From: Candidatus Poribacteria bacterium | Lineage (GTDB): Bacteria > Poribacteria > WGA-4E > WGA-3G | NCBI GenBank assembly: GCA_022827885.1 | Contig: JAJEIP010000054.1 | Span: 1 to 62,571, forward strand | Reading direction: 5' to 3' | DNA length: 62,571 nt | Shown: one piece after another, positions 1 to 62,571 of the stretch | How positions within the stretch are numbered: position 1 is the stretch's first letter | How the letters are laid out: each line of letters begins with the position of its first letter | Made by a program: the position numbers and the translations under genes | The notes under the pieces: model-generated | The model's database searches: none | What the model was told of the DNA's origin: nothing | What the model saw: only the letters and a program-made list of their open reading frames with translations

Positions 1-51
1 CAGCAGAAAGGGAATATGGTTGGCACGTGGGCGGATCTGAAGAAACGATAG
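1..51 (+). CDS. 3' end of an upstream gene (tagged C-terminus)
   Basis: The first 17 codons of the window are open and end in TAG at 49-51. They encode a tail finishing in GTWADLKKR. This resembles the ends of the 240-residue secreted protein at 54676-55398 (ATQWAALKRR), the kelch protein (VRWGELK) and the four TolB-like proteins (TTTWGEVK). That match, together with a strong terminator 59 bases further on, is why the stretch is read as the real end of a gene. Nothing can be said about the body of the protein; a secreted protein is an inference from the shared tail. Confidence 0.6.
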   Translation, partial: QQKGNMVGTWADLKKR

Positions 52-109
52 GAATAGGACTTACGCAGACATGCGATAAATCGCATTACTACAAACAGGT
101 ATACCTTCC

Positions 110-161
110 GAGGCGTGAGAGGCAGTCGGTTTTCTACCGAAGACTCTCACGCCTCTTTTTT
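110..161 (+). terminator. Rho-independent terminator
   Basis: A perfect 12-bp stem, GAGGCGTGAGAG (110-121) with CTCTCACGCCTC (144-155), carries a second short TCGG/CCGA stem in its loop and is followed directly by six T residues (156-161). It would end transcription of the gene that stops at 51. Confidence 0.9.
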
Positions 162-220
162 ATTAACTGCGCGTATCAGACGACTATGGTAGATTTTAGA
201 ATTACTTGGACATTCTCAAA

Positions 221-253
221 CAGTGTGAATGCCGCTAACGGGCATTCACACTG
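221..253. repeat. Perfect 13-bp inverted repeat
   Basis: CAGTGTGAATGCC (221-233) and GGCATTCACACTG (241-253) are exact reverse complements separated by 7 bases. There is no T-run after it, so it is not an obvious terminator. It could be a dimeric regulator site, or an RNA hairpin if the region is transcribed. Confidence 0.85.
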
Positions 254-518
254 GCACAAACTAACAGTTTATGCTACAAAGATGTCCGTATATTTTTAGG
301 ATTTACCATATTTTAAAAATTATGCAACCTTTTTGCCTTTAGGTTGTATCTATATAGATAGAGCGTGTTTCTTTCTGATGCCAAAAGACGGTTTTTTCAT
401 CGAACGCAGGGTGTGCAGTGTGCGAAAAACAGACCCACCTCGCGTAAAAAGTAGGCAGATATATGCCCTATTCAAGGGATTCCCTCACATAATGGTGATA
501 ATAGCCGATTTTGTGAAG

Positions 519-534
519 TGGCATTGTTCTTGCA
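519..534 (+). promoter_or_regulatory. Candidate sigma54 (-24/-12) promoter
   Basis: TGGCATTGTTCTTGCA has the invariant GG (520-521) and GC (532-533) exactly 10 bases apart, and fits the known TGGCAC-N5-TTGCA consensus except for one base. A start near 546 would give a leader of about 170 nt before the ATG at 719. No activator gene is seen in the window, so this rests on the motif alone. Confidence 0.5.
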
Positions 535-718
535 GGTTAAATAAAAAAGAACCTTACAACAAGGTCCTATAGATACCGTATTCGCAGGAACAGAAGATCA
601 GACGAATTTACGAAAAAAGTGTAACTTTTTTTGGATAACTTCCGTTTAATGTTGTGTTGGATTCTATATTTAATTTTTTAGCGAATTTATACGAACTCTT
701 TTAGAAAGGGGTAAAGCA

Positions 719-919
719 ATGAACTCCACTAATGTCCGTAAGAACCATCCATCCTTATATGAAACCGCTGTGTGTCTTGCGATTGCGAAAGCACGTCAAG
801 ATGAATTGCGCTGGGAACTTTTCATTGATAATTTGTCCCAGATTTGCGACACATTCGCCTCTCAGATTGCTGCTAAAGGCACTGCCCCTTCTAAGCAATC
901 TAATCAATCACAGCGCTAA
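719..919 (+). CDS. Small hypothetical protein, 66 aa
   Basis: A 66-residue ORF preceded by a strong ribosome site, GAAAGGGG at 704-711, 7 bases before the ATG. I do not recognise the family. The protein looks soluble and partly helical (residues about 12-52), has two Cys and a Ser/Gln-rich tail, and shows no signal peptide or membrane segment. It lies 35 bases from the convergent stop of yvcK and downstream of a sigma54-like promoter and several palindromes, so it may be a small regulated protein. The overlapping frame at 732-1013 lacks a ribosome site and runs into yvcK. Confidence 0.5.
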   Translation: MNSTNVRKNHPSLYETAVCLAIAKARQDELRWELFIDNLSQICDTFASQIAAKGTAPSKQSNQSQR

Positions 920-953
920 CCAGTTTCTGTCCAGTAACCGGAACCTTCCTGAC

Positions 954-2198
954 TCAAACCGATTCTTGGAGTTTTGGATGGTTGCCAAAGATCTTCACAA
1001 GAGAGCGGACTAATTTTTCGGGATCGTGGCGGATAACGTTCATCTGAACACCGCCTAACCATGTGCCGAATTCAGTGACGACCATATCCCGGATGAGGTC
1101 CGCCTCAATCACCTGGATCCCTTCTGCTTCAAGGTTCTCCTGTTCACGATCATAAGAGACTTGCACCTTTGAGGCGTCTGCGACTTGCATTGTCTCAACA
1201 GACAGAGACGAAATGTCTTTTGCCAAGTTCAGTACGTCCATGAGGTGCTCCGTATCTTCATAGAGCATTGAAAGCCCCTCCTCGGAAAGTGAACGAATTC
1301 GAGTCAACTGCGAAACCAGTTCCTTCCGAATATACTCTTGCATGATTTCCGTTGGAGCGGGTTGATTATTCACCACGACGTAATTGAGGGGAATTTTGGC
1401 GTGGTCCAAAATAGCATTAACGTGATCCGTGACGGCATAACCATCGGTTTCACCCGGCTGTGTCATAACGTTACAGACATAGATCTTCATTGCGTCTGAA
1501 CGCTGAATCGTTTCCACGACCCCTTTGATAACCAGGTTCGGCATAATGCTGGTATACAGGCTTCCGGGACCGATGATAATTACATCGGCGTTAATCAGGG
1601 CATCTACAGCCCCTTCATGCGCTTGACATTCATAGATTGCATCGGGGGAATGATGGGTTTTTCCGTTCTCGCGGGGTTCAAAAAAGACACGCTTGATCGG
1701 CTCACGATTTTCTCGGATAGGGATCGTAGATTCGCCGCGGACGATCTCTCCATCGGTGAGTTCGGCACACAAAACGGTATAATCCAATGTAACTGGGATA
1801 ATCTGCCCGCGCACCGAGAGTAATCTGGATGCCGCCTGGATCGCTTTCGGGAAGTTTCCTTCAAACTTTTCCGTTAGTGCTGTTAATAATAGATTGCCGA
1901 CCGTATGTCCACCGAGTTCACCGTTGCTTGAAAAACGATATTCAAAAAGTCCAGCGAGTTCATCAGCATCGGACAATGTGAACAGGAGCCTCCGGATATC
2001 GCCCGGTGGGAGCATGTCAAATTCCTCAACAAGCCGCCCTGAACTTCCACCATCATCAGAAACGGTAACAATTGCTGCCAAGCTATCCAAATCAATAAGG
2101 TGGTCTCTACCTTTCTCCAAATCAGCGTAGTGCTTAATGCCGCTCAGCAACGCGGATAAACCACTCCCGCCTCCGATGCAGGCAAGCTTCAAAGCCAT
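954..2198 (-). CDS. yvcK: YvcK/CofD-like UDP-sugar-binding protein
   Basis: This 414-residue protein belongs to the YvcK (gluconeogenesis factor, CofD-like) family. Visible signatures are the N-terminal glycine-rich loop GGGSGLSALLSG (residues 8-19), VSDDGGSSGRL near 47-57, PPGDIRR, GGHTVGNLLLTAL and IGPGSLYTSI. Characterised YvcK proteins bind UDP-GlcNAc and influence cell-wall metabolism and carbon flux. The protein is longer than the roughly 320 residues usual in Bacillus, with extra sequence in the C-terminal third. A GGAGGAA ribosome site lies just before the ATG. It is downstream of a phosphoglucosamine mutase-like gene, which suits a shared role around UDP-GlcNAc and envelope synthesis. 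Confidence 0.9.
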   Translation of the reverse strand: MALKLACIGGGSGLSALLSGIKHYADLEKGRDHLIDLDSLAAIVTVSDDGGSSGRLVEEFDMLPPGDIRRLLFTLSDADELAGLFEYRFSSNGELGGHTVGNLLLTALTEKFEGNFPKAIQAASRLLSVRGQIIPVTLDYTVLCAELTDGEIVRGESTIPIRENREPIKRVFFEPRENGKTHHSPDAIYECQAHEGAVDALINADVIIIGPGSLYTSIMPNLVIKGVVETIQRSDAMKIYVCNVMTQPGETDGYAVTDHVNAILDHAKIPLNYVVVNNQPAPTEIMQEYIRKELVSQLTRIRSLSEEGLSMLYEDTEHLMDVLNLAKDISSLSVETMQVADASKVQVSYDREQENLEAEGIQVIEADLIRDMVVTEFGTWLGGVQMNVIRHDPEKLVRSLVKIFGNHPKLQESV

Positions 2199-2220
2199 AA
2201 TTCCTCCAATTTTTTTAACT

Positions 2221-2250
2221 ATTAAATCTGAGCGGGGTTTCCGTTGTCAA
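2221..2250 (-). promoter_or_regulatory. Sigma70-type promoter of yvcK
   Basis: On the minus strand TTGACA (2250-2245) and TTTAAT (2226-2221) are 18 bases apart, with yvcK starting 23 bases further on. The same DNA holds a CGGGGTT/AACCCCG hairpin (2233-2255) that overlaps the -35 box. Confidence 0.6.
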
Positions 2251-2379
2251 CCCCGATCTAAAATTAATAAAGCACTTTTTTGAGGGTGTGAAAGGTAAAC
2301 TCGACCTAAAACCACTACGTAATAACCTGAATAGTCAGAAAAAAGGCGTTGCTATCCTATATGATAGATAACGGAATTA

Positions 2380-3777
2380 CTACGAAATTTGTTTCATTAA
2401 CATCTTGAGTGTTTCAATCGTCTCGTCACACAACGCCTCCGCTATAGCATAAGTCGGTGCCTCACTAAAAACCCGAATGACAGGCTCTGTACCGGATGGA
2501 CGGATGTTCACCCACTGATCATTCCAGACCCGTTTCACACCGTCGGTTAGTTCCAGTTGCGGTTCCGCGCCAGTATCACACGCTTCTTTATAAACCGCCA
2601 AAGCGAGGTCCACAAGACGTTTTGCAAGTTCCTGTGACGGAATATCCAATTTCTTTCGGCACATCTGATAGTGGGGCATATTCTCCACAAGCTGCGTTAC
2701 CGTCGCACCAGATTCAGCGAGATATTGCGCAATCGCTGCAATAGAAGCAATACCGTCCGTAGTGTAATGGATATTAGGATAGATAACACCGCCAGTGCCT
2801 TCACCGCCGATAGCTGCATTCACGGCGTGCATCTTCTCAACGACCCAACCGACACCGACTTTCGTTCGGTGGAGCACAACACCATGATCCGCCGCAATAT
2901 CGTCCAACATCCGACTCGTCGATACCGTGGCAACGACATCCCCTTTCGTCTTACGCAGCATAAAATCAGCGATAAACGCAAGTGTCCACTCACCACTCAA
3001 CGGGACACCACGCTCCGTCACAACGACCAGCCGGTCGGCATCCCCGTCGTGGGCAAAGCCAATATCCGCACCAGAAGCGACAACTGTTTTACAAAGTTCA
3101 TCTAACGCCTCAGGTGTAGGTTCGGCAGGACGGCGAAAGTGTCCATCCGCGACACAGTTAAGTTCAACAACCCGACATCCCAGTTTCCGCAAGAGGGACG
3201 GACTTATGACACTGCCGGCACCGTTGCCAGCATCAATGACGACCTTCAACGCAGCCTTTCGGATTAAATCGGGTGCCACCCAAGGGGAATCCAGAATTTG
3301 ATCGAGGTGATAGCCGACTGCCTCTTCACACGTTTCAAGCGTTCCTTGTTCGTTCCAAGGGGCAAGTGCGAAGTCCTCTGTTTCGTAGATTCGCATCAAT
3401 TCGTCCCGTTCTGCCTGTGTCAGCAGGTGTCCCGAAACAGCGGCAAATTCAATGCCGTTCCACGCAACCGGATTATGGCTGGCTGTAATGGTAATACTCC
3501 CTTGGGCACCGAGTGCTTTCGCCATTAGGAGTATCGTCGGCGTTGGACAAAGCCCTACATCTATGACGTGGCATCCTGTGGCGAAAAGTCCAGCAAGGAC
3601 GGCATGCCGAACCGTAGGACTGGAAGTTCGGGAATCTCTGCCAATAATCACCGTTCGCCCGCCAACAAAGGTGCCAAACGCCATCGCAAATTGCGTAATG
3701 ATTCGGACATCGAGCGAAACGCCGACCTCACCCCGAACGCCTGAAACACTCACAATCGGTTTTTCTGCCTTACCCAT
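2380..3777 (-). CDS. Phosphoglucosamine/phosphomannomutase (GlmM-like)
   Basis: A 465-residue alpha-D-phosphohexomutase. All four family motifs are visible: the phosphoserine loop TASHNP (Ser100), the metal site DGDADR, the sugar-specificity loop GEGTGG and the phosphate site RPSGTEP. The enzyme interconverts sugar 1- and 6-phosphates; the neighbouring yvcK and overall likeness to archaeal-type GlmM favour glucosamine phosphate, but mannose or glucose phosphate cannot be excluded. The ATG at 3777 was chosen because GAGAGGA lies just upstream; the longer frame from 3807 overlaps the preceding gene and adds 10 unlikely residues. Confidence 0.85.
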   Translation of the reverse strand: MGKAEKPIVSVSGVRGEVGVSLDVRIITQFAMAFGTFVGGRTVIIGRDSRTSSPTVRHAVLAGLFATGCHVIDVGLCPTPTILLMAKALGAQGSITITASHNPVAWNGIEFAAVSGHLLTQAERDELMRIYETEDFALAPWNEQGTLETCEEAVGYHLDQILDSPWVAPDLIRKAALKVVIDAGNGAGSVISPSLLRKLGCRVVELNCVADGHFRRPAEPTPEALDELCKTVVASGADIGFAHDGDADRLVVVTERGVPLSGEWTLAFIADFMLRKTKGDVVATVSTSRMLDDIAADHGVVLHRTKVGVGWVVEKMHAVNAAIGGEGTGGVIYPNIHYTTDGIASIAAIAQYLAESGATVTQLVENMPHYQMCRKKLDIPSQELAKRLVDLALAVYKEACDTGAEPQLELTDGVKRVWNDQWVNIRPSGTEPVIRVFSEAPTYAIAEALCDETIETLKMLMKQIS

Positions 3778-3796
3778 ACAATCCTCTCTGTAGCCT

Positions 3797-4573
3797 TTAT
3801 ACAGCAAATCTACGAGATCTGCTTATCTGCCATGCTCCCAAAAAACAGCACCCGCCAATCACTATCTGCCAGACTCCCACAAGATACCACGGCCTCGGAT
3901 AGAAGAATACATACGAAGGAACAGGCGTGAGTTCATAGAGAAGCGGATTTCTAAAGATGTCAAACCCCTCAAAGATACAGCACACAACAATCAGAGGGTT
4001 CAGGTGTAAGATTGGTGGAATGAAAGGTTGAAGATCATCCACATACCGTTGTAAGGGGTTGAGCAGAAACGCACCCCCAATCAAAACACACCATAACAGG
4101 GTGGCAAACTCCGCGCTGAAGAGGTCATCTCGGAAAACCTGCGTCCCCCAGACCCCGACCGCCGCTGCCGACAAACTATAAATCCCCAGTATCACGAACA
4201 TCTGTAACGCCTTGGCAACGGGAATACGCGTAACGAACAGAGCCGCCCCTGTCGATAAAAACACCCAGCATAACATCGGTATCTGACTTATCAGCAGCAG
4301 TCTTAACAACCGGCGTCCAGACGAGATAGAGGCAAAGGCATATTGTGCGTCAAAGCCGGTATTTAGGAAGTCACAACGCACAGCACGCGCAGCAAGATAG
4401 GGCGCTACCAAAAGCACAACAAACACCTGCGCCATAAAAAAACACTCTATCGGTAAACCGAGTTTTGCTTGCCTCAACACCCTATAGATAAGATAGAGCA
4501 AAAAACTTGAAATGACAAACCACGGGATAAGTGTTCGCAGGAAGTGGTTTCGATCGCTCAAAGTCGTATCCAT
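3797..4573 (-). CDS. Multi-pass membrane protein, ABC-2 permease-like
   Basis: A 258-residue integral membrane protein with about six hydrophobic segments (near residues 15-30, 45-62, 92-115, 122-145, 155-175 and 232-250). Layout and length resemble ABC-2 type permease subunits, but no ATPase partner is adjacent, so the transporter role is an inference. It begins 8 bases after the HEAT/TPR gene and ends 19 bases before the mutase start, so the three probably share one transcript from the promoter at 5271-5299. Confidence 0.6.
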   Translation of the reverse strand: MDTTLSDRNHFLRTLIPWFVISSFLLYLIYRVLRQAKLGLPIECFFMAQVFVVLLVAPYLAARAVRCDFLNTGFDAQYAFASISSGRRLLRLLLISQIPMLCWVFLSTGAALFVTRIPVAKALQMFVILGIYSLSAAAVGVWGTQVFRDDLFSAEFATLLWCVLIGGAFLLNPLQRYVDDLQPFIPPILHLNPLIVVCCIFEGFDIFRNPLLYELTPVPSYVFFYPRPWYLVGVWQIVIGGCCFLGAWQISRSRRFAV

Positions 4574-4581
4574 ACGCCGAT

Positions 4582-5235
4582 TTACTCACTTTGCATCCGA
4601 GCCCGAAGCTGTAATACGGCTTCAGCGATAGAGACGAGGTTCGGGTTAATAACCAAAGCTTGCTTATACGCCGCAAGTGCCTCGTCCATCTTGCCGAGTC
4701 TGACATAAACGTGTCCCATCCCAGCAAACGCACCGAAGTGATTCGGGTTCAGGGAAATCGTCCGTTTGCAATCGCGAATTGCCTTGCTCCATTCCTCAAG
4801 CATGAAATACGCGATTGCGCGTTGGTTATACCCCTCGGCAAAATTCGGAGCCGTCTCAATTACAGAAGTAAAGCATTCAACGGCTTGCTGATATGCCTCG
4901 TTTTTGAGTAAGCCTTTACCGTTCTCAAGCATCACGTCAACCGCATCATCCCCGGAATGCGACCAAATCTCCCACAACGCGTATTCGGCATTGAAGCGGG
5001 TCCCCCGGTCACTATTTTTCAGAGCATCCACCAACGCAGGAATTGCTTTTGAACTCCCAACCAACCGAAGTGCGAATCCCGCAGCGCGCCCAAGCAAGGG
5101 TTCTTTGCTGTGAAGATAGGCAGCCAAATCGGCTTCCGAATAGTTAGAAATTAGAAATCGTTTGAGCGTCTCCTCGTCCGCTGAATTCTTGAATATCAGC
5201 TTCGCCAATTCGGAAGATCCGTTGCGCATCTGCAT
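4582..5235 (-). CDS. HEAT-repeat plus TPR protein
   Basis: A 217-residue soluble protein with no signal peptide. Residues about 30-95 form HEAT-like helical repeats (LGRAAGFALRLVGSSKAIPALVDAL, split as two helices), and residues about 100-205 form three TPR units (AYQQAVECFTSVIE, EWSKAIRDCKRTISLNP, KMDEALAAYKQALVINP). Both folds are protein-binding scaffolds; the partner is unknown. It is the first gene of a leftward operon with the membrane protein, whose start is 8 bases beyond its stop. GGAGAG sits 8 bases before the ATG. Confidence 0.8.
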   Translation of the reverse strand: MQMRNGSSELAKLIFKNSADEETLKRFLISNYSEADLAAYLHSKEPLLGRAAGFALRLVGSSKAIPALVDALKNSDRGTRFNAEYALWEIWSHSGDDAVDVMLENGKGLLKNEAYQQAVECFTSVIETAPNFAEGYNQRAIAYFMLEEWSKAIRDCKRTISLNPNHFGAFAGMGHVYVRLGKMDEALAAYKQALVINPNLVSIAEAVLQLRARMQSE

Positions 5236-5270
5236 AATTCAGCTCTCCGTATGGTCCTAATTTTAAACAA

Positions 5271-5299
5271 ATTATATCAGATTCCCGTTGGAATGACAA
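5271..5299 (-). promoter_or_regulatory. Extended -10 promoter of the HEAT/TPR operon
   Basis: On the minus strand TTGTCA (5299-5294) and TATAAT (5276-5271) are 17 bases apart, with TGA directly before the -10 box (extended -10). The start codon is 36 bases further. It fires away from the promoter at 5328-5356. Confidence 0.75.
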
Positions 5300-5327
5300 C
5301 CTTAAATCCCAGTCCATGCAAAAAATC

Positions 5328-5356
5328 TTGCGATCCAAACAGATATCTGCTATAAT
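5328..5356 (+). promoter_or_regulatory. Extended -10 promoter of the phosphonoacetate hydrolase-like gene
   Basis: TTGCGA (5328-5333) and TATAAT (5351-5356) are 17 bases apart, with TGC directly before the -10 box. The GTG start at 5419 lies about 56 bases after the expected start site. It is divergent from the promoter at 5271-5299. Confidence 0.75.
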
Positions 5357-5418
5357 TATTGGGGCAGATAGGTAGATAATCCAACCAGTATACCAGATAG
5401 TGGAGCAAGACACAGAAC

Positions 5419-6528
5419 GTGAAAAGGCGAAAAATTCTCATCCTCTGTATCGACGCGGGTAGCCACGAATATCTCGCAGCGAGCGACCTTCCCAACATCC
5501 AGGAGTTGGCAAAAAACGGGTTTTATGTCCATGCTAACGCCGTTATCCCTTCGGTCACGAACGTAAACAACGTCAGCATCGCAACCGGAACATTTCCCGA
5601 GACGCACGGTATCACAACGAATTACCATGTAGACAGAGCAACCGGCAAAGGGGAATTTATTGAGGACAACCGCTTCCTCCTTGCCCCGACACTCTTTGAG
5701 ATTGCAAAAGCCTGTAAATTCGCAGACAAAACGGCACTCTTCGTAACGAAGAAAAAATTACTACGCATGCTCGAAGCAGGCACCGATATAGCCGTCGCTG
5801 CTGAAGCACCACCCTCTGAATACATCCAAACCGTCGGTCCGGTTGAACCGATCTATTCAGCCGAAATCAATTGGTGGTTGCTCCGTGCCGTGCATGCAGT
5901 CCTGCGGACAGACGACCCTGAACTCGTCTACTGTTCAACAACGGATTGGGTTCAACACAAATACGCCCCCGATGACGAGCTCTCCCAACAGCATCTTGAG
6001 GAATTGGATAGGATTATCGGGAATATCATTGACGATGAACCGGAACGTGAAATCTATATCACAGCCGACCACGGAATGTTGGCGAAAACCACTGCCATCG
6101 ATCCAGGGCACGTCCTAACAGAACACGGTATCCCGGCAAGTGCTATCCCCATTATTAAGGATCGATACGTTGCGCATCACGGCAATTTGGGAGGTGCCGC
6201 TTACGTGTTCCTCAAAGATCGCGCCGATATACCGCAAGCGATCCAGATCCTTCTGAATACGTCCGGTATTGAAGAGGTCTATTCCGCGGAAGATGCGGCA
6301 CGCACATTTCGGCTCCATCGTGAACGGATCGGGGACCTTTTCGTATTAGCAGACGAAACGACTGTTTTCGGTGAGCTGGAAGCGGCAGTAGAACCGACAG
6401 CAGTACGTTCACACGGGTCGCGGCACGAGAGTTATGTGCCAATCATTGGTTATAACAGCCCGTGGTCGGCAACAGATTTTGAATACAATGTCGATGTCGG
6501 AAGACTATTTCTACAGAGTTTACGCTAA
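5419..6528 (+). CDS. Phosphonoacetate hydrolase-like alkaline-phosphatase-superfamily enzyme
   Basis: A 369-residue metal-dependent hydrolase. The metal ligands and nucleophile motif of the superfamily are visible: CIDAG near residue 10, PSVTNVNNVSIATG (catalytic Thr in an SVTN context), TTDWVQHKY, TADHGM and HGSRHESYVP. The TN-x-NN-x-SI-x-TG pattern and the following HGI-x-x-NY segment match phosphonoacetate hydrolases (PhnA), which cleave the C-P bond of phosphonoacetate. A related phosphodiesterase role is possible. No signal peptide, so probably cytoplasmic. No phosphonate transporter or phnW/phnX is nearby. The start is GTG with only a weak GGAG 13 bases upstream. Confidence 0.7.
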   Translation: MKRRKILILCIDAGSHEYLAASDLPNIQELAKNGFYVHANAVIPSVTNVNNVSIATGTFPETHGITTNYHVDRATGKGEFIEDNRFLLAPTLFEIAKACKFADKTALFVTKKKLLRMLEAGTDIAVAAEAPPSEYIQTVGPVEPIYSAEINWWLLRAVHAVLRTDDPELVYCSTTDWVQHKYAPDDELSQQHLEELDRIIGNIIDDEPEREIYITADHGMLAKTTAIDPGHVLTEHGIPASAIPIIKDRYVAHHGNLGGAAYVFLKDRADIPQAIQILLNTSGIEEVYSAEDAARTFRLHRERIGDLFVLADETTVFGELEAAVEPTAVRSHGSRHESYVPIIGYNSPWSATDFEYNVDVGRLFLQSLR

Positions 6529-6541
6529 TGGAGATTCTTAC

Positions 6542-9500
6542 GTGCAAGTCAAACGCGTATCTATTGCAATAACGGTCCTGTTCAGCCTTCTGCTTCCGAT
6601 CTTTGTCCAAGCACAACAGCCCTCCCCCAAAGTTGTGTCCATACCTGATGCGAATTTGGCAGCGGCAGTGCGGGAAGTAATTGGTAATTCGATCACGACG
6701 CAGACGCTGCTGAACCTAAAGTCCCTGGATGTCGATAAGCACCAAATAGAAAATCTCACCGGTCTGGAACACGCCCACAACCTCAGGTCCCTGAACCTTC
6801 AACAGAATACGATATCAGATATCTCCCCCTTAGCGGGGTTGACACAACTGACTGTGTTATCACTTACGTTGAATAACATTTCGGACATATCCCCTCTTGC
6901 TAACCTCAAAAAACTAACCTCGTTGGGGCTCCTCAACAATAACATTTCCGACATATCCGCGCTCGGTGAACTCAAAAAACTGACCTTACTGACGCTTGGT
7001 GGCAACCACATCACGAATGTGTCTGCGCTCGGTGAACTCAAAAAACTGACCTCGTTGGGACTTAGTAGCAACTACATCTCGGATGTGTCCCCCCTCGCTG
7101 AACTCAAAAAACTGACTTGGTTGGAACTTTGGGATAATAACATTTCAGACATATCCTCCCTCGCTGAACTCAAAAAACCGCCTGCGATGTATATGACCCG
7201 GAATCCCTTGAGTTACGCTTCCATCAACACGCATATTCCTGCCATACAGGCGAAAGGAAATGAGATAACATTTGATGAGCGCGTCCCGAGAAGCCTCGTG
7301 AAAATATCGGATCCCACGGAACAAGGCATAGTCAATTCAGCGTTCCCACTCCGTTTTGTCGTGGAAGTGCAGGACCAACGAAGGAAGCCGTTCTCAGGTG
7401 TACCGGTGACATTTACCATCACTTCGGGGAACGGCACACTCACTGCGGTAGATCGGACAACAGATGCCACGGGTCAGGCGATAGCACGCCTGAAATTAGG
7501 TCGAACGGTAGGCACGACGGTTGTTCGTGTGACCGCCGCACATATTCAGCAACCCGTTGCGTTTACGGCGACGGCTGTCCTTCGCAGCAGACCTGTGTAT
7601 GTTCCGGATGCCAACCTCCGGGCGAAGATAACAGAAACCCTCAGGATACCCCTCGGTGAAACGCTTACCGTCGCGGATATGCTGAAGTTACGGAGACTTA
7701 CCGCGAACGATGCGGACATTCGCGACCTGACAGGGCTGCAGCTCGCCTCGAATCTCACATTTCTGTCGCTTGCCAACAACGCTATATCGGATACAATCCC
7801 TTTGGCAGGATTGCGCCGCCTGACGACTCTGGTGCTTGACGACAACAGGATCTCAGATGTGGTGCCCTTAACAAGATTGTCCCAACTCACAATGTTGTCT
7901 CTCAGAAACAATTGGATATCGGACATGTCACCGTTGGTAGGTTTAACCCAATTGAAAGGTTCAAAGAACCGTTATGGCCTGGACCTGCAAGGTAACCGAC
8001 TGACCTCCTACTCTCTCTACAGGTATATCCCTTTGCTACAGGTTGCGGGGGTGAATGTCGGTTTTGAGAACATGTCGACCGACGAGAAGCAACCTATGGT
8101 GCGACTTATCTATTTCTTTCCCCGCGACCGGCAACCGCAACCCGACATCAATGCGAAAATAGATGAGTTGATAAAGGACACCCAAAAACTTTATGCCGAT
8201 GAGATGGAACGCCATGGGTTCGGCAGGAAAACCTTCCGATTTGAAACCGATTCCCACGGGAATGCTATTGTGTATCACGTTAAGGGGAGATTCCTAGATC
8301 AGGAGTATAATGATGGAAAAGCACGCCCAACGACAGACATATATGAACAATTGGACGGAACCGAAAATCCGATCGATTTTATCGTAATAGATATAAGTGA
8401 TTATCCTCCCTTCCGAAGGGTGTCGGGTTTCGCATCATTATTTATAACATCATCTATATCTGCTAGTACATTTATTCCTGCCTTCGGTTCTGCGTTTAAT
8501 GCTTCTCTCGCGGCGCACGAATTGGGACACGCTTTTGGCTTGGAGCACGATTACCGAGGGAATGGCAACTTTATGACTGCTGGTCGTGATAAGCTCCACA
8601 GATTGTCAAGATGTGCAGCGGAATGGTTGGATGTCAACCCACTCTTCACCCCACACGGAGCCATCCGCGATTACTGGACTAACGCAAACACTACGATTGA
8701 GATGCTTCCACCGAGTCTCGTATCGCCTCCGAATACGATCCGCCTTCGCTTCAAGATAACCGATCCCGATGGGCTTCACCAGGTGCAGCTACGGACAAAT
8801 GGTGAGTTAACCGCTTGTCAAAACTTAAAGGGAAAACCGAACGACACTGTTGATTTTGTCATTACCTCTTTAACACCGGCAAGAGACACTGTTAGCCTGA
8901 TGGTTGCTGATGTGCATGGTTTCCTCGAATATACTTCATTTCCAATCGATGTTCCCGCCATGCTACCCCCTCCTCAAACCGTCTCGATACCAGATACCAA
9001 TTTAGCAGCAGCAATCCGGCAAAAGATTGGCGATTCAATCACGACGCACACGCTGCTGAATCTCACACAACTTTCTGTTCCCAATAGTGGGATAACAGAT
9101 CTTACCGGGCTTGAACACGCGCACTCTCTCACATATCTGAATCTTGGTGGTCAAGGGAACGCTAACAACAATAGGGTATCAAATTTTTCGCCGCTTGCGG
9201 GACTGACAAACTTGACGTTGGACCTTTCTCAGAGTTCCCTCTCAGATGTGTCTCCCTTAGCGGGTTTGAAAAATCTGACAGCACTGATTCTTAGAAGCAA
9301 CAACATCTCGGATGTGGCTCCATTAGCAGGTTTAACGAACCTAACTGGATTGACTCTTACAAGCAACAACATCTCGGATGTGACTCCCTTAGTAGGTTTG
9401 ACGAACCTGACTCAACTGTGGCTTGGAGGCAACAATATCTCGGATATGGCTCCATTGGCGAACTTGAAAAGTCTGACGAAACTGAGTCTTACAGTCAATA

Positions 9501-11239
9501 ATACCTCAGATGTATCGTTCTTAGCGAACTTCAAAAACTTGACAGAATTGGCTCTTTCAGGCAATAATATATCGGATGTGTCCTTCTTAGCGAACTTGAA
9601 AAGCCTGACAGAACTGGTTCTGAATAGCAACATCTCGGATGTATCCCCTTTGGCAAGCTTGAAAAACCTGACTCATCTGTATCTTTGGGGCAACAATATC
9701 TCGGATGTGGCACCATTAGCAAGTTTGAAAGATTTGCATTCGCTGGATCTTGGGTCTAACAACATCTCGGATGTGACTCCCTTAACAGGACTGAAAAACC
9801 TGACGCTGCTGGATCTTAAGTTTAACAATATCTCGAATGTGGCTCCATTGGCGAACTTGAAAAAATTGCATGTGCTGGATCTTTGGGGCAACAACATCTC
9901 CGATGTGGCACCATTGCTGGCATTCGGACCCGAAACAGAATCGAGTCGCATGCAGTTAATTCTTCGCAGCAATCCGCTCAGTGATGCCTCTATCAACACA
10001 CACATCCCGGCACTGCTGGCGAAGGGGATGAATGTGGGCTACAGCCATATTGCGGCCGCTCAAGACATCGTGGATCCACCAGAGAAAATCACAGGGCCCT
10101 GGCTCTGGATGATCGTACCCACCGATCACAACCAAGGCGGGGCAACGTCTATAGATGTAGATTCACTCGCTGCTGTAAGTAAGGGTGCCGTCACTGAAAC
10201 AGAGATCGCAGTAAATGGTGCGACCGAAGGCGATAGAGTCGGAAATTTCGTATGGACGCTTGGGGGTATTTCGCCCACTGGCTCCAATAACATCAACGAT
10301 ACCGTCACTGAGATTAGCTTGGGTAAAGGCGATATCAACGACCATTCGGCTTATGCCCTATTTTCGCTGACATCCGATGTGGATCGGACGGGGGTGCGAA
10401 TGCTCGTTGGCAGTGATGATGCCATCAAAGTCTGGCTCAACGGTGAAGTCATTCACAAAAACGCTGTGAACCGGCCCGCACATGATTATCAGGACACATT
10501 TCAGGTGGACCTAAAGAAAGGCAATAATCTCTTGCTCGTGAAGGTCAGTGAGCGCGCTGGCGGTTGGAGTATGTTCGTCGGTATAGATCGAGATGGCGGC
10601 AGTAATGACCCAGATAATCCTGACATAATCGCGGATGTCAATGGTGATGGTGTGGTGAATGTCCAGGATTTGGTGCTGGTCTCTTCGCGTTTGAAAGAAG
10701 TGGGTGAGAATACGGCGGATGTCAACGGTGATGGTGTCGTTAATATTCAGGATTTGGTATTGGTAGCAGGTGAATTGGGAGGTACTGCGGCTGCGCCCTC
10801 AGCTTGGCATGGCACTTTTGCGGGGCTGCCATCGCGTGCCACAGTAGAGCAGTGGCTCGTAGCAGCATATCGCGTGCCGCGCACGGATGCTCGGTTGCGT
10901 CGAGGGATTGATTGGTTCGAACGCCTCTTGGCGGCGTTACCGCCGGAAGAGACGGCTTTGTTGACGAATTATCCCAACCCATTCAACCCTGAAACCTGGA
11001 TACCGTATCAATTGTCAAAGCCTGCAGGTGTGATGTTACGTATCTATTCTGTGAACGGTGCCTTGGTGCGGACGTTGGCATTGGGGCATCAGCCTGCCGG
11101 CATGTATCATCGCAAAAGCCGCGCGGCGTATTGGGATGGTAGAAACACACAAGGCGAGAAAGTAGCAAGTGGTATCTATTTTTATAAACTCTCAGCAGGC
11201 GATTTTACAGCAACGCGGAAGATGCTCATAAGGAAATAG
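6542..11239 (+). CDS. Giant secreted LRR protein with metallopeptidase, dockerin and FlgD-like C-terminus
   Basis: A 1565-residue mosaic protein. Order: signal peptide (1-24, cleavage after VQA); internalin-like 22-residue LRRs (about 37-226); invasin/Big_1-type Ig domain (253-350); second LRR block (353-500); a region with the zinc motif HELGHAFGLEH (from residue 659) and a met-turn-like FMTAG (516-720); a third, longest LRR array (806-1150); a carbohydrate-binding-like beta domain with WLNGEVIH (1180-1353); two dockerin-like EF-loops DVNGDGVVN (1360-1413); and a C-terminal NYPNPFNPETWIPY...ATRKMLIRK domain (1473-1565) like FlgD/type-IX sorting domains. GTG at 6542 was chosen because TGGAGA lies 8 bases upstream and the signal peptide starts there. 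It begins 13 bases after the phosphonoacetate hydrolase-like gene. Likely surface-exposed adhesion or proteolysis. Confidence 0.85.
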   Translation: MQVKRVSIAITVLFSLLLPIFVQAQQPSPKVVSIPDANLAAAVREVIGNSITTQTLLNLKSLDVDKHQIENLTGLEHAHNLRSLNLQQNTISDISPLAGLTQLTVLSLTLNNISDISPLANLKKLTSLGLLNNNISDISALGELKKLTLLTLGGNHITNVSALGELKKLTSLGLSSNYISDVSPLAELKKLTWLELWDNNISDISSLAELKKPPAMYMTRNPLSYASINTHIPAIQAKGNEITFDERVPRSLVKISDPTEQGIVNSAFPLRFVVEVQDQRRKPFSGVPVTFTITSGNGTLTAVDRTTDATGQAIARLKLGRTVGTTVVRVTAAHIQQPVAFTATAVLRSRPVYVPDANLRAKITETLRIPLGETLTVADMLKLRRLTANDADIRDLTGLQLASNLTFLSLANNAISDTIPLAGLRRLTTLVLDDNRISDVVPLTRLSQLTMLSLRNNWISDMSPLVGLTQLKGSKNRYGLDLQGNRLTSYSLYRYIPLLQVAGVNVGFENMSTDEKQPMVRLIYFFPRDRQPQPDINAKIDELIKDTQKLYADEMERHGFGRKTFRFETDSHGNAIVYHVKGRFLDQEYNDGKARPTTDIYEQLDGTENPIDFIVIDISDYPPFRRVSGFASLFITSSISASTFIPAFGSAFNASLAAHELGHAFGLEHDYRGNGNFMTAGRDKLHRLSRCAAEWLDVNPLFTPHGAIRDYWTNANTTIEMLPPSLVSPPNTIRLRFKITDPDGLHQVQLRTNGELTACQNLKGKPNDTVDFVITSLTPARDTVSLMVADVHGFLEYTSFPIDVPAMLPPPQTVSIPDTNLAAAIRQKIGDSITTHTLLNLTQLSVPNSGITDLTGLEHAHSLTYLNLGGQGNANNNRVSNFSPLAGLTNLTLDLSQSSLSDVSPLAGLKNLTALILRSNNISDVAPLAGLTNLTGLTLTSNNISDVTPLVGLTNLTQLWLGGNNISDMAPLANLKSLTKLSLTVNNTSDVSFLANFKNLTELALSGNNISDVSFLANLKSLTELVLNSNISDVSPLASLKNLTHLYLWGNNISDVAPLASLKDLHSLDLGSNNISDVTPLTGLKNLTLLDLKFNNISNVAPLANLKKLHVLDLWGNNISDVAPLLAFGPETESSRMQLILRSNPLSDASINTHIPALLAKGMNVGYSHIAAAQDIVDPPEKITGPWLWMIVPTDHNQGGATSIDVDSLAAVSKGAVTETEIAVNGATEGDRVGNFVWTLGGISPTGSNNINDTVTEISLGKGDINDHSAYALFSLTSDVDRTGVRMLVGSDDAIKVWLNGEVIHKNAVNRPAHDYQDTFQVDLKKGNNLLLVKVSERAGGWSMFVGIDRDGGSNDPDNPDIIADVNGDGVVNVQDLVLVSSRLKEVGENTADVNGDGVVNIQDLVLVAGELGGTAAAPSAWHGTFAGLPSRATVEQWLVAAYRVPRTDARLRRGIDWFERLLAALPPEETALLTNYPNPFNPETWIPYQLSKPAGVMLRIYSVNGALVRTLALGHQPAGMYHRKSRAAYWDGRNTQGEKVASGIYFYKLSAGDFTATRKMLIRK

Positions 11240-11694
11240 TATCATAAGACCATAGGATCGCTGGGATGCTGATGTTTATTAGCTTTCGAACTATCGTTGA
11301 TGAGTGGGTTGAGTTGGGTTCGCTGGCATCTTCTTCAAGAAATAATGTGCTTCGCGATAAACGTGTCTAAAGTACAGCCAAGCCAGTAGTGGTTAAAAAC
11401 ACTATAAAGGACATCCCACGGATTTACAACTGGCAACTTGGGTTATAATATTATGCCAGGAAATAACGATGAGTAGAAGTAATGTATTATGGGTCGATGA
11501 AAAAACGTCACCATTCAGGCGCGTATTTTAGTCAAAGCAGCGTGCTGTATAGAGACAAAGAATGTAAAAATGGCGGTTGGCCCATGACATCTCCAAATCC
11601 AAATGCCAGAAATATGGATACTGCAAGGAAATTAGTTGATTTAAGCTATAAATTGGTTGGATTAACCTAAGTTCCAGAAATAAAAGGAGCACAT
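11240..11694. other. Intergenic stretch of 455 bases
   Basis: No gene is supported. An open frame at 11482-11670 (62 codons) has no ribosome site and no recognisable domain. A TATAAT at 11444-11449 has only a poorly spaced TTTACA upstream (15 bases). AAGGAG at 11684-11689 is the ribosome site of the next gene. Confidence 0.5.
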
Positions 11695-12303
11695 ATGTTA
11701 ACAGAAAAAGAGAAAGCTGAAGGATGGATATCCCTGTTCGACGGGGAGACACTCAACGGTTGGGGAGCCACCGGAAGTACCGAAGGGTGGGTTATTGATG
11801 ATGGCAGTATTCTCTGCACCGTTCAGGGCGGAAAATACCTCTACACCGAACAACACTACGATAACTTCATACTGGCACTCGATTTCAAAACTGAGCCGAA
11901 AGTCAATAGCGGAATTTTTGTCCGATGGGCAGATCTGGAGGACGCCGTTCAGAGCGGACTCGAAATCCAGATTTTAGATACACACGGCAAGACACCCACC
12001 GATAGCCACGATTGTGGTGCGCTCTACGATGCCTTGGGACCCACCCGAAATACCTGTAAACCCGCCGGGGAGTGGAATCAGATGACAATCACTTGCGATG
12101 GGAGCATCATTGCTGTGACACTCAACGGCGAAGAAATCGTCCGCGCAGATTTGGATCAATGGGACACGCCGCACCAAAATCCGGATGGCAGTCGGAACAA
12201 ATTCGGCATTGCCCTCAAAGATTTTCCCCGGAGTGGCCATATCGGTATCCAAGACCATGGCGGAAAAATCTGGTGCAGGAACATTAAGGTCAAGCGATTA
12301 TAA
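11695..12303 (+). CDS. 3-keto-disaccharide hydrolase domain (DUF1080) protein
   Basis: A 202-residue single-domain protein of the family once called DUF1080 (3-keto-disaccharide hydrolase, LamG-like fold). Visible are the opening GWISLFDGETLNGW, the central SGIFVRW, LEIQILD, the ACD-like SHDCGALYDALGP segment, and the closing GHIGIQDHGGKIWCRNIKVKRL (17-22 residues). The family cleaves or binds 3-keto sugars in glycan degradation, usually with Gfo/Idh/MocA oxidoreductases, two of which lie at 40-42 kb. There is no signal peptide, so it may act in the cytoplasm. AGGAG lies 5 bases before the ATG. Confidence 0.8.
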   Translation: MLTEKEKAEGWISLFDGETLNGWGATGSTEGWVIDDGSILCTVQGGKYLYTEQHYDNFILALDFKTEPKVNSGIFVRWADLEDAVQSGLEIQILDTHGKTPTDSHDCGALYDALGPTRNTCKPAGEWNQMTITCDGSIIAVTLNGEEIVRADLDQWDTPHQNPDGSRNKFGIALKDFPRSGHIGIQDHGGKIWCRNIKVKRL

Positions 12304-12330
12304 CCCCACAACCTCAAAAAACAGAAAAGG

Positions 12331-12360
12331 TTGACATTTTGCTAAAAATAGGGGTACAAT
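12331..12360 (+). promoter_or_regulatory. Sigma70-type promoter giving a leaderless or near-leaderless mRNA
   Basis: TTGACA (12331-12336) and TACAAT (12355-12360) are 18 bases apart. The ATG of the Rpn-like gene at 12367 falls where transcription should start, and no ribosome site precedes it. Confidence 0.75.
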
Positions 12361-12366
12361 ATCTGC

Positions 12367-13302
12367 ATGGCACATTATGACGAGATTGTGAAGCACCTGA
12401 TGGATCGGTTTTCCGATGAGTTCGCAGCATTAGCACTCAACACCGCGGATGTTGAAGTTCAGGAGAAACTCACCACCGAGCAACCCACGATCAAGGTCCA
12501 TCATAGCGATATGACGTTTAAGGTTCGTCTTCCCGACGAGGATGCCATCCTCCATATAGAGGCACAAACCGACGATAGCCGGGACAAACCGATGCCGTTG
12601 CGGATGTTAGCGTATTCGAGTTTCTTGGGGCTGCAATATGAGTTGCCAGTGTATTCCACAGTGTTTTATCTGCGTCCCACTGCGGGGCGCACGGATCCTG
12701 GGTATTATGGGTATGGCAACGACAGAAAGGGTGGTGTGCAGTACACGTATCCAGTGATCCGGTTAGTTGAATTAGAGGGTGCCTCGTTTCTGGAGGCGTC
12801 TTCTATAGGTTTGCTGCCTTTCACGCCGTTGATGCGTCCACCTGCAGGTATGACGGATGAGGCGTGGATTGAGAAATGTGTAGAGACGACATTTTCAGCG
12901 TCAGTCGATAATCGGACGCGCGCGACGTTACTATTTGCATTATCTGTTTTCGGGAGTTTAGCACATAGCCCTGAACTGTTTCAGGCATTTATATCGGAGG
13001 AAATCATGCAAGAATCTCCTTTTTACGAAACTATAATAGAGCGCGGCTTTAAACGCGGTGTCCAACAGGGGATTGAACAAGGGATTGAACAAGGGATTGA
13101 ACAAGGGATTGAACAAGGAGCGCGCGAGACCTCTATCGCTAACATTCTCGTTGTCCTTACGGCGCGATTTCCGCAGCGCGACCCTCAGCCCGTCAGGCAG
13201 GCACTCGAAGCGATCCGCGACACCGACCGGTTGACGCAATTAATACAAACCGCGGCACTCACCCCTACTTTTGAAGCGTTCCTACAAGGGCTCGACGCAT
13301 AG
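12367..13302 (+). CDS. Rpn-like PD-(D/E)XK nuclease family protein
   Basis: A 311-residue protein resembling the Rpn (recombination-promoting nuclease / PD-(D/E)XK transposase-like) family. The nuclease-type core motif is HIEAQTDDSRDKPMPLR with E-x-Q around residues 62-64, followed by MLAYSSF. The C-terminal part has four perfect GIEQ repeats (about residues 235-250) and a helical tail. E. coli Rpn proteins promote RecA-independent recombination and some are toxic in phage defence; that role here is an inference. The ATG sits at the predicted transcription start, so translation is probably leaderless. Confidence 0.7.
   Translation: MAHYDEIVKHLMDRFSDEFAALALNTADVEVQEKLTTEQPTIKVHHSDMTFKVRLPDEDAILHIEAQTDDSRDKPMPLRMLAYSSFLGLQYELPVYSTVFYLRPTAGRTDPGYYGYGNDRKGGVQYTYPVIRLVELEGASFLEASSIGLLPFTPLMRPPAGMTDEAWIEKCVETTFSASVDNRTRATLLFALSVFGSLAHSPELFQAFISEEIMQESPFYETIIERGFKRGVQQGIEQGIEQGIEQGIEQGARETSIANILVVLTARFPQRDPQPVRQALEAIRDTDRLTQLIQTAALTPTFEAFLQGLDA
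13069..13116 (+). repeat. 12-bp tandem repeat, four copies
   Basis: GGGATTGAACAA occurs four times without a change and encodes GIEQ in the Rpn-like protein. Copy-number change by slippage would keep the frame because the unit is a multiple of three. Confidence 0.95.
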
Positions 13303-13313
13303 AGTGAAATTCT

Positions 13314-13344
13314 TTGGACAATTGGATAGATGTTGTGATATACT
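13314..13344 (+). promoter_or_regulatory. Candidate extended -10 promoter of lepA
   Basis: TATACT (13339-13344) is preceded by TGA, making an extended -10 box; a TTGGAC (13314-13319) lies 19 bases upstream, a long spacer. Transcription would start about 3 bases before the lepA ATG (13354), with no ribosome site. Confidence 0.55.
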
Positions 13345-13353
13345 ATCTATATT

Positions 13354-15159
13354 ATGCCAACGAATCTTGAAAATATACGGAATTTCTGCATTTTAGGGCA
13401 CATCGACCACGGAAAAAGCACCCTGAGCGATAGGCTCCTTGAGCATACGAACACGCTCACCGAGCGCGATATGCGTGAACAGGTGCTGGATTTGATGGAC
13501 TTAGAGCGTGAACGCGGTATTACGATTAAAGCAACGGCTGTCAAACTCCATTACCCCGCCCCTGACGGAAACCGATACGAACTCAACCTGATCGACACCC
13601 CCGGACATGTCGATTTCACGTACGAAGTCTCTCGCAGCCTCGCGGCGTGCGAAGGTGCCATTCTCATCGTTGATGCGGCGCAAGGGGTTGAAGCACAAAC
13701 CTTAGCAAACGCATATCTCGCGATTGACAATGACCTTGAGATTATCCCAGTTGTCAATAAAATCGATCTACCCACCGCGCAACCCGATGAAGCCAGACGG
13801 CAGATAGAAGAGGTCATCGGTATCCCTGCCGACGATGCGCTCTTGGTTAGCGCGAAAATGGGGATCGGTATTCCCGCCATACTGGACGCCATTATCAACC
13901 GAATCCCCGCCCCTGTTGGCGAGCCTGAAGCCCCTTTAAAGGCACTCGTGCTCGACTCCGTGTATAATAACTATCGCGGTGTCATCATGTACACACGAAT
14001 TTTCGAGGGGCGTGTGAAGCCGGGAGAAAAGATTCAACTCATGGAGACGAAACGCTCCTATGAGGTTGAGGAAGTAGGTATTTTCACACCAGAAATGCAA
14101 CCGACTTCTGAACTCCGCACAGGTGCTGTCGGCTACCTCATCGCAGGCATCCGAGAGATCGACAAAGCAAAAATCGGGGATACAATTACACACCATACGA
14201 AACCGACAGAAACACCCCTTCCGGGTTATCGTGAGATGAAACCGCTCGTATTCAGCGGTCTCTATCCAGCAGACACAAACCAGTTTCATGCCCTGCGCGA
14301 GGCACTCGACAAACTACGCCTCAACGATTCCTCCTTCAATTTTGAACCTGAGACATCCGTTGCGCTCGGATTCGGGTTTCGGTGTGGGTTCCTCGGTTTA
14401 CTTCATATGGAGATTATCCATGAACGCCTCGAGCGGGAATTCGGACTCGCCCTTGTCCGAACTGCCCCGAGCGTGATGTATCGAGTCTACTTGAAAACCG
14501 GTGGATACGTGCCTGTCGACAATCCAGCGCATCTTCCAGAGCCAAATGATATCGAACGTATAGAAGAACCGTATGTCAATATTGACATTATCGTTCCGCG
14601 CGACTATATTGGAAACGCGATGGAACTTTGTCAGAAGCGTCGGGGTGTATATAAGCGGATGAATCAATTGGACGCAAGCCGCGTGCAACTGCTCTATGAA
14701 CTTCCGCTCAGTGAAATGCTAACGGATTTCTATCCGAAACTCAAATCATTGACACGCGGGTACGGTTCGTTAGAATACGACATCGGAGACTACAAAACCG
14801 AAAAACTCGTCAAATTAGACGTGCTACTGAACGGTAACCCGGTAGACGCGCTCTCGACGATTTTGCCACGAGACAACGCAGAAACGCGGGGCAAGGCATT
14901 AGTGTCTAAACTGAAAGAGCTCATTCCGCGTCAAATGTTTGAAGTCCCTGTTCAAGCCGCAATTGGTAACAAGATTGTTGCCCGTGAAACGGTGCGAGCC
15001 CTCCGAAAAAACGTTACTGCGAAATGCTACGGCGGCGATGTGACGCGAAAACGGAAATTGTTAGAGAGACAGAAAGAGGGCAAAAAGCGGCTCAAGCAGA
15101 TTGGCAATGTCGATGTTCCACAAGAAGCCTTTACAGCGATGTTGGCAACTGATGAATAG
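13354..15159 (+). CDS. lepA: Elongation factor 4 (LepA)
   Basis: A 601-residue translational GTPase. The P-loop GHIDHGKST (residues 15-23), DTPGHVDF switch II, NKIDLP, and the LepA-specific C-terminal region ending in [15 protein letters not shown] are all visible, at the usual family length of about 600. EF-4 remodels stalled ribosomes and aids initiation-stage assembly. Only about 3 bases separate the predicted transcription start from the ATG and there is no ribosome site, so translation may be leaderless. A lepA-lepB order is common in bacteria; here a lepB fragment lies between them. Confidence 0.97.
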
Positions 15160-15174
15160 GAAAACAGAACACAC

Positions 15175-15375
15175 AATCGCGATCAAAGTAGCGACAGCCG
15201 CTTCTGGGGACCTGTGGCTGTAGATGACATCAAAGGACAAGCCTTCATGGTTATGTTTTCGATTGCCAATCGTCCGGTGAAATTATGGGAAGTATGGAAG
15301 ATGGTAGGCAATATTCGATTCAACCGAATCGGCAAACTTATCTCATCGGAACAGGGTTCGTTGAAAATACATTAA
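15175..15375 (+). pseudogene. 3' fragment of a second signal peptidase I gene
   Basis: Starting 15 bases after the lepA stop, the frame NRDQSSDSR...GPV-x-VDDIKGQAFMV and KLWEVWKMVGN-x-RFNRIGKLI runs to TAA at 15373-15375. It matches the last 60 or so residues of the intact lepB directly downstream, at both DNA and protein level. The N-terminal half with the catalytic Ser and Lys is missing and no start codon fits. It is a remnant of a tandem lepB duplication, drifted at third positions and at the very end (different last residues). Confidence 0.9.
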
Positions 15376-15424
15376 ACCGAAGAAAAGGAGAATGCCTTCT
15401 TATTAACATCGGCTTTATAATATT

Positions 15425-16195
15425 ATGAATAACAACGATACGCAATTATCTAAATGGCAAAAATTTCGGAAGACGATTGTATGGGAATATACACAAGTCA
15501 TTGTTGTGGCCCTCATTCTCGTTTTCGGATTTATACGCCCCTTTGTTGTTGAGGCATTCAAAATTCCTTCCGGCTCAATGGAAGATACGCTTCTTATCGG
15601 AGACCGGATTCTGGTATGCAAATTTATTTACGGCATCAAAATCCCCGGCACGGACATCAAAGTTCTTGATTTCCATAAGCCTACCCGAGGAGATGTTTTC
15701 GTTTTCATCCCGCCGCACGATCGGGAACGAAATTTCATCAAACGCATCGTAGCCGTTGAAGGGGATACTATTGAGACCCGCGACGACACACTCTATGTAA
15801 ACGGTGAATCGGTCGACGATGGTTATTACACCAAACACATGACCTTTAGCCATTTCAGAAGAGGGAATTTTCCACCGTTCCGTCAACCGGAGTATCTCCC
15901 AGAGAGCGATGCTTTTTCCGATTTTGCGCTAACGGCAAGTCAATTCAAACGTAAGTTCCCTGAAGGTAAACCCTTCACTGTCCCCAAAGGCATGGTGTTT
16001 GCCATGGGTGATAATCGCGATCAGAGCAGCGATAGTCGTTCGTGGGGACCCGTGGATGTAAACGACATCAAAGGGCAAGCATTTATGGTGTATTGGTCAT
16101 TTGACGCCCGTCCAGCGAAATTGTGGGAAGTGTGGAAAATGGTAGGGAACGTCCGTTTCAATCGAATCGGCAAACTCATCCACGCCTATCCGTAA
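15425..16195 (+). CDS. lepB: Signal peptidase I
   Basis: A 256-residue type I signal peptidase that removes signal peptides from exported proteins at the outer face of the cytoplasmic membrane. One membrane segment (about residues 22-45) precedes the catalytic domain. Catalytic Ser51 lies in PSGSM, general-base Lys106 in FIKRIVAVEGD, and box E is GDNRDQSSDSR. It has many likely clients in this window. TATAAT at 15416-15421 lies too close to the ATG for a normal start site; AAGGAG at 15385-15390 is 34 bases upstream, so the real initiation signal is unclear. Confidence 0.95.
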   Translation: MNNNDTQLSKWQKFRKTIVWEYTQVIVVALILVFGFIRPFVVEAFKIPSGSMEDTLLIGDRILVCKFIYGIKIPGTDIKVLDFHKPTRGDVFVFIPPHDRERNFIKRIVAVEGDTIETRDDTLYVNGESVDDGYYTKHMTFSHFRRGNFPPFRQPEYLPESDAFSDFALTASQFKRKFPEGKPFTVPKGMVFAMGDNRDQSSDSRSWGPVDVNDIKGQAFMVYWSFDARPAKLWEVWKMVGNVRFNRIGKLIHAYP

Positions 16196-16230
16196 TAGTT
16201 ATCAGTTATCGGTTATCAATTGTCAGTTAA
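16196..16230. repeat. Heptamer repeat block, copy 1
   Basis: Directly after the lepB stop lies a run of GTTATCA/GTTATCG/GTCAGTTAA-like heptamers. Similar blocks follow the stop codons at 21303, 32851, 46563 and 52779. Confidence 0.8.
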
Positions 16231-16281
16231 GAACCAACTTCTGGTAAATCTTAGAATTAATTAGACCTTCAGTGCCGGTGT

Positions 16282-16332
16282 CCCTTCCCAGTAACGGGTG
16301 GGAACTCCCCTCCCCAGTAACGGGCGGGGACC
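16282..16332. repeat. Two tandem hairpin units with a CCCAGTAACGGG core
   Basis: Two imperfect copies of about 25 bases each contain CCCAGTAACGGG; in the first TTCCCA pairs with TGGGAA, in the second TCCCC pairs with GGGGA. The changes on the two arms compensate. They end about 38 bases before the selB start, so they would lie in its 5' leader. Confidence 0.7.
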
Positions 16333-16370
16333 CCGGTTAGAAACCGAATCTACCGGATCGGGGTAAACCG

Positions 16371-18311
16371 ATGCATCAAGACAGACGACACCTCATCATT
16401 GGAACAGCAGGACACGTTGACCATGGGAAAACCGCGCTCGTTGGGGCACTGACCGGTATGGAGACCGACCGGCTCAAGGAAGAGCAAGAACGTGGTCTGT
16501 CTATTGAGTTAGGGTTTGCCTACTTCGACCTCTCGGACAACTCACGGGCAGGTATCGTTGACGTTCCAGGTCATGAAAAATTCATCCGAAGCATGCTCTC
16601 TGGGGCTTACGGTATGGATATCGTCCTCTTCGTCGTTGATGCCAAAGAAGGCGTTCAGGAACAGACCCTCGAACATCTGGCAATCTTAGATCTGCTCGGC
16701 ATCTCAAACGGCATCCTCGTCATGACGAAATCCGACTTGGCGACCGCTGATGAATTGGCAGAAGCAACCGAAATGACGCAGGAGATGCTCATCGGGACAA
16801 GCCTTGAAGCCATCCCAACTGTGAGTGTTTCGGCATTAACCGGCGCCGGGATTGAAACACTAAAAGAGACCATCGTCAAACAGGTGGCACTCGCGACGGA
16901 AACCGAAGAGCACGATGGTATCCCGAGGTTATACGTTGATAGGGTTTTCACCGTTCAAGGGTTCGGCGTTGTTGTGACAGGCACGCTCATCGGTGGATCG
17001 ATCCATCGAGACCAGCGGATGGTGATTCTTCCGCAGGGGCATGCTGTGCGGGTCCGCGGGATACAGGTCCATAATGAAACGGCATCCGTAGCACAAGCCG
17101 GACAGCGGACAGCGGTGAATCTTTCCGGTATCTCTGCCCAAGACCTCCAACGCGGGGATGTCCTCTGCCCGATTGATTTTTCACAAGTGACAGACAATAT
17201 TGACGTGTCGATGCAAGTGCTGTCTTCATTTCCAAGGATACTTGAACATTGGACGCGTCTCCGAGCGTATCTCGGCACCCGCGAAATATTTTGCAGATTA
17301 ATCCTACTCGTGGACGATGCCATTTTGCCGGGGGATACCGTCCAGGTTCAACTCCGCTTAGAACAACCCATCCTAACGTTCAGAGGCGACAGAATTATTT
17401 TACGCGATTTTTCAGCGCAATATACAGTCGGGGGTGGTGAAGTTATTAACCCATTTGCGCCAAAGCATAAGCGGTTCACGCCTGAAACCATCGCCACTTT
17501 AGCAGAATGGGAAGAAGCCGATGATGCCCAGGTCGTGAACACTGTCTTAGAAAACAGCGAGTCACTCTGCGTGCCAGAGTCCTTCCTGCATTACTATCTA
17601 CCGCAGTCACAGACGAATGTGAATGCGATCTTGACGCGCTTGGCAGCAGAGGGAAAAATTGTGCGTTGGGATAAATCGGGCAGGTCGCCGCTCGTTTCTG
17701 ATGCAGGGCGGACAGCAAATACCAAAGAGAAAATTATAGAAACGTTGACAGCGTTCCATTCGGCAGAACCTCTCCTTACCGGTCAAAATGCTTCACAGCT
17801 GCGTCGAGAGCTCAAATTGGACGAAATTGGTTTTGAGAAACTCGAAAGCCACCTCATTCGCGAGGGGCAGCTCGCCAAAAACGGCAATCTTCTCCGATTG
17901 GCATCTCACGAAATCCAGTTTTCCGAAGAGGAGGAAACCGCGAAGGAGAGACTCGAAAAACTATTCTTGGAAGCAGGTATGAATACACCCACTTTCAACG
18001 AACTCAGCACACACCTTCCAGACTATACACCGCAGTTGCTGGAATCCACGTTTTTCGCGCTCCTGAACCTGGGGCAGTTTGTCAAAATAGCGGATAACTT
18101 CTTTATCCACAAAACCGTTTTTGAGGAGATACAAGAATTATTAATGACTTATCTTCGTAAAAATGATATAATAACTGTTGCAGAATTCCGTGAAACGGCA
18201 CAAACTTCTCGGAAGTATGCGGTCCCGTTCTTAGAGTACTGTGATAGTCAAAGCATCACAATCCGAGAAGGGAATGTCCGAAGATTGCATCCACGGCACC
18301 GGGAAACATAA
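16371..18311 (+). CDS. selB: Selenocysteine-specific elongation factor
   Basis: A 646-residue SelB. The GTPase domain has GHVDHGKT (residues 14-21), [12 protein letters not shown] and the NKxD-like MTKSD motif; EF-Tu-like domains follow ([15 protein letters not shown]), and the C-terminal half forms the winged-helix repeats that bind the SECIS hairpin, at normal family length. SelB delivers Sec-tRNA to in-frame UGA codons. The tRNA-Sec gene follows 38 bases after the stop, a classical pairing. selA, selD and an obvious selenoprotein are not in the window. The start is supported by a weak GGGG about 8 bases upstream. Confidence 0.95.
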
Positions 18312-18349
18312 ACACACGGATTTGTATGTGCACAGCACAACTCAATTAT

Positions 18350-18443
18350 GGGGGAGGATAGGGTCTGGTGGCTCTACCGGTCTTCAAAACCGGCTTGTCC
18401 ATGCAAGTGGGTAGGTGGGTTCAATTCCCACCCTCTCCCGCCA
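18350..18443 (+). tRNA. selC: tRNA-Sec (anticodon TCA)
   Basis: A 94-nt gene with selenocysteine tRNA hallmarks: an 8-bp acceptor stem (GGGGGAGG with CCTCTCCC, one G-U pair), a 6-bp D stem with a 4-nt loop (AGGGTC-TGGT-GGCTCT), anticodon arm CCGGT-CTTCAAA-ACCGG with TCA at 18384-18386, a long variable arm, a GTGGG-TTCAATT-CCCAC T arm, G73, and an encoded CCA end. It lies between selB and lipA. Confidence 0.97.
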
Positions 18444-18467
18444 TCTGTACAGCAATTCGGATAAAAG

Positions 18468-19367
18468 ATGTTAAAAACGCTTCCATTAGTTGAGCAAAGA
18501 ACACCCCAAAGACGGCATCCATCCTGGATCAAAGCTCGGATGCCGAGTGGGGGTAACTACGCTGAACTGAAAAAATTGATGCGGGATCTGCAACTTCACA
18601 CGGTTTGCGAAGAGGCACGCTGTCCCAACATCGGTGAGTGTTGGAACAGTCGGACCGCCACCTTTATGATACTCGGTGATGTCTGCACGCGCCGCTGCAT
18701 GTTCTGTGCGGTGAAAAAAGGCACCCCCGGCGGGATCGTCGATACCGATGAACCGAGTAGGCTCGGTAAAGCCGTCGGTCACTTAAAACTCGAGCACGTG
18801 GTTATTACCTCAGTCAATCGGGACGACCTTGTGGACGGCGGCGCGAGTATTTTCGCCGCATGCATCGCTGAAGCCCGGAAACATCGTCCCGGATGCACCG
18901 TGGAAGTTCTCATCCCCGATCTCGAAGGCAATTGGGAGGCACTCGCTGTCATCGTGCAAGCACGTCCTGAAGTGCTCAATCATAACACAGAAACAGTTCC
19001 ACGTCTCTATCGTCGCGTCCGTCCGTATGCGAATTATCAACAAACCTTGAACCTTCTCCGCACCAGCAAACAACTGGACGCACAGATGCTCACAAAGTCG
19101 GGACTTATGGTCGGCTTAGGTGAGACCGTGACAGAACTTTTAGAGACAATGGCAGACCTCCGCAACACCGAATGTGATATTCTCACTGTGGGTCAATACC
19201 TTTCCCCTTCGCCGCGTCATTTGCCCATTCAACGCTATTATACCCCCGAAGAATTTGAAGAGATCAAAGAAGCAGGCATCGAAATGGGGTTTCGGCATGT
19301 AGAGTCGGGTCCATTAGTGCGGAGCTCCTACCATGCCAGTGAACAAGCCAGACGGGAATTAAATTAA
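18468..19367 (+). CDS. lipA: Lipoyl synthase
   Basis: A 299-residue radical-SAM enzyme that inserts two sulfurs into octanoyl groups to make lipoate on 2-oxoacid dehydrogenases and the glycine cleavage system. Both clusters are visible: the auxiliary 4Fe-4S ligands Cys47, Cys52 and Cys58 (CEEARCPNIGEC) and the SAM cluster Cys73, Cys77 and Cys80 (CTRRCMFC). The end VRSSYHASEQ carries the conserved RSSYHA motif. Length is typical. It starts 24 bases after tRNA-Sec and may be co-transcribed with it. Confidence 0.97.
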   Translation: MLKTLPLVEQRTPQRRHPSWIKARMPSGGNYAELKKLMRDLQLHTVCEEARCPNIGECWNSRTATFMILGDVCTRRCMFCAVKKGTPGGIVDTDEPSRLGKAVGHLKLEHVVITSVNRDDLVDGGASIFAACIAEARKHRPGCTVEVLIPDLEGNWEALAVIVQARPEVLNHNTETVPRLYRRVRPYANYQQTLNLLRTSKQLDAQMLTKSGLMVGLGETVTELLETMADLRNTECDILTVGQYLSPSPRHLPIQRYYTPEEFEEIKEAGIEMGFRHVESGPLVRSSYHASEQARRELN

Positions 19368-19428
19368 CAACATCCGTCACTTTTCCTCTTTGACAAAACG
19401 CTTACACACCCCACCCGAATTTTCAGAC

Positions 19429-19457
19429 TTTACATTAAATCGGATTTTTGGTATACT
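19429..19457 (+). promoter_or_regulatory. Sigma70-type promoter of the PQQ dehydrogenase operon
   Basis: TTTACA (19429-19434) and TATACT (19452-19457) are 17 bases apart. The leader to the ATG at 19576 is about 110 nt. Confidence 0.6.
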
Positions 19458-19575
19458 AATGCCTGAAGCACACATTTTTGCATCACTGCAAAATACCTCG
19501 CGTTTCCTTCATGACACGGTTTCTAAAGACGTAAGAAGTTGGGATTGTCTCACCATCAGAACGAGGAGGGGGAAC

Positions 19576-21303
19576 ATGAACAGACATATTTTCTCTGAAG
19601 CATCAAACTGTTGTTTACACATAAAACGCGTAAGTTTCATTATCTTCGTCGTAAGTTTAGTATTTGCTGCGACACCAAGTCCCATCACAGCCGGGACCAC
19701 GCCGGATATCCAACCCGTCACAAACGAGATGTTACTCTCATCGCAAGAGGACGTAGAAAGCTGGCTGATGTATGGACGGGACTACAGAAGCTGGCGATAT
19801 AGTCAACTCACACAGGTCAACACTGAAAACGTCAAAAAACTCGTCCCAAAATGGGCGTTTCAAATCGGAACACCATTCGATAAGTTTGAATGCACCCCAC
19901 TTGTCGTGAATGGTGTGATGTTCATCACCACGCCCTACAGCACTATCTACGCTGTGGACGCAAGAACCGGTAAGGAAATATGGCGGTATGATTATGAACT
20001 TCCCGACGATTTAGCGATCTGCTGCGGTATGGTGAACCGTGGCGCTGCTATCTTGGGCGATAAAATCTTTTGGGTAACGCTTGACGCACACCTCCTCGCC
20101 CTCGATGCGAAAACCGGCAGGGTCCTCTGGGACAGAGTGGTCGGGGATCTAACGAACGCTGAATCCCTCACTGTCGCCCCGTTAGTCGTCAAAGACAAAG
20201 TGATCGTCGGCATATCAGGCGCGGAATACGGCATCCGTGGCTACATCGATGCGTATTACGCCGAAACCGGTGAACAGGCATGGCGATTTTACACCGTCCC
20301 GTCAAAAGACGAACCCGGCGGCGACACATGGGAAGGCGATTCATGGATGACAGGTGGCGGATCCGCCTGGGTCACAGGTTCCTACGACCCGGAATTGAAT
20401 CTCGTCTACTGGGGAACGGGTAACCCCGCGCCAGACTGGAACGGTGCTGTCCGGAGAGGCGACAACCTCTATACCGACTGTATCGTTGCGTTGGATGCCG
20501 ATACCGGAAAACTCAAATGGTATTTTCAAGCCACACCCCACGATCTATGGGATTGGGATGGCGTGAGTGAACCCGTCCTGATCGATATGGAGATAGATGG
20601 CGCGCCGGTCAAAGCGTTGATGCAAGCGAATCGCAATGGCTATTTTTATGTGCTTGATAGGACCAACGGAAAATTTCTATACGCAAGCACCTACTGCGAA
20701 CAGAATTGGTCGGCCGGACTCGATGAAAACGGACGTCCTACGGTTCTACCCGGCGTGTCTACCTCAGAAGAAGGCACGATTCGCGTCTGTCCCGGCGTTG
20801 AAGGGGGTAAGAACTGGCCTCCCTCAGCCTATAATCCGCTGACAAATTACCTCTATGTCCCATCGCTGGAACTCTGCGGTTCCTATCATCAAGGACGCGT
20901 TTTTTACGTGAAAGGTCTACCCTACCTCGGAAGCGGTATGACGGCAGAGAAAGATGAAGCAGGCGACATGATGATGTGGGGACATATCAGTGCAATCGAT
21001 GTCTCTACAGGTGAGATTAAATGGCGACACAAAACGAACTTCCCACAATGGGGCGGATGTCTCACAACAGCAGGCGGCCTCGTTTTTGCGGGGGATTTAG
21101 AGGGCAGATTCATGGCACTCTCGGCAGAAACCGGTGAAGTCCTTTGGGATTTTCAGACCGGATCCGGGGTTCTCGCACCGCCCATTACCTATCAACTTGA
21201 CGGTGTTCAATACGTTGTGATAGCGTCAGGCGCTGTGAAATACGCTGAAGTTAATGCTCGCGAAGGCGGAACCCTTTTTGTGTTTGCGCTCTTTGATGAA
21301 TAG
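19576..21303 (+). CDS. PQQ-dependent alcohol dehydrogenase, lanthanide-type signature
   Basis: A 575-residue periplasmic quinoprotein. A signal peptide spans about 1-40. The PQQ-pocket vicinal disulfide is Cys149-Cys150, tryptophan-docking propeller repeats follow, and the active site reads PHDLWDWDG with catalytic Asp326 and Asp328 two residues later. In XoxF and PedH the second Asp binds a lanthanide; calcium enzymes have Ala or Ser there. Substrate is probably a primary alcohol. The ATG at 19576 was chosen for its GGAGGGGG ribosome site and signal peptide; a longer frame from 19390 crosses the promoter. It leads an apparent operon with an MxaJ-like protein and a cytochrome c. Confidence 0.85.
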   Translation: MNRHIFSEASNCCLHIKRVSFIIFVVSLVFAATPSPITAGTTPDIQPVTNEMLLSSQEDVESWLMYGRDYRSWRYSQLTQVNTENVKKLVPKWAFQIGTPFDKFECTPLVVNGVMFITTPYSTIYAVDARTGKEIWRYDYELPDDLAICCGMVNRGAAILGDKIFWVTLDAHLLALDAKTGRVLWDRVVGDLTNAESLTVAPLVVKDKVIVGISGAEYGIRGYIDAYYAETGEQAWRFYTVPSKDEPGGDTWEGDSWMTGGGSAWVTGSYDPELNLVYWGTGNPAPDWNGAVRRGDNLYTDCIVALDADTGKLKWYFQATPHDLWDWDGVSEPVLIDMEIDGAPVKALMQANRNGYFYVLDRTNGKFLYASTYCEQNWSAGLDENGRPTVLPGVSTSEEGTIRVCPGVEGGKNWPPSAYNPLTNYLYVPSLELCGSYHQGRVFYVKGLPYLGSGMTAEKDEAGDMMMWGHISAIDVSTGEIKWRHKTNFPQWGGCLTTAGGLVFAGDLEGRFMALSAETGEVLWDFQTGSGVLAPPITYQLDGVQYVVIASGAVKYAEVNAREGGTLFVFALFDE

Positions 21304-21331
21304 TTATCAGTTGTCGGTTGTCAGTTAAGAG
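21301..21331. repeat. Heptamer repeat block, copy 2
   Basis: TAGTTATCAG then GTCGGTT/GTCAGTTAAG-like units. The first three bases are the stop codon of the PQQ dehydrogenase. Confidence 0.8.
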
Positions 21332-21388
21332 ACCCTTCGGTTGATTCAGAAATCTGTTTAACCAAAAACCAATAGATAGGAGGGCACC

Positions 21389-22264
21389 GTGAAACACTCT
21401 ATCCTTTTGTGGGCAGCACTTTTCATACTGTGTGTTCCGATGTTGCACGCTGCAGACGCCGTCGATGCCTTGGAAGAAATTCGAGCAACGGGTGTCTTAA
21501 CGGTCTGCATGGATGTCCGAAATCTGCCTTACTCCAATGCGGATCCCGAACTTCCTGGATTATATGTTGAGATCGCACATCTACTGGCAGCGGAACTCGG
21601 CGTTAAGTTGGAACTCCATTGGCTTAACACCCTCCGTGATAGCCTGCTGGCTGACATGATACGCGGACATTGCGACTGTGTGATTGGGGTTCCCATTGAG
21701 GAGCGCGCCATGAGTGAAGCGATTCAACTGGGGAAAAACGTTGATTTCTCTACACCCTTCTATGGGACCGGATACGTATTGGTAAAACAGAAAAGTAATC
21801 AAGCGTCACCGAAAACGCTGGAGGACATTAAGTTAGAAACGATTGGGACAGAAGCGGGTTCCATCGCAAGCGATGTCCTTCGACAGATGGGATATAAACG
21901 TCGCGTTTATCGCTCACAAATTGCCGTCTTGGACGCTCTCAAGCAAGGGCAAATTGCTTATGGATATGTCTGGTCAAATATTGGATGGTTGATTGAAAAG
22001 GGTTCCCGAATTCAGCAGCCAGAACAGACAAACACGCCTTATCCTGAATTAGAGATTGTCAAAGAATACATTCCTGAAGCGCGTCTCCGTTGGAATATCG
22101 CTATTGCGTTTGGCAAAGATACACCAACACGAAAAACACGTGAACTTCAAGATGTTGTTAACACAATTATCGAACAGAAATGGAGTGAAGAAAAACTCAG
22201 GGAACTCTGTGAAAAGTATTATTTGCCTTACTTCGCTCCGTTTCAGGAGGATGAACAGAAATGA
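21389..22264 (+). CDS. MxaJ/XoxJ-like periplasmic binding protein
   Basis: A 291-residue exported family-3 solute-binding fold protein. The signal peptide is about 1-22 (cleavage after LHA); LTVCMDVRNLPYSN and DCVIGVPI are typical of the quinoprotein-dehydrogenase-associated group that includes MxaJ and XoxJ. Those proteins interact with the dehydrogenase rather than serve a transporter, and no permease or ATPase is present here. The start is GTG behind a strong AGGAGG. Its stop overlaps the cytochrome c start by 4 bases (ATGA). Confidence 0.8.
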   Translation: MKHSILLWAALFILCVPMLHAADAVDALEEIRATGVLTVCMDVRNLPYSNADPELPGLYVEIAHLLAAELGVKLELHWLNTLRDSLLADMIRGHCDCVIGVPIEERAMSEAIQLGKNVDFSTPFYGTGYVLVKQKSNQASPKTLEDIKLETIGTEAGSIASDVLRQMGYKRRVYRSQIAVLDALKQGQIAYGYVWSNIGWLIEKGSRIQQPEQTNTPYPELEIVKEYIPEARLRWNIAIAFGKDTPTRKTRELQDVVNTIIEQKWSEEKLRELCEKYYLPYFAPFQEDEQK

Positions 22265-23184
22265 TGTATTATTCTACCCGCGTTCGAACCTCTACTGTCC
22301 GAATAACGTGGCGCATTTTTCTCCTCTCTCTCGGGCTGAGCCTCCTCTTTTTTTCCGTCGTAAATGCCCAAAACTTAGAGGTGGATATTGCCCCCGAAGC
22401 ACCGAGAGACGTGAGTTATGACGAAGACGTTATCGACGGCGCGTTCTACTTCCGTTTGATGTGTTGGAATTGTCACGCCCAACAAACACGCGGTGGCAGA
22501 GCACCCGATCTCTTTAAACCGCAGTGGCTCTATGGATGGACCGATGACGGTATCTTCCAGACTGTATTCAACGGACTTCCAGGGACCGAGATGCAGAAGT
22601 TTGGTGGCAAACTTTCTGATGAAGCCATTAATATGATTGTCGGCTACCTCCGTTCGGAACAAGCGAAAGCGGCAGGGGTCTCCTTAGAGGCAGCGAAACC
22701 GACTCAGGACTGGACACCATATATGAAAGGCGATGTCAAAGCAGGGGAAGCCATTTTCTTCTCAGAAGGGTACGCTTGCGGTAAGTGCCACACAGTTCAC
22801 GGGAGAGGCGCCACCGGAACAGGCAGCGAAATAGGTCCCGATATGACGTATGTCGCTCGCACCCGTTCACCGCAATTCATTGTCGAGTCCATTCTCAATC
22901 CACGCGCCTATATCGCGCCTGAATATGAAATGATCACCATTTTCACGAAAGACGGGCAGGAGATCACAGGTCGGAAGCGTCACCAATACGATCACAGAAA
23001 CAGATTAGATCCTGAAACGATCCAGCTCCTCAACGATTCTGGGAAGTTGTGGACGACCTACCTCATAAAGGATATAAGGAGCACCAGCGTTCCACAAGCA
23101 GGTGTTATGCCTGAAAACTTCGCAGATATTCTTTCAGTCAAACAGATGCACGACCTTTTGGCATATCTATTCACATTGAAATAA
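22261..23184 (+). CDS. Di-haem cytochrome c, electron acceptor of the PQQ dehydrogenase
   Basis: A 307-residue exported protein with a signal peptide (about 1-36) and two CxxCH haem sites, Cys68-Cys71-His72 and Cys173-Cys176-His177. Each lies in a class-I-like cytochrome c domain; the second continues into a helical segment with EYEMITIFTKDG. By position it should take electrons from the quinoprotein, like XoxG or MxaG, though those usually have one haem. It overlaps the MxaJ-like gene by 4 bases, so translation is likely coupled. Confidence 0.85.
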   Translation: MMYYSTRVRTSTVRITWRIFLLSLGLSLLFFSVVNAQNLEVDIAPEAPRDVSYDEDVIDGAFYFRLMCWNCHAQQTRGGRAPDLFKPQWLYGWTDDGIFQTVFNGLPGTEMQKFGGKLSDEAINMIVGYLRSEQAKAAGVSLEAAKPTQDWTPYMKGDVKAGEAIFFSEGYACGKCHTVHGRGATGTGSEIGPDMTYVARTRSPQFIVESILNPRAYIAPEYEMITIFTKDGQEITGRKRHQYDHRNRLDPETIQLLNDSGKLWTTYLIKDIRSTSVPQAGVMPENFADILSVKQMHDLLAYLFTLK

Positions 23185-23217
23185 CCGTCAGCAGTATGGC
23201 TGACTGCTATTCCGTCA

Positions 23218-23242
23218 TTTAACCGCAAGGAAAATTAAAAAG
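23218..23242 (+). promoter_or_regulatory. Leader element, copy before dapB 1
   Basis: TTTAACCGCAAGG followed by AAAATTAAAAAG abuts the ATG. The AAGG could serve as a distant ribosome site. Near-identical leaders precede five other genes in the next 12 kb. Confidence 0.75.
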
Positions 23243-24046
23243 ATGATTGGTGTGATTATTAATGGGGCATGTGGCCGTATGGGACGGCTTATTATCGGAG
23301 GCGTTACGGAACAAACCGATATGGAAATCGTCGGTGCGATTGAATTCCCGGAACACCCACAGCTCGGGAGTGATGCGGGTGTTGTTGCGGGCATCGGAGA
23401 AATAGGCGTCGCGGTTACAGGTAACCTTGAAGACGTACTTGACGACGCAGATGTTGTCATCGAATTCTCGAAACCTGAGGCTACCGTGCAACACCTCCGA
23501 CAGGTCGTCAATGCCGACAAAGCGATGATAATTGCAACAACCGGATATGATCCTGATGAACTCGCCACTATCGAGGAACTCGCATCAGAGATCCGTTGCG
23601 TAATGGCACCCAACATGAGTCTCGGTGTCAATGTGATGATTCAGGCATTGGAATTAATCGCCAAAGCCCTCGGGGACGATTACGACATTGAAGTGATAGA
23701 GGCACATCACAATCACAAAGCAGATTCACCCAGCGGCACAGCGCTCCGCTTAGCGGAAACCGTTGCTCAGGCATTGGGTCGAGATTTAGATGAGGTAGGT
23801 GTCTACGGTCGCCACGGCATCGTTGGCGCAAGACCTAAGCGGCAAATCGGTATCCACGCCGTCCGAGGGGGTGACATCGCCGGGGATCATACGGTGTTGT
23901 TCGCAACAGAGGGTGAGCAACTCAGCGTCGTCCATCGCGCCCACAGCCCAGAGGCTTTCGCTAAAGGCGCGATCCGTGCAGCGAGATGGGTCATCAACGC
24001 ACCTAAAGGATTACACGATATTAGCGAAGTCCTGTTTCAGAAATAG
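23243..24046 (+). CDS. dapB: 4-hydroxy-tetrahydrodipicolinate reductase, copy 1
   Basis: A 267-residue DapB, which reduces the DapA product with NAD(P)H in the diaminopimelate/lysine pathway. The N-terminal nucleotide loop is NGACGRMGR (about residues 7-15), and the active-site signature is EAHHNHKADSPSGTA. A second full dapB follows 70 bases downstream. Both copies keep all key residues. No dapA or dapF is in the window. Confidence 0.95.
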   Translation: MIGVIINGACGRMGRLIIGGVTEQTDMEIVGAIEFPEHPQLGSDAGVVAGIGEIGVAVTGNLEDVLDDADVVIEFSKPEATVQHLRQVVNADKAMIIATTGYDPDELATIEELASEIRCVMAPNMSLGVNVMIQALELIAKALGDDYDIEVIEAHHNHKADSPSGTALRLAETVAQALGRDLDEVGVYGRHGIVGARPKRQIGIHAVRGGDIAGDHTVLFATEGEQLSVVHRAHSPEAFAKGAIRAARWVINAPKGLHDISEVLFQK

Positions 24047-24091
24047 TAGCCACGACTCTATATCAAAACCGTCAAGCTCGAATCCACGTCA

Positions 24092-24116
24092 TTTAACCGT
24101 GGGGAAAATTAAAAAG
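24092..24116 (+). promoter_or_regulatory. Leader element, copy before dapB 2
   Basis: TTTAACCGTGGGG followed by AAAATTAAAAAG abuts the ATG of the second dapB. It shares ancestry with the leader of copy 1, perhaps through the gene duplication. Confidence 0.7.
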
Positions 24117-24914
24117 ATGATTCGTGTTGCTATCACCGGTGTTTGCGGTCGTATGGGGCGTTGCATCACGCGCGGCATTGCTCAACACCCCAATATGCGA
24201 CTCGTTGGCGCCGTCCAATACCCCTCACATCCACAGATCGGAAACGATGCGGGTGTTGTCGCCGGTATCAGAGAACTTGGCGTAACCATTACAGGCGAAC
24301 TTGAGGACGTACTTCACCTTTCAGATGTTGTCATCGAATTTTCAAAACCTGAAGCAACCCTGGACCACCTCCAACACGTCGTCGATGCAGATAAAGCCAT
24401 GGTTCTTGGAACAACCGGTTTTACCGCAGACGAACTCGCAATCATCAAAGTACTTGCCTCACAGATCCGTTGCGTAATGGCACCCAACATGAGTCTCGGT
24501 GTCAATGTAATGATACAAGCATTGGAATTAATTGCCAAAACCCTCGGAAATGATTATAATATTGAAGTGATAGAGGCGCATCACAATCACAAAGCAGATT
24601 CACCCAGTGGCACTGCACTCCGTGTAGCGGAGACGCTTACCACGGCACTTGAGCAAGATTTAGACGATGTGGGTGTTTACGGTCGCCACGGCATCGTTGG
24701 CGCAAGACCGAAAAAACAGATAGGCATTCATGCGGTTCGAGGTGGCGATATTGCCGGGGATCATACAGTGTTGTTCGCAACAGCGGGTGAACAACTCAGT
24801 GTCAGCCATCGAGCACACAGCCCAGAGGCTTTCGCCAAAGGCGCGATCTGCGCAGCGGAATGGATCATCGACGCGCCTAAAGGGTTACACGATGTTAGCG
24901 AAGTCCTGTTTTAA
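24117..24914 (+). CDS. dapB: 4-hydroxy-tetrahydrodipicolinate reductase, copy 2
   Basis: A 265-residue tandem paralogue of the gene at 23243. The loop TGVCGRMGR and the active-site EAHHNHKADSPSGTA are intact. The C-terminal halves of the copies are much more alike than the N-terminal halves, with long identical DNA stretches around the MAPNMSLGVNVMIQALELIAK-encoding part (21 residues split as MAPNMSLGVNV and MIQALELIAK), which suggests partial gene conversion. The frame stays open far upstream through copy 1, but the ATG at 24117 with the shared leader is the real start. It overlaps the next gene by 23 bases. Confidence 0.93.
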   Translation: MIRVAITGVCGRMGRCITRGIAQHPNMRLVGAVQYPSHPQIGNDAGVVAGIRELGVTITGELEDVLHLSDVVIEFSKPEATLDHLQHVVDADKAMVLGTTGFTADELAIIKVLASQIRCVMAPNMSLGVNVMIQALELIAKTLGNDYNIEVIEAHHNHKADSPSGTALRVAETLTTALEQDLDDVGVYGRHGIVGARPKKQIGIHAVRGGDIAGDHTVLFATAGEQLSVSHRAHSPEAFAKGAICAAEWIIDAPKGLHDVSEVLF

Positions 24915-26928
24915 CCGACGCCTGATAACTCACACCTATTTTATTCTGCTCTTCACCGGTATTCTATTTATGATCGGCTGTGAACAAACAGCGTCCCAGA
25001 AACAGGTGCGGTATGAGTGGAAAACTGTCATAGAAGGCGATTGGAGTTCACACCTCTACGATGTGCATTTCGTTTCTGAAAAGCGGGGTTGGGCAGTTGG
25101 TAACGCCATAGATGTAATTCCTGGCGCCGATTTTGGAGAAGGCGCGGAAAGTCTCATCATTCACACAAACGACGGTGGCGAAACATGGCACAGACAACAC
25201 AGCGGCGTTTTCAACAAACCCCTCCGAAACGTGTATTTTCGTTCAGCGTCAGAAGGTTGGTGTATCGGTGAAGGCGGCGTTCTGATCCGGACAACCGACG
25301 GCGGGCAAACATGGCAGCACATTGAAACTGGGACAGAAAATAATCTGCACGACCTCTCCATAGGCAATGGAACGGGTTGGATTGTCGGCGACTGGGGTAT
25401 AGTGCTAAAAACAACCGACGGTGGACAGACGTTCGCACAGATTGATGGACAGGTGTTCGGCAGAAAGTCATTGAAAGGGGTCCATTTCGTAGACGAAAAC
25501 CGAGGATGGATCGTTACCTATAGTACCCCGACCTCCGAAACAAAATCAGGAAAGGCCGGCTATATCTATGGGACAACCGATGGTGGAGAAACGTGGGAAG
25601 TCCAATTCGTGACAGAAGCTGCGCTGTTCAACCTCCATTTCATAGACCAACAAACGGGTTGGGTTGTCGGCGACCGACGGAGCGTCTTCGTAACAACCGA
25701 CGGGGGGAACACATGGAACTTCGTCACTCGCGGTACGAATGAACGCCATAAAAGCAGCTACGGTCAACCGGAGTATCTCGGTAATGAACCGCTGCATACC
25801 TTTACACTTTACGATCTTGACTTTATAGATGCCCAAAACGGTTGGATTGTGGGCGACTTAGGCGTGATTCTCCACACCGCGTCGGGTGGAAAAGAAAAAT
25901 GGAAACATCAACGCGGAGGTCCCCGTTTCCACAACAGTGCAGACGCCGTCCTGTTAGGTGTTGACTTCGTCTCGAAGCAAATCGGTTGGGCAGTCGGTGA
26001 AAACGGCACTATCCTGCACACCCGCAACGGGGGTATAACATGGGAATCACAATCCAGTCCGAGTCACCTCTTGGTAGGTGTATGCGCCATCTCGCCCGAT
26101 GAAGGATACGTTGTCGGTGACCGGGGCGCGATTCTACGAACCGAGGATGGTGGCAGCGTATGGAACGCACAAGATAGTCGCACGACTGAGTGTTTTGGGG
26201 CAACGCATTTTGTGTCATCACAAATAGGATGGGCAGTCGCGGAAGCCGGTGTCGTCCTGCATACCACAAATAGTGGGACCGTATGGCAACGTCAAGTTTC
26301 AGGGACACAGCAGGACCTGCTCAGTGTTTTCTTTACAGACGAAAAAAATGGATGGTGTGTCGGAAGCGGCGGTGAAATCATCCACACAAATGATGGCGGG
26401 AAAACATGGCAACCGCAAAAGAGCGGAACCCATTGGAATCTGTTTGACGTTTATTTTATTTCCAAACGGCGCGGTTGGGCAGTCGGTCTGAACGGAACAA
26501 TCGTTTCTACAGTTGATGGCGGTACCAATTGGATGGTGTCCCCTCTCAGCGCGCGTTACCCAACTTTTCTATTAGACGCCGTCACCTTCGTCACCCCAGA
26601 GAGAGGATGGATCGTAGGATTAGATTTACGCAGTTTGGGTATGGATGGTTTGATCCTACATACCGAGAATGGTGGGAAAACATGGCAACGTCAAGAGAGC
26701 CATACCCGCAATTTTCTTGACGATGTATTTTTTTTATCAGAAACAGAAGGCTGGATTGTTGGAAAAGAGGGGCTTGTCCTTCATACAAAGAATGGTGGAC
26801 AAAACTGGAGACCTCAGCATACAGATACCAGAACGGATCTGAAGGCTATCCACGTAAGCAGTACAGATAGCGGATGGGCAGTTGGGCAAAATGGAACAAT
26901 TCTCAGATATGAAGCCGTGCCATTTTAG
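24892..26928 (+). CDS. Ycf48-like double beta-propeller lipoprotein
   Basis: A 678-residue lipoprotein with a hydrophobic leader and a lipobox ending at Cys30 (FMIGC). The rest is 14 repeats of the type GWAVGxxGTILHTxDGGxTWxxQ, the Ycf48/BNR-like pattern. Fourteen units equal two seven-bladed propellers. Ycf48 itself assembles photosystem II; in non-photosynthetic bacteria the fold is a general binding scaffold and the role here is unknown. The ATG at 24892 lies inside the end of dapB 2, 7 bases after AAAGGG. The frame extends further upstream, through dapB 2, without meaning. Confidence 0.8.
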   Translation: MLAKSCFNRRLITHTYFILLFTGILFMIGCEQTASQKQVRYEWKTVIEGDWSSHLYDVHFVSEKRGWAVGNAIDVIPGADFGEGAESLIIHTNDGGETWHRQHSGVFNKPLRNVYFRSASEGWCIGEGGVLIRTTDGGQTWQHIETGTENNLHDLSIGNGTGWIVGDWGIVLKTTDGGQTFAQIDGQVFGRKSLKGVHFVDENRGWIVTYSTPTSETKSGKAGYIYGTTDGGETWEVQFVTEAALFNLHFIDQQTGWVVGDRRSVFVTTDGGNTWNFVTRGTNERHKSSYGQPEYLGNEPLHTFTLYDLDFIDAQNGWIVGDLGVILHTASGGKEKWKHQRGGPRFHNSADAVLLGVDFVSKQIGWAVGENGTILHTRNGGITWESQSSPSHLLVGVCAISPDEGYVVGDRGAILRTEDGGSVWNAQDSRTTECFGATHFVSSQIGWAVAEAGVVLHTTNSGTVWQRQVSGTQQDLLSVFFTDEKNGWCVGSGGEIIHTNDGGKTWQPQKSGTHWNLFDVYFISKRRGWAVGLNGTIVSTVDGGTNWMVSPLSARYPTFLLDAVTFVTPERGWIVGLDLRSLGMDGLILHTENGGKTWQRQESHTRNFLDDVFFLSETEGWIVGKEGLVLHTKNGGQNWRPQHTDTRTDLKAIHVSSTDSGWAVGQNGTILRYEAVPF

Positions 26929-26990
26929 TCCCAGCGGAGAAACCCAAGGTGTATAGAGGAACGTCAACCCAGAAGCGCAAACTGCATCGC

Positions 26991-27013
26991 TTACCCGCAA
27001 GGAAAATTAAAAA
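26991..27013 (+). promoter_or_regulatory. Leader element before the PhyH gene
   Basis: TTACCCGCAAGG followed by AAAATTAAAAA abuts the ATG at 27014, matching the dapB leaders almost base for base. Confidence 0.75.
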
Positions 27014-27757
27014 ATGACAGACGAACAAAAATATCTATTTGATCTGCAAGGCTTTATTGTCCTGAAGGGTGTTATCCCCCAAGCAGTCGTCGAGGCATGT
27101 AACACTGTGTTAGATCAGTACGAGAATATGCCACCCGACGACTACCCGCCCCCGCTGTGCCTCGGCACACAGCGAACGGAGAAAGAACTCTACATCTCTA
27201 ACATCTTGGAGGCAGACAGTGTATTCAATACGCTGATCGACATTCCGGAGGTCTTGGACGTAATTCAAGGCGTAACCGGGGGTCCGTATCGACTCAATCA
27301 TACCTACACAATCTATCGGTGGGGGGGCGGCTATACGGGGTTGCACATGCACGGAACACCGATTATCCCGAAATGCCAATATCATTGTAAAAACGGAGAG
27401 ATGGTATCAACCTTAACAAAAGCGGTCTTTCCGATGCTGGATTGTGATATGGAAGACGGGTGTTTCGCTGTTATACCGGGGGCGCATAAGAGCAATTTCC
27501 CCAAACCTTGGGGCGGCCACCCCGACGAAAATCCTGTGCTGACCCCGATTCCAGCAAAAGCAGGAGATGCCATTATTTTTACGGAGGCACTCACACACGG
27601 GTCTGTCATCAATGTTTCCGGTAAACCGCGTCGGACGCTCTATTACTGCTACAGCATCGGCTATATGCCAGATTGGGGCGGTCAAGGTCTACATTTCAGC
27701 CCGAACGTTATGGACAGCCTCAGCGAATCCCAACAGTCAATCCTTCATCTGAAATAA
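27014..27757 (+). CDS. Phytanoyl-CoA dioxygenase (PhyH) family protein
   Basis: A 247-residue protein of the PhyH Fe(II)/2-oxoglutarate oxygenase family. The opening LFDLQGFIVLKGVIP, a central GLHMHGTP, DGCFAVIPGAHKSNFP, GDAIIFTEALTHGS and the 2-oxoglutarate-binding Arg in KPRRTLYY are recognisable. The usual HxD iron pair is not clear: the position reads HMHG. The substrate is unknown, and such genes are abundant in poribacterial genomes. Cytoplasmic, with no signal peptide. Confidence 0.75.
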   Translation: MTDEQKYLFDLQGFIVLKGVIPQAVVEACNTVLDQYENMPPDDYPPPLCLGTQRTEKELYISNILEADSVFNTLIDIPEVLDVIQGVTGGPYRLNHTYTIYRWGGGYTGLHMHGTPIIPKCQYHCKNGEMVSTLTKAVFPMLDCDMEDGCFAVIPGAHKSNFPKPWGGHPDENPVLTPIPAKAGDAIIFTEALTHGSVINVSGKPRRTLYYCYSIGYMPDWGGQGLHFSPNVMDSLSESQQSILHLK

Positions 27758-27782
27758 TTTTTAACTAAGGTAAATTAAAAAT
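27758..27782 (+). promoter_or_regulatory. Leader element before dapL (divergent copy)
   Basis: TTTTTAACTAAGG followed by TAAATTAAAAAT abuts the ATG; it keeps the TTAAC, AAGG and AAATTAAAAA parts of the leader but has lost the CCGC centre. Confidence 0.6.
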
Positions 27783-28952
27783 ATGATTACAATCGCAGAA
27801 CGGTTAGAAAAACTTCCGCCTTATCTTTTTGTAGACCTGCGGCAAAAAATGCAGGCAGCACAAGCACGCGGTGTCGATGTGATTAGCCTCGGTATCGGTG
27901 ACCCGGATATTCCAACACCTGATCCAGTTGTTGAAACCTTATGTAGTGCGATCCAAAACCCGGATGACGCAGACAAGCACCGCTACGGCTGCGACAACCC
28001 TGTTGACGATTTTCCACAGGCAGTTCTCGACTTTTACCAGCACCGTTACGGGGTTACATTATCCGATGATCAGGTAGTAACAACGCTCGGTAGTAAAGAC
28101 GCAATTGTCAAAATGGCACTCGGTATACTGAATCCAGGCGATATTGGTATAGCGGCGAGTCCAGGCTACCCTACCTACAACATCGGACATGTCTTCGCCA
28201 GTGCAACGACCTACTATGCTCCGCTTCTGCGAGAAAACGATTTCTATGTTGACTTTGATGCGATTCCTGATGAAGTGAAACGACTTGCCAAAGTTCTCTG
28301 GATCAACTATCCGAACAATCCGACAACAGCCACAGCCGATCTCGATTTTTTCGAGCGTGCCGTGGCGTTTGGTAGACAAAATAACATCCTTATCGCGCAC
28401 GACAACGCCTATAGCGAGAACACTTACGACGGTTATCGCTCACCGAGCATATTGCAGGTGGAAGGTGCAGCGGAAGTGGCGGTTGAGTTTTTCTCATTAA
28501 GTAAAGCGTTCAACATGACAGGCTGGCGATTGGGATTTGTCGTTGGCAACCCGACTGCCGTTAGCGCCGTCAAAACGGTGAAAGATAATATCGACAACGG
28601 TTCACTCCGCGCACTTCAATTCGCTGGTGCAAAGGCACTTTCAATAGCGGACGAGATTACACCAGCCATCAACGGAGTTTATCAAAAACGCCGCGATATG
28701 GTGGTAGATGCCCTAACAGACAGCGGGTGGACACTCGAGAAGCCGAAAGCGACAATGTACGTTTGGGCCCCGGTCCCTGAGCGTTTTAACGGTTCAAGTC
28801 GTGCCTTTGCAACGGCACTGCTTGAAGAAGCAGGTGTTGTTGTAACACCCGGTCTCGGATATGGGCAGTGGAGCGAAGGCTATTTCAGAATCTCGCTTAC
28901 GTACCCAGACGCAGTGATTGCGGAAGCAATTTCGCGTATTCGCGCCTTTTAA
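27783..28952 (+). CDS. dapL: LL-diaminopimelate aminotransferase-like
   Basis: A 389-residue class I/II PLP aminotransferase. The opening ERLEKLPPYLF, SLGIGDPDIPTP, the NYPNNPT motif, DNAYSE and the PLP-lysine segment SLSKAFNMTGWRLGF all resemble LL-DAP aminotransferases, which convert tetrahydrodipicolinate to LL-diaminopimelate in one step. Two dapB genes 3-4 kb upstream support a DapL-type lysine pathway, where DapB supplies the substrate. A general aspartate or alanine aminotransferase remains possible. Confidence 0.75.
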   Translation: MITIAERLEKLPPYLFVDLRQKMQAAQARGVDVISLGIGDPDIPTPDPVVETLCSAIQNPDDADKHRYGCDNPVDDFPQAVLDFYQHRYGVTLSDDQVVTTLGSKDAIVKMALGILNPGDIGIAASPGYPTYNIGHVFASATTYYAPLLRENDFYVDFDAIPDEVKRLAKVLWINYPNNPTTATADLDFFERAVAFGRQNNILIAHDNAYSENTYDGYRSPSILQVEGAAEVAVEFFSLSKAFNMTGWRLGFVVGNPTAVSAVKTVKDNIDNGSLRALQFAGAKALSIADEITPAINGVYQKRRDMVVDALTDSGWTLEKPKATMYVWAPVPERFNGSSRAFATALLEEAGVVVTPGLGYGQWSEGYFRISLTYPDAVIAEAISRIRAF

Positions 28953-28953
28953 T

Positions 28954-28978
28954 CTTACCTTGCGGTTAAAATTAAAAA
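28954..28978 (+). promoter_or_regulatory. Leader element, inverted-core form
   Basis: CTTACCTTGCGGTTAA followed by AATTAAAAA abuts the ATG at 28979. CCTTGCGGTTAA is the exact reverse complement of the TTAACCGCAAGG core in the other leaders, while the A-rich part next to the ATG keeps its direction. Confidence 0.7.
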
Positions 28979-31900
28979 ATGAAAAACGCCATTTTAATCC
29001 TTAGCATAGTCTGTCTCACGCTCCTCGTATGTGTAGCAACGGAGTCTGAGCAAATCCTTACCTACACCGTCGCCGATGGATTGATAGGTCCGGTTGTCCC
29101 TGTCGTTTTTCAGGACAGTCGGGGGGATCTATGGTTCGGTTCCGATCGGGGTGGGGTGAGCCGATTCGATGGGATCAGGTTTGAATCTTACATCGGATCT
29201 CCAGATACTTCTGAGAACGCGCCCACCTCCAATGTAGGCCCTGGGGCACTCCTTGGACAGACACGCCAAATCGTCGAAGACAAATGGGGACATATCTGGT
29301 TCCTCACGTATTTCCGCTTAGAAAACTCAGGGAGAGTCAGTCGGTTTGACGGTTCGTCTATTAATCTTATAGGCACCGGCAATTCGCTGCTGGTTGACGA
29401 TCATGGCGATATATGGGTCGGTGAGAACCAGCAACTCACGAAGTACGTCACGCCAGGCGTCCAACGCCTGCCCCAAGCACATCCAAACGAAATTATAGGC
29501 GAAGATCTGCTCCGCTCAAGGGATCTCACAGTAAACATTATCTTTCAAAGCGCTGATGGAACGATTTGGATCGGTGGGAGCGAAGGTGAAGAACAACCAC
29601 ACGGTGTCATCCTCAGTTTCCGAGAGAATCGTTGGGTAGAGGACCCCTTAAAAATCACGGACAGTGATAACGCAAACGAGAAAACGGATGATGGAACACA
29701 GCGGGTTCATCCAAATATTGGATTTACACGCTACGACTTGTCAAACTTTAAGGCTGTGAATGCAATCGAAACGATAGGTGAAGATACTTCTGAAAACCTG
29801 TGGTTCGGTGGCTACAATTTTCTCTTACGTTTTGATGGGAAAGTCTTTGAGAAAATTCTCCCTTTAGCCTGGGGACAGAGCGGATCCATGGGGAATAGAC
29901 CCGCATCAATACAGAGACTGGCATCAATACAGAATGACACGAAAAATCGAGTCTGGTTCAGCGATGGACGCACGACAAGATGGTGGCACGGCTCTCAGCA
30001 CGGAAACCTATTGGGGTTTCTTGAGCTTGAGGATGCATGGGGCAATCTCTGGTTTACTGACGAAACGGGAGCACATCAATACGATGCCAACCTCACGCAA
30101 CTGCCCGACCGTATCAACAGCGGACTCGGCGTTGAAGGGATTCATACGATTTATGAAGCCATAGATGGTAAATTGTGGTTTGGCCACGATAATGGCGTAA
30201 CATCATTTGACCCAACACCTGCTATCAGTACACACGCTGGACTCGGAACCAATAGGGTCCGGATGATATTTGAGGACAGTCGAGGGTATCTCTGGTTTAG
30301 TGTGCCAGGCGGTGTCGCCCGTTACGATGCAGAATCCGAAGAACTGACCACACATATTTTTAGAGTGAGTTCAGTGCAAAATGATCCATCGCGCGCCTCT
30401 CAAACTGACAATAGAAGTATGGAACGCGTTCGGCCATCTCGAACTGAAATCGAAAAAATATTTGAAGTTGACGGGCACGTCTGGTTTATTGACGAACCAG
30501 GGGTGGGTGGAAGTTCCACGCGATTGCGATATACTTTCTTTCGATACGCAAATGGCAAGTTCGGTCAAGTTTCCATTCCCATCCAAACAGCAATCGGGCC
30601 CGGCGGCGAACGGTCAGATACCAACACGAATGTTCTCGTCCACGAAGGAGAACATACTTGGATGGCTTTCGGAGGGCATCTTTTTAAAGCCGACGCAACA
30701 GGATTATTACGGTTAACAAACACCGGCTTTCAAAGAATCCCGTTTCAAGAAATCGGTCCGAACACTACTCCCACTCCCATACCGCCAATAGCGTTCGGTG
30801 CAGCCGGTATCACCGATGTATACAGAGATACCAACGATAGGTTATGGGTCCACTTCGATAACGGCAAGTCCCTACGCTACCCGAAAGCCATTAACACTGC
30901 CATAAATCGTCCGAGTCAACCTGAAACCCTTCCCCTTCAAGCGACAACACTGTTAAAAATCGCTTCAGGAAGCAAATGGTTCTTTAACGCCGTAACAGGG
31001 AAATTAATACTTTGGAGTGACACTGAACTCGGCAGCCCACTCCCGCTCGACGGCGAGTCCAGTACGCTCCCGATTGCTGTTTGGAAGAATCCAAGAGCGG
31101 AAAATAACCGAATAACTTTTCTTTTTCCGGATGCTCTCAAGACTTACCACGGCACAACGCTGATTTCTCTTGAGGATATTGAACTCGCTGAACTCCAAGA
31201 CTCCCTAACGACGCAAGACGGCGTGCTCTGGTTAGCAACATCCCGGGGGGTAATCCGCTATGATGGGGAAAACGCGAAAACCTATACAACAAAAGAAGAT
31301 GGCTTTCTCGTTGATAACGTGAAGGATGTCATGGAGGATAGCCGCGGAAATATATGGTTTGCGACCTGGGGTGGCGGCACTGTCCGATACGACGGTGAAA
31401 CCTTTTATAACCTGACAACAAAAGACGGACTTACTCATAACAATATCTCGAAAATTCATGAATCTTCCAATAAAGATATTTGGTTTACAACCGAAGGCGG
31501 CGTCACACAATATACACCGACCCGTGGTGGACTGCCAGAATGTCGACTGACCTCCCTTGAATCTGATAAAATTTACACCGACCTTTCATCGAGTTTAACA
31601 CTACCCTCGCGCGGAACGAAGATATTAAATATTCAAGGTATCAGTCCGCTCCGAGAAGGGCTTTCCTATCGATTTAAATTAATCGGGTTGGACACCCCTA
31701 CATGGACAAACGTTTCGGCACAGGAGTTCTCGCTTCTGGCAACAGGTGCCGGGGGAACCTCCGAGGCGTGGACCCCTTCTACCGCCTCCGTGTCAACACC
31801 GCAGCATACCATGCGCGACAGCGGTATTGTCCAAGAACTGCAAAATCAAGACGGGATTCTGCGTATCCGATATACAGGGCTTAAAGCAGGCAATTACAGA

Positions 31901-32851
31901 TTCCTCGTCACGGCATTTCGCAAAGATTGGCCCTATACACATACGCCAGCGGTGGTGGATTTCAGTATATCACCACCCCTCTGGACGCGGTGGCGAACTT
32001 ATCTCCCAACAGTCATCTTTATGACCGTCGTTCTAACGCTCATTGGTCGTCTGATTGTAAACCGTCGCCATACCCTACAACTGCGTAATGAAGTGCGTCA
32101 AAGGGAAGAAGCGGAGATACAACGTATCCGTGCCGAACTGAGCGAAGCACAGAATATTCAGATGGGCCTTCTGCCTACGGAAGCCCCAGATACGAAAGGG
32201 TTTGACGTTGCGGGTATGTCGGTCCCCGCGACACAGGTAGGTGGCGACTTCTACGATTACCTCACCGTCGCGAACGGACAGACCGCTATCGCGGTCGCAG
32301 ATGCCGCCGGAAAAGGATTAAGAGGCGCGATGAACGCCGTACTAACGAATGGGATGCTATATGAAGTCTCGCGTTTCAAGTCGGAATCGGGTATCATTCT
32401 CACGGATCTCAATGCTGGGTTAGCGCCACGCATGTATGGACCGAGTTTCATTGCGTTGAACCTTGCTGTGCTTGATGAAAACAAGAGACGGGTTGACTAT
32501 GCGAACGGCGGACAACCGTATCCTGTTCTGAAGCGAGGGGCGGAGATCATTGAAATTGAAAATAGCGACCTTCCACTTGGCAGTATGAAAAAGGTAGAGT
32601 ATGAGTCGGTCACCTTCGATTTAAATGCGGGGGACATCCTAATTTTTCATAGCGATGGTCTGATTGAGGCACTCAACACGGACGAGGAAATGTATGGCAC
32701 GGAACGTTTAAAGGAAGTGGTTTCAAAAATTCCTGATAGTTTCACAGCGACAGAAGTCATTCAAAGCCTCGTTGAAGATGTTCAAAACTTCGTCGGAGAA
32801 GCGGAGCAATACGACGATATGACAATCGTTGTTATCAAAATCCCTTCATAG
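28979..32851 (+). CDS. Reg_prop sensor with SpoIIE-type PP2C phosphatase output
   Basis: A 1290-residue membrane sensor. After a signal peptide (about 1-20) come many two-component-regulator-propeller repeats (pattern DSRGDLWFGSDRGGVSRFDG) across residues 25-850, a Y_Y_Y-like beta domain (about 860-1000), one membrane helix (about 1006-1026), a coiled segment with EEAEIQRIRAELSEAQ, and a SpoIIE PP2C domain (about 1070-1290) with GGDFYDY, DAAGKGLRGA, HSDGLIEA and YDDMT. In Bacteroides this sensor usually ends in a histidine kinase; here the output should be Ser/Thr dephosphorylation, for example of an anti-sigma-factor antagonist. No partner is seen nearby. Confidence 0.9.
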   Translation: MKNAILILSIVCLTLLVCVATESEQILTYTVADGLIGPVVPVVFQDSRGDLWFGSDRGGVSRFDGIRFESYIGSPDTSENAPTSNVGPGALLGQTRQIVEDKWGHIWFLTYFRLENSGRVSRFDGSSINLIGTGNSLLVDDHGDIWVGENQQLTKYVTPGVQRLPQAHPNEIIGEDLLRSRDLTVNIIFQSADGTIWIGGSEGEEQPHGVILSFRENRWVEDPLKITDSDNANEKTDDGTQRVHPNIGFTRYDLSNFKAVNAIETIGEDTSENLWFGGYNFLLRFDGKVFEKILPLAWGQSGSMGNRPASIQRLASIQNDTKNRVWFSDGRTTRWWHGSQHGNLLGFLELEDAWGNLWFTDETGAHQYDANLTQLPDRINSGLGVEGIHTIYEAIDGKLWFGHDNGVTSFDPTPAISTHAGLGTNRVRMIFEDSRGYLWFSVPGGVARYDAESEELTTHIFRVSSVQNDPSRASQTDNRSMERVRPSRTEIEKIFEVDGHVWFIDEPGVGGSSTRLRYTFFRYANGKFGQVSIPIQTAIGPGGERSDTNTNVLVHEGEHTWMAFGGHLFKADATGLLRLTNTGFQRIPFQEIGPNTTPTPIPPIAFGAAGITDVYRDTNDRLWVHFDNGKSLRYPKAINTAINRPSQPETLPLQATTLLKIASGSKWFFNAVTGKLILWSDTELGSPLPLDGESSTLPIAVWKNPRAENNRITFLFPDALKTYHGTTLISLEDIELAELQDSLTTQDGVLWLATSRGVIRYDGENAKTYTTKEDGFLVDNVKDVMEDSRGNIWFATWGGGTVRYDGETFYNLTTKDGLTHNNISKIHESSNKDIWFTTEGGVTQYTPTRGGLPECRLTSLESDKIYTDLSSSLTLPSRGTKILNIQGISPLREGLSYRFKLIGLDTPTWTNVSAQEFSLLATGAGGTSEAWTPSTASVSTPQHTMRDSGIVQELQNQDGILRIRYTGLKAGNYRFLVTAFRKDWPYTHTPAVVDFSISPPLWTRWRTYLPTVIFMTVVLTLIGRLIVNRRHTLQLRNEVRQREEAEIQRIRAELSEAQNIQMGLLPTEAPDTKGFDVAGMSVPATQVGGDFYDYLTVANGQTAIAVADAAGKGLRGAMNAVLTNGMLYEVSRFKSESGIILTDLNAGLAPRMYGPSFIALNLAVLDENKRRVDYANGGQPYPVLKRGAEIIEIENSDLPLGSMKKVEYESVTFDLNAGDILIFHSDGLIEALNTDEEMYGTERLKEVVSKIPDSFTATEVIQSLVEDVQNFVGEAEQYDDMTIVVIKIPS

Positions 32852-32928
32852 TTGTCAGTTATCGGTTATCAATTTTCAGTTAAAAAGGGACACGGTTTAA
32901 CGCAACTTTTTCTTAACTGATAACTGAA
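32849..32928. repeat. Heptamer repeat block, copy 3, with inverted arm
   Basis: TAGTTGTCAG and GTTATCGGTTATCA-like units (32849-32884) start with the stop codon of the phosphatase gene; an inverted arm, TTAACTGATAACTGAAG, lies at 32913-32929. The two arms could pair in RNA and act as a terminator-like hairpin between convergent genes. Confidence 0.75.
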
Positions 32929-32964
32929 GGTTTCCTGTGTAACAGGTGCACTAACAACTATGCC

Positions 32965-34884
32965 TTATGCGCCCATGAACTCAATAACCGTCTGCCGATA
33001 TTCCTCAGGGAGCCCGATGTCAAACCGTCTCCCTTTGACAACATATCCAGAAAATCCGTCTGTTTTTCGTAATTCGTCTAAACAGGACGTAAGTTGAAAT
33101 TCGCCTCGCTCACGGAGATTATGGGTGATATTTCGTTCCAGAAACTCGAAAATCTGGGGTTGAAGCACATAGATACCGAACACCGTCAAGAACTGGTCCA
33201 TATCCATCCCATCCACATGCAGATGTTCCATTGCATACTCAGGATCAGGTTTCTCATAAATCTCTGTTAGCGAAAGTAGGGAGTTCTCTTCTCTCCATGC
33301 GCCGGTGACACAACCGAAGTTTGACAACTGTTCGATCGGTGTCACTTTCAGTCCGACGACACTATGGCCCACCCGCTCATACGCCTCTACGACCTGTCGT
33401 GCACAACATCGCTCCTCATCCGAACCGTAGAGATGATCGCCGAGCATGAGCAGAAACGGTTCGTTCCCCACCCATTCCCTCGCGCAATAGACGGCATGTC
33501 CGAACCCCTCTTGAACGTCTTGTGTGACGAATGACACACGGCTCCCTAATTCCAGCAGTGCGTCGCAATACGCCTGATTCTCCTTACTGAGTTTGTTATA
33601 ATGTTCAATCCGTGGCGGTGTCTTGAAAAACGATTCAAAAAGCTCAGTATCTCCGGACTGCACGATAAGGCAGACTTCCTCAATGCCAGCATTGATCGCT
33701 TCCTCAACGATTGCCATGATTGCCGGTTTGGCACGTCCAGACTTATCAATAACAGGGAAGAGTTCCTTCTTCATCGCCTTTGATGCAGGAAATAGTCGCG
33801 TTCCGAAGCCAGCGGCAGGAATAACGGCTTTGCGGACATGCCGACCTGCCTCAATAACGAGTTTCAGGCAGGACATCTCCAAATCCTGTTCAATAATCTC
33901 AATGACTCGCTGTTGACTTGCCTCATCTTTGACGATGAATTGTGCGGAACCATCCCCTTGCGATCCCACACCTTTACCGCCCCAGATATACGGCTGGATC
34001 GGCTCATAATTCAGGACTTTGTGGAGCACAGGTGCCGTCAATTGCGATGGACATGCGGGTATCAGATGCTTATCGAATTCCGTTTGTGCGGACGTCATGA
34101 GTTTACCGACCGCCTCTGCATCTCCATCTCGAAGTGCTTGATACGCCTGCTGCGTAATCTCTGCACTCAACGGCCCGAGATAGTGTTGCACGTTCCTTTC
34201 TAATTCACTCTCTGCAAATGGATAACAGTGATTTAATTGGCTCAATATCAGACGTGTATCTTTACTGGCACCGAGATCGACAATTACAAGGTACATATCG
34301 TGAGGCACACTGAAGTCTTTTACATCAATATGGTCCCCGTCAAACGTCATGAGAATAGGACGTTGGTATGCACACCCTTGGTCCATGCGTACACACCGTG
34401 AAGGCGTTGTCGTCTCCCCTCGGTAAGCATATTCCATTTCTCCGCGTGTTGTTAATTTAAGATCATAGGTTCGGTTAAAGGCGCGCGCCACCAGAACACT
34501 AATAGCGGCACTCGAAGATAACCCTTTTCTGACAGGTAAATCTGTGAGATAGTTGTCGATTTCCAACCCTTGCACACGGTAGTTCGTTAAAATTTCATAG
34601 GCGACGCCAGCAGCATAACTAAAAAACTCACCTTTTTCAGCTTCAGCGAGAAGGGCGGTTCGCTCCATAGGTAGACTATAAGGACCGTGACGTGTCCCAT
34701 CGCTGAGGGTCGTTTTTAAAATCAGACGGTTCGGATGCGGTTTAACCTCGGCGTATACACCTTGGTTTGTGATGGTTATTAACGTATAGCCCCTTTCGAG
34801 CTCTGCGTTACTTCGCCGGTGCCCCCCTGCCCAATCGCTGTGCTCACCGAATAGGCAAATTCTTCCCGGCACAAATAGTTTCAT
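32965..34884 (-). CDS. Fused GHMP sugar kinase and nucleotidyltransferase
   Basis: A 639-residue bifunctional enzyme. Residues 1-345 are a galactokinase-like GHMP kinase: GRICLFGEHSDWAGG at 7-21, the ATP loop GLSSSAA at 121-127, and GGKGVGSQGDGSAQF at 302-316. From about 351 a GalU-like UTP:sugar-1-phosphate uridylyltransferase follows: AAGFGTRLFPASKAMKKELFP, LMLGDHLYGSDE, IYEKPDP and FDIGLPEEY. It could phosphorylate a sugar at C1 and activate it to the NDP-sugar, a salvage route like plant FKGP but with the domains in the opposite order. The substrate is unknown. The galactokinase signature has Ser-Asp-Trp in place of Thr-Asp-Tyr. Confidence 0.85.
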   Translation of the reverse strand: MKLFVPGRICLFGEHSDWAGGHRRSNAELERGYTLITITNQGVYAEVKPHPNRLILKTTLSDGTRHGPYSLPMERTALLAEAEKGEFFSYAAGVAYEILTNYRVQGLEIDNYLTDLPVRKGLSSSAAISVLVARAFNRTYDLKLTTRGEMEYAYRGETTTPSRCVRMDQGCAYQRPILMTFDGDHIDVKDFSVPHDMYLVIVDLGASKDTRLILSQLNHCYPFAESELERNVQHYLGPLSAEITQQAYQALRDGDAEAVGKLMTSAQTEFDKHLIPACPSQLTAPVLHKVLNYEPIQPYIWGGKGVGSQGDGSAQFIVKDEASQQRVIEIIEQDLEMSCLKLVIEAGRHVRKAVIPAAGFGTRLFPASKAMKKELFPVIDKSGRAKPAIMAIVEEAINAGIEEVCLIVQSGDTELFESFFKTPPRIEHYNKLSKENQAYCDALLELGSRVSFVTQDVQEGFGHAVYCAREWVGNEPFLLMLGDHLYGSDEERCCARQVVEAYERVGHSVVGLKVTPIEQLSNFGCVTGAWREENSLLSLTEIYEKPDPEYAMEHLHVDGMDMDQFLTVFGIYVLQPQIFEFLERNITHNLRERGEFQLTSCLDELRKTDGFSGYVVKGRRFDIGLPEEYRQTVIEFMGA

Positions 34885-34909
34885 TTTTTAATTTTTCCTT
34901 GCGGTTAAA
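34885..34909 (-). promoter_or_regulatory. Leader element before the kinase-nucleotidyltransferase gene
   Basis: Read on the minus strand, TTTAACCGCAAGG then AAAAATTAAAAA ends directly at the ATG (34884). It is almost identical to the leader of dapB 1, although the gene is unrelated and on the other strand. Confidence 0.75.
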
Positions 34910-35124
34910 CAACGTGAGTTGGAAACTTCACGTGCCTTTCTCATATCCGCCTGCGCCGTTGTTGCAGGCTACACCTTTGGGTCTAAAGAAAATCTCAACC
35001 ACTGACTGTCGCGCAAAATATAGTATAGTATGAAGTTAACCATAAGTCAACAAAACTCCTCATCAAGGGCTACTTAACGTGAGTTTGAAAAAAGAAATGG
35101 GTGCTTGTAGGTTGGAAGGTAAAA

Positions 35125-37527
35125 TTAAAAACGGTTTTGTGCCCACTGACACCTGTGTTTCCATTCCTCCGCTTTAAGTGTGACACCGTGGGGCAACGTC
35201 TCATCTTTCGCGATCATCTCAAAAACCTCTATTGCAGTTTCATAATCTTTCTGATGATAGGCATTAACGCCTATTGTTCTCCGCAGATCCAAAACGAGAC
35301 TTTGATACTGTTGCGGTGCCAATAGTGCCAGCGATGGTATCTCATCTGAACTTCGTGATTTTTCCAAGAGTGCCACCGCCCGGCGTAGGTACTGATTACT
35401 ACTTTGCCACGCGCCTTCTCCGTGAAGCAATTCACCTGCCAAGAGATACGCCAACCACATATCAGGTTCTGTTTGCATACATATCGACAGATATGCCATC
35501 TTTTCCGCCGAATCTATGCGCTCAACCAACACGATACGGAGCAATTCGCGTAGAGACCGATTCTCTCGTATCGCATCATTCAATTGGGCATCCGAATCCA
35601 TTGGGGTTATATCTGGATAAGAGAATACGGCAATGCGTTTGATGCGTCCCCGTTCTATTGTTTCGTGCTCTACTTCGATCGCGGTGTATTCCTCCAATGC
35701 CTTTTCATACGCATCTTTCTGCCAATAGATGTCCCCCTTCAACAGCATCGCCTCTGGACTGAATCTCGTATCCTCCTCACCTGCAATGCGAGTCGCTAAC
35801 GAAAGTGCGTCATCATAATTCCGCATTCGATATTCGCTGTACATTAAGCCTCTTAACGTCCTCAAGTTGTCAGGTTCATCTGATAGCATTGTTCCAAAGG
35901 TTTTCGCGGCAGTGGCAAAATCGTTGCGGTAATATGCCTGCCAAGCGGTATCTCGCAATGCTGCCATCTCATGGGCACAGACCTGTTCAAAAACACTTTG
36001 TCGCTTTAAACGGTATGTCGCGTAAGCGACCTCATCGTCTCGCAGCGGAACTGTTTCCAAAAATTCAGCCCACTCGGCTTCCAGAGCAGATAAATCTTTC
36101 GCGTAATGCTCCACAAAATTGCCGGTCGGAAAAACGCCCTTAAATTTTTCTATGCCGTAGGTATCAACAAGAAACCGAACGAAGGAGCCTGCCAAGAGGT
36201 AACTCCGCGAACCGGCGTGCCCCCAAAACCCAAACCCCATGATTCCTGACAAGGGCGGTGCGACCTCCATCTCACGCATCGCCTTTGCCCACTGATGTCC
36301 TGTAAGCCTACCTTCATCCCAATCCGCGGCGACCGCAATCCCTTCGTGAAGTCCTATTTTTAGACTCACCTTCAACGGGGACCACGGCACAGTAAAGACG
36401 TGCGCCAATTCATGTTTCAGGACAGGATGCGGAAAGCCCTGTGCATGAATGTGAAACCCGTGTCCGAATGGGTCTTCAACAGATGTACCGCGGGCACCAA
36501 TTAACCGCTTTTTCTGTTCAGGGGAGGCATAGATATACGCCCGGACCTTACGAGATTGCATCGTGCCTTCAGGATCGAGATAGTCAGACACCTGTGCATA
36601 CTGAAATTCACAATCATCAGCGATCCGTTCAATCTCCGCTTCAAGCTCGCGGGCATAGAAGATTTCAAAGTGTGCCGTTTCACGCAAGCCGCCGAGTTTG
36701 CGGGCAATATCGGCGCGCGTAGGTCGTATTCCCAACGTTCCTGCATAGCACTGGAAACCGAGTAAGCCGATGGCTAACAGATATACCCCTATAATATGGC
36801 GGGTTTTTAGCGGACTGAAAAGCTTACGCCACCTTAACTGCGGCATCAACCCTGTTTCTCTACTTACCTCACATAGACTGACAGCAAGTCCCAAAAATAG
36901 CAGTGCCCACAACAGCGTTTCCGCCCGTGCGATCAGGAGTGTATTTGTTATCGGAATAACGAAATCATAAATCGGTCCTGGGAAATACCCGAATGTCGCG
37001 TGATACGCAAAGACGGGTGGATGAAATATTAGATTGATAACTACCGGAATACAAGAAAGCAAAATATGACCGCAGTAGGCAAGATATGCCAACCACCGTT
37101 TTTCGATCCAGACCCCGAAAAACACGCCTGCTGCCGTGGCGTATAGGCAACTCATTCCGGACAAAAGAATAAAAAAGAGGAACCCTTCACCGAAGTTGCA
37201 GTTCTCGACGCGAAACGCGTTCAGCAGAATGATACCGAGCGGTAATCCCAATAAACCTGCGTTAAATATCAGTGCCTCATAAAAACACCGCATGACGATT
37301 TGTCCCGGCATACCGCTAAGCGCGCTGGGGTGTCGTTTCATCTGCCGCAACACTGTCAGCGTTACGTGCGCGCCCGCGAAAGAGATACCGAGTGCCATTA
37401 CGGCACAAAACTCAAAGGCAAGAATATTAAACAACGGAACATTGGCAAGTCCCAGCGCCAATACACCGAATGTAATGAACCACAACCAATATGAAAATGT
37501 CCTGTGAACCGTAAGTGTTATGGGCAT
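35125..37527 (-). CDS. Membrane protein with gluzincin peptidase-like and TPR domains
   Basis: An 800-residue protein. The first 265 residues hold about seven hydrophobic segments in ABC-2-permease-like layout. Then comes a peptidase-MA-like domain with the zinc motif HELAH (His372, Glu373, His376) and a downstream LHEGIA whose Glu395 is a plausible third ligand. TPR-like helices fill residues about 530-790. It may be a membrane-anchored zinc peptidase with a protein-binding tail on the outer face. Proteolytic activity is an inference. It is transcribed away from pspA. Confidence 0.7.
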   Translation of the reverse strand: MPITLTVHRTFSYWLWFITFGVLALGLANVPLFNILAFEFCAVMALGISFAGAHVTLTVLRQMKRHPSALSGMPGQIVMRCFYEALIFNAGLLGLPLGIILLNAFRVENCNFGEGFLFFILLSGMSCLYATAAGVFFGVWIEKRWLAYLAYCGHILLSCIPVVINLIFHPPVFAYHATFGYFPGPIYDFVIPITNTLLIARAETLLWALLFLGLAVSLCEVSRETGLMPQLRWRKLFSPLKTRHIIGVYLLAIGLLGFQCYAGTLGIRPTRADIARKLGGLRETAHFEIFYARELEAEIERIADDCEFQYAQVSDYLDPEGTMQSRKVRAYIYASPEQKKRLIGARGTSVEDPFGHGFHIHAQGFPHPVLKHELAHVFTVPWSPLKVSLKIGLHEGIAVAADWDEGRLTGHQWAKAMREMEVAPPLSGIMGFGFWGHAGSRSYLLAGSFVRFLVDTYGIEKFKGVFPTGNFVEHYAKDLSALEAEWAEFLETVPLRDDEVAYATYRLKRQSVFEQVCAHEMAALRDTAWQAYYRNDFATAAKTFGTMLSDEPDNLRTLRGLMYSEYRMRNYDDALSLATRIAGEEDTRFSPEAMLLKGDIYWQKDAYEKALEEYTAIEVEHETIERGRIKRIAVFSYPDITPMDSDAQLNDAIRENRSLRELLRIVLVERIDSAEKMAYLSICMQTEPDMWLAYLLAGELLHGEGAWQSSNQYLRRAVALLEKSRSSDEIPSLALLAPQQYQSLVLDLRRTIGVNAYHQKDYETAIEVFEMIAKDETLPHGVTLKAEEWKHRCQWAQNRF

Positions 37528-37637
37528 CTTTTAAAAATTGACGATCGTGTTTAGTGTCTATTTTACTGAGATATCTCCTCTGTGTCAAGCAGAATTCCAC
37601 TGACGACTGACCACTGGTGCCCCTTATAAAAATTTTC

Positions 37638-37666
37638 TTGCAGTTTTAGAGAAAATATGTTAAAAT
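37638..37666 (+). promoter_or_regulatory. Sigma70-type promoter of pspA
   Basis: TTGCAG (37638-37643) and TAAAAT (37661-37666) are 17 bases apart, 118 bases before the pspA ATG. No sigma54 motif of the classical psp type is seen. Confidence 0.65.
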
Positions 37667-37783
37667 ACGGTAATATGGGTATCTAAACGCGGCGTAAAGC
37701 CGTCAGAGGACACCTGTATAACCCGCAAATCCAATATAGGAAGACCGCGCTTTTAATGCGCACGCTCAACAGGAGAAATTACA

Positions 37784-38620
37784 ATGGCAAATGGATTCAC
37801 ACGATTTTTTAAAGGTATCTGGTACACACTGTCAGGAAAGGCACACGAATCCGCAGATAGAATGATGGAAAACCCCGAAGCCGTCAGAGGCGCTTACGAA
37901 GACATCATTAACGACAAAAAGGGGAATATCCAACGCTATAAGGCAGCAATCGGGCAGCTTATCGCGCTCGTTGAACAGAAAAGATCTACGGTTAAAAGCC
38001 TGACCGACGAAGTCGAACGACTCGAAGAACTCAAATCTGGAGCGATCGCCAAGGCACAGCAGACGGCTGCCCAATTACAAGGCGAAGGACTTTCACAGGA
38101 AGAAATCAAGGTGCACAGTGAATACACGCGATGTGTCGCTGCTTATCAAGACTTCAATTCCAACTTGGTGGAGAAAACAGGTCGGATCACGGAGCTCGAA
38201 GGCGAGATTGAAAGTGCGCAGGCTGATATTGAGTCCCACAAACTTCAGATTACCAGTTTACATCGCGATTTAGACAAGATCAAATCCGAGCAGTCTGAGG
38301 CGGTTGCGGATCTGATTACCGCACGGGAACAAGAGGAAATTGCGGATATGCTCTCCGGTATCAGCATGGACGGGACCTCCGCTGAATTGACCCGTATGCG
38401 TGAAATACGTGAGAAAGCGAAAGCGCGTTCAACAGTCGCACAGGAATTGGCTGGCACCGATTCAAAAAGCGAAGAGGAAGAATTCCTCACTGCCGCGCGT
38501 GCCTCTGCTACCAATAACGAATTCGATGCCTTAATCTTCGGCGCCCAGCAAACCGACGCAAAGACAGAGACGGAGACTCCCAAAAAGACAACCGATTCCG
38601 ACTCCGAATTGCCGGTATAA
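37784..38620 (+). CDS. pspA: PspA/IM30 (ESCRT-III superfamily) protein
   Basis: A 278-residue PspA/Vipp1-type protein. The opening MANGFTRFFKGIWYTLSGKA resembles the amphipathic membrane-binding helix; residues about 25-195 form the long coiled coil with ENPEAV-like MMENPEAVRGAYEDII, and a charged, disordered tail ends in DSELPV. PspA proteins polymerise on damaged membranes and share the ESCRT-III fold. Sixty-six bases downstream lies an AAA+ ATPase, suggesting a remodelling pair. AGGAG lies 9 bases before the ATG. Confidence 0.9.
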   Translation: MANGFTRFFKGIWYTLSGKAHESADRMMENPEAVRGAYEDIINDKKGNIQRYKAAIGQLIALVEQKRSTVKSLTDEVERLEELKSGAIAKAQQTAAQLQGEGLSQEEIKVHSEYTRCVAAYQDFNSNLVEKTGRITELEGEIESAQADIESHKLQITSLHRDLDKIKSEQSEAVADLITAREQEEIADMLSGISMDGTSAELTRMREIREKAKARSTVAQELAGTDSKSEEEEFLTAARASATNNEFDALIFGAQQTDAKTETETPKKTTDSDSELPV

Positions 38621-38686
38621 CGCGCCACAAAAACGCAGTATCTCACGCACAGTTGCGTCACCGCGAACAGAAGGGAGCGATGAGCC

Positions 38687-40534
38687 ATAGCCGTTAAAAG
38701 TCCAACCTATACATTCCTGAAAGAAGCCGGACTGCTCATCAATTCGGGGACCTCTCGTAGCCTTGTCCTCTCTGGAAATATCCACGACCTCTTCTTCGTC
38801 CGAGACGGAGATGCTACGGATTATGTTCCACTCGTCCCCTTCCTGACCCGTAGCTGGGACATTCCAGGGTTCATCCTAATCGTTTACGAACTTAACGGAC
38901 CCATCCGATTTGCGAAAGCGGCTGAACGTGAAAAGGTTAAACATGCGTTCAATCTATGGCGCGGCGCAACGGAGGCACATCTTGACACAAATGCCAGCAC
39001 GGGTGCCTCCCGTCCAATACAAGCAGGTGTTGAACGCACCGCCCCTACCGAAGACACCTCTTTTACGCAGTACATGAATGATGCAATCGGTAGTCCTACA
39101 TTGGCACTTGAACTTCTACGGCAGTTCTGCCTGCTCTCCCGCACGACAAATCCTCAAGGTGAAAAACGACTACAGGAAAAATTGATAATCCTGATTGAAG
39201 CAACCGACATGTTGCTACCGGAAGGCGAAATCCGGAGTTTGTCTCTACAGGATAGACACCGGGTCAGTATCGTTCAGGATTGGATATCAGATTCCAATTT
39301 CATGGAAGGGAACGATACCGTGATTTTCATCGCGGAATCAGCAAGCCTCTTGAACTCTCGGATCACACGGCTGCCACAGGTCATCATCCTCGAAATACCG
39401 GCACCCGGGATGGTAGAACGCCAACATTTTATCTCGTGGTTTAACAACACACCGAAGTTAGTGGAAAAACCGCTAAACCTTTGGGGGACACAAGCCCAAT
39501 TGGCGATGCTCACAGCAGGCTTATCCATTCAAGCCCTGCGACAGATGCTCCTTTCGGCGCGCTACTCCGGTGAGAGATTACAACCTGAAACTGTTATCGA
39601 CAAAGTGTCCGAATTCATCCAAGCACAGTTAGGCGATGATGTCGTAGAATTCAAAAAGCCTGCACACAGCCTCAAGGACATCGTTGGCAACCAAAAATTA
39701 GTGGATTTCCTGAAGACGCAATTGATTCCGCGTATCACCTCAACCGGTCCCGATGCGATCCCCGGTATGAGCGTCTGTGGTCCCATCGGTAGCGGGAAAA
39801 CGTTCATTTTCGAGGGACTCGCCGGTGAACTCGACATCCCTGTGCTCGTCCTCAAGAATATTCGGAGTATGTGGTTCGGCCAAACAGACGTTATTTTTGA
39901 ACGACTCCGACGCTTACTGATGGCTCTTGTGAAAGTGCTTATCTTCGTTGATGAAGCGGACACCCAATTCGGCAATGTCGGGACGGATGCCCATAGCACA
40001 GAACGGCGTTTGACAGGAAAGATACAGGCGATGATGTCGGATCCGCAACTCCGCGGCAACATCACGTGGCTTCTGATGACCGCTCGGATTTATCACCTTT
40101 CTCCCGACCTACGGCGCGAGGGCAGAGTCGGGGATATGGTAATCCCGGTGCTCGACCCGAAAGGCGAGGATCGCGAGGCGTTCCTCCGCTGGACGCTTGC
40201 CCAAGTTCTTCCGGGTCCTCTGTCTGAAGATGCAGTTGAACGACTTGTGAAACTGACAGAAGACTATTCCGCGGCGAGTTTCGCATCGCTGCGTTCCGAC
40301 TTAGAAGCCGCCAGTCTCATCAAGCAAGATAAACTAACACTCGATGAAATCATCGCCGTCGCGGAAGACCGCATCCTACCGAACATCGGTCCGATTCGAC
40401 GCTATCAAACCTTGCAAGCCCTCATCAACTGCACACGAAAATCCCTACTCCCCGGCGACTATTCCGCTGACATTCGAGAATCGTGGATGAAACAAATTGC
40501 CCACCTTGAAGCGATAGGTGTTAGAGATCGATAA
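38687..40534 (+). CDS. AAA+ ATPase partner of PspA, start codon irregular
   Basis: A protein of about 615 residues with Walker A GPIGSGKT (about 365-372), Walker B VLIFVDEAD (Asp422, Glu423) and arginine-rich LSPDLRREGR. The N-terminal domain reads LVLSGNIHDLFFV and YVPLVPFL. An ORF from the first ATG (39074) loses 129 residues of this clearly coding region. The frame extends back only to 38684, after a TGA; the possible start is ATA at 38687, behind AAGGGAG. An ATG at 38680 with that ribosome site is one base out of frame and stops after five codons, so a one-base insertion or an assembly error is equally likely. It overlaps the convergent Gfo/Idh gene by 14 bases. Confidence 0.75.
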   Translation: MAVKSPTYTFLKEAGLLINSGTSRSLVLSGNIHDLFFVRDGDATDYVPLVPFLTRSWDIPGFILIVYELNGPIRFAKAAEREKVKHAFNLWRGATEAHLDTNASTGASRPIQAGVERTAPTEDTSFTQYMNDAIGSPTLALELLRQFCLLSRTTNPQGEKRLQEKLIILIEATDMLLPEGEIRSLSLQDRHRVSIVQDWISDSNFMEGNDTVIFIAESASLLNSRITRLPQVIILEIPAPGMVERQHFISWFNNTPKLVEKPLNLWGTQAQLAMLTAGLSIQALRQMLLSARYSGERLQPETVIDKVSEFIQAQLGDDVVEFKKPAHSLKDIVGNQKLVDFLKTQLIPRITSTGPDAIPGMSVCGPIGSGKTFIFEGLAGELDIPVLVLKNIRSMWFGQTDVIFERLRRLLMALVKVLIFVDEADTQFGNVGTDAHSTERRLTGKIQAMMSDPQLRGNITWLLMTARIYHLSPDLRREGRVGDMVIPVLDPKGEDREAFLRWTLAQVLPGPLSEDAVERLVKLTEDYSAASFASLRSDLEAASLIKQDKLTLDEIIAVAEDRILPNIGPIRRYQTLQALINCTRKSLLPGDYSADIRESWMKQIAHLEAIGVRDR

Positions 40535-41663
40535 CCTCTCCAGTTGCCGCTGAACGATACCCGGCACAGATAATTTCCACGGAGTGTGCCGCAAATTCTG
40601 CGTTCATTTCGCTCTCTACACCCTTTTCAATACAATCAACAAAGGCACCGAATTCACGGGCACTGTCGTCATCACTCCCGACCTCTATCCATTGCTGCTT
40701 CGGAGGTATCTTAATCTCTGCTTGTGTGCTACTCCACATCCCCATCGGATCGAGCGGATGCGGTGAAGGCGGTTCAAACGCCGGTTCAGCGGCAAAAACC
40801 TCCAAACGGTTCGCTGACGCATCAAAGGTCAGGCTCCCTTCAGTGCCGGCGAGATGCACCTTTCGGACGCCCCCTTGGGCATGACTCTGCCACCCGTAAC
40901 GTCCACCGGCGATCGTGGCTGTGATCCCATCTTCCAACGTTAGGAGCAAAGCACCGAAATCTTCAACACCGCAGCCGAGGTGTTCCTTAAAGAAATAGTT
41001 CGCCGTTCCACCGAACACACGCTGCACCCGTTTCTGTGTTAACCAATTCACCATAGACACCGCATAGACACCGACGTCGAACATTTCAGGTTTCGCTTCA
41101 ACGAAACTGTAGCGTTCACGTTCAGATTTTTCCACCCTTTTTTGTCCGACAGGCGCGCTACCCGGATGTCCCTTAGAGAACAAGACATCACAATGAACCG
41201 CCTGAAGTTCGCCGATGTTCCCACTTGTCAACGCCTGCTGGACAGTGCGTGCCCATGCACTGTGGATGTTGCTGAACATCTGGCTTCGCACACCACGCTT
41301 CGCAACCGCCGCAACGATTTTCTCCGCATCTTCCGGAGTGAACGCCATCGGCTTATCGAGATAGACGTGCTTTCCCGCTTCCGCACATTTCGCACCTATA
41401 CGCCCGCGACGTTCTACGTCTGTACAGAGACTTACGATATGCACATCCTCGCGTGCGAGTGCGGCATCGAGGTCTATGAACGGCAAATCCAAAGATTCAG
41501 CGAGCGAACGTGCCAATCTAATCCGTTCTGGGGGTGCATCCGGTTCATCGGCGAAAGCGACCAACCGACAGCGTGCGTCCTGTGCGAAACTTGATGCGTA
41601 ATTCTCTTGATGTGTGCGATTTCCACCGAGTAGGAGAACCCCATATTTTCCATTCTGTTGCAT
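40521..41663 (-). CDS. Gfo/Idh/MocA-family oxidoreductase
   Basis: A 380-residue NAD(P)-dependent sugar or cyclitol dehydrogenase-like protein. The N-terminal Rossmann domain has GVLLLGGNRTHQ, IVSLCTDVERR and the EKP-like motif YLDKPMA (about 106-112); the C-terminal domain has MFDVGVYAVSMVNWL. The usual catalytic Lys of EKP is kept in DKP. It sits 2 bases downstream of a small related gene, and its stop overlaps the AAA+ gene end by 14 bases. The substrate is unknown; a 3-keto-sugar pathway with the DUF1080 gene is possible. Confidence 0.85.
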   Translation of the reverse strand: MQQNGKYGVLLLGGNRTHQENYASSFAQDARCRLVAFADEPDAPPERIRLARSLAESLDLPFIDLDAALAREDVHIVSLCTDVERRGRIGAKCAEAGKHVYLDKPMAFTPEDAEKIVAAVAKRGVRSQMFSNIHSAWARTVQQALTSGNIGELQAVHCDVLFSKGHPGSAPVGQKRVEKSERERYSFVEAKPEMFDVGVYAVSMVNWLTQKRVQRVFGGTANYFFKEHLGCGVEDFGALLLTLEDGITATIAGGRYGWQSHAQGGVRKVHLAGTEGSLTFDASANRLEVFAAEPAFEPPSPHPLDPMGMWSSTQAEIKIPPKQQWIEVGSDDDSAREFGAFVDCIEKGVESEMNAEFAAHSVEIICAGYRSAATGEVIDL

Positions 41664-41665
41664 GT

Positions 41666-42109
41666 CTAAGCCTCCAAGGTAATAGGTTGACCGCTCTCAA
41701 GCGATTGCGCGATAGCCGCTGTCAATTCACCCGTGGCACCCAATTGTGGAGATGTCGCGTTCAGGTAGTGCCGACCCACCGGCGTTTCATGATAGATAAC
41801 ACCTTTATTACCGACCAACATGATGTCGATCGCTGTCTCGACTTCGACCCGATTGACACTCAACAGTGCCATCTGTCCGCCTACATAATGGAGCATTACC
41901 GTGACCTGTGTTGCGCCTGCATCTCCTTGCGCATAGACCCGCGCTGGGGACGAGGGCATCCATCCATTCGCGAGTGCTGCCATCTCTGACACCGGTGATA
42001 GCAAATTCGGGGCATCACCCGCCACATGCAGGACGCACCGCAGGAACACTGGACTCCCAATCCGTTCTTTCTCAAGGACAGATTGAACAGATTTTTTAAG
42101 CAATTCCAT
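41666..42109 (-). CDS. Small protein resembling a Gfo/Idh/MocA C-terminal domain
   Basis: A 147-residue protein with no Rossmann motif. The part GSPVFLRCVLHVAGDAP, VTVMLHYVGGQMALLSVNR and VGNKGVIYHETPVGRHYL looks like the C-terminal beta domain of Gfo/Idh/MocA oxidoreductases, which suggests a split or stand-alone partner. Its stop is 2 bases before the start of the oxidoreductase gene, so the two are co-transcribed and probably work together. The assignment rests on pattern alone. Confidence 0.6.
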   Translation of the reverse strand: MELLKKSVQSVLEKERIGSPVFLRCVLHVAGDAPNLLSPVSEMAALANGWMPSSPARVYAQGDAGATQVTVMLHYVGGQMALLSVNRVEVETAIDIMLVGNKGVIYHETPVGRHYLNATSPQLGATGELTAAIAQSLESGQPITLEA

Positions 42110-42184
42110 TTTTTCTCCTATCTTTACCGTAAAAACAATCCTCTAATCGCGACACTTCGACCTATAAGACACACCAAAAAAATG

Positions 42185-42214
42185 TTGACGAATCTACTTA
42201 CATTATGCTATATT
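42185..42214 (+). promoter_or_regulatory. Extended -10 promoter of the rhodanese gene
   Basis: TTGACG (42185-42190) and TATATT (42209-42214) are 18 bases apart, with TGC before the -10 box. The leader to the ATG at 42330 is about 110 nt. Confidence 0.65.
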
Positions 42215-42329
42215 TTCTCAAACTCGTTTTGGCTTTCACTTTATGAGTACGGGCTTGCAAGCTGCGCCCTACACTGCCAAAATTCTTTCAAGTTCAATCA
42301 ACAGTTTTCAACCCTTATGGAGGAAAATA

Positions 42330-42695
42330 ATGCCGCTAAAAACCCTTAAAGAACTCGTTGCTGAAGCGAAAGCGAATGTCGGACACATTTCACCCGATGA
42401 ACTTACGGACGCAAAACAATCGGTTGTCCTGATAGATGTGCGTGACGAACCAGACTACGATGAAGAACATCTACCGGAGGCAGTTTCTCTACCGCGCGGC
42501 TACCTTGAACTCGATATTGATGAGATCGTCCCTGACGCAGACACACACATCGTTACGTATTGCGGCGGTGGCACCCGTGCGACGCTCTCCGCGCAGACGC
42601 TAAAAAACATGGGTTATGAAAACGTATCCGTGCTAACGGGCGGATTCCGTGGTTGGAAAGCCGAAGGACTCCCCACCGAAGCGTCGGATGAATAA
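42330..42695 (+). CDS. Rhodanese-like sulfurtransferase
   Basis: A 121-residue single-domain rhodanese. VVLIDVRDEPDYDEEHLPEA and the active-site loop YCGGGTRA with Cys78 are clear, followed by GFRGWKAEGLP. It would carry a persulfide sulfur or handle thiosulfate; the partner is unknown. The ATG at 42330 was chosen because GGAGG lies 6 bases upstream; the longer frame from 42243 has no ribosome site. Single-gene unit with its own promoter. Confidence 0.88.
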   Translation: MPLKTLKELVAEAKANVGHISPDELTDAKQSVVLIDVRDEPDYDEEHLPEAVSLPRGYLELDIDEIVPDADTHIVTYCGGGTRATLSAQTLKNMGYENVSVLTGGFRGWKAEGLPTEASDE

Positions 42696-42889
42696 GTATC
42701 TCTGTGCAGGTAGATTAGCATAGCTGACAGACATTGTCAACATTTTAGGTCTTCAGCAGATTTTTAATTATATCTTGCGGGGGAACAACACCGTTTCAGA
42801 GTTTGACGCGCCTTTTTAAGAGTCGCTTTCCACTCCGTTCCAAGCTTGGTTTTTGATGTTACGGTTTATAGACACCAAGGGAGAAAATT

Positions 42890-43918
42890 ATGCGCCACAG
42901 ATACATCCTCTTCGTCCTGATACTCGTCGCACTCTTCATCGGCAATAGCGATGGACAGAAGAAACAACTCAATGTCTTTACGTGGGCGGGTTATGTCAGT
43001 GACGACATCCGCGAGGGATTTGAAAAGGAATACGGGGTGAATGTCCTCATTGATACTTATGCGAGCAACGAGGATCTCCTTGCGAAGTTGTTAGCAGGTG
43101 CGACGGGATATGATATCATTATGCCGTCGGACTATATGGTGTCAATTTTAATCAAACAAAATCTGTTAGCCGAACTGAATCGCGACAATATCCCAAATTT
43201 CCAAAATATCAGTCCACTGTTTCTCGGGAAATACTTCGATGCCGAAAACCGATATTCTATTCCTTACACATTCGGCACTGCGGGGATTGCCTACGATTCG
43301 TCCGTCGTCACACCGGCACCCGATAGTTGGACAGTGCTTTGGGACACGCAATACAAGAACCAATTCAGCATGTTAGACGACCAGCGCGAGACCATCGGTG
43401 CTGCACTAAAAATGCTCGGATACAGCCTCAACACCACCGATCCAAATGAAATTAAAGCAGCGAAAGAGAAACTCATCACCCAGAAACCGCTCGTGAAACA
43501 GTATAAAAGCGAGGCAGAAGAACTCCTCATCGCCGGGGATGTCGTCATGGCGCACTGCTGGAGCGGCGATGCGTTCCGGGCAACCGAAACCCGTCCAACG
43601 ATCCGATACGTGATCCCCAAAGAAGGGTCAAGCCAGTTCATCGACGCGGTCTGTATTCCGAAATCCGCACCGCATAAGGCACTCGCCGAGCAATTTCTCA
43701 ACTATCTTCTTCGTCCAGAAGTCAATGCCAAGATTACGGCTTTTACGAAATACGGAACCTGCGTACCTACGGCGAAAGAACACTTACCGGAACACCTACG
43801 GGAACACAAATTTATCTATCCGCCAGCAGAGGTTTTGGAATCCCTTGAGTGGCTGAAAGATCCGGGGGATTTCACGAGACACTACAACCGCGCATGGGAA
43901 GAAATTAAGGCAAAATAA
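42890..43918 (+). CDS. Polyamine-type ABC substrate-binding protein (PotD-like)
   Basis: A 342-residue exported solute-binding protein with a signal peptide of about 22 residues. LNVFTWAGYVSDDIREGFEKEYG, YDIIMPSDYMV and the PFGTAGIAYDSS-like FGTAGIAYD segment match PotD/PotF spermidine/putrescine binders. No permease or ATPase genes are adjacent, so it is an orphan unless they lie elsewhere. GGGAG lies about 8 bases before the ATG. Confidence 0.85.
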   Translation: MRHRYILFVLILVALFIGNSDGQKKQLNVFTWAGYVSDDIREGFEKEYGVNVLIDTYASNEDLLAKLLAGATGYDIIMPSDYMVSILIKQNLLAELNRDNIPNFQNISPLFLGKYFDAENRYSIPYTFGTAGIAYDSSVVTPAPDSWTVLWDTQYKNQFSMLDDQRETIGAALKMLGYSLNTTDPNEIKAAKEKLITQKPLVKQYKSEAEELLIAGDVVMAHCWSGDAFRATETRPTIRYVIPKEGSSQFIDAVCIPKSAPHKALAEQFLNYLLRPEVNAKITAFTKYGTCVPTAKEHLPEHLREHKFIYPPAEVLESLEWLKDPGDFTRHYNRAWEEIKAK

Positions 43919-43985
43919 AATAGCATCTCTTTCTCTTCCCACACACGACTCAGCCCCTATTTGTGTTGACAAGGAGGAAAGAACG

Positions 43986-45065
43986 ATGTTCAAAACGCTC
44001 CGACACCTACGATGGATTGCTGTTGGTTTAGCTGCTGTTGTTCTATTCCATGTAACCACAGAAAACAGTGCTGCAAAAAAATGGGAGGTCGTCTCTCAAC
44101 TTCCAACAGGGAGATCGGCATTCTCGACCGCAGTTGTTGACGGTAAAATTTATGTCATCGGCGGCACCCTCCTTGAAAACGAGAGCAGCGGTCCTTTCGG
44201 ACTTCCAACAGTAGAAGTCTACGATCCGCACAACAATAGTTGGAAAAAAGTTGCCGATATGCCAACGCCGCGATCCAATGCAGGCGCAGCGGTAGTGGAC
44301 GGAAAAATCTATGTCATCGGTGGACTCGCTGCAACAGACAGACGCATGGAAAGCACTAAGATTCTGAAAGTCGTTGAAGTCTACGACCCACAAACCGACA
44401 CATGGGAGAGAAAACAGGATATGTCCCAGCGGCGTCTTTCATTTGGTATAGGTGTGGTTGAAAGAAAAATCTATGTCATGGGTGGCGCGAATTTCTTTGA
44501 GAATCAGTGGCGACTCGATCATGTGGAAGTCTATGACCCCAATACCGATGTCTGGCACAACCGTCCCAGCTTACTCACGCGGCGCGACGGTTTTGAGACG
44601 GCAGTCGTTGAAGATAGCATTTATGTTATTGGCGGGCGCGGATGGCCATCAATCGCCCAAAACGGCCCGTATCTTGCGACCCTTGATGTCTATGAACCCG
44701 GAAATAGGTGGCGGAAGAAAACCGACCTGCCAAGCCTTAGATACGGCTTTTCGGCAGTTGTCGTTGCGGATGAAATCTATCTCATCGGCGGGCTCGAAGG
44801 CGCGGCTTTCGATCAACATGTAAAGACGGTGGAATCCTACCATCCAAAGGCTGAGATGTGGAGGATAAGGCAGCCAATGCCAATTGGAAACACGCCGTTT
44901 GGGGTAGCAACAGTCAACCAGAAAATTTATATCCTTGGTAGCGAAAGAGAAGGCGGAGAACTTTCTCTGGATGTTGAGGTATTTAAAGTTGTTGGCGTCA
45001 GCGCAACCGACAAATTGCCGGTGCGTTGGGGTGAACTTAAAGCACCAGATGTATTGCAACCTTAA
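43986..45065 (+). CDS. Secreted kelch-repeat protein with C-terminal tag
   Basis: A 359-residue exported protein with a signal peptide (about 1-30) and six kelch units, each with VDGKIYVIGG or a variant followed by a VEVYDPxxDxW segment. Six blades form a beta-propeller like galactose-oxidase-type or N-acetylneuraminate epimerase-type kelch proteins; no enzyme site is evident. The end KLPVRWGELK matches the tag seen on other secreted proteins in the window. AAGGAGGAAAG precedes the ATG. Confidence 0.85.
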   Translation: MFKTLRHLRWIAVGLAAVVLFHVTTENSAAKKWEVVSQLPTGRSAFSTAVVDGKIYVIGGTLLENESSGPFGLPTVEVYDPHNNSWKKVADMPTPRSNAGAAVVDGKIYVIGGLAATDRRMESTKILKVVEVYDPQTDTWERKQDMSQRRLSFGIGVVERKIYVMGGANFFENQWRLDHVEVYDPNTDVWHNRPSLLTRRDGFETAVVEDSIYVIGGRGWPSIAQNGPYLATLDVYEPGNRWRKKTDLPSLRYGFSAVVVADEIYLIGGLEGAAFDQHVKTVESYHPKAEMWRIRQPMPIGNTPFGVATVNQKIYILGSEREGGELSLDVEVFKVVGVSATDKLPVRWGELKAPDVLQP

Positions 45066-45165
45066 CGTCATATTTGCCAAAGGTTTGTAGTCGTGTGACC
45101 CATCGCGCGTCCGGCTGAAGACATCAAGAATCCATTATATAAATCCGAAAGGGAGGAAAAATTAA

Positions 45166-46563
45166 TTGAGCAGACCTAATATCCTATTCATCATGTCCGA
45201 CGACCACGCTTCGCATGCTATTAGCAGTTATGGGAGCCGGATTAACCAAACCCCGAACTTGGATCGTATCGCAGAAGGCGGTATGATTCTTCAAAACTGT
45301 TTCTGTGTCAATTCTATATGCACGCCGAGCCGCGCGAACATTTTGACCGGCAAACACAGCCACCTCAACGGGGTCAAGACGCTATCAGACCCTCTTGACG
45401 GTAGGATACCGAACGTCGCGAAGATGCTCCAAGCAGACGGCTATCAGACGGCAATGGTAGGCAAGTGGCATCTCGGTCACGGCGGTAATGCAGATCCAAC
45501 AGGTTTCGACTATTGGAACGTCTTACCCGGACAAGGACTTTACCACGACCCAGTGATGCTCGAACCTGATGGCGAGAAAACTCACAAAGGCTATACTACC
45601 GACATCATCACCGATTTCTCATTGGAATGGTTGCAGGATCGGGACAAAGAGCGACCGTTCTTTATGATGTGTCACCACAAGGCACCCCACCGTCCGTGGG
45701 ATTCCGATGAGAAGCATGCCCACATGTTCGAGGACGAAGATGTTCCGATGCCGGACAACTTTTTCGACGATTACGCCAACCGCTCAAACGCCGCAAGGGA
45801 CGCGAAGATGCGGGTCTTCGGTCACATGAGCGAAAGAGACCTCAAAATTGATACACTCGGTCCACCACCTGAAGGATTGTCGGAGGAAGAATTAGCAAAC
45901 TGGCAGTATCAACGCTACATCAAGGAATATCTCCGTTGCGTCGCCTCCATCGACGATAATGTCGGACGGATGCTTGACTATCTCGATGCGGAAGGTATCG
46001 CAGACGATACGATCGTCATCTATACCTCCGACCAAGGCTTCTTCTTGGGCGACCACGGCTGGTATGACAAACGGTTCATGTACGAAGAATCCTTACGGAT
46101 GCCTTTCCTCGTCCGCTATCCGCGCGAGATTCAACCCGGCAGTTCATGCGAGGCAATGGCACTGAACATAGATTTCGCAGAGACCTGGCTCGACTATGCC
46201 GGACTCTCCATCCCAGCGGACATGCAGGGAACCAGTCTGCGTCCACTCTTCAACGGCGATACACCGGACGATTGGCGAACCTCAATGTATTACCGCTATT
46301 GGATGCACCTCACGCACCACTATGTCCCCGCTCACTACGGGATCCGGACAGATCGCTATAAACTCATCTATTACTACGGCGAGGCACTCGGCACGACGGG
46401 TTCTATTGATGAACCGAAAGAACCCGAATGGGAACTCTTCGATCTTGAGAAAGATCCGAACGAAATGTGCAGCGTCTACGACGATCCAGCGTATGCCGAC
46501 ATCGTCACCGAACTGACAGCAGAATTGTACCGACTCAAAGCAGAGGCAGGAGATGAAGAGTAG
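45166..46563 (+). CDS. Type I sulfatase (Cys-type)
   Basis: A 465-residue arylsulfatase-superfamily enzyme. The N-terminal metal site DDHASH (residues 12-17), the formylglycine motif CTPSR with Cys52, GKWHLGHGG and TSDQGFFLGDHGW are present. It would desulfate a glycan or small molecule after Cys52 is oxidised to formylglycine by a separate enzyme. There is no signal peptide, unusual for polysaccharide sulfatases. The start is TTG after GGGAGG. Mannonate dehydratase-like and sialidase-like genes follow, suggesting glycan catabolism. Confidence 0.93.
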   Translation: MSRPNILFIMSDDHASHAISSYGSRINQTPNLDRIAEGGMILQNCFCVNSICTPSRANILTGKHSHLNGVKTLSDPLDGRIPNVAKMLQADGYQTAMVGKWHLGHGGNADPTGFDYWNVLPGQGLYHDPVMLEPDGEKTHKGYTTDIITDFSLEWLQDRDKERPFFMMCHHKAPHRPWDSDEKHAHMFEDEDVPMPDNFFDDYANRSNAARDAKMRVFGHMSERDLKIDTLGPPPEGLSEEELANWQYQRYIKEYLRCVASIDDNVGRMLDYLDAEGIADDTIVIYTSDQGFFLGDHGWYDKRFMYEESLRMPFLVRYPREIQPGSSCEAMALNIDFAETWLDYAGLSIPADMQGTSLRPLFNGDTPDDWRTSMYYRYWMHLTHHYVPAHYGIRTDRYKLIYYYGEALGTTGSIDEPKEPEWELFDLEKDPNEMCSVYDDPAYADIVTELTAELYRLKAEAGDEE

Positions 46564-46656
46564 TAGTCAGTTATCAGTTGTCAGTTGTCGGTTAAGAAAA
46601 GTTTTGTTAAGTTAAAAGCTCTTTTACCGATAGCCGATAACCGATGGCCGAGAACC
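46561..46656. repeat. Heptamer repeat block, copy 4, with inverted arm
   Basis: TAGTCAGTTATCAGTTGTC and GTCGGTTAAG units follow the sulfatase stop; an inverted arm (CCGATAGCCGATAACCGA, then GGCCGAGAACC) lies at 46627-46656. The arms can fold on each other. The block fills most of the gap before the next gene. Confidence 0.75.
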
Positions 46657-46677
46657 ATTAGCAAATGGAGGGAAAAA

Positions 46678-47697
46678 ATGGCAACGCAAACCCCTTTGAG
46701 CAAAATTGAACCCGGTATGAAAGTTACAGCACAGATGTCTCCGGAACCGAGCGAGGCAGATTTGCAGCTTGCCAAGCAGATGGATGTCGAATACGTCGTC
46801 CTCTGGACAAACGGCGAAAATGCAAATTACGACTATTTCATGAGCCGTCGTGAGATCTTTGAGAACGCAGGCCTCAAAATCTACGGGTTCGGTAACAGCG
46901 ATGTCCACAATCAGGACGGGATTGTGCTGAACTTAGAGAACCGGGACGCGAAGATCGAACAGTATAAACAATACATTCGCGACCTCGGTAGAGCAGGGAT
47001 TCCGTATACAACCTACGCACACATGGGCAACGGCATCTGGAGCACCGAACGTGAGACCACCCGTGGGGGAGCAAGCGCACGGGCATTTAACCTCGATGCC
47101 GCACAGGAAGGACATTGGGGCGGTAAATTGTACCCGATGCCGCTTTCACACGGACGCGAATTCAGTGAAGACGAGATCTGGGACAACTATGCCTACTTCA
47201 TCAAGCAAGCCGCCCCCGTCGCGGAGGAAGCTGGCGTGATGATCGGTATCCACCCCGATGACCCACCCGCAGTGCATCTCGCAGGAATTCCGAGGTGTAT
47301 CTTCAGCAGTTTTGAAGGTTATAAACGTGCCCTTGAAATCGCTGATAGCCCGAATGTGGGTATGTGTTTCTGCGTGGGTTGCTGGTTAGAAGGCGGTGAA
47401 CTCATGGGCAAAGATGTTATTGAATCCATCCGTTACTTCGGTGAGCGGAACAAAATCTTCAAAGTCCATTTTCGCAACGTCGATCAGCCGCTTCCGCATT
47501 TCGTTGAGACCTTCGTTGACAACGGTTATCAGGATATGTACCACGTCGCGAAAGCTCTCCGCGAGGTCAATTTCAACGGCGTGCTGATCCCTGACCATAT
47601 CCCACAAATGGGCGATGACGGTCGCGTCGGCACAGCATATACGATCGCCTACATGAATGCCCTCGTGAAACGAGCGAATGAGGAGGTCGCCGCGTGA
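46678..47697 (+). CDS. Mannonate dehydratase-like (UxuA family) TIM-barrel protein
   Basis: A 339-residue xylose-isomerase-like TIM-barrel protein. IHPDDPP (residues 191-197), GIPRCIFSSFEGYKRAL, VHFRNVD, FVETFVDNGYQDMYHV and PDHIP match mannonate dehydratases, which convert D-mannonate to 2-keto-3-deoxygluconate in uronic acid breakdown. It is shorter than E. coli UxuA (about 394). The ATG at 46678 was chosen because GGAGGG lies just upstream. Its stop overlaps the GTG of the PQQ-like propeller gene by 4 bases. Confidence 0.75.
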   Translation: MATQTPLSKIEPGMKVTAQMSPEPSEADLQLAKQMDVEYVVLWTNGENANYDYFMSRREIFENAGLKIYGFGNSDVHNQDGIVLNLENRDAKIEQYKQYIRDLGRAGIPYTTYAHMGNGIWSTERETTRGGASARAFNLDAAQEGHWGGKLYPMPLSHGREFSEDEIWDNYAYFIKQAAPVAEEAGVMIGIHPDDPPAVHLAGIPRCIFSSFEGYKRALEIADSPNVGMCFCVGCWLEGGELMGKDVIESIRYFGERNKIFKVHFRNVDQPLPHFVETFVDNGYQDMYHVAKALREVNFNGVLIPDHIPQMGDDGRVGTAYTIAYMNALVKRANEEVAA

Positions 47698-49016
47698 GGA
47701 CATCGGCGCGAGTCTTTTTATTATTCCTGAGCCTGCCGCTAACCGTGTTGGCGGATTGGAGCGATTTTCTCGGTCCAGAACGAAACGGCAAATCGCAAGA
47801 GAAGATAGATATCGCGCCATGGAGAAACACGGGTCCCCCGGTCGTATGGCACAAGAAGATCGGCACCAGCTACGGGGCACCCACCATCGCAGACGGACGC
47901 TTGTTTATCTTCGCACGTCACGGTGACATGGCGCGTCTCACCTGTATGGAAAGCAACACCGGTACGGAAATTTGGCGATTTGAATATCCGACGGACTACG
48001 AAGATATGTACGGCTATAACAACGGACCGCGGTCTTGTCCTGTCATTGACGGAGAACGCGTATATATCTTCGGTGTTCAGGGAAAGTTACACTGCTTGAA
48101 TGTTTCCGATGGGAACCTGTTATGGAAGGTGGATACGGCAGCCCGTTATAATGTCGTCCAAAACTTTTTCGGGACGGCTTCAACACCAATTGTTGAAGGG
48201 GACCTACTCATTGCCCAAATCGGCGGTTCCCCACCCGGAACCCCGAAAGACGTTTGGGCATCAGATGGCAATCCACCCCCAAACGGCACGGGTATTGTCG
48301 CGTTCAACAAACAGACTGGGGAAGCTGTCTACGAAATCAGTGACCAATTAGCGAGTTATGCCAGTCCTATCACGGCAACCATTGATGGACGCCGTTGGGG
48401 ATTCATGTTTGCTCGTGGCGGGCTTGTCGGCTTTGAACCGATGACCGGTGAAATAGACTTCTACTACCCATGGCGCTGTCCGAAGATTGAATCCGTTAAT
48501 GCTTCATGTCCAGTCGTTGCCGACGATCTCGTCTTTATCAGTGAATCTTACGAGGTAGGCAGTTCTGTCCTCCAAGTGTATCCGGGTGGTTACCAGGTTA
48601 TTTGGAAAGATCCACCGCGCCGCCGAAACCAAGCGATGCGGTTGCACTGGAACACCGCCATCCATCACGATGGCTATCTCTACGGTAGTAGTAGTAGGCA
48701 CACCAGCGGTGCGGAACTCCGATGTATAGAATTCAAGACCGGCAAAGTTGTGTGGGGACAACGCGTTGACGAACGCGCCTCGTTACTCTGGGTAAACGAC
48801 TACTTTATCTACCTCGGCGAATATGGACGGTTGATGTTGCTCACATGCACCCCTGAAAAGATGGAGATCATTTCTGAAGCAGTTCTGAGAGACGAAAACG
48901 GGAGACAATTTATAGAATATCCTGCTTGGTCGGCGCCGGCATTGTCAAATGGACTGTTATACATCCGAGGCAAAGACCGATTAGTCTGCCTTGACCTACG
49001 TTCAGAGACAAAGTGA
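47694..49016 (+). CDS. Secreted PQQ-like beta-propeller protein
   Basis: A 440-residue exported protein: signal peptide of about 20 residues, then WSDFLGPERNG and repeated tryptophan-docking units such as GLVGFEPMTGEI and LRCIEFKTGKVVWGQ. It belongs with PQQ-like/BamB-type propellers, but a PQQ catalytic Asp is not evident, so an enzyme role is unproven. It starts with GTG overlapping the stop of the mannonate dehydratase-like gene and is likely translated with it. Confidence 0.8.
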   Translation: MRTSARVFLLFLSLPLTVLADWSDFLGPERNGKSQEKIDIAPWRNTGPPVVWHKKIGTSYGAPTIADGRLFIFARHGDMARLTCMESNTGTEIWRFEYPTDYEDMYGYNNGPRSCPVIDGERVYIFGVQGKLHCLNVSDGNLLWKVDTAARYNVVQNFFGTASTPIVEGDLLIAQIGGSPPGTPKDVWASDGNPPPNGTGIVAFNKQTGEAVYEISDQLASYASPITATIDGRRWGFMFARGGLVGFEPMTGEIDFYYPWRCPKIESVNASCPVVADDLVFISESYEVGSSVLQVYPGGYQVIWKDPPRRRNQAMRLHWNTAIHHDGYLYGSSSRHTSGAELRCIEFKTGKVVWGQRVDERASLLWVNDYFIYLGEYGRLMLLTCTPEKMEIISEAVLRDENGRQFIEYPAWSAPALSNGLLYIRGKDRLVCLDLRSETK

Positions 49017-49044
49017 TTACACCGCGACCCATTGAAACCCTTGA

Positions 49045-50130
49045 TTACGGTTTCCACAACGTCGCCTCAATGAACCGCTCACCGTCGGGCGCCTCATCGA
49101 AATAGTAGATGGTCACTATAGTTCCATCAGGACGTTGAATTGTGCGTGGATACCCGATATCAGGATCTCCGCCATTATCGCGCAAAACGATCTCTTCCCC
49201 CCACGTTTCACCCGCATCACTGCTCAATTTGGCACATATCCGATGCGGGGCATCCCGGTATCCGTAAATGAGGCAGAGTCGCCCATCGTGAAGCTGGGTT
49301 AGCGTTGGTGGGTTTCCACCGCGTCCTGTATTCTCCACAGGTCGGTTCATATAATTCCACGTCTGTCCGTTATCATCTGAGGTGTAGAGGTCGATCCAGT
49401 TCTGCCGTTTCTCCCAGTCAGCATTCGTATTATCACCGCCGCGGCACCGAACCGCGACCAGAATCTTTGAATCAGACAACCGAACACTCGCCGGCATAAT
49501 CGCGAATCCTTCGGGTTCGGGTCCGATCTGAGACAGCAACGAGAAGGACTGCCCACCATCGGTTGTCTGTGCACAGAATACCAAACCCTCCTCACCATCT
49601 GCTTTCGATGCGGTGAGGAACAGTAGGCACTCGTCGGGACTTGAGACGAGGTAATCTGTTCGAGCAGCGATACCGGTATAATCAAACATCGGCAGCCGAA
49701 ACGGACCGTTCCAACTCTGACACCGATCAAAAGAGGTGTAAAACCATGAGTAGGTCCCTGCTCGCACCCCGGACCTGCTACACATCATTGCAAAATCAGG
49801 ATGTGTAAAATCCGCACGCAGCGGTGTCTCAAACGAAGCCGCAGCTGCCTGACGATGCCGTTCTTCCACGTGTTCATTTGCAGAAAGTGTCCCTCTTGCG
49901 GGTAAACGGCAGGGTGTTTCCGAGAGGTTCCATGTCTCACCGCCATCAAAACTTCGTGCCTGCATGCCGACAAACGGTTTATCTCGGTCGCGGCGATGGA
50001 ACCCCGCATCCGATTTATGATATCCAACCGTGAATCCGACAACGATCTCGTTATCCCATGCCCAAATACCGTAATTCGCTGGCCAACCTGCGTATCGACC
50101 CGGCTCTCGATAGATTGTAACCTGTCGCAT
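49045..50130 (-). CDS. Sialidase/BNR-repeat protein
   Basis: A 361-residue six-bladed sialidase-fold protein. Four Asp-boxes are visible (SFDGGETW, TTDGGQSF, SDDNGQTW, SSDAGETW). Arginine residues for a catalytic triad may be present, but a neuraminidase FRIP motif is not seen, so a glycoside hydrolase or binding role is uncertain. There is no signal peptide. It is convergent with the PQQ-like gene, with 28 bases between the stops. Confidence 0.75.
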   Translation of the reverse strand: MRQVTIYREPGRYAGWPANYGIWAWDNEIVVGFTVGYHKSDAGFHRRDRDKPFVGMQARSFDGGETWNLSETPCRLPARGTLSANEHVEERHRQAAAASFETPLRADFTHPDFAMMCSRSGVRAGTYSWFYTSFDRCQSWNGPFRLPMFDYTGIAARTDYLVSSPDECLLFLTASKADGEEGLVFCAQTTDGGQSFSLLSQIGPEPEGFAIMPASVRLSDSKILVAVRCRGGDNTNADWEKRQNWIDLYTSDDNGQTWNYMNRPVENTGRGGNPPTLTQLHDGRLCLIYGYRDAPHRICAKLSSDAGETWGEEIVLRDNGGDPDIGYPRTIQRPDGTIVTIYYFDEAPDGERFIEATLWKP

Positions 50131-50233
50131 CGTACCTCAATTCCTCCATCTTCGTAGTATAGATTTGAAAAATATTTGTCAAAGAATTCATAGACAAGTA
50201 TAACACCGATACGTCTTTTTCTCTATGGAAAAC

Positions 50234-50262
50234 TTGACTTTTTTCCACACTTCTGATAAAAT
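50234..50262 (+). promoter_or_regulatory. Extended -10 promoter
   Basis: TTGACT (50234-50239) and TAAAAT (50257-50262) are 17 bases apart, with TGA before the -10 box. It serves the membrane protein at 50322 and probably the TPR and SUMF1-domain genes after it. Confidence 0.75.
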
Positions 50263-50321
50263 ATTCTCCGAGGGACAAAGTGGGAATTTTAAAACAGCGA
50301 GCGGTAGTTGAGGGCAAATCT

Positions 50322-50771
50322 ATGGAAAATCAGGAAACTCGGTCTGCCCTATTTACTGTCCGAGATGCTGAAGATGCCTTGGTTCGGTTCACCCTTACCT
50401 TGTTCGCAATACTGATCGGAATTTTTCTGCACGAGATTCTGATAGAGAACCAAGCGTGGAACGATGCGGTGTATAAGATGTTAAGGAGTAAACCGCATGT
50501 GTTGGCATGGGCAACAGGTTTAACAATATCCTTGGAGGGAGGTGTTATTATGTTTTCACGTCTTCAAGATTATAGAGATAGGCGGAAAAGACGTTTTGAT
50601 GAGGCGAAAGCCGAAGGGAAAGCCGAAGGGAAAGCCGAAGGCAGAGCGGAGATTTACCAAGAGGTCGTTGAATGGAATAACCGCCGCCTTGCCGCAGAGG
50701 CACGGAATGAACCCTTCACTGAACCGTTTCCGTCTCCCCCGGAACCACCAACAAACGCCCAGATGGATTAG
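50322..50771 (+). CDS. Small membrane protein with KAEG repeats
   Basis: A 149-residue protein with two hydrophobic segments (about residues 19-38 and 57-75), a basic stretch (DRRKRRFDEA), then three KAEG-type repeats and a helical, proline-ended tail. I do not recognise a family. The KAEG repeats recall the tails of Rpn-like proteins such as the one at 12367. The ATG at 50322 has GAGGG 7 bases upstream; a GTG at 50280, also near a GAGGGA, would add 14 residues. It ends 9 bases before the TPR gene. Confidence 0.6.
   Translation: MENQETRSALFTVRDAEDALVRFTLTLFAILIGIFLHEILIENQAWNDAVYKMLRSKPHVLAWATGLTISLEGGVIMFSRLQDYRDRRKRRFDEAKAEGKAEGKAEGRAEIYQEVVEWNNRRLAAEARNEPFTEPFPSPPEPPTNAQMD
50607..50642 (+). 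repeat. 12-bp tandem repeat, three copies
   Basis: AAAGCCGAAGGG occurs twice and a third time with a final C, encoding KAEG. Period and codon phase match the GIEQ repeat at 13069-13116, although the sequence differs. Confidence 0.95.
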
Positions 50772-50780
50772 GGATGTCCA

Positions 50781-51947
50781 ATGCGAAACTATTTGACGCT
50801 TGTAATCCTCCTCATACTCTGCTTACCGTCATTCGGAATCGTCAACGAGAAATCCGGCGATCACAGCACTTATGTCCAGCATGTAGAACAAGCCTTCATT
50901 CTCATGTTTCAAGGCGACAACCTCCGAGCTATCTCCGAGTTTGAAGCCGCGCTCGCGATTGAGCCCGACCACTACGAAATCCTACACTACCTCGGTATGG
51001 CACACGCCCAAACGGAATTCTGGAACAAAGCCGTTGAAAGTTGCCAACGCTCCTTAGCACTGATGCCTGACAACATCGAAGCACTCTACTCACTCGGTGT
51101 CGCCTATTTCAGACTTGATCAGTGGACAGATGCCGTGGCATCCCTCCAGCGGGTCATAGAACTTTCCCCGCAACACGCACGCGGACATGAAATGCTCGGG
51201 AAATCCCTCGTAAAACTGCGTCGGTATGCAGAAGCCGTTCCCATCCTGACAAAGGCACTCTCACTGACCCCACACGCCGCAGGTCTCTATTATGAACTCG
51301 GCATGTCGCATCTTAATTTAAAAGCATACCCCGAAGCGATCAAGAACTTCAAACTGGCAATAGCGTATGGTCCAACAGGTTATGCTGAGCCACACCACGG
51401 ACTCGGCACGGCGTATTTTCGATCAGGCGACCGGGAGAAAAGTAGAGTGGAAATGCAAGTCTATCAGCGACTTCAAAGGGAATTCGCTGAATACGAACGC
51501 CTCACCCGTCTCACGCGCGCCGAGCCGAATAACCTTGAGGCATGGACGGAATTAGCGACCCTCCTCATGAACCAAAAGAACTTTGCCAAGGCAGTCTCCG
51601 TCTTTCAGCGATGTATTGAACTCGCCCCCAATAACGCCCACTTTTATCATGGACTGAGCCGTGCTTTCATGAGTCTCAATTATCCTAAGCACGCCGCAGA
51701 AGCCGCCAGAAAAGCCGTCCAACTCATGCCGAACCAAGCGATTCTCTACAACACCCTCGGTAGCACTTATGCGATGCAAGGCGAATCACAAAAGGCACTG
51801 AGTGCCTTCCGAAAAGCGGTCGAACTTGATAGTGACGAGCCTTACTATCACCTCAACCTTTCAAGACTCTATCAGGGTATGGGCAACCAAAAACTCGCGC
51901 AGGAGCATCATCGCATCTATGAATATCTTTTATCCAAGCAGAAATAG
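50781..51947 (+). CDS. Exported TPR protein
   Basis: A 388-residue protein with a signal peptide (about 1-20) and roughly nine TPR units (for example FWNKAVESCQRSLALMPDN and YPEAIKNFKLAIAYGP), likely a periplasmic or surface scaffold. It starts 9 bases after the small membrane protein. Its end overlaps the SUMF1-domain gene start by 29 bases, so the three genes form one unit. Confidence 0.85.
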   Translation: MRNYLTLVILLILCLPSFGIVNEKSGDHSTYVQHVEQAFILMFQGDNLRAISEFEAALAIEPDHYEILHYLGMAHAQTEFWNKAVESCQRSLALMPDNIEALYSLGVAYFRLDQWTDAVASLQRVIELSPQHARGHEMLGKSLVKLRRYAEAVPILTKALSLTPHAAGLYYELGMSHLNLKAYPEAIKNFKLAIAYGPTGYAEPHHGLGTAYFRSGDREKSRVEMQVYQRLQREFAEYERLTRLTRAEPNNLEAWTELATLLMNQKNFAKAVSVFQRCIELAPNNAHFYHGLSRAFMSLNYPKHAAEAARKAVQLMPNQAILYNTLGSTYAMQGESQKALSAFRKAVELDSDEPYYHLNLSRLYQGMGNQKLAQEHHRIYEYLLSKQK

Positions 51948-52779
51948 CCATTTCCGCAGCGCCGCACGCGGTTTATTCCTCCTGCTTCTCGGCATTGGTA
52001 TGAGTTTTGGCGTATCGGCGCAGGATACAGAACATCTCATATTCGTCTCCGCAGGCACCTTTACGATGGGAAGCGATACCCGCGCTGCCGATGAAAAACC
52101 GATGCACAAAGTCTATCTCAATGCCTACTACATCAGTAAATATGAGGTCACAAACGCCGAGTACTATGAATTTTGGAAACAGCAATTAGAAATGGCTTCT
52201 CCTGGGCATCCCCCCCAACACACCCCAGAGAACTTCACGCATCTCCCGCAGATCGGCGATTGGCCCGCACGTGCAGAACAGTTTCCGAATCATCCAGTGG
52301 TCGGTGTATCCTGGCACGATGCCAACGCTTACGCGGCGTGGAAAGGTATGCGACTCCCGACGGAGGCGGAATGGGAGAAAGCAGCGCGTGGCTACACCAA
52401 TAGAACATGGCCCTGGGGCAATGCCCTTGAACCCTACGCTAACACAGCGGAAAACAACGATGGTTATCAGAACCGCCTCGCGCCTGTCGGCAGTTTCCCG
52501 AAAGGCAAAAGCTACTACGGCGCAATGGATATGGCTGGAAACGTCTGGGAATGGACAGCCGACTGGTACAGCGATGTCTACTATTGGCATACCTCACAAG
52601 CCGCCACGAAACGTCCGAAACAGAATCCAACAGGACCGGCAGTCGGGAGCTGGCGTGTCATCCGTGGAGGTTCATGGATTGATACCATCACCCGATGCAG
52701 CACTACATTTCGGTTTTATCTCTATCCTAATCTGAAAACCTCTTTTGTCGGTTTCCGATTGGCAAAATCTACAAAGTAG
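51919..52779 (+). CDS. SUMF1/formylglycine-generating-enzyme-domain protein
   Basis: A 286-residue exported protein with an N-terminal hydrophobic leader. The family opening FVSAGTFTMGSDTRAADEKP, YEVTNAEYYEFWK, RLPTEAEWEKAARG, GNVWEWTADWY and IRGGSW are clear. Formylglycine-generating enzymes need two Cys near the C-terminus for catalysis; here only one (in TRCSTTFRF) is seen after RGGSW, so sulfatase activation is doubtful despite a sulfatase gene 5 kb away. Many non-enzymatic SUMF1-domain proteins exist. The ATG at 51919 has AGGAG 13 bases upstream and lies in the TPR gene. Confidence 0.8.
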   Translation: MNIFYPSRNSHFRSAARGLFLLLLGIGMSFGVSAQDTEHLIFVSAGTFTMGSDTRAADEKPMHKVYLNAYYISKYEVTNAEYYEFWKQQLEMASPGHPPQHTPENFTHLPQIGDWPARAEQFPNHPVVGVSWHDANAYAAWKGMRLPTEAEWEKAARGYTNRTWPWGNALEPYANTAENNDGYQNRLAPVGSFPKGKSYYGAMDMAGNVWEWTADWYSDVYYWHTSQAATKRPKQNPTGPAVGSWRVIRGGSWIDTITRCSTTFRFYLYPNLKTSFVGFRLAKSTK

Positions 52780-52938
52780 TTATCAGTTGTCGGTTCGGGT
52801 TGCTGACGCAACCCTTTCGGTTCTCAGTCAGCGGGTTTCGTTTAACAATGCCCCAGGCTGGAATATTTCAACAAAGCGTGGATTGTTACGGAACGACTCT
52901 TTAACTGAAAACGAACGAAGTGAGTGAACTGAAAACCA
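52777..52938. repeat. Heptamer repeat block, copy 5, degenerate
   Basis: TAGTTATCAG and GTCGGTT units begin with the stop codon of the SUMF1-domain gene; diverged units (TTCTCAGTCAG and others) follow, and TTTAACTGAAAACG and GAACTGAAAACC at 52898-52938 form an inverted arm. It fills the gap to the next gene. Confidence 0.65.
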
Positions 52939-52947
52939 TTCAAAACA

Positions 52948-54597
52948 ATGCTGAAAAATCAGAACCTGAAATCGTTTTTACACGTCCTCCTATTCCTTCT
53001 GCTCACCGTAGGCACCGCCGCTTCGCAATCCCCTATCTTCATGGATGTCACTGAAGACGCCGGTATCCACTTCAAACATAACAAAGGCGCTACCGAACAC
53101 AAACACATCATTGAGACAATGGGATCCGGGACGGTCTTCTTCGATTACGACACTGACGGGGATCCTGACCTCTACTTCGTTAACAGTGGGAGCGTTCCTC
53201 AAGGAACCCCACAAGCGTTCGGGAACGTCCTCTATCGAAACGAAGGCGATGGACGTTTCACGGATGTTACCGAAATCTCAGGCACGGGGGACACAGGATA
53301 CGGGATGGCGGCATCTGCAGCGGATATCGATAATGACGGGGATCTCGACCTCTATGTCGCCAACTTCGGACAGGATAAACTCCACCGAAACAATGGCGAC
53401 GGCACCTTTACTGACATCACTGAAGCCGCCGGTATTGATAACACACTCTGGAGTATCGCTGCGGTCTACCTCGATTTCGACGTGGATGGCGACTTGGACA
53501 TCTTCGTCGTCAACTATCTGGTGTATGACTTGTCAATGCCGGTATCCACCTATAAAGGCGTTGTCGGTTACGGGCACCCGCGTAGCTACAAAGGAACCCC
53601 CGATGTCCTCTATCGAAACAACGGCGACGGCACCTTCACGAATATTGCTGAGACAGCAGGCGTAACGAATCCCGTCGAAGGAAGGGGCATGGCAGCGGTC
53701 GCTTGGGATTACGATCGAGACGGATTTCCGGATATCTATGTCGCTAACGATACGAATAGAAACTTTCTGTATCATAACAACGGCGACGGTACTTTCACGG
53801 ACGAAAGCATCTTCATCGGTGTCGGTTACGACGACAGAGGGGTCGCTGAAGGGTCTATGGGGGTGGACGCTGCAGACTATAACGGCGATGGATGGTTCGA
53901 TCTGATCGTTGCGAATTCGGAGAAGGCAACCCTCTATAAAAACGAGGAAGGACTCTTCTTTGCTGATGCAACTGCGGACAGTGGATTGGAACAACTGACA
54001 CTTCCGTTTGTCGGTTTTAGTCCACTCTTTCTGGATTACGATAACGACGGACATCTGGACATGTTCTGTGCAAACGGACACCCACAAGATGTTATTGAGA
54101 TATTGGGGGACAATGAAACATACGCCCAACGCGACCAGATATTTCAAAATAACGGCGATGGCACTTATACCGATGTCTCTGCATCCGCCGGAACTTACTT
54201 TTCGGAACCCCTTGTGGGTAGAGCCGCCGCGACTGCTGACTACGACAACGACGGCGACCCCGATATTGTTATTATGAATTCCGATCAGCGTGCCGTGCTA
54301 CTTCGGAATGACGGCGGAAATCTGAAAAATTGGCTGAGCCTTAAACTGATCGGAACGCAAAGCAATCGCGACGGGATCGGTGCGAAGGTCAGCGTCACGG
54401 CAGGAAACATAACACAGATACGGGAAGTAAAGAGCGGTTCAAGTTACGCTTCAGGAAGCGATACACGCTTGCTGTTCGGCTTAGGAGAGCATCGGCATGT
54501 CGAGAAAGTGAACATCGTCTGGCAAAGCGGAACCACACAAGAACTGCGAGACCTCCGCATCAACGAGATTCTGACAATTGTGGAATCAGAAGAGTAA
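52948..54597 (+). CDS. Secreted FG-GAP/VCBS propeller with ASPIC/UnbV domain
   Basis: A 549-residue exported protein: signal peptide (about 1-26), then seven calcium-loop repeats of the DxDxDGDxDLYVAN type (for example DYDTDGDPDLYFVN and DIDNDGDLDLYVAN) that make an integrin-like seven-bladed propeller, and a C-terminal ASPIC/UnbV domain (about 450-545) with NRDGIGAKV and SGSSYASGSD. CRTAC1-like architecture, often surface-located. It has no evident ribosome site before the ATG at 52948. It ends 25 bases before the terminator at 54626. Confidence 0.85.
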   Translation: MLKNQNLKSFLHVLLFLLLTVGTAASQSPIFMDVTEDAGIHFKHNKGATEHKHIIETMGSGTVFFDYDTDGDPDLYFVNSGSVPQGTPQAFGNVLYRNEGDGRFTDVTEISGTGDTGYGMAASAADIDNDGDLDLYVANFGQDKLHRNNGDGTFTDITEAAGIDNTLWSIAAVYLDFDVDGDLDIFVVNYLVYDLSMPVSTYKGVVGYGHPRSYKGTPDVLYRNNGDGTFTNIAETAGVTNPVEGRGMAAVAWDYDRDGFPDIYVANDTNRNFLYHNNGDGTFTDESIFIGVGYDDRGVAEGSMGVDAADYNGDGWFDLIVANSEKATLYKNEEGLFFADATADSGLEQLTLPFVGFSPLFLDYDNDGHLDMFCANGHPQDVIEILGDNETYAQRDQIFQNNGDGTYTDVSASAGTYFSEPLVGRAAATADYDNDGDPDIVIMNSDQRAVLLRNDGGNLKNWLSLKLIGTQSNRDGIGAKVSVTAGNITQIREVKSGSSYASGSDTRLLFGLGEHRHVEKVNIVWQSGTTQELRDLRINEILTIVESEE

Positions 54598-54625
54598 AGG
54601 AATTTCGATCCGACATTAGACAACA

Positions 54626-54659
54626 AAAAACCCGCGTCCTTATTTGGATACGGGTTTTT
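54626..54659. terminator. Bidirectional terminator
   Basis: AAAAACCCG (54626-54634) pairs with CGGGTTTTT (54651-54659), with a further short stem inside and a six-base loop. A-run on one side and T-run on the other allow it to end transcription from both convergent genes. Confidence 0.85.
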
Positions 54660-54675
54660 CGTTTAGCAATAAAAA

Positions 54676-55398
54676 TTACCGACGCTTGAGAGCTGCCCAC
54701 TGTGTTGCCAGTTTGCCTTGCGGCTCAACGGGTGTGAGGACATCCAAGAAGAGGTTATCTTTCGTGGGTGCGATGAGCAGATCGGTATCGGTCGGTTCAA
54801 AGCGAAGGTTGACGTAATCCGCGCCACCCGATTCACCACATTTGAAGTGCAAGAAGTTCTCGCCTTTGTGGAATTGAACCTCGGTTGGCGTTGTGACTTC
54901 ACGAACCCCACCCGTCCAGGCACTATTGTCATAGATCTGTTCGCCATTGATCCAGATTTGAGCGTAATCATCATGCGCGGGGTGCATCGTTGTCGTCCTG
55001 TCATCCGGTGAAATAACGACGATAAGACCGTGCCATGTGATGTCTCCTCCATCAACAAGACCGTGGCTTGTGGACATGTTCAGTTGGTCTTCGGTATTGA
55101 TGTCAACAATGGACCATGCGAGCGAACCGCCATTATCGGGGAGGCTCACGATGGCATTTGCTGTTTTTCCGGCACCGTCGCGTGTGGAGACAGAGGCGTT
55201 GGAAATCAAACCACCAGTGCCTTCAGCGAGGTAGTCAATCGTCGCGGACGTGCCAAAACCACCTGTCTCGGTGACGAGATCGAGTCCCCACCATTTTGCA
55301 ATCCAATTATCACCTGCCGGTTGCCAATTCTGCGCGAATGCCATCGGTGAAATCATGACAACGCAGGCAAGTGTGATAAAGATTGTGAATTTTTTCAT
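54676..55398 (-). CDS. Secreted hypothetical protein with C-terminal tag
   Basis: A 240-residue exported protein: signal peptide (about 1-22, cleavage after AFA), then a beta-rich body with WINGEQIYDN and NFLHFKCGESGG, similar in style to the WLNGEVIH domain of the giant LRR protein, so perhaps a carbohydrate-binding-like jelly roll. The end is PVEPQGKLATQWAALKRR, matching PVSPQPHLLTTTWGEVKKK of the TolB-like genes. I cannot name the family. Confidence 0.75.
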   Translation of the reverse strand: MKKFTIFITLACVVMISPMAFAQNWQPAGDNWIAKWWGLDLVTETGGFGTSATIDYLAEGTGGLISNASVSTRDGAGKTANAIVSLPDNGGSLAWSIVDINTEDQLNMSTSHGLVDGGDITWHGLIVVISPDDRTTTMHPAHDDYAQIWINGEQIYDNSAWTGGVREVTTPTEVQFHKGENFLHFKCGESGGADYVNLRFEPTDTDLLIAPTKDNLFLDVLTPVEPQGKLATQWAALKRR

Positions 55399-55848
55399 AG
55401 CTATGAAATCTCCTTCTCTAAATATACACGAGGCTCAGAGTTCTTGAGTAAGAAGCGCGCTTCCCAAAATCTCATCACCTCATCAGATTTTTACTATTGG
55501 TGATAGCAGTACTGCGTGCAAATCACGCTTTTTAGTGCTGACGTTCCACCGGTCATCTGTCAGCAGTGCGATTCTTTTTTTGATCTTCTGCGAGATAGTA
55601 TACGTCACCCCGAGAAGTTGAAAGAATACACAAAATCAATTATAGCACTTTTCAAATATGAATTGCAAGAAAAAAGTGCAAAAAATTATCGAATTTTCAT
55701 AATTTTAGCAGAATGCATCAATTTTGTCAACTTTAATTTGATTGAGTCCGTTTTAAATGATATAATAACCTGAATTTCGGAGAACACCGACGATCCCACT
55801 CTTTACATATATCATGGAAACGCATCTTGATTCCTTGGGTTACACCTT
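55399..55848. other. Intergenic stretch of 450 bases
   Basis: No gene is supported. An 85-codon open frame at 55516-55773 is AT-rich and has no ribosome site. A TGCTGAC/GTCAGCA inverted repeat lies near 55535-55565. The last part holds the promoter of the TolB-like cluster (55738-55766). Confidence 0.5.
55738..55766 (+). promoter_or_regulatory. Extended -10 promoter of the TolB-like cluster
   Basis: TTGATT (55738-55743) and TATAAT (55761-55766) are 17 bases apart, with TGA before the -10 box. The first TolB-like ATG is about 80 bases on; the next three genes follow at 50, 27 and 57-base gaps. Confidence 0.75.
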
Positions 55849-56880
55849 ATGAAAACGACACGGTTATTAATTTTTACCATATTTATTTTTTTCGTGCTGA
55901 ATGTAAACGTTTGTCCGCTTTTCGCAAAGGCACCGACGACCCCAAAAATCTTGTTCACCTCCGCGCGCGACGGCAATTACGAAATCTATAGCATGAACCC
56001 TGATGGCTCTGAACAAGTGAACTTAACACAACACCGCGCAAACGATATGAGTGCTGTCTGGTCCCCGACCGGTGAACAGATTCTTTTTGTTTCTGATCGC
56101 GACGGTAACCGATTTTTTGAGGATCGCGACCTATATCTGATGGACCCTGATGGATCCAACGTTCGACGCGTCTTCAAGAGAGAAGCGAGCAGATTGGATG
56201 CAACATGGTCTCCCGATGGTAAACAGATCGCTTACGAGTATATAGACCTGGGTACGCTAAAAACCACTATCCATATTGCAGTTTTAGGAGAACAAGCAGA
56301 GAAATCCATTGTGAAGGGTTTTTATCCAGCGTGGTCACCGGATGGAACGGAAATCGCTTATACAACTTACCTCGAAGGAATTGGTCATACTCGGCGAATT
56401 ACACTTATGGACCTCCACACACGAAAGCAAAAACTCCTTCTACCTAAGAAAGCAATGGATTGGCAAAATCAGCCATCTTGGTCCACCGTTGGGGACAAAC
56501 TCGTTTTTTCTTGGAATAAGAATCCGTTACCGCCGGATCATAATCCTTTGATAGATCCTTTCCCAGCAGAATGGAAGGCGAAGGAGACAATCTACAGTAT
56601 CAACCGCGACGGCACCGACCTTCAGCAACTTGTCGATGAAGCTGGTCCCGCTGCATGGTCTCCTGCGGTATCGCCAAACGGAAACGAAATCCTCTATAGA
56701 CAAGAAATTAATGGAGATTTCCAAATCTTCAAACTTGATGTGAATAGTGGGGTTCGGACGCAGTTGACACATATTGACAGGAATATGGGTGCGGATTGGT
56801 TTGACCCCTCGTATGCGTTGCCTGTTTCACCACAACCCCATCTGCTAACCACGACATGGGGAGAGGTAAAAAAGAAATAG
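55849..56880 (+). CDS. TolB-like PD40 propeller protein, copy 1
   Basis: A 343-residue exported protein: signal peptide (about 1-26), then PD40/TolB repeats of the type KILFTSARDGNYEIYSMNPDGSEQ and AVWSPTGEQILFVSDRDG (each split over 20 residues), about six blades. The C-terminus is TTTWGEVKKK. TolB-family propellers usually bind proteins or peptides in the periplasm. It is the first of four tandem paralogues. There is no pal or tolA beside it, so it is not the housekeeping TolB. Confidence 0.85.
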   Translation: MKTTRLLIFTIFIFFVLNVNVCPLFAKAPTTPKILFTSARDGNYEIYSMNPDGSEQVNLTQHRANDMSAVWSPTGEQILFVSDRDGNRFFEDRDLYLMDPDGSNVRRVFKREASRLDATWSPDGKQIAYEYIDLGTLKTTIHIAVLGEQAEKSIVKGFYPAWSPDGTEIAYTTYLEGIGHTRRITLMDLHTRKQKLLLPKKAMDWQNQPSWSTVGDKLVFSWNKNPLPPDHNPLIDPFPAEWKAKETIYSINRDGTDLQQLVDEAGPAAWSPAVSPNGNEILYRQEINGDFQIFKLDVNSGVRTQLTHIDRNMGADWFDPSYALPVSPQPHLLTTTWGEVKKK

Positions 56881-56929
56881 TCGTATAGTAAGGATAGGTC
56901 TTGTGCCTACCCTATAGGAAAAATATTGC

Positions 56930-57952
56930 ATGAAAACGGGATGGTTGTTAGTTTTTATCATATCTATTCTTTTCGTGCCGACGGTAGGCGTTTTGCCGCT
57001 TTTCGCACAGGCACCGACGACCCCGAAAATTCTGTTCACCTCCGCACGCGACGGCAATTACGAAATCTATAGCATGAACCCAGATGGCAGCGACAAGGTG
57101 AATCTAACAAAACATCGCGCAAGCGATATGAGTGCCGTCTGGTCCCCGACCGGTGAACAGATTCTTTTCGTCTCTGATCGCGACGGTAACCGATTCTTTA
57201 AGGATCGTGACCTGTACCTGATGAATTCTGATGGTTCCAATGTCCGACGCGTCTTCAAGAGAAAAATAGAAGCTCGGAGACTATCACCGGCTTGGTCCCC
57301 CGATGGGAAACAGATCGCTTACAGACACTCGGATTTCAACGTAGACGGCACAAACGGCACCTACATTGCGACATTAGGTGAACAGGAAGAGGAACGCATC
57401 GGGAATTATGGTTCACCCGCATGGTCACCTGATGGAACGGAAATTGCCTGTCGCGGAATTAAAGCAACGGAATCCTGGCTCATATTATTCAACGTTAGTA
57501 CACGAAATCATGAACGACTTCTACCCAAGAAAACATTACAGTGGCAAAAAGGTCCCTCTTGGTCGGCTGACGGTGATAAAATCGCCTTTACCGGGAACAA
57601 ACATCGTATACCGGCTATCTTGGATAGGGAGTTACACAACGCATGGGCGGATAAAGACACCGTCTACATCGTCAACCGAGATGGCACAGGACTCAAACAA
57701 CTCATTGAGGAAGACGGTCCCGCGGCGTGGGCTCCTACGCTATCGCCAAACGGCGAAGATATCCTTTACACACAGTGGAGTATTGACGATTATCAAATCT
57801 TCAAACTTGATGTGAACAGCGGGGTTCGGACGCAATTGACACATACTCACAGGAATATGGTCGCGGATTGGTTTGATCCGGCGTATGCGCTACCCGTCTC
57901 ACCACAACCCCAGTTGCTGACCACAACATGGGGAGAGGTGAAAACGAAATAG
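56930..57952 (+). CDS. TolB-like PD40 propeller protein, copy 2
   Basis: A 340-residue paralogue of the preceding gene; the first 100 residues of the mature parts are nearly identical, the middle blades differ. Signal peptide of about 27 residues (VLPLFAQ), C-terminus TTTWGEVKTK. It starts 49 bases after copy 1 ends. Differences lie mostly in the third to fifth blades, where ligand-facing loops would be. Confidence 0.85.
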   Translation: MKTGWLLVFIISILFVPTVGVLPLFAQAPTTPKILFTSARDGNYEIYSMNPDGSDKVNLTKHRASDMSAVWSPTGEQILFVSDRDGNRFFKDRDLYLMNSDGSNVRRVFKRKIEARRLSPAWSPDGKQIAYRHSDFNVDGTNGTYIATLGEQEEERIGNYGSPAWSPDGTEIACRGIKATESWLILFNVSTRNHERLLPKKTLQWQKGPSWSADGDKIAFTGNKHRIPAILDRELHNAWADKDTVYIVNRDGTGLKQLIEEDGPAAWAPTLSPNGEDILYTQWSIDDYQIFKLDVNSGVRTQLTHTHRNMVADWFDPAYALPVSPQPQLLTTTWGEVKTK

Positions 57953-57978
57953 CCTTTGAGACACACGAGGAACGGAAT

Positions 57979-59025
57979 ATGAACAAAATACGATCATTAA
58001 CCTTTGTCATACCTATTCTTTTGGTGCTGATGGTAGCCCTTTCGCCCCTTTTTGGACAAGCACCGACGACTCCAAAAATCCTATTTACCTCCTCACGTGA
58101 TGGTAATTACGAAGTCTACATCATGAATCCTGACGGTAGCGAACAGGTGAACCTTACACAACATCCCGCACAGGACCTGCAAGCCGTCTGGTCCCCTACA
58201 GGTGAACAGATTCTCTTCGTCTCCAATCGCCATGACTTTCGTCCGAGGGGCACGCGGGAGCTGTATTTGATGGACCCCGATGGATCCAAGGTCCGACGCG
58301 TCTTTAAAAGGAAAATAGAAGCTTGGCGGACCGCCCCCTCTTGGTCACCCGATGGCAAACAGATTGCTTACGATCAATGGGATTGGAGCGGAGGTGGCAC
58401 AACCGGTATGTACATCGTGACCTTAGGTGAACAAGAACCGGAATTCATCGGGATGTACTCACAACCAGCATGGTCGCCGGATGGAACAGAAATTGCCTGT
58501 GGTGAAGCAAGCCCAGGATTAACTTGGATTATATTATTCAACGTCCGAACACAAAAGCATGAACGACTCCTACCTAAGAAGGCACTCCCTTGGCAAAACG
58601 CACCGTCTTGGTCAGCAACAGGCGATAAACTCGCTTTTGTAGGGAACAAAAACCCGATACCCGTCATCTTGGATAGAGATCTACACAACGCATGGGCGGC
58701 TAAAGCCACCATCTTCATCGTCAATCGCGACGGTACAGGGCTCAAACAATTGGTGCCTGAAGACGGTCAGGCAGCACTGTATCCAGCAGCATCTCCAAAT
58801 GGAGAGGAAGTCCTTTATACACAGCAAATTAATGGACGTAATGGACGGTTTCACATCTTCAAAGTCGACGTGAACAACGGGATTCAGACACAGTTAACGC
58901 ACATAGCGGGAATGCCCAGATTTGGGAATTCTGGTGGGGATTGGTTCGATCCAGAATATGCCTTGTCGGTCTCACCACAATCCCAACTGTTAACCACGAC
59001 GTGGGGAGAGGTGAAAAAACAATAG
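57979..59025 (+). CDS. TolB-like PD40 propeller protein, copy 3
   Basis: A 348-residue paralogue with a signal peptide (about 1-27) and the end TTTWGEVKKQ. The ATG at 57979 was chosen because GAGGA lies about 9 bases upstream; the frame from 57928 overlaps copy 2. It has an insertion FRPRGTRE in the second blade and an extra NGRNGRF loop near the end, relative to copies 1 and 2. Confidence 0.85.
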   Translation: MNKIRSLTFVIPILLVLMVALSPLFGQAPTTPKILFTSSRDGNYEVYIMNPDGSEQVNLTQHPAQDLQAVWSPTGEQILFVSNRHDFRPRGTRELYLMDPDGSKVRRVFKRKIEAWRTAPSWSPDGKQIAYDQWDWSGGGTTGMYIVTLGEQEPEFIGMYSQPAWSPDGTEIACGEASPGLTWIILFNVRTQKHERLLPKKALPWQNAPSWSATGDKLAFVGNKNPIPVILDRDLHNAWAAKATIFIVNRDGTGLKQLVPEDGQAALYPAASPNGEEVLYTQQINGRNGRFHIFKVDVNNGIQTQLTHIAGMPRFGNSGGDWFDPEYALSVSPQSQLLTTTWGEVKKQ

Positions 59026-59081
59026 GGTATAGTAGGCGTTGGTCTTGAGTTCTCCTACTCTCTATGAAGGAAGTGTATTAT

Positions 59082-60113
59082 ATGAAAACGACACAGTTAT
59101 CAGTTTTTACCATATCTGTTCTTTTAGTGCTGAATGCAAACGTTTGTCCGCTTTTCGCACAGGCACCGACGACACCCAAAATCTTGTTCACCTCCTCACG
59201 CGATGGCAATCGTGAAATCTATACCATGAATCCGGATGGTTCCGAACAGGTGAGACTCACACACCACCCCGGAAACGATCTGAGTGCGGTCTGGTCCCCC
59301 ACAGGTGAGCAAATTCTTTTCATTTCCGATCGCGATGGGATGCGAGATCTGTTCTTGATGGATTCTGATGGATCCAACGTCCGACGCGTTTTTAAGAAGG
59401 AACTTTTTAGAGGAAGACCGGCGTGGTCGCCTGATGGCACACAGATTGCTTACATGCACTTACGCTGGGATATTGACGAGTACCCTACCTACATCGCGAC
59501 ACTTGGCGAAGAAGAAGAGGAGGAACTCGTTATGGATGCCCATAATCCAGTGTGGTCGCCCGATGGAACGGAAATCGCCTGCTCTATATTTGGCCAAATT
59601 AACATTGTCAACGTTCGCACGGGAACACAAAAACGCCCCTTATCAAGGAAAATAATAAATTTGCAATGGCAGCTGTCTTGGTCGGCTGTCGGAAACAAAA
59701 TCGCTTTTATTGGGAACAAGCACCGATTGCCTGACCTCAAGGGTTTGGCGCTGGAGGAAGCCAGGGCACTGCACAAGGCGTGGGAGAATAAGTCGACCGT
59801 TTTCATTATGAACAGCGATGGAAGTGGTCTCAAACAACTTGTTCCTGAAGCCGGTCCGATGATAGCAGGACCTGCAATATCGCCAAATGGCGAAGAGGTT
59901 CTTTATACTCAAGAAATTCAGGGTCTCTTACAAGTCTTCAAAGTTGATGTCAATAGTGGTGTTCGTACCCAATTGACACACATTGGTCACTTTTTTCAGG
60001 CGAATTCTGGTGGGGATTGGTTCGATCCAGACTATGCGTTATCGGTCTCACCACAACCGCACCTGCTCACCACAACGTGGGGAAAACTAAAAATTAAACA
60101 GAATGCCCAATAG
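59082..60113 (+). CDS. TolB-like PD40 propeller protein, copy 4
   Basis: A 343-residue paralogue, the most diverged in the middle (PDLKGLALEEARALHKAWENK) and with the longest C-terminus: TTTWGKLKIKQNAQ, so the tag is 6 residues from the end. The ATG at 59082 has AAGGAAG 8 bases upstream; an ATG at 59064 lacks one. Signal peptide and first blades are nearly the same as copy 1. The double-VWA gene starts 25 bases after it. Confidence 0.85.
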   Translation: MKTTQLSVFTISVLLVLNANVCPLFAQAPTTPKILFTSSRDGNREIYTMNPDGSEQVRLTHHPGNDLSAVWSPTGEQILFISDRDGMRDLFLMDSDGSNVRRVFKKELFRGRPAWSPDGTQIAYMHLRWDIDEYPTYIATLGEEEEEELVMDAHNPVWSPDGTEIACSIFGQINIVNVRTGTQKRPLSRKIINLQWQLSWSAVGNKIAFIGNKHRLPDLKGLALEEARALHKAWENKSTVFIMNSDGSGLKQLVPEAGPMIAGPAISPNGEEVLYTQEIQGLLQVFKVDVNSGVRTQLTHIGHFFQANSGGDWFDPDYALSVSPQPHLLTTTWGKLKIKQNAQ

Positions 60114-60138
60114 TGCCCATCGGATTGAGGGATAAACA

Positions 60139-62376
60139 GTGCGAAATCACAACAGAGAAAACATCATGAACCGTTCCTATAGGCGACACCGTTCCATGCG
60201 CGCCCTGCTCTTTGCGGGCATCGTCCATCTTTGTCTCGCCATCACTTTTATGTTCTCGTTCTATACGCCGAGCCAGAACAGGGGTGAAGACGCGCTGGCA
60301 GTGGAACTCATCAATCCAGAAGCCTTTCGGGAACAACGGCGCGCCCTCAAACCGCCGCCACCCAAAAAACTCCGAACACCACAGCAAACAGATCCCGCTA
60401 CGGATACAAACCAACGGCATCTTGACCTCATGGCTTCCGCGAATTTAATCGACGAAACCGTGCGTCAATCCGAAGAGGCACTCCTACACAGCGCAACGCG
60501 ATCCACGTCTGACATAGAAACGACACTTCCTGATGTGACCACAGACGCAGAACGGATCAATAGCCGAGAGACACCGATCTCAGGAGAGGTTGCGAGTCCC
60601 TTTCAGACGACCGCAGGTGCAGGTGTAGACAGTCTCCGCCAACGCGTCAAAGGGGACGGGGGTGGCGGATTCCACAGACTCCAATCCACGGGTGCCTCTG
60701 AAATTGGGACTATCGGCGACGGTGATGGCGATGATGACGGTGAAGGCACGGGTAAAGGAAATAGCAACCCATTCGCGAAAGCACTCAAACGTATCGCCGA
60801 CCATATCATCGGAACACGAGAGTTGGACAAGGTGAACGTTGTATTCGTCATCGACACGAGCGCGAGCATGCGCGATAACATCCAAGAAGTCGCCGCGAAC
60901 CTGTTTGCCATGACCGATGAATTCGATCTCGTCAATCTGGAATACCACCTCGGCATGTCGGAATTCAGTGTCAGATACGAAGGTCAAAAACTGGAGATTC
61001 GGACGTTGTTACCGGATGTCGGTATGCTCCGCAGACGAATGCAAAAAGCGACACTCAGCGGCGATGAACATGCCCTCGACGCACTCTTGGATACACCGTA
61101 TCGTATCGACTTCCATGCCGATGCTGACCAGTACATCATCCTCGTAACCGACGAACCCGCATCGACACACATGCGGAAGGACGGCGCATACGAGACGATG
61201 CGGGAAAAGGTTATCAAAGAATATCAACTTCAGGGTATACGTGTGAACGTTCTTGGGGTTCCAGAACCGTTTCAACAAAAGTTAGCGGAAACGACGGGTG
61301 GCCTCTGGCAGCCGATTCCGGGCGGTTTCGGTAAGGCAACCACACTTCCGAGCGATCGTGTCGCCAATGAGGCATTTATGAAGGTTTTTCGGGACATTGT
61401 CAAAGACATTCGCCGAAACGGAGGACGCTTGCTCTTCAGTATGGAATCCCAATTCGAGGTGCTCCTCGAAGATGGCGATGTTCCTATAAAAAAGTTGCAA
61501 CGCGAATTCAAGAAGAACGGTGTCTCTATAGCCGGTGTCGACAATCCGTTTGGCAGCTCCATGGTCTGGGAGAAACAGAAGGGGGATCTGTGGGTAATCA
61601 CCGATTATACAAACGGTCGCGTCTACACCATCCGCAAACAGGGTGATAAATTGAACGTTTTCGCCGGGGTCTATCCTGAAAGCTGGAATCTTTCTAACAG
61701 TCTCACGGCTATGACGCAAAAGCGGGGTAACAGGTGGCTCATAAACGATTCGACCCGTCGTCGCATGTATACTATCCGCAATGAAAATAACCGCCTGAAC
61801 ATCTACGATGGGGCAGCACTCAGTGCATCTCCTGACAGCGCTGTGAGGGGATTTGAACCCATCGTGGACATTGTGGTGATGCTCGATTACAGTCGGAGTA
61901 TGGGGGGCAAATCCGAAGCGATTATGCTCGGTTTAAGCACGCTTCTGGGTAGGTTAGACATCCTGCCAATTAAATATCGGATCGGACTGATCCGTTTCGC
62001 CGAGGCGAAAGATGCGATCAAAGTCATCAACGGCGCGGTTGTGACGCAGATGCCACTCAACGAATCCATGCTCGAAAGTTCCATGGAGGCTCCATTTGGC
62101 GGCGACGAACACCTTATTGACGCAATTGTGGAAGGCGTGCCGAAGGTTAAATTCAGTCCCTATGCGAGTCGATTCCTGCTCATTCTGACAGATGAGCCGA
62201 CAACGGGCAAATATCCGCCTGAACGCGCACTCCATCTGTGTCAGTCCTTAGGCATCCGCGCTTATGTTATCGGACATCCGGGTCCCACAGATTTTCAGAA
62301 AAAACTCGCGGAACAGACAGGTGGACGTTTCTTCACAATGCCGAAACACCTCAATAGAACCTATCCTAACCAATAA
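60139..62376 (+). CDS. Membrane-anchored protein with two VWA domains
   Basis: A 745-residue protein: one N-terminal membrane helix (about 20-40), a proline/lysine-rich TonB-like stretch (KPPPPKK), a low-complexity Gly/Asp linker (DGDGDDDGEGTG), and two von Willebrand A domains with MIDAS motifs DxSxS at Asp239-Ser241-Ser243 and Asp583-Ser585-Ser587. Between them are propeller-like repeats (NGRVYTIRKQGDKLNVF). VWA domains bind proteins through a metal ion, so it may link envelope partners. The start is GTG, 6 bases after GAGGGA; an ATG at 60166 is the alternative. Confidence 0.85.
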   Translation: MRNHNRENIMNRSYRRHRSMRALLFAGIVHLCLAITFMFSFYTPSQNRGEDALAVELINPEAFREQRRALKPPPPKKLRTPQQTDPATDTNQRHLDLMASANLIDETVRQSEEALLHSATRSTSDIETTLPDVTTDAERINSRETPISGEVASPFQTTAGAGVDSLRQRVKGDGGGGFHRLQSTGASEIGTIGDGDGDDDGEGTGKGNSNPFAKALKRIADHIIGTRELDKVNVVFVIDTSASMRDNIQEVAANLFAMTDEFDLVNLEYHLGMSEFSVRYEGQKLEIRTLLPDVGMLRRRMQKATLSGDEHALDALLDTPYRIDFHADADQYIILVTDEPASTHMRKDGAYETMREKVIKEYQLQGIRVNVLGVPEPFQQKLAETTGGLWQPIPGGFGKATTLPSDRVANEAFMKVFRDIVKDIRRNGGRLLFSMESQFEVLLEDGDVPIKKLQREFKKNGVSIAGVDNPFGSSMVWEKQKGDLWVITDYTNGRVYTIRKQGDKLNVFAGVYPESWNLSNSLTAMTQKRGNRWLINDSTRRRMYTIRNENNRLNIYDGAALSASPDSAVRGFEPIVDIVVMLDYSRSMGGKSEAIMLGLSTLLGRLDILPIKYRIGLIRFAEAKDAIKVINGAVVTQMPLNESMLESSMEAPFGGDEHLIDAIVEGVPKVKFSPYASRFLLILTDEPTTGKYPPERALHLCQSLGIRAYVIGHPGPTDFQKKLAEQTGGRFFTMPKHLNRTYPNQ

Positions 62377-62396
62377 TCAAAAGGAGACGACATTAT

Positions 62397-62571
62397 ATGT
62401 CAACAACTTCTACAAGTACACAACAACACCGAGAAATGGCAACCGAACAGGGACCCGTCGCTGTTGCGATCGTCACCGTGAGCGACACACGCACCCCTGA
62501 AACAGACAAAAACGCCGTATTCCTACGCGAACAACTCGCGGCAGAAGGAAACAGCGTCACCGCATACCAAA
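62397..62571 (+). CDS. moaB: Molybdenum cofactor biosynthesis protein MoaB/MogA, 5' part
   Basis: The first 58 codons of a gene cut by the window end. AIVTVSDTRTPETDKN is the diagnostic opening of the MoaB/MogA family, which adenylates molybdopterin in molybdenum cofactor synthesis. AAGGAG lies 10 bases before the ATG. Together with selB and tRNA-Sec this would suit a selenocysteine molybdoenzyme such as formate dehydrogenase, but none is in the window. Confidence 0.85.
   Translation, partial: MSTTSTSTQQHREMATEQGPVAVAIVTVSDTRTPETDKNAVFLREQLAAEGNSVTAYQ

Follow-up and report, generated by a model that had tools for sequence, protein, structure and literature searches.

A gene pair in the genome of a sponge-type member of the Poribacteria, in which pspA is followed by the gene of a tandem AAA+ ATPase, is conserved and ancient, and the two products probably form a dedicated bacterial remodelling pair of the ESCRT-III/Vps4-like kind. 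PspA/Vipp1 proteins belong to the ESCRT-III superfamily. The pair was found in a stretch of Poribacteria DNA of 62,571 nt (the window), with both genes on one strand and at the positions given in the initial annotation, which had read them as an ESCRT-like pair (pspA at 37784-38620, AAA+ open reading frame ending at 40534). The features of the pair are the following:

37784-38620, plus strand: pspA, a divergent PspA/IM30 of the ESCRT-III superfamily, 278 aa (open reading frame, profile and model).
38543-38617, plus strand: PspA tail, residues 254-278, a disordered variable linker and the terminal ...SELPV (pLDDT below 50; entropy).
38609-38617, plus strand: invariant C-terminal LPV, LPL or LPI (LPE in other phyla), a candidate recruitment or threading tag (tail comparison).
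38670-38677, plus strand: Shine-Dalgarno-like GAAGGGAG, 9 nt before the ATA (AGAAGGGGG kept there in relatives).
38681-38683, plus strand: in-frame TGA just 5' of the ATPase frame.
38687-38689, plus strand: ATA start codon of the AAA+ gene (conserved in the genus).
38687-40534, plus strand: tandem AAA+ ATPase, 615 aa, stop TAA (PF00004, E 2.9e-14, residues 363-482).
38687-39661, plus strand: N-terminal degenerate AAA+ domain, residues 1-325 (AF2 model and PDB structure matches).
38759-38794, plus strand: site of the missing P-loop, SLVLSGNIHDLF, residues 25-36, no GK[ST] (model and alignment).
39182-39199, plus strand: degenerate Walker B LIILIE, residues 166-171 (model and alignment).
39779-39802, plus strand: Walker A GPIGSGKT of the active AAA domain, residues 365-372 (sequence).
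39872-39880, plus strand: pore loop 1 WFG, residues 396-398 (WFG in 48/48 Poribacteria and in nearly all others).
39938-39955, plus strand: Walker B LIFVDE, residues 418-423 (alignment).

The association of PspA with a tandem AAA protein was already known, since Ravi et al. (2024, mSystems; PMC11237479) reported bacterial PspA beside a tandem protein whose N-terminal AAA+ domain is inactive and is followed by a second AAA+ domain; the longer operons of their main description add an ABC ATPase, a permease and a PBPB-OmpA protein, and ESCRT-like remodelling was proposed there. The window resembles that system in having pspA adjoining the gene of such a tandem AAA+ protein, likewise with an inactive first domain, and differs from it, as there described, in being a stripped two-gene form without the transporter genes, which are optional in that system, and in the AUA start of the ATPase gene (PMC11237479). 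Genes for an ABC ATPase, a permease or a PBPB-OmpA protein do not adjoin the pair of the window. A sigma-70 consensus scan of the 256-nt intergenic region revealed no promoter-like site on the plus strand, so the promoter of its own that had been ascribed to the unit was not recovered; a separate transcription unit remains plausible, since the gene upstream of pspA is divergent.

Conservation of the pair was assessed in 85 Poribacteria genomes with presence thresholds of E<1e-60 for the ATPase and E<1e-8 for PspA. Both proteins were present in 64 genomes, the ATPase only in two, this PspA only in none and neither in 19, counts that are not independent events because the genomes are related. 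In the two genomes with the ATPase only, the short contigs end just upstream of its gene. Chance adjacency of pspA and the AAA+ gene is ruled out by these co-occurrence counts. Nearly every relative with a long enough contig carries pspA upstream of the AAA gene, on the same strand and in the same order. Orthologues of the ATPase, 51-57% identical over nearly the full length, occur in GTDB genomes of Sumerlaeota, Verrucomicrobiota, Hydrogenedentota, Acidobacteriota, Planctomycetota, Myxococcota, Desulfobacterota and CSSED10-310, and an operonic pspA lies 5' of the AAA gene in Sumerlaeota, Verrucomicrobiota, Acidobacteriota, Planctomycetota, Myxococcota, Thermodesulfobacteriota/Pseudomonadota and CSSED10-310. 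Linkage extends to at least seven phyla beyond Poribacteria; upstream, same-strand pspA was present at 20 of the 23 non-Poribacteria loci for which 4.7 kb or more of upstream sequence was available, and of 9 cases that lacked pspA in the fetched flank, 7 had it in the genome, with a product ending in LPE or LPEA. The proximity seen in the window recurs, then, both in Poribacteria relatives and in other phyla. The ATPase clade is separate from tandem AAA paralogues that are not linked to pspA.

Several side observations concern these loci. The unlinked tandem AAA paralogues adjoin UPF0182 membrane proteins, which suggests another partner for the same architecture. An ORF of about 600 aa with no Pfam match lies between pspA and the AAA gene in g2 and g4, and in G081 an ORF of 385 aa, transposase-like by eye only, is inserted between intact copies of both. 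In g4, extra, partly degenerate pspA copies are placed 5' of the main one, some with internal stops. A defence system was considered and rejected, the PADLOC matches being weak AAA and coiled-coil cross-hits.

Outside Poribacteria the usual gene order is OmpA-SBP, TM protein, pspA, SBP, permease, ABC ATPase and AAA, and one Poribacteria relative (G017) keeps the full operon. In the family of the window, SBP is absent from all six near-complete genomes tested and OmpA-SBP is unlinked or lost; neither was found in the window's genome or in the finished genomes of its genus, both being present in relatives. The operon decays stepwise within Poribacteria, and, since the family of the window lost the binding protein of the transporter and kept pspA-AAA, usually adjacent, this pair is the retained core of the operon, the demonstration of which is new as far as checked. 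Because the pair lies among OmpA-SBP, SBP, permease and ABC ATPase genes in most phyla, the ATPase could be at the service of the transporter: PspA and the AAA+ protein would be accessory to a NitT/TauT-type ABC importer, with the ATPase acting on transporter subunits and not on PspA; their role would lie in assembly, in quality control or, together with OmpA-SBP, in anchoring to the envelope. Divergent outgroup clades, which keep ABC genes with the AAA gene, fit this arrangement, but the persistence of pspA-AAA where SBP is missing and OmpA-SBP is unlinked or lost, and the location of the invariant tail on PspA, make it an unlikely one.

The PspA of the window is divergent. The PspA_IM30 profile (PF04012) scores 27.9 bits on it against a cut-off of 33.9 (profile positions 3-206 of 220), the orthologues of G024 and G074 exceed the cut-off (35.9 and 35.5), and profile-profile comparison with canonical PspA gave E 5.5e-5 and a probability of 66% over 210 columns; by sequence, membership of the family is thus weakly indicated. 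Structure and profile-profile comparison were used because a search of the PDB with the orthologous PspA profile gave only weak Vipp1 matches intermixed with coiled coils. In the AF2 model, helices a0 (residues 4-15), a1 (31-100), a2/3 (112-195), a4 (198-224) and a5 (227-241) are followed by a disordered tail, and the best PDB match by Foldseek is Vipp1 (6zvr, E 2e-3), with coiled-coil proteins scoring close behind. The predicted layout, namely an amphipathic helix a0, a long hairpin and a4/a5, is that of PspA/Vipp1. Three more PspA paralogues are encoded elsewhere in the genome, two of them fused to a membrane N-terminus. In two tandem PspA paralogues (G000:C1), the N-terminal extension resembles an RDD-type membrane domain, as judged by eye.

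The tail joins a variable linker to an invariant end. The linker, residues 254-271, is the most variable part of PspA in 68 sequences (2.0 bits of entropy), and Leu276-Pro277 has an entropy of 0, Leu-Pro always preceding the last residue. The end is LPL, LPV or LPI in Poribacteria and LPE in 20 of 20 non-Poribacteria sequences; PspAs encoded outside the fetched AAA flank also end in LPE, and one in LPEA. The Leu-Pro end is absent from canonical PspA paralogues and from the divergent outgroup-operon PspAs whose tail was read. Since a disordered linker with an unchanging peptide at its end resembles an AAA+ recruitment or initiation tag, the Leu-Pro-x end is a candidate for such a tag, comparable by analogy to the MIM motifs of ESCRT-III. 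Not every pair of this kind needs it, because two divergent outgroup clades (G025/G026 and G005/G015) lack it, where the tail was read, yet keep PspA and AAA. As far as checked the motif looks new, and it is absent from the main description of Ravi et al. 2024 (PMC11237479).

The initial annotation had assigned to the ATPase a dedicated N-terminal domain (SGNIHDLFFV); this turned out to be a degenerate AAA+ domain that lacks a P-loop. In sequence searches against Pfam and the PDB, only the C-terminal AAA domain of the ATPase is detected, and, since a sequence profile of the N-terminal domain found nothing in the PDB, it is only the fold that reveals its AAA+ nature. The AF2 model of the first 325 residues (pLDDT 86.9, pTM 0.83) has 919 PDB matches at E<=1e-3 with TM of about 0.4-0.5; the top ones listed are all AAA+ or FtsH-type motor proteins, and Pex1/Pex6, TRIP13, p97, ATAD1 and Rpt subunits are among the matches. 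The domain therefore belongs to no family with a clearly unrelated role, and an MIT-like or other adaptor is ruled out by the AAA+ fold. It is almost certainly inactive, since SGNIHDLF and a beta hairpin replace the P-loop and its Walker B has lost the Asp while retaining the Glu. The ATPase is therefore a tandem AAA protein, with a dead D1 and an active D2 bearing the WFG pore loop. In the alignment the active domain shows GPIGSGKT, WFG, VDEAD and Arg fingers (LRREGR); judged from sequence, its Walker A and B, aromatic pore loop and Arg fingers would be those of a substrate-threading AAA. Hydrolysis may be unusual, because Ala stands in place of the sensor-1 Asn (T-A-R).

The arrangement shares several elements with the eukaryotic and archaeal ESCRT-III-Vps4 (CdvB/CdvC) systems: a polymer-forming protein of ESCRT-III fold with a flexible C-terminal tail, and an AAA+ partner with aromatic pore loop 1, Walker A and B and Arg fingers, all of which are present in the ATPase of the window. 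In contrast to Vps4/CdvC, this ATPase has no MIT domain and carries two AAA domains, the first of them dead, and the tail motif of PspA is a terminal LP-x and not an MIM helix as in ESCRT-III. The CdvC model gives 30.8 bits on it against a cut-off of 650. By membership, hence, the ATPase is not Vps4, although it may well work alike.

PspA could instead be the regulator of the ATPase and not its substrate. In E. coli, PspA inhibits the AAA+ activator PspF, so that a pairing of PspA with an AAA+ protein has an established precedent, and the pair would then be a stress-gated chaperone, to which linkage and co-occurrence fit equally well. However, PspF is an enhancer-binding activator of the NtrC type, whereas the ATPase of the window lacks such Pfam domains and its domains resemble CDC48-type AAA; neither its model nor its Pfam matches contain a DNA-binding or other effector domain, and the fixed end of the disordered tail resembles an engagement site for the pore. 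We consider regulation by PspA somewhat less likely still than service to the transporter. That the two are mere operon neighbours sharing stress regulation, with no direct molecular partnership, is very improbable in view of their co-occurrence in Poribacteria genomes (64/2/0/19) and of an adjacency that outlives large rearrangement of the operon and is conserved across several phyla.

The spacing of 66 nt between pspA and the AAA+ gene, as first annotated, holds only with ATA 38687, a non-canonical codon, as the start of the ATPase, since the frame is open from 38684 and contains no ATG, GTG or TTG until codon 130 (the first in-frame ATG, at 39074). In the set of 41 long ORFs of the window this offset is the largest, and the runner-up has 43 codons. 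The orthologues of the genus all begin with ATA (37/37). ATA accounts for only about 16% of the isoleucine codons in these genes, and, of the 27 conserved Ile columns, the start codon is the only one fixed as ATA. Many relatives in the genus have in-frame stops 1-7 codons 5' of the ATA, and AGAAGGGGG is kept 9 nt before the start. In Poribacteria outside the genus, the start is mostly ATA or ATC (g3, g4, g7 and g8): either in other genera of the family, ATA in two genera of another family of the same order, and ATG in two genera, g2 and g10; one genome of g4 may start at a GTG that lies a few codons 5' of the usual site. In other phyla the orthologues have mostly ATG at or near the same site. 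On these sequence grounds, ATA 38687 is taken as the genuine start. A true start elsewhere, for example at an ATG further downstream or at a frameshifted codon further upstream, which would leave the N-terminal domain partly untranslated, would accord with the great rarity of AUA as a start codon and with an in-frame ATG about 16 codons downstream in many genus relatives, but the open frame of the window, the upstream stops, the fixed ATA with its Shine-Dalgarno sequence and the ATG of distant orthologues at or near the same position leave it the most improbable of the alternatives.

AUA and AUC are among the codons discriminated against by IF3. The ATPase gene shows the sequence signature of IF3-discriminated genes, a conserved AUA/AUC/AUU start with a Shine-Dalgarno sequence, and infC of the same genome also has an ATA start with a Shine-Dalgarno sequence, as in related genera (ATT in more distant ones). 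Gene callers restricted to ATG, GTG and TTG would shorten the predicted infC. The likeness to infC suggests that the dosage of the ATPase may be limited by IF3. A comparable arrangement is sigR-rsrA of Streptomyces, cotranscribed partners in which a conserved, IF3-repressed GTC start sets the SigR-RsrA ratio; it differs in the codon (GTC instead of ATA), in being a sigma/anti-sigma pair and in that IF3 dependence was shown there, whereas we only infer it here (PMC5472188).

Of the initial ESCRT-like reading, the conserved pair, the threading-type AAA, the PspA/Vipp1-like model and a disordered tail with a fixed end stand, whereas the dedicated N-terminal domain and the promoter do not. The analysis shows the gene pair with its conservation and co-occurrence, the architectures of both proteins, the tail motif and the start codon; taking these together, we propose a model for the pair, in which physical interaction, direction of action and IF3 control are what we infer. 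The divergent PspA would bind the membrane by its N-terminal amphipathic helix and polymerise by its long helical hairpin, as in the rest of its family, and its disordered tail would offer the fixed Leu-Pro-x peptide to the ATPase. The tandem AAA+ protein would assemble into a double ring, in which the dead N-terminal AAA domains act as a scaffold and perhaps receive the tail. The C-terminal domains, using ATP and the WFG pore loops, would thread PspA subunits out of the polymer, which would lead to its recycling or remodelling, and the AUA start, discriminated by IF3, would keep the ATPase scarce relative to PspA. In this complete form, an ESCRT-III disassembly machine in which a Leu-Pro-x code on PspA is read by a dead AAA+ domain and dosage is set by an IF3-gated AUA, the model is tentative, possible more than probable.

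Beside the known association, what is new, as far as checked, lies mostly in the tail motif, the AUA start and pspA-AAA as retained core. A Vps4-like ATPase for bacterial PspA/Vipp1 was posed as an open question in 2021 (PMC8281802), and in 2024 chaperones or PspF were still only speculated upon (PMC11746142). The pair described here makes that question directly testable, because it is minimal, with two genes, and has a defined three-residue tail to mutate. Moreover, the conserved AUA would clearly exemplify a non-canonical start codon by which the stoichiometry of two partners may be set.
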